Origin: a bacterium
GTDB taxonomy: Bacteria; Blakebacterota; Blakebacteria; Blakebacterales; Blakebacteraceae
NCBI GenBank assembly: GCA_025774615.1
Contig: JALGVQ010000045.1
Coordinates: forward strand, 1 to 15,694
Length of the DNA: 15,694 bases
Reading direction: 5' to 3'
Shown here: positions 1 to 15,694 of the stretch, in pieces
Layout: every line of letters starts with the position of its first letter
Numbering within the stretch: position 1 is the stretch's first letter
Translations under genes and position numbers: made by a program
The notes under the pieces: generated by a model
Told to the model about the DNA's origin: nothing
Seen by the model: the letters and a program-made list of their open reading frames with translations, nothing else
Databases searched by the model: none

Positions 1-644
1 GAGTGCCACCGCACGTGGCCGTGGCAGCGAGTCTGGTGGGAGTAGTGGCCACGTCGGTCTCCTCCAGCGCCGGGTACATGAAGCGTCAGCTTCCCCTGGT
101 AAGAGTGGGACTCCACCTTGAGCTGACGACCCTGGCCGGTGCAATCGTCGGCAGTATCGCGGCCGGATACATGGCTGACGACGTGATCAGCGCGCTCTTC
201 AGTCTGCTGCTGTTCTATACAGCCATTACCATGTGGCGTGGCAGGAAGATCAGGGATGCCGCCGACGATCCGGACAGCATTGCCGCGACACCGCTTGCCC
301 TCACCGGATCGGGAGTGGCGGGGGGCATCTCGGGGATACTGGGAGTGGGTGGGGGGGTGATGAAGGTACCGGTGATGAACCTGTTGCTCGGCGCTCCCAT
401 CCACCGGTCGACCTCTACGAGTACCTTCATGATGGGACTCACCGCGGCTGCCGGGTGTGTAGCGTATTACCAGCGGGGAGAACTGCTGATCGGTATCGCC
501 GCGCCACTGGCACTCGGCGTACTCATCGGCGGACGACTCGGTCCGAGGATAGCAGTCAGGATCGATGCTCTTGGTATCAAGAGAACGTTCGCTATCGTGC
601 TCGTCATCGTGGCGATCAGAATGGGTTGGGGGCTGTTCTCATGA
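1..644 (+). CDS. TSUP family (TauE/SafE-like) membrane transporter, 5' end outside the window
   Basis: This is the C-terminal 213 residues of a multi-spanning inner-membrane protein of the TSUP family, whose members export or take up sulfite, sulfonates and related organic anions; the substrate here cannot be read from the sequence. The visible part opens with PPHVAVAASLVGVVATS, which in this family follows the first Gly-rich repeat, so the GTG at position 3 is almost certainly an internal Val codon and the true start lies upstream. The second half-repeat is intact: the Gly-rich turn GILGVGGGVMKVP (residues about 111-123), followed by a Ser/Thr-rich segment (HRSTSTSTFMMGL) and further hydrophobic helices to the end. 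A charged loop (about residues 79-95) separates the two halves. Its TGA stop overlaps the ATG of the next gene (ATGA), so the two are translationally coupled. The family call is firm and the substrate is unknown. Confidence 0.9.
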   Translation, partial: VPPHVAVAASLVGVVATSVSSSAGYMKRQLPLVRVGLHLELTTLAGAIVGSIAAGYMADDVISALFSLLLFYTAITMWRGRKIRDAADDPDSIAATPLALTGSGVAGGISGILGVGGGVMKVPVMNLLLGAPIHRSTSTSTFMMGLTAAAGCVAYYQRGELLIGIAAPLALGVLIGGRLGPRIAVRIDALGIKRTFAIVLVIVAIRMGWGLFS

Positions 645-952
645 GTCGGCAGCCGGGCACAAGAGTATCTGAGTCACAGCTCACTGATGGTCTGGCGAGA
701 GTCTATCAATACGGCACTATCGGAGTACTCCTGCTCCTTCTGCTCGGGCTTCTCCATCCACTGACAGGCTGGGAACCGGCCCGTCTGATCATGACTGCTG
801 GTGTGGTTGCGCTCCTGGCCCTGCCTATCGTGACCGTACTGTGGGTGGGTATGAGGGCTGCAGCGCGCAGGGACAGACACCTGGGGCTGATCGTGTTGGG
901 GATTCTTCTTTTGCTGATCACGGCAAGACTCATGCCGCTGATCATCTCTTAA
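641..952 (+). CDS. DUF1634-type small membrane protein
   Basis: This is a 103-residue protein with three predicted membrane helices (about residues 22-42, 50-71 and 81-100). A short N-terminal cytosolic-type stretch (TRVSESQLTDGLARVYQYG) leads into the first helix. The pattern YGTIGVLLLLL, then ALPIVTVLWVGM, then RRDRHLGLIVLGILLLL, matches DUF1634 proteins, which are often encoded beside TSUP transporters; this comes from memory, not from a search. The start is the ATG inside the ATGA overlap with the upstream transporter gene. A G-rich stretch just before it (GGGTTGGGGG) can act as ribosome-binding site. A longer open frame beginning at 233 lies inside the transporter gene and is not the real start. 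Tight coupling suggests an accessory subunit or partner of the transporter. No catalytic residues are evident and the function is unknown. Confidence 0.8.
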   Translation: MSRQPGTRVSESQLTDGLARVYQYGTIGVLLLLLLGLLHPLTGWEPARLIMTAGVVALLALPIVTVLWVGMRAAARRDRHLGLIVLGILLLLITARLMPLIIS

Positions 953-1038
953 TCTGAAGTTCTCCTTGACGCTACTTTATCTTGTGAAAAAGATTGAAGA
1001 GAATCGAACCCACCGAAGGGGTGCATCAATTACCCGCA

Positions 1039-1067
1039 GTATCGTTTCAATAGTAATGAAACGATAC
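1039..1067. promoter_or_regulatory. Perfect 11-bp inverted repeat, operator-like
   Basis: The arms GTATCGTTTCA (1039-1049) and TGAAACGATAC (1057-1067) are exact reverse complements around a 7-nt AT-rich spacer. The right arm ends 2 bp before the -35 hexamer of the promoter at 1069-1097. No T-run follows, so it is not a rho-independent terminator. The core ATCGTTTCA recurs downstream of the promoter. The position suggests a binding site for a dimeric regulator, plausibly the winged-helix Fic protein encoded immediately downstream (inference). Confidence 0.7.
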
Positions 1068-1068
1068 C

Positions 1069-1097
1069 TTGACTAAATGGTAACTACCTCGTATATA
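1069..1097 (+). promoter_or_regulatory. Sigma70-type promoter for the Fic-family gene
   Basis: The -35 hexamer is TTGACT (1069-1074) and the -10 hexamer is TATATA (1092-1097), with a spacer of exactly 17 bp. Both hexamers are near consensus. Transcription would begin at about 1104, giving a leader of about 30 nt before the ATG at 1135. Operator-like repeats lie directly upstream and inside the predicted leader, which suggests tight control. Confidence 0.75.
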
Positions 1098-1105
1098 AGC
1101 AGATA

Positions 1106-1136
1106 ATCGTATCATCGAAAGACTGGATCGTTTCAT
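1106..1136 (+). promoter_or_regulatory. Direct repeat of the operator half-site across the leader and start codon
   Basis: ATCGTATCAT (1106-1115) and ATCGTTTCAT (1127-1136) are two copies, one mismatch apart, of the half-site found in the inverted repeat at 1039-1067. Their spacing is 21 bp, about two helical turns, so they would face the same side of the DNA. The second copy runs into the ATG start codon at 1135. A protein bound here would cover the predicted transcription start and the ribosome entry region. Confidence 0.6.
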
Positions 1137-2421
1137 GCCGCTCACTGACCACGATATCCTCGACTACCTTGCCGACCATCCTGCCGCAGGCCGGGAGGAT
1201 ATCCGACACCATGTAGCACCGGATGTAAGCGGACCGACAGTCTGGCGTGCCCTCAAGAGGCTTGTTGATGAAGGCCGGCTTGAAGTGACAGGCAAGGCCC
1301 GTGCTACCGGCTACAGCCTGGCAGGCGCCGCAGTTGTCCGCGCCCATCTGCAGATACCCTATAACCGTCGAAAGCCGACGAATTACAACAGGGAATTCCT
1401 GGACCACTATGTACCTGACAAGAGCTTCTACCTGGGTGAGGCAGATCGACAGCACCTGCATGAAGCCGGCCGGCCCATAACACCGTCCCTTCCAGCGGGA
1501 ACCTATGCGCGTCGCATCCTGGAAAGACTCCTGGTGGACCTGTCCTGGGCATCATCACACCTGGAAGGGAATACTTACAGTATCCTTGAAACTGAACGGC
1601 TGATCCGGTTCGGGGAAGAGGCAGCTGGCAAGGACCGCAAGGAAGCGGTGATGATCCTCAATCACAAGGAAGCGATTCAGTACGCTGTCGATAACGTCAC
1701 CGATATAACGATCAGCCGGCCGGACATATTCAACCTTCACGCTTTACTTGCCGACGGTCTTCTTACCGATCCCGCCATGGCGGGACGGCTGCGTCGCATG
1801 CCTGTCGGCATTACGCATTCAAGCTACAGGCCACTCGGCGAGCAGTTTGCGATCGAGGAGGAATTCGACATCCTGATTCAGAAAGCAGCAGCAATCTCGG
1901 ACCCGTTCGAGCAGTCATTCTTTCTTCTTGTCCAGGTCCCGTATCTGCAGGCTTTCGATGATATCAACAAGCGGACTTCACGTATCGCTTCCAACATCCC
2001 GCTCCTGAAGGCCGACCTCGCCCCCATGTCGTTTCTCACGATGGACGAAGGCGACTATATCGACGGCCTTATCGGTATCTACGAGTTGAACAACGTTTCA
2101 CTGCTTCGCAATGTGTACATCGACGCCTATTTGACCTCAGCTGAGAATTACAGGGTGCTGCGCGCCGAGGTTGACACACCCGAGAAGGCCGCTCTGGTGT
2201 ACCGTGATTTCGTTCGCAAAGCCGTGCGCCGCAGTGTGCTGGAGTGGAAAGCGTTCCGTCCTGAGTACATCATGATCATGGCCGTTGAAGCCGGTATCCC
2301 TGAAACGGATCGTGAGCAGGTCGTCTACTATATCAGGGATGAGTTCTATGGCCTGCACGAAGGCAACATCATCCGTTACCGGTTGAACCCTGAAGACCTT
2401 GCCACCCTCAAACGGGAGTGA
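1135..2421 (+). CDS. Winged-helix and Fic-domain protein with a non-canonical Fic motif
   Basis: This is a 428-residue cytosolic protein. Residues about 3-62 resemble a winged helix-turn-helix DNA-binding domain (LTDHDILDYLA..., SGPTVWRALKRLVDEGRLEVTG). The middle is a Fic fold. The self-inhibitory helix motif [ST]xxxE[GN] is present as SSHLEG (residues 140-145). The Fic active-site loop reads QAFDDINKRTSR (272-283). Compared with HxFx[DE]GN[GK]RxxR, the catalytic His is Gln272 and the first Gly is Ile277, while Phe274, Asp276, Asn278, Lys279, Arg280 and Arg283 are kept. Classical Fic enzymes transfer AMP to a target hydroxyl; loss of the His makes that chemistry doubtful here. I recall related proteins with Q-x-F-x-D-x-N-K-R-x-S-R, so this is probably a conserved subfamily rather than decay. 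ATG 1135 is the only in-frame start after the TAA at 1096-1098, and no good ribosome-binding site precedes it. The gene has its own promoter and operator-like repeats, which suggests autoregulation. Confidence 0.85.
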   Translation: MPLTDHDILDYLADHPAAGREDIRHHVAPDVSGPTVWRALKRLVDEGRLEVTGKARATGYSLAGAAVVRAHLQIPYNRRKPTNYNREFLDHYVPDKSFYLGEADRQHLHEAGRPITPSLPAGTYARRILERLLVDLSWASSHLEGNTYSILETERLIRFGEEAAGKDRKEAVMILNHKEAIQYAVDNVTDITISRPDIFNLHALLADGLLTDPAMAGRLRRMPVGITHSSYRPLGEQFAIEEEFDILIQKAAAISDPFEQSFFLLVQVPYLQAFDDINKRTSRIASNIPLLKADLAPMSFLTMDEGDYIDGLIGIYELNNVSLLRNVYIDAYLTSAENYRVLRAEVDTPEKAALVYRDFVRKAVRRSVLEWKAFRPEYIMIMAVEAGIPETDREQVVYYIRDEFYGLHEGNIIRYRLNPEDLATLKRE

Positions 2422-2521
2422 TTGCCGGATCTGAAATACAGACAGGCTGATTACAGTCACACTATAAAAGGGAGAGTGATGTTATTGGTCGGATGGATTA
2501 ATTCGGGGGGACAACGCTGCT
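2422..2521. other. Convergent intergenic gap without an obvious terminator
   Basis: One hundred bases separate the 3' ends of the Fic-family gene (plus strand) and the dehydrogenase gene (minus strand). I see only very short complementary segments (for example CTGATTACAG at about 2447-2456) and no GC-rich stem followed by a T-run on either strand. There is no open reading frame of note. Confidence 0.5.
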
Positions 2522-3610
2522 TCAGGGCTTGAGCACGACCTTGCCGAATTGCGAGCGATCTGCCAGATAGCGATGGGCATCAGCAGCTTCGCTCAAAGGG
2601 AATACCCGGTCCACCACTGGCCTCAGTTCACCACTTCTAACACCCTCGACGACCTTGAGCAGCTCACCCCGACTGCCCATGTAGGAACCGATCAGGTGCA
2701 CCTGTTTGACGAAGAGGTAGCGGAGGTCGAAGGTGACCTTGCCGCCGGTAGTCGCCCCGCACGTCACCAACCGCCCGCCCCGCGCCAGGATCTTGAGATT
2801 TTGTTCCCATACCTCTGAGCCCACGTGCTCGAAGATCACGTCAACGCCTCTGCCGCCGGTGAGTTCATTGATGCTCTCGGCGAAACCGGGGTCTGAATAG
2901 TCGAACGCCGCGTCAGCTCCCAGTTCGAGACCTTTCTTTCGCTTCTCAGGAGTGGAGGCGGTGGTGTAGACGGTTGCCCCGGCCTGTTTCGCGATCTGGA
3001 TCGCCGCAGTGCCGACCCCGGATCCGGCTGCGTGCACGAGCACCGATTCGCCCGGCTGAAGATGTGCCTGGGTGTGGAGCATCCGCCACGCGGTCATGAA
3101 GGTGAGAGGGATCGCCGCCCACAGAATCGGATCGTCGTCGGGCCCGAGAGGGATACAGACATCTGCCGGCATCGCCACTTCCTCGGCATATCCTCCCTGA
3201 CGCTGGTAGCCGAAGATCTGGTAACCCTCGACACAGAGGCTGTCGAGGTCCTTCAGGCAGTATTCGCATTTCCGGCAGGAGGTCATGGGTGCGAGCACTA
3301 CGCGCTGACCCACATGGATCGGATCACCGTAGAGACCCCTGAGGGCAGGCTCACCCCCCGGGCCGGTCAGGCCTGTTCCAGCGGCGCCCGATCCGACTTC
3401 GAGGATGGTGCCGGCCATCTCACTGCCGAGCAGGTGAGGCAGGGGGATAGGCGGGCCGGGCAGACCCTGGCGCACCCAGATGTCGAGGTGGTTGAGCGCG
3501 ACTGCTTCCACGCGGATCCGGACTTCACTGGCACCGGGAACAGGAACAGGCAGGTCGACCACTTCGAGAACGTCAGGTCCCCCGTGATCGTTGAAGACGA
3601 CAGCCTGCAT
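2522..3610 (-). CDS. Zinc-binding MDR-superfamily alcohol dehydrogenase / quinone oxidoreductase-like
   Basis: This 362-residue medium-chain dehydrogenase/reductase starts with the usual MQAVVFNDHGGPDVLEVVD. The GroES-like domain (about 1-150) has the structural-zinc motif CxxCxxCx7C (Cys112, 115, 118, 126). The catalytic-zinc ligands are absent: the Cys position is Asn40 (ALNHLD) and the GHE motif is GSE (62-64). The Rossmann domain has AAGSGVGTAAIQIAK (Gly196, 198, 200). The next strand leads to TTASTPEKRKK with no acidic residue after the strand, which favours NADP(H). A Gly/Pro-rich insertion (about 75-97) sits just before VGQRVVL and lengthens the usual loop. The probable activity is zinc-independent reduction of an enone, quinone or aldehyde; the substrate is unknown. 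The gene starts at ATG 3610 without a strong ribosome-binding site, 50 bp after nuoN on the same strand and with no terminator between, so read-through from the nuo operon is likely. Confidence 0.85.
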   Translation of the reverse strand: MQAVVFNDHGGPDVLEVVDLPVPVPGASEVRIRVEAVALNHLDIWVRQGLPGPPIPLPHLLGSEMAGTILEVGSGAAGTGLTGPGGEPALRGLYGDPIHVGQRVVLAPMTSCRKCEYCLKDLDSLCVEGYQIFGYQRQGGYAEEVAMPADVCIPLGPDDDPILWAAIPLTFMTAWRMLHTQAHLQPGESVLVHAAGSGVGTAAIQIAKQAGATVYTTASTPEKRKKGLELGADAAFDYSDPGFAESINELTGGRGVDVIFEHVGSEVWEQNLKILARGGRLVTCGATTGGKVTFDLRYLFVKQVHLIGSYMGSRGELLKVVEGVRSGELRPVVDRVFPLSEAADAHRYLADRSQFGKVVLKP

Positions 3611-3660
3611 GATCTAGAAGGGAACTACGTTCGTGTCTTTCCGGTGCTTTCGGATGGACA

Positions 3661-5117
3661 CTAGAAAAGGCTCTTGAAGGCGCTCCGGGCAAGATCGAGC
3701 AGACTCTGCGGGAAGATGCCGATGTAGAGTACTGCCGCCGCGAGCACGCCAAGGGTGATATCGCTGATCCGGGAACGCCGCCAGGGCACGAACGATTTCT
3801 CAGCCGGTTTCATGTACATGTTGACCACGACCCGCAGATAGTAGAAGACGCCTACCACGCTGGTGAGGATACCTATCACAGCCAGTCCGGTGTATCCCGA
3901 CTGTACCGCGGCTCCGAACACATAGAACTTTCCGAAGAAACCGATCGTTGGCGGTATTCCCGACATACTGACCATGAAGATGGTCATGGCGAGCGCGAGA
4001 CCGGGGCTCTTGCTCGCAAGGCCGGTCATATCGACCAGTGTTTCTCTGCGGTCCTCACCACCACCGATGATGATCAGCACACCGAACGCACCGAGAGTCA
4101 TCAGTGCGTAGGAGACGAGGTAGAAGAGCACGCCGGTGCCGCCCTGGAGAGAGACACCGGGGTCACTGCCCACGATCGCCGTGAGCAGATATCCCACATG
4201 AGCGATGCTAGAATAAGCGAGCATGCGCTTGAGGTTCATTTGCATGACCGCCGCGAAGTTGCCGACGATCATGGAGAGTAGTGCCAGCCACCAGATCAGG
4301 TCCTGCAGGACCAATGCTGATGTGGCCAGCATGAGTCCGAAGATCTTCACGATGGCAGCAAACCCGGCCGCCTTGATCGCGGTGGCCATGAAGCCGGTCA
4401 CCGGTGTTGGAGCAGCCTGGTAAGCGTCGGGCGCCCACATGTGGAAGGGTACCGCGGCCACCTTGAATCCCAGACCCACCAGAAGAAGTATGGCTCCGAC
4501 CTGGAGGTTGAAGGGGATGGCGTTGCTGTGTGCGCTGACGAAGACGGTGATCTCGGCGAACCGTGTGGTGATCACCGAGCCGTAGATGAAGGCGGTGCCG
4601 TAGAGCAGGAAGGCGGAGGCGAAGGCACCAAGCAGGAAGTATTTCAGGGCGCCTTCGGAACTCCTCTTGTCTCCCCGGTTGAGGCCGACCATGACGTAAG
4701 CGCAGAGGCTCATGGTCTCGAGGCCGATGATCAGGGTGATGAGGTCGGCTGCAGAGGCCATCACCATCATCCCGACAACACTGAACGGTATCAGGCTCCA
4801 GTACTCACCCGGGAAACGGCCGCGTCTCTCCTCATGCGACATCGAGAAGAAGATGGTGATGATCGCGGCGACGATGAAGATGCAGTAGAAGTAGATCGAG
4901 AAAGCCCCGATCTTCCAGGCCCCGCTGAACGCGACCTCTTCGGTTCCCCACATGCTGATCGATACGACCAGGCCGGCGAACAGCCCGGCAATGGTGAGCC
5001 AGGGGACGATCCTGTTCCCCGGTTCGACGAAGAGATCCGTCATCATCACGACCAGTGCGGTCGCGAGAACCACCAGGGCAGGGGCAACGGCTGACCAGGA
5101 GTAGAGGCCCTCGAACA

Positions 5118-5118
<1 letters not shown>
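3661..5118 (-). CDS. nuoN: NADH-quinone oxidoreductase subunit N
   Basis: This is one of the three antiporter-like, proton-pumping membrane subunits of complex I, about 485 residues with around 14 helices, the normal length. With the ATG at 5118 as start, the charged residues of the proton path are visible: Glu134 (GLETMSLCAYV), Lys159 (EGALKYFLLGAFASA), Lys219 (GFKVAAVPFHMWAPDAY), Lys249, Lys297 (NLKRMLAYSSIAHVGY) and Lys397 (GFFGKF). The segment PFHMWAPDAYQAAPTPVTGF is a hallmark of this family. The frame could also open one codon earlier at GTG 5121. The nuoM stop and this start overlap (GTGATG contains both TGA and ATG), so translation is coupled, and the weak GGTGA element lies better for the ATG. 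It is the last nuo gene; a dehydrogenase gene follows after 50 bp. Confidence 0.97.
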
Positions 5119-6776
<1,658 letters not shown>

Positions 6777-6811
6777 CCGTTCCTCTGTCCTTTACCCGTT
6801 GCCGTGCACTA

Positions 6812-8749
6812 TCAGATCAGCAGCAGGATCATGAGGATGATTGCACCACCGGCCATGGCCAGTGCATACGATCCCACATGTCCCACCTGCAGTCCTGCGA
6901 TCCAGCGTGCCAGTGTGGTTGTGACCTGTCCGGCGCCGTTGACGGTGCCATCGATCACCTTCACGTCGAATACCCGGTAGAGCCACTCACTCGCCTTCTG
7001 AAGAGGTCTGCCGATGACCATGAAGTAGAATTCGTCGAAGTAGAACTTTTGCCGCATAGCCTTCCACAGGCCCGGCGCTGCCGTCTCCGGTACCTCGGGA
7101 TACGGGTTTTCGCGGCCGTACCACTTGCGCGCGATCCAGTAACCGGTCAGGGCGAGCAGGACCGAGACCACCATGAGTACGACCTGGAGACCGCTGTTGC
7201 CATGAGTGGCCTCTTCTGCGTGGCCGCCGACAGCTTCAACTGCGTGTGAGACCGCTCCGGTCGCATTGCCGATGAATTCCTGAATCCACGCTCCACCGCC
7301 GAGCACCTGGGGAAGGCCGACGAAGCCGCCCAGCGCCGCCAGAGCAGCCAGGATCATCAATGGTACGGTCATGGTGTACGGTGATTCGTGAGGATGGACA
7401 TCATCTGGTACGCGGCTCGTGCCCCAGAACGTCAGGTAGAGCAGTCTGAAAATGTATATCCCGGTGAGAACCGCGGCGATCGCCCCAAGCGCCCAGAAGA
7501 GGGGATGACCGTTCGGTCCGGCCCATGCTTCGAACAGGATCTCGTCCTTGCTGAAGAACCCGGAGAAGAAGGGGATCCCGGCCAGCGCGAGTCCGGCGAT
7601 GAGCATGGTGGCGTGCGTGATCGGCAGATGCTTCTTCAGACCGCCCATCTCGCGCATGTCCTGCTTGTCAGCCATGGCGTGGATGACGCTGCCCGCACCG
7701 AGGAAGAGAAGTCCCTTGAAAAAGGCGTGTGTCATGAGGTGAAAGATGCCGACAGAGAATGCTCCGGCCCCCAGGGCCAGGAACATGAAGCCGAGCTGAC
7801 TCACGGTGGAGTAGGCCAGCACCTTCTTGATGTCATGCTGAGCGATGGCGATAAATCCGGCAACAATGGCAGTAAGCGCACCGACCAGCGCGACCACCAC
7901 CAGAGTGACGGGAGCCATCTGAAAAAGCACGCCCATGCGAGCGACCAGGTAGACACCTGCCGTCACCATCGTGGCGGCGTGGATAAGCGCCGAAACCGGT
8001 GTCGGGCCCTCCATGGCATCAGGCAGCCAGATATGCAGTGGGATCTGTGCGCTCTTGCCGGTGGCTCCAACGAAGAGAAGCAGGGTGATGATCGTCACCG
8101 CCGCTCCACCGCCGGCGAGTATCTCATGACTGTTATGCAGGATCTCCTGGATCTCCAGGGTACCGAAGAGAGCAAAGATCCCGAGCATTCCCGAGATGAA
8201 GGCAGCGTCACCGATCCGGTTGACTACAAAGGCCTTACGTCCGGCATCGGCCGCAGAGTCCTTTTCGAACCAGAACCCGATCAGCAGGTAGGAACAGAGC
8301 CCCACGCCTTCCCATCCGATGAAGAGCATCGCCAGGCTGTCACCAAGTACCAGCAGCAGCATCGCGAAGGTGAAGAGGTTCATGTAGGTGAAGAAGCGTC
8401 CGAATCCCCAGTCACCATGCATGTAGCCGATCGAATAGACATGGATCAGGAAGCCCACACCGGTGACCACCAGGATCATCACTGATGAGAGCTGGTCGAG
8501 CCAGAGGGTGGCGTCGATGTGGACCGGGCCGGTTGATATCCACTCGAACAGGCGGACACTGACACCGACCCCATCAGCCCCGAGGCCGATGAATCCGGTT
8601 ACCGCGATCAGCGCGGAGACGAACGCGGCACCGATACAGAGGGACGAGATCCAGCCCACGACCTTCTCCGGCAGCCTCCGACCGAAGCTGAGACCGAAAA
8701 CCACCCCGATGAGGGGAAAGAGCAGAACCAGTTTGAGAGCCGTCGTCAC
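6812..8749 (-). CDS. nuoL: NADH-quinone oxidoreductase subunit L
   Basis: This is the distal antiporter-like proton-pumping subunit of complex I, 645 residues. It carries Glu147 (FIGWEGVGLCSYLLIGFW), Asp181 (VNRIGDAAF), Lys232 (GATGKSAQIPLHIWLPDAM), His257 (ALIHAATMVTAGVYL), His341 and Lys345 (MTHAFFKGLLFLGAGSVIHA), and Lys401-Asp402 (FFSKDEIL), which correspond to the proton-path residues. The long C-terminal part (about 520-645) holds the amphipathic lateral helix and the final membrane anchor that brace the neighbouring pumps. A small His/Glu/Gly-rich loop (about 500-518) precedes it. The start codon is GTG at 8749, since no ATG is close by, with GAGAGG about 8 nt upstream. It lies 4 bp after nuoK. 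Confidence 0.97.
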   Translation of the reverse strand: MTTALKLVLLFPLIGVVFGLSFGRRLPEKVVGWISSLCIGAAFVSALIAVTGFIGLGADGVGVSVRLFEWISTGPVHIDATLWLDQLSSVMILVVTGVGFLIHVYSIGYMHGDWGFGRFFTYMNLFTFAMLLLVLGDSLAMLFIGWEGVGLCSYLLIGFWFEKDSAADAGRKAFVVNRIGDAAFISGMLGIFALFGTLEIQEILHNSHEILAGGGAAVTIITLLLFVGATGKSAQIPLHIWLPDAMEGPTPVSALIHAATMVTAGVYLVARMGVLFQMAPVTLVVVALVGALTAIVAGFIAIAQHDIKKVLAYSTVSQLGFMFLALGAGAFSVGIFHLMTHAFFKGLLFLGAGSVIHAMADKQDMREMGGLKKHLPITHATMLIAGLALAGIPFFSGFFSKDEILFEAWAGPNGHPLFWALGAIAAVLTGIYIFRLLYLTFWGTSRVPDDVHPHESPYTMTVPLMILAALAALGGFVGLPQVLGGGAWIQEFIGNATGAVSHAVEAVGGHAEEATHGNSGLQVVLMVVSVLLALTGYWIARKWYGRENPYPEVPETAAPGLWKAMRQKFYFDEFYFMVIGRPLQKASEWLYRVFDVKVIDGTVNGAGQVTTTLARWIAGLQVGHVGSYALAMAGGAIILMILLLI

Positions 8750-8753
8750 AGTA

Positions 8754-9053
8754 TCAGCCTCTCAGCAGTGTCAGGTCGTCAACGTCTACGGTCTGCCGGT
8801 CCCGTGCAACCTGCACGACCAGCGCGAGCCCCACAGCCGCCTCAGCGGCAGCGATGGCAATGATCAGGAACGAAATCACCTGGCCGTCAAGGCCGGGGAT
8901 AAAACGGCTGAATGCGACCATTGCCAGGTTCACGGCGTTCAGCATCAGTTCGATACTCATCAGGATCATGATGGCGTTGCGTCTCAGCAGGACGCCCAGG
9001 ACACCAAGAGTGAAGAGTATGGCACTCAGGATCAGATAGCCGGTGAGGGTCAT
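8754..9053 (-). CDS. nuoK: NADH-quinone oxidoreductase subunit K
   Basis: This small three-helix membrane subunit of complex I has 99 residues, a normal length. The two membrane glutamates that form part of the central proton path are present: Glu35 (MILMSIELMLNAVNL) and Glu71 (IAIAAAEAAVGLALV). The C-terminus (VDVDDLTLLRG) is the usual hydrophilic end. ATG 9053 starts after a single base following the nuoJ stop, which implies translational coupling. NuoK packs between NuoJ and NuoN. Confidence 0.97.
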   Translation of the reverse strand: MTLTGYLILSAILFTLGVLGVLLRRNAIMILMSIELMLNAVNLAMVAFSRFIPGLDGQVISFLIIAIAAAEAAVGLALVVQVARDRQTVDVDDLTLLRG

Positions 9054-9054
9054 G

Positions 9055-9633
9055 TCAGTTCTCCTCCCCGGTTTCTGTCGACGCTTCGTCAGCCGTTCCG
9101 GGCCACAGTTCGGGCGGCAGTTTCAGCTTCGGCCACTTCGGCCTGGTGGTCAGCATCGCGCCGATGATGGCGACCAGCAGGAGAATGCTCAGCAGTTCGA
9201 AGGGGAGGAGGTATTTCGTGAAGAGCAGCTCACCGACGGGTTTGATGTGACCGAAATCACCCGCTACGTCCATGCCGGGAAGCTGCTGCATGCGGGAACC
9301 CCTCATCAATACTGCTGCTATGAGCACAACACCCATGAGTGCTCCCACGAGTCCTGCGACAGCTCTTTTATACATCCGCGATGAAAATGCTCCCTCAACT
9401 CCGACGTTCAGGATGAAGAGCACGAAGAGGAAGAGCACCATCACCGCACCGGCATAGACCATGATCTGGATCATGGAGAGGAATGTGGCCGATAGCTGCA
9501 TGTAGAGGATCGCAAGCGCGAGCATCACCACGATGAGAGAGAACGCGCTCTTCACCGGGTTCTTGTTCAGGATCACCATCCCGCCAGCGGTGATGGCAAT
9601 TGCCGCCATTATGAAAAAAAGTGCCGTTTCCAT
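9055..9633 (-). CDS. nuoJ: NADH-quinone oxidoreductase subunit J
   Basis: This five-helix membrane subunit of complex I has 192 residues. The conserved third-helix segment is present (about residues 52-76): FLSMIQIMVYAGAVMVLFLF with Tyr60, where a pi-bulge helix takes part in coupling quinone chemistry to pumping. NKNPVKSAFSLI near the N-terminus is also typical. A polar tail after the last helix (TTRPKWPKLKLPPELWP and an acidic end) is somewhat long but not exceptional. The start is ATG 9633, 27 bp after nuoI. Confidence 0.95.
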   Translation of the reverse strand: METALFFIMAAIAITAGGMVILNKNPVKSAFSLIVVMLALAILYMQLSATFLSMIQIMVYAGAVMVLFLFVLFILNVGVEGAFSSRMYKRAVAGLVGALMGVVLIAAVLMRGSRMQQLPGMDVAGDFGHIKPVGELLFTKYLLPFELLSILLLVAIIGAMLTTRPKWPKLKLPPELWPGTADEASTETGEEN

Positions 9634-9660
9634 CTATCGTGGTCCCAGGTCCCGTCCCGC

Positions 9661-10173
9661 CTATTCCTTGAACAGGAGGGGAGATCCCTCCGATTCCATC
9701 AGGCGGTCCTTGCCGTAAATGAAGTGGTCGATGTCGTTATCGGATGTCTCCCAGTCTCTCGTGAGGTAGATCGAGCCGCAGGGGCACGCTTCCTCACACA
9801 TGCCGCAGAAAATGCACCTGAGCATGTTGATCTCGAAGACCTTCGCGTATTTCTCTTCGGTGTAATCGTCCTGATTTTCGGGCGTTGCGAGCGCTGGTTC
9901 GATGTGGATCGCGTTGGCCGGGCATACATACATGCAGAGGAGGCAGGCGGTGCAGCGCTCCCGACCCTCCTCGTCCCGCTTCAGCACGTGGAGCCCCCGG
10001 AAACGGGGAGCCGCTACAGGTATTACATCGGGGTACTCGATCGTCCAGCGGTGACCGAAGAAGTGCTGGATGGTCACCCGCATCCCCTTGAAGATCGCCG
10101 GCAGGTAGAGACGTTCCATGAATGACATCTCCCGGCGGAATCCGTGCTTCGGTTTCGGTATCTCTACTGCCAT
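9661..10173 (-). CDS. nuoI: NADH-quinone oxidoreductase subunit I, 2x[4Fe-4S] ferredoxin-like
   Basis: This peripheral-arm subunit of complex I has 170 residues and carries clusters N6a and N6b that pass electrons toward NuoB and quinone. The two CxxCxxCxxxCP motifs are Cys74/77/80/84 (CTACLLCMYVCP) and Cys120/123/126/130 (CIFCGMCEEACP). An additional Cys132 follows the second motif (CPCGSI), where most homologues have a non-cysteine residue. The N-terminal segment (about 17-50) contains the amphipathic helix region that sits on the membrane. It starts at ATG 10173, 16 bp after nuoH, preceded by a purine-rich GGGTGGGGTGAG element. Confidence 0.97.
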   Translation of the reverse strand: MAVEIPKPKHGFRREMSFMERLYLPAIFKGMRVTIQHFFGHRWTIEYPDVIPVAAPRFRGLHVLKRDEEGRERCTACLLCMYVCPANAIHIEPALATPENQDDYTEEKYAKVFEINMLRCIFCGMCEEACPCGSIYLTRDWETSDNDIDHFIYGKDRLMESEGSPLLFKE

Positions 10174-10189
10174 CTACTCACCCCACCCT

Positions 10190-11218
10190 TCAGATCAGGA
10201 TGACCAGCGCGGTCACGAGAATATTCAACAGCGCCAGCGGGAGAAGTACCTTCCACCCGAGACGCATCAACTGGTCGTACCGGAATCGCGGTATGGTCCA
10301 CCTGACCCAGATGAACACGAAAATGATGAAGAACACCTTCACCGCCATCACGGTCAGTCCGGCCAGGGCGTACAGGATGGGGGAGTTCTCGAGAAGGTTC
10401 AGGCCCGGGAACTGCCATCCGCCCAGGTAGAGGGCGACCATGAGGGCGCTTGCAGTGATCAGGTGGGCGTACTCGCCCATCTGGAAGAGACCGAGCTGCA
10501 TACTGCCGTACTCGGTGTTGTAGCCGCCCACCAGTTCCTGCTCGGCCTCCGGAAGGTCGAACGGGACCCTGTGCGTTTCGGCAAATGTGGTAACCACGAA
10601 GATCAGGAATCCGAGCGGCTGCTTCCAGATGAACCAGCCGAAGAAGCCGTCCTGCTGGCCCACGATGGTTGACATGTGGACTGTGCCCGCCATCATGATG
10701 AGGCCGACCACCGCCAGCCCCATACTCACTTCGTAACTGATCATCATCGCCGACGCGCGCAGGCCCCCGGCGATACTGTATTTATTGTTCGATCCCCAGC
10801 CGGCCATGATCACGCCATAGACGCCGAACGAGGCGATGGCCAGGAAGTAGAGGACGCCGAAGTTCGGATCTGCGATCTGCAGCGGGATCACCTGGCTGCC
10901 TATCACCAGATCAGGACCGAAAGGGAGCACTCCCACCAGCAGCAGAGCTGGTACGAATGCTACTATCGGAGCGAGGCGATAAAGGAAACGGTCCGCGAAT
11001 TCCGGAACAAAATCCTCCTTGAACATGAACTTGAAACCGTCTGCCAGCGGCTGCAGCAGGCCCCATGGACCCGCCCGGTTCGGTCCGATCCGATTCTGCA
11101 TGAACGCGGCGAACCGGCGTTCGGCGAATGTGGTATACGCTACGGCTCCCATCGTGCAGCCAAGGATGACTGCGATCTTCCCCGCGTCGATCAGGAGTGT
11201 CAGGGTTGTCTGGTTCAT
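10190..11218 (-). CDS. nuoH: NADH-quinone oxidoreductase subunit H
   Basis: This eight-helix membrane subunit of complex I (342 residues) forms the quinone channel with NuoD and NuoB. Strongly conserved stretches are present: [20 protein letters not shown] (32-51), the [12 protein letters not shown] loop (58-69), [20 protein letters not shown] (143-162) with Glu163 next, and [20 protein letters not shown] (219-238) with its cluster of glutamates lining the E-channel. The start ATG 11218 overlaps the nuoG stop (ATGA), so it is translationally coupled. Nothing in the sequence looks abnormal. Confidence 0.97.
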
Positions 11219-12843
11219 GCGTCCCCCCTGATCTGCAGCAGTGTGCCTCCGGTTGGTATGGTACTGAAGCTGAGCCCTTTGAAAGCCGTGACCGTTCCGG
11301 CCAGGGCGGCGAAAGCCTCAGCCGTGTCTTCACACGGCTCACCTGTTCCACATTCGGTGATGAGGTGTGAGAGTATTCCGATCTCGGTCAGCGCGTCATC
11401 GGGAAGCTGGAGGGCCTGGTCGAACCTCTGCAGGCGTCCGTCGCCATTGACGAAGGTACCGCTCTTCTCGAAGGGGATAGTTCCCGGCAGAACCAGGGAC
11501 GCCGCTACCGAGGCGGGTGATTCGCTGCTGGTGATCGTGACTATCTGCGCTACTCCCCCGAGTTTCCCGGCGATCTCATCGGTAAGGTCGGCGCCCAGGA
11601 TGAAGAGGGTGGTGACCGAACCGGACTCGATCCTGGTCAGGATGTCATCGAAGGTGGACGCATTCTCGAGGATCGACTCTACACCGAGGGTGTTCGGGTT
11701 CGGATCCTTCCGATGAAGGAAATCATTCTTGTCAGTGGGGTCGATACGTCCCTGCGGGCCGTACCACGGGGCAGTAACGCCGCCCATTCCCCTGATCATG
11801 CTGTCGAAGAGGAACGCCTCTTCACAGGTGGCCGTTGCCGAGACGATCCCGGCCAGGCCATCGCCTGCCGTCTTGAGGGCCTCGACGGCGGTGCCGAGAG
11901 CCTTCTCCCCATCAACCGCTTCACCGGCTTTCAGGCGGGGAGAGAGTATCCTGTTATCGAGGAGTGTGTCCCATTCGTACCGACCGATATCGCACATCCA
12001 CCAGTCGTTGACATCTAGATTCGGGCGTGGCCTGACTCTGGCGACCCGGTTCTCATAGCGGTCGACATACAGGTTGCATCCGGCACTGCATCCGGTGCAG
12101 ATACCAAGGCTTGCTTCGAGGAAGAAGACCCGTGAATGGTAGAGGAACTGCTTCGAGATAAGCGATCCGACCGGGCAGACATCGGCCAGGCAGCCCTGGT
12201 AGTTGTTGGAGAGGTTGTGTTCCAGGTACGTGCCGACATCGACGTCGGCCCCGCGGTTGTAGAGCGCGAACTCTTCGCCCCCCTCGATCTCCCGCAGGAA
12301 CCTGATGCATCGGGTGCACTTGATGCACCGGTCGCCGAACATCATCAGTCGATCGCTGAAATCCTTGAGCGGGTAGGTGCGTTTCACCATCCGGTGACGG
12401 GTCTTGCCGCTGCTGTACTCGAAGGTGTTATCCTGGAGCATGCATTCGCCGGCCTTGTCGCACCAGGGACAGTCGAGCGGATGGTTGAGGAGCAGGAACT
12501 CCATGACGGCCTTGCGAGCCTCGGTCACGTTCTCGGCGCTCGATACGATCTCCATCCCATCGGCGGCCGGGATGATGCACGATGGTTCCAGTTTCGGCCG
12601 GCCATCCACCTGCACCAGACACATCCTGCAGTTTCCGGCAGCAGAGAGACCGGGGTGGTAACAGAAGTGCGGAATCTCGATTCCCTCACTCAGCGCGGCC
12701 TGCAGGATCGTCGAGCCCTTGGGCGCAGTGACCTCCCAGCCATCGATCGTGAAGGTCACCGTCTCATCGCTCTCCGGGAGCCGGACGACCGGCGCGATCC
12801 CTTCGCCCATATGAGCCTTCAGCGTCTTCCTGGTGCCGGACAT
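11215..12843 (-). CDS. nuoG: NADH-quinone oxidoreductase subunit G, short form with N7 ligands
   Basis: This is the Fe-S subunit of the NADH arm of complex I, 542 residues from ATG 12843. The N-terminal 2Fe-2S domain has Cys61/72/75/89 (N1b). Next come His121, Cys125, Cys128 and Cys134 (N5), then Cys173/176/179 and Cys223 (N4). Cys249, Cys252, Cys256 and Cys284 match the ligands of the extra cluster N7 seen in E. coli and Thermus, with identical relative spacing. The molybdopterin-oxidoreductase-like region that follows is much shorter (about 258 residues) than in those organisms, where NuoG is roughly 780-910 residues. GTG 12846 is an alternative start, but GAGGGAG lies 6 nt from the ATG and only 3 nt from the GTG. 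The nuoF stop overlaps this start, and its own stop overlaps nuoH. Confidence 0.96.
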
Positions 12844-14147
12844 CACTCGCTCCCTCTCGCTGTGCTCACGGCGACCCTTGCTTCGAACTCGCTTCGGAAT
12901 TTTTTCACTGCTGTCGCCACCGGTCCTGCCGCGCCGTCACCGAAGGCGCAGATGGTGTTTCCGCAGATGTGATCGGCTACATCGATCAGCAGGTCGAGAT
13001 CATCCATCGTACCAAGACCGTCGGCGATCCTCTGCAGGATCTCCACCATCCAGCGGCAGCCCTCCCGGCAGGGAGTGCACTGACCGCAGCTCTCATGCTT
13101 GTAGAATGTCGCGAGGTTGAGCACCACATCGACGATGTCATCATCCTCATCGAGTACGATCGTGGCGCCTGAGCCGAGAAAAGTCCCGAGTTCGAAGGCG
13201 GCCTCGTGGGTCATGATGACGTCGTCGATCTCAGAGGCCTTCAGGATCGGTGTCGAGGAACCGCCTGGATAGAGGGCCTTGAAGGGTTTCTCGCGCGACG
13301 GCCCACCGCATAAGTCATCGAGAAGCGCAGACCAGGTGACCCCCATCTCGACCTCGTATACACCCGGGTTGGCGATACGACCGCTGACACTGAAGAGGCG
13401 GGTCCCGGTGCTCTTCTCGGTCCCGTATGAAGCGTACCAGGCTCCCCCGTTGTTGATGATCGCGGGTATGTTGGAGAGGGTCTCCACGTTGTTGATGATC
13501 GTGGGGCACCCGTAGAGCCCGACGATTGCGGGGAAGGGGGGGCGGACCCGCGGCATGCCCCGCTTTCCTTCTATCGAATTCAGCAGAGCCGTCTCTTCGC
13601 CGCAGATGTACGCTCCGGCGCCCATGAAGACGGTGATTTCGCAGTCCCAACCACTGCCCAGAATGTCCTTGCCCAGCAGGTTCGATTCCCGTGCCTCTTC
13701 TATGGCGGACCGGATGCGGACCGCCTCGCGGTCGAATTCCTGTCTGAGGTAGATGAACGCTTGATTGCAGCCGATGGCGTAGGAAGTGATGAGCACTCCC
13801 TCCACCAGCCGGTGGGGTGTCTGACGGAGGAGCCAGCGGTCCTTGAAGGTGCCCGGTTCCCCCTCGTCGCCGTTACAGACCAGGTAGGTCGGTTTGCCGG
13901 TGTCCTTCGGAGCGAAACCCCACTTCACGCCGGCAGGGAAACCTGCGCCTCCCCGTCCGCGGAGGTTGCTCGTCTTGACCTCCTCGTGGACCTCTTCAGG
14001 CGTCATGGTCTTCAGGGCCTTCTCGAGGGCGGTATACCCTGCGCCCTTCGACCGGTATTCCTCGAGCGTGACCAGTCCCTCGACCGCTTCGGGGGTCATG
14101 AGGATCGGCTCTCGATTTTCTACTCCGCGATAGACGTCGGCGCTCAT
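12843..14147 (-). CDS. nuoF: NADH-quinone oxidoreductase subunit F, FMN and NADH binding
   Basis: This is the NADH-oxidising flavoprotein subunit of complex I, 434 residues. FMN and NADH are held by the Gly-rich LRGRGGAGFPAGVKW (62-76), NGDEGEPGTFKDR (92-104) and GAGAYICGEETALLNSIEG (176-194). The N3 [4Fe-4S] cluster ligands are Cys354, Cys357 and Cys360 (ESCGQCTPCREGC) with Cys400 (GNTICAFGDGAA). The length and all motifs are standard. It starts at ATG 14147, overlapping the nuoE stop (ATGA), with a strong GGAGGT Shine-Dalgarno sequence inside the nuoE 3' end. NuoF works with NuoE and NuoG as the electron-input module. Confidence 0.98.
   Translation of the reverse strand: MSADVYRGVENREPILMTPEAVEGLVTLEEYRSKGAGYTALEKALKTMTPEEVHEEVKTSNLRGRGGAGFPAGVKWGFAPKDTGKPTYLVCNGDEGEPGTFKDRWLLRQTPHRLVEGVLITSYAIGCNQAFIYLRQEFDREAVRIRSAIEEARESNLLGKDILGSGWDCEITVFMGAGAYICGEETALLNSIEGKRGMPRVRPPFPAIVGLYGCPTIINNVETLSNIPAIINNGGAWYASYGTEKSTGTRLFSVSGRIANPGVYEVEMGVTWSALLDDLCGGPSREKPFKALYPGGSSTPILKASEIDDVIMTHEAAFELGTFLGSGATIVLDEDDDIVDVVLNLATFYKHESCGQCTPCREGCRWMVEILQRIADGLGTMDDLDLLIDVADHICGNTICAFGDGAAGPVATAVKKFRSEFEARVAVSTARGSE
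12850..12856 (-). promoter_or_regulatory. Shine-Dalgarno site deciding the nuoG start
   Basis: On the minus strand this reads GAGGGAG. It is 6 nt before the ATG at 12843 and only 3 nt before the GTG at 12846, so it favours the ATG as the nuoG start. It lies within the last codons of nuoF. Confidence 0.6.
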
Positions 14148-14689
14148 GCTCCCACCTCCGCCTCTCTGTCCGGGTCTCCGCCGGGGACTCCGGCGCCACC
14201 CTCCGGGTGCCGTCCGGCTCGAAGTGATTCAACGACCGCTTCACACTGTTCAGGCTGGAAACTCTCGAAATAGTCGTAGTCGACCTGTACCGCCGGGCTG
14301 TTTCCACAGCAGGCGAGGCATTCAACAGCCAGAAGAGAGATCAGGCCGTCGTCGGTCGTCTCCCCGATCGTGATGCCCAGCAGTTCCTCGAAACGGCTGA
14401 CCACGTCGGTAGCGCCGGCAAGCTGGCAGGAGATCGTCGTACAGATCATGATGAGGTGTTTGCCGATCGTGCCGGTATGCAGGTTGTGATAGAAGGTGGC
14501 CACACCCGCAGCGACCGCCCCCGAGACACCCGCTTCATCGGCAGCCAGCTCGATAGACTCCTTTGTGAGCGAGCCGTGATCCTTCATTGCAAGCTTCAAT
14601 GCCGGGATCAGGATGCTCCGGAGTTCTGGATATTCGGCCCGCATCGAGTCCAGGGCCTTGCGCGATTCCTGTGAGTATTCCAGAGCCAT
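14144..14689 (-). CDS. nuoE: NADH-quinone oxidoreductase subunit E, [2Fe-2S] N1a
   Basis: This is a thioredoxin-like ferredoxin subunit of the NADH arm of complex I, 181 residues from ATG 14689. Cluster N1a ligands are Cys83 and Cys88 (CTTISC) and Cys124 and Cys128 (ECLACCGNSP). An extra Cys127 sits beside the last ligand, where Ala is common. The N-terminal helical part (about 1-65) and GVSGAVAAGVATFYHNLH are typical. The tail (about 158-181) is Gly/Pro-rich and acidic. The open frame extends 23 codons further upstream to 14758, but that part lies inside nuoD and does not look like NuoE. The chosen ATG overlaps the nuoD stop (TGATG), with GGGGAG about 11 nt upstream. Confidence 0.96.
   Translation of the reverse strand: MALEYSQESRKALDSMRAEYPELRSILIPALKLAMKDHGSLTKESIELAADEAGVSGAVAAGVATFYHNLHTGTIGKHLIMICTTISCQLAGATDVVSRFEELLGITIGETTDDGLISLLAVECLACCGNSPAVQVDYDYFESFQPEQCEAVVESLRAGRHPEGGAGVPGGDPDREAEVGA
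14154..14159 (-). promoter_or_regulatory. Strong Shine-Dalgarno site for nuoF
   Basis: On the minus strand this reads GGAGGT, 6 nt before the nuoF ATG at 14147 and inside the 3' end of nuoE. It supports independent re-initiation at nuoF besides coupling through the ATGA overlap. Confidence 0.65.
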
Positions 14690-15694
14690 CAGCAATCGAG
14701 CTCCCCGGCGATGATGTTGAGACTTGATATCGTGGCAATGGCATCTGAGATACTGCATCCCAGTAGCAGCTCGGCTATTGAACTGTATGCATAGAAACAG
14801 GGCCTTCTGACGTGGACGCGGTACGGTCCGATCCCTCCGTCACTGACGATGAAGAATCCGAGTTCCCCGTTCGCTGCCTCGGTGGAGTGATAGAATTCAC
14901 CGGCCGGAACAGGAACACCATGCATGATCAGCTTGAAGTGATGGATCATGCTCTCCATGCTGGTGTAGGTGTCCTTCTTTTCCGGTAGAGATATCTGCGG
15001 GTCTTCGATGCAGTACGGACCCTCGGGGATGTTCTCGACCGCCTGGTCGATGATCTTCAGACTCTCGAGCATCTCCCGGACTCTGACGGTATACCGGTCC
15101 CAGGTGTCACCCTTCTCCCCGACAGGTATGTCGAAATCAAATTCATCGTAGCACATGTAGGGATTGGCTTTCCGTACATCATACGAAACACCGGTCGCTC
15201 GCAGGTTCGGGCCGGTGAAGCCGTAGGAGAGGGCGGTTTCGGAATCGATCGTACCGACATCCTGGACCCGGTCCATGAAGATGCGATTGCGCGTAAGCAC
15301 CGTGTCGAAATCGACCCAGGTCTTCGCAAAGCGTCCCACGAAATCCCGAACATCATCCACGAAATCGACCGTTACATCCTGCTTTAGTCCACCGATACGG
15401 CCAAGCGTGGTTGTCAGGCGCGCGCCGCAATGTTTCTCCAGAAGGGTATAGAGACGCTCGCGTTCCTCGAAGTACCAGAGGAACCCGGTATAGGCTCCAC
15501 AGTCGACCCCGAGGATCCCCATGCTCACGAGGTGGTCCATGATGCGCGACATCTCGTTGAAGATCGTCCTGATGTACTGAGCCCGTGTGGGAACTTCGAT
15601 CCCCATCATCGCTTCCACAGCCACCAGCCAGCCGATGTTGTTCATGGGGGATGAGACATAGTTCATGCGGTCGGTGCAGTTGAGGAACTGATGG
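14689..15694 (-). CDS. nuoD: NADH-quinone oxidoreductase subunit D, 5' end outside the window
   Basis: This is the quinone-site subunit of complex I, homologous to hydrogenase large subunits. About 334 C-terminal codons are visible. The frame continues without a stop to the window edge (HQFLNCTDRMNYVS), so the Met at 15664-15666 is internal. Numbering from that Met, Tyr3 (TDRMNYVSSPMNN) corresponds to the quinone-headgroup Tyr, and Asp55 (GVDCGAYTGFLWYFEERERL) to the Asp that pairs with the quinone-site His; that His lies upstream, out of view. Several normally near-invariant positions differ: Leu87 in ARLTTTLGRIGG where Tyr is usual, EAANGE instead of EAPRGE or similar, and the end SSLNIIAGELDC instead of GS-x-D...G-E-x-D-R. 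The remaining core (GFTGPNLRATGVSYDVRKANP, IHHFKLIMHG) is standard. The stop overlaps the nuoE start. NuoC must be a separate upstream gene or an N-terminal fusion beyond the edge. Confidence 0.95.
   Translation of the reverse strand, partial: HQFLNCTDRMNYVSSPMNNIGWLVAVEAMMGIEVPTRAQYIRTIFNEMSRIMDHLVSMGILGVDCGAYTGFLWYFEERERLYTLLEKHCGARLTTTLGRIGGLKQDVTVDFVDDVRDFVGRFAKTWVDFDTVLTRNRIFMDRVQDVGTIDSETALSYGFTGPNLRATGVSYDVRKANPYMCYDEFDFDIPVGEKGDTWDRYTVRVREMLESLKIIDQAVENIPEGPYCIEDPQISLPEKKDTYTSMESMIHHFKLIMHGVPVPAGEFYHSTEAANGELGFFIVSDGGIGPYRVHVRRPCFYAYSSIAELLLGCSISDAIATISSLNIIAGELDC

Follow-up and report, generated by a model that had tools for sequence, protein, structure and literature searches.

A conserved half-site array at the promoter of a histidine-less winged-helix Fic gene is a putative autoregulatory operator

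The window, by which we mean the whole stretch of 15,694 nucleotides that was analysed, encodes on its plus strand a 428-residue protein with a predicted N-terminal winged helix followed by a Fic domain (1135-2421). The gene stands alone between a TauE-like permease, accompanied by a DUF1634-like partner (a match that falls short of the Pfam cut-off), and an oxidoreductase that neighbors a nuo operon, the oxidoreductase and nuo genes being named from their sequence. A reverse ORF at 1084-1461 overlaps the Fic gene and has no Pfam match, and no cognate antitoxin gene was found beside the Fic gene in the window; with no partner gene, a Fic/Doc toxin-antitoxin pair was ruled out. The GC3 of the Fic gene is 64.8%, compared with 71-79% for its neighbors, which is in keeping with transfer. 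The intergenic operator region before it (953-1134) is 39.6% GC, against about 59-62% in the surrounding DNA.

This region holds a perfect 11-bp inverted repeat, composed of GTATCGTTTCA (1039-1049), the spacer ATAGTAA (1050-1056) and TGAAACGATAC (1057-1067); including most of the spacer lengthens the arms to 14 nt, at 93%. The repeat can be described as a putative palindromic operator (1039-1067) of two head-to-head half-sites with a 7-bp spacer, whose TCGTTTCA cores lie at 1042-1049 on the plus strand and 1057-1064 on the minus strand. The promoter follows on the plus strand, with a -35 box, TTGACT (1069-1074), 1 bp after the palindrome and a -10 box, TATATA (1092-1097), 17 bp from the -35. 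Two more plus-strand half-sites form direct repeats 21 bp apart: ATCGTATCAT (1106-1115), which has one mismatch and lies at the predicted transcription start, and ATCGTTTCAT (1127-1136), which is exact and overlaps the start codon, taking in the AT of the ATG at 1135. The TCGTTTCA core is common to all four copies; copy 1 reads ATCGTTTCAA, and copies 1 and 3 are each one mismatch from ATCGTTTCAT. Direct reading therefore bears out the original prediction of a four-site array before a Fic-family gene, including the positions, match quality and spacing of the two direct repeats. Two details need correction, as the four sites are not identical copies of ATCGTTTCAT and the perfect inverted repeat lies 1 bp, not 2 bp, before the -35.

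The promoter is weak by strict consensus; a strict-consensus scan of the region found nothing, and TATATA lacks the final T. The TTGA of the -35 and an AT-rich -10 at the same spacing are nonetheless conserved in orthologues. A site abutting the -35 occupies a position used by many activators. The palindrome, ending 1 bp before the -35, and the departure of both boxes from consensus thus lend something to the main rival of the reading we favor, namely that the Fic protein is an activator or dual regulator whose palindrome recruits RNA polymerase at low level and whose direct repeats repress at high level. We consider this unlikely, given that sites 3 and 4 lie on the transcription start and start codon, that site 4 is the best kept of all (61/61 genes, see below), and that CccR, a Fic protein compared below, is a repressor.

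The half-sites are concentrated at this promoter. All four matches in the window with at most one mismatch fall within these 98 bp, where 0.77 would be expected window-wide, and the 241 such matches in the 3.3 Mb genome correspond to 0.007 expected per 98 bp. The 29-bp palindrome occurs a single time in the genome assembly (~82% complete), even with up to 3 mismatches allowed, and so no trans target carrying it was found elsewhere in its own genome. A role at the RNA level was rejected, since the palindrome lies upstream of the -35 and the remaining two sites share one orientation as direct repeats, leaving no transcribed hairpin.

The Fic part of the protein matches Pfam PF02661 at 29.8 bits (cut-off 24), which places it in the Fic/DOC profile family. 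Its fold is FICD-like (structure match Z about 22), and its best sequence and structure matches are class II Fic proteins of the FICD/SoFic type (PDB 6i7g, 3eqx). The class II pattern [ST]xxxE[GN] is found N-terminal to the Fic motif in the inhibitory-helix motif SSHLEGN (residues 140-146; 1552-1572, plus strand), of which S140, S141, E144, G145 and N146 are invariant in the aligned proteins. The Fic motif itself, YLQAFDDINKRTSR (residues 270-283; 1942-1983, plus strand), is degenerate: Gln272 replaces the catalytic His of HPFx[DE]GN[GK]R, while the Asp, Asn and Arg are kept. An alignment with human FICD spans both the inhibitory and active-site motifs and sets YLQAFDDINKRTSR against YIHPFIDGNGRTSR. 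Residues Q272, D276, N278, K279, R280 and R283 do not vary among 58 aligned proteins, nor in a second set that extends to identities as low as 37%. Given this exchange of histidine for glutamine in an otherwise preserved pocket, the Fic part is unlikely to be an ordinary AMPylator. With the pocket retained and the histidine base lost, the protein may be either a sensor or scaffold, or a catalyst of something unusual. The earlier label of a Fic module must be qualified accordingly, as the catalytic histidine is absent.

The N-terminal 64 residues (1135-1326, plus strand) are predicted with fair confidence to form a winged helix, as originally proposed. The AlphaFold model has helices at residues 5-14, 20-27 and 33-45 and strands at 49-52 and 59-62, and the domain resembles FeoC, MecI and Z-alpha (Z about 10 over 60 residues); Pfam HTH_24 scores E 0.0034 against the N-terminus, below its cut-off. 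The putative recognition helix is GPTVWRALKRLVD (residues 33-45; 1231-1269, plus strand), assigned from the model and from the way half-site type follows this helix among relatives. Pfam at E 0.1 matched no WYL domain in the protein, which sets it apart from WYL-type defence regulators such as BrxR and CapW. The C-terminal segment after the Fic domain (residues 350-428 in the window; also in L020 and others) has no Pfam match and ends in a conserved GLHEGN(F/V)xR(Y/F), which echoes the inhibitory EGN motif.

The suggested check on orthologues, whether they share a conserved upstream palindrome, was run on 58 genes at 66-80% identity chosen by protein sequence alone, to which two plasmid copies were added and the window counted as well. 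The orthologues are labelled as Proteobacteria classes, Desulfobacteria, Rhodothermales and Gemmatimonadetes, although many are MAGs and some labels may be wrong. Sites were defined as having at most one mismatch to TCRTTKCA, with a background of 0.0012 per position per strand. The palindrome was found in the same position, with the left arm in place in 60/60 genes and the right arm in 58/60, and the four-site array was nearly always kept, its distance from the start codon unchanged. Site 3 is within one mismatch in 52 of 61 genes and site 4 in every one, so that 50/61 genes have all four sites and 60 have three or more; the sole exception, L054, has too little upstream DNA. Outside the upstream region, sites are ~120 times rarer per kb. 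Information content, computed with redundancy weights (effective N 28), is 1.67 bits per base in the arms, 0.52 in the palindrome spacer and 0.13 in the upstream flank; it is 0.82 in site 3, 0.23 in the gap between sites 3 and 4, and 1.65 in site 4. With arms and site 4 high and spacers and flank low, the words have been kept while the DNA between them changed. Chance repeats are ruled out, as the half-sites are conserved across several phyla in genes whose proteins are 66-80% identical, despite divergence of the spacers.

About three quarters of the genes (46/60) have a second palindrome ~114 bp further upstream, and in many of these the distal direct repeats are in register. The resulting two-module layout places a palindrome at -208/-193 and direct repeats at -142/-121, then -94/-79 and -28/-7. 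In L015-L083, the stretch between about -208 and -121 relative to the start codon holds this second palindrome, often with direct repeats too. The full operator would therefore consist of two modules in tandem and offer as many as eight half-sites. The window holds the proximal module only; 86 bp separate its palindrome from the end of the preceding gene, and the second palindrome 114 bp upstream is absent from the window. Extra matches in 23 orthologue genomes are mostly the second module ~114 bp upstream or orphan promoter copies, and the few unexplained single one-mismatch matches look like chance.

Beyond the orthologues, we examined 45 relatives from plasmids, viral contigs and genomes, using 90 windows of the same loci as controls. 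De novo arrays at z>3 were found in 64% of these members and in 1% of the controls (p 1e-17); the 36% with no significant array are partly due to automatic start-codon picking. The half-sites vary among members, with GCG-core words, ATCAGCTC, GGCTGATA, TGTCCTAA and TATTCTTG all represented, and 15 plasmid relatives have arrays built of other half-sites. A paralogue in the same genome, at 44-45% identity, has a different helix; its half-sites are TTGCGCAT, and the 21-bp direct repeat recurs there. In distant relatives at about 37-45% identity, this paralogue included, the arrays are made of other half-sites that follow the recognition helix. Members with RRxxQ helices, a class picked after looking at the data, have GCG-core half-sites in 16/17 cases, compared with 4/10 for other helices (p 0.004). 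Among the orthologues, the six genes with nearly all-TCGTTGCA half-sites coincide exactly with the set encoding [DN][DN]P at residues 31-33, where the recognition helix begins. This pairing fits self-binding but is consistent rather than decisive, because all six may belong to a single clade, and shared descent alone could make helix and site vary together. Two Fic genes with the canonical HPF motif and readable upstream DNA, taken as a negative control, have no array, and are too few to confine arrays to the Gln group.

Host factors commonly regulate horizontally acquired genes, and the array could on that ground belong to another host regulator, with the Fic protein's winged helix binding elsewhere. 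This seems quite improbable when the same array moves with the gene between phyla while the flanks differ, the half-site tracks the recognition helix that the gene itself encodes, and the palindrome is unique in the genome.

Spacing in the wider family also bears on how the sites would be occupied. Same-strand sites lie ~10, 20, 30 or 40 bp apart, with 78 of 114 pairs (which are not independent of one another) within 1 bp, and protomers would therefore line up along one side of the double helix. Direct repeats in such a register, at multiples of about 10 bp, make cooperative binding a reasonable inference. For the same reason of phasing, an unbroken oligomer covering the promoter is a simpler picture than the DNA loop of the original prediction, for which we found no specific support.

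Taken together, we favor a model in which the half-sites are the operator of the downstream wHTH-Fic protein, read by its winged helix so that its protomers shut the gene off; we put the probability of this at roughly 78%. Of its parts, binding of the Fic protein to its own array is very likely, as judged from sequence comparison, and repression of its own gene is likely, in view of the site positions and the analogy with CccR. The N-terminal winged helix would read each TCGTTTCA half-site, and several protomers joined through the Fic part would assemble over the palindrome beside the -35 and over the direct repeats. They would thereby cover the -35 flank, the transcription start and the start codon, turning the gene off in negative autoregulation. 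With less confidence, the histidine-less Fic domain may act as a sensor of a ligand or partner that releases the array, and, at the same lower confidence, the protein may in some hosts also control a neighboring defence operon. The proposal of self-regulation through the protein's own winged helix thus gains from the orthologues and from the match of half-site to helix in relatives; its looping component finds no such support.

Fic proteins with HTH domains are already known, as is one case of autorepression. CccR of Yersinia pseudotuberculosis is a dimeric Fic-HTH autorepressor acting through an inverted repeat near the -35 and -10 (PMC9755527). Like the window protein, it joins Fic and HTH in one chain and has a class II inhibitory motif (PMC9755527), and both genes have an inverted repeat at their own promoter, although sequence and spacing differ. 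In CccR the HTH is C-terminal, and the protein has a catalytic His192, modifies FtsZ by AMPylation and is toxic to E. coli (PMC9755527), whereas the window protein has an N-terminal wHTH and Gln in place of His. The CccR operator consists of two 10-bp boxes 26 bp apart (PMC9755527), unlike the four (often eight) half-sites, 7-bp palindrome spacer and 21-bp direct repeats of the window family. CbFic2 of Coxiella burnetii is likewise a class II Fic protein with a DNA-binding winged helix, and AMPylates and deAMPylates histone H3; its HTH is C-terminal and its HPF motif canonical, unlike the window protein, and the passages of that report consulted here describe no operator of its own (PMC10628234). 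The FICD/SoFic-type proteins share the Fic fold and inhibitory Glu motif but have the catalytic His; FICD has no HTH, and the extra domain of SoFic lies at the other end from that of the window protein. BrxR and RptR are defence-island repressors whose genes are associated with unrelated defence systems; they lack a Fic domain, and repression by RptR works through a run of direct repeats (PMC9122601, PMC9122589, PMC12255303). The window group thus differs from what is known in its domain order, its lost histidine and its operator. In the open-licence literature, we found no description of this family or of a Fic repressor with a His-to-Gln change, and no mention of Fic together with Shango.

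The family is found in 40 of 369 sampled species genomes of one gammaproteobacterial class (about one in nine), in 4/190 in the class of an alphaproteobacterium (G111), and in 12/296 in the phylum of a genome labelled Rhodothermales (G101). Relatives occur on plasmids and beside recombinases. In two places, L099 (2226-2345) and L100 (~2420-2530, minus strand), we observed an orphan copy of the operator, complete with promoter and start codon but lacking the Fic gene, with the next reading frame stopping within about 6-12 codons. These orphan copies with their cut-off frames, the plasmid and recombinase neighbors, and the tandem 114-bp modules of most orthologues would suit a role at the DNA level outside transcription, for instance as a mobile element's iteron, partition site or recombination site that the Fic protein binds. 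We regard such a role as very improbable, as the array and a conserved promoter are interwoven, the array stops right at the start codon, and the window copy looks chromosomal, beside nuo genes.

In Rhodobacterales, the Fic gene lies directly before SngA-SngB of the Shango defence system (e.g., L082 5404-9232). In L082 and other Rhodobacterales loci, the Fic-SngA gap also contains TCGTTGCAATGA, almost without variation, some 50 bp ahead of SngA. As a sign of a site in common with the Shango operon this is only suggestive, because that whole gap is nearly identical in those genomes. Other Fic relatives lie directly before pairs of SIR2-domain and short pAgo genes (L085 5437-8522, L093 5492-8520). 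In each case, the link between the Fic family and a defence operon is one of gene order.

We tentatively suggest, as a broader idea that we hold with some doubt, that this is a widespread, mobile, histidine-less Fic family of non-AMPylating, ligand-sensing autorepressors that form helically phased oligomers on their own evolving half-sites and that serve in some hosts as plug-in regulators of unrelated phage-defence operons (Shango, SIR2/short pAgo). Such a role would give a testable function to many 'Fic family proteins' without the catalytic histidine, and the family offers a natural series of paired changes in recognition helix and DNA word that can be read from sequence. Should the pocket of the Fic domain respond to a nucleotide, or to a change brought about by phage, it would be a new kind of switch before defence genes. 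A related version with a QPFxDGNKR motif and an N-terminal helix-turn-helix-like segment is encoded at two loci in the phylum of G101 (L160 and L161), one of which has an array (z 4.5) and the other none.
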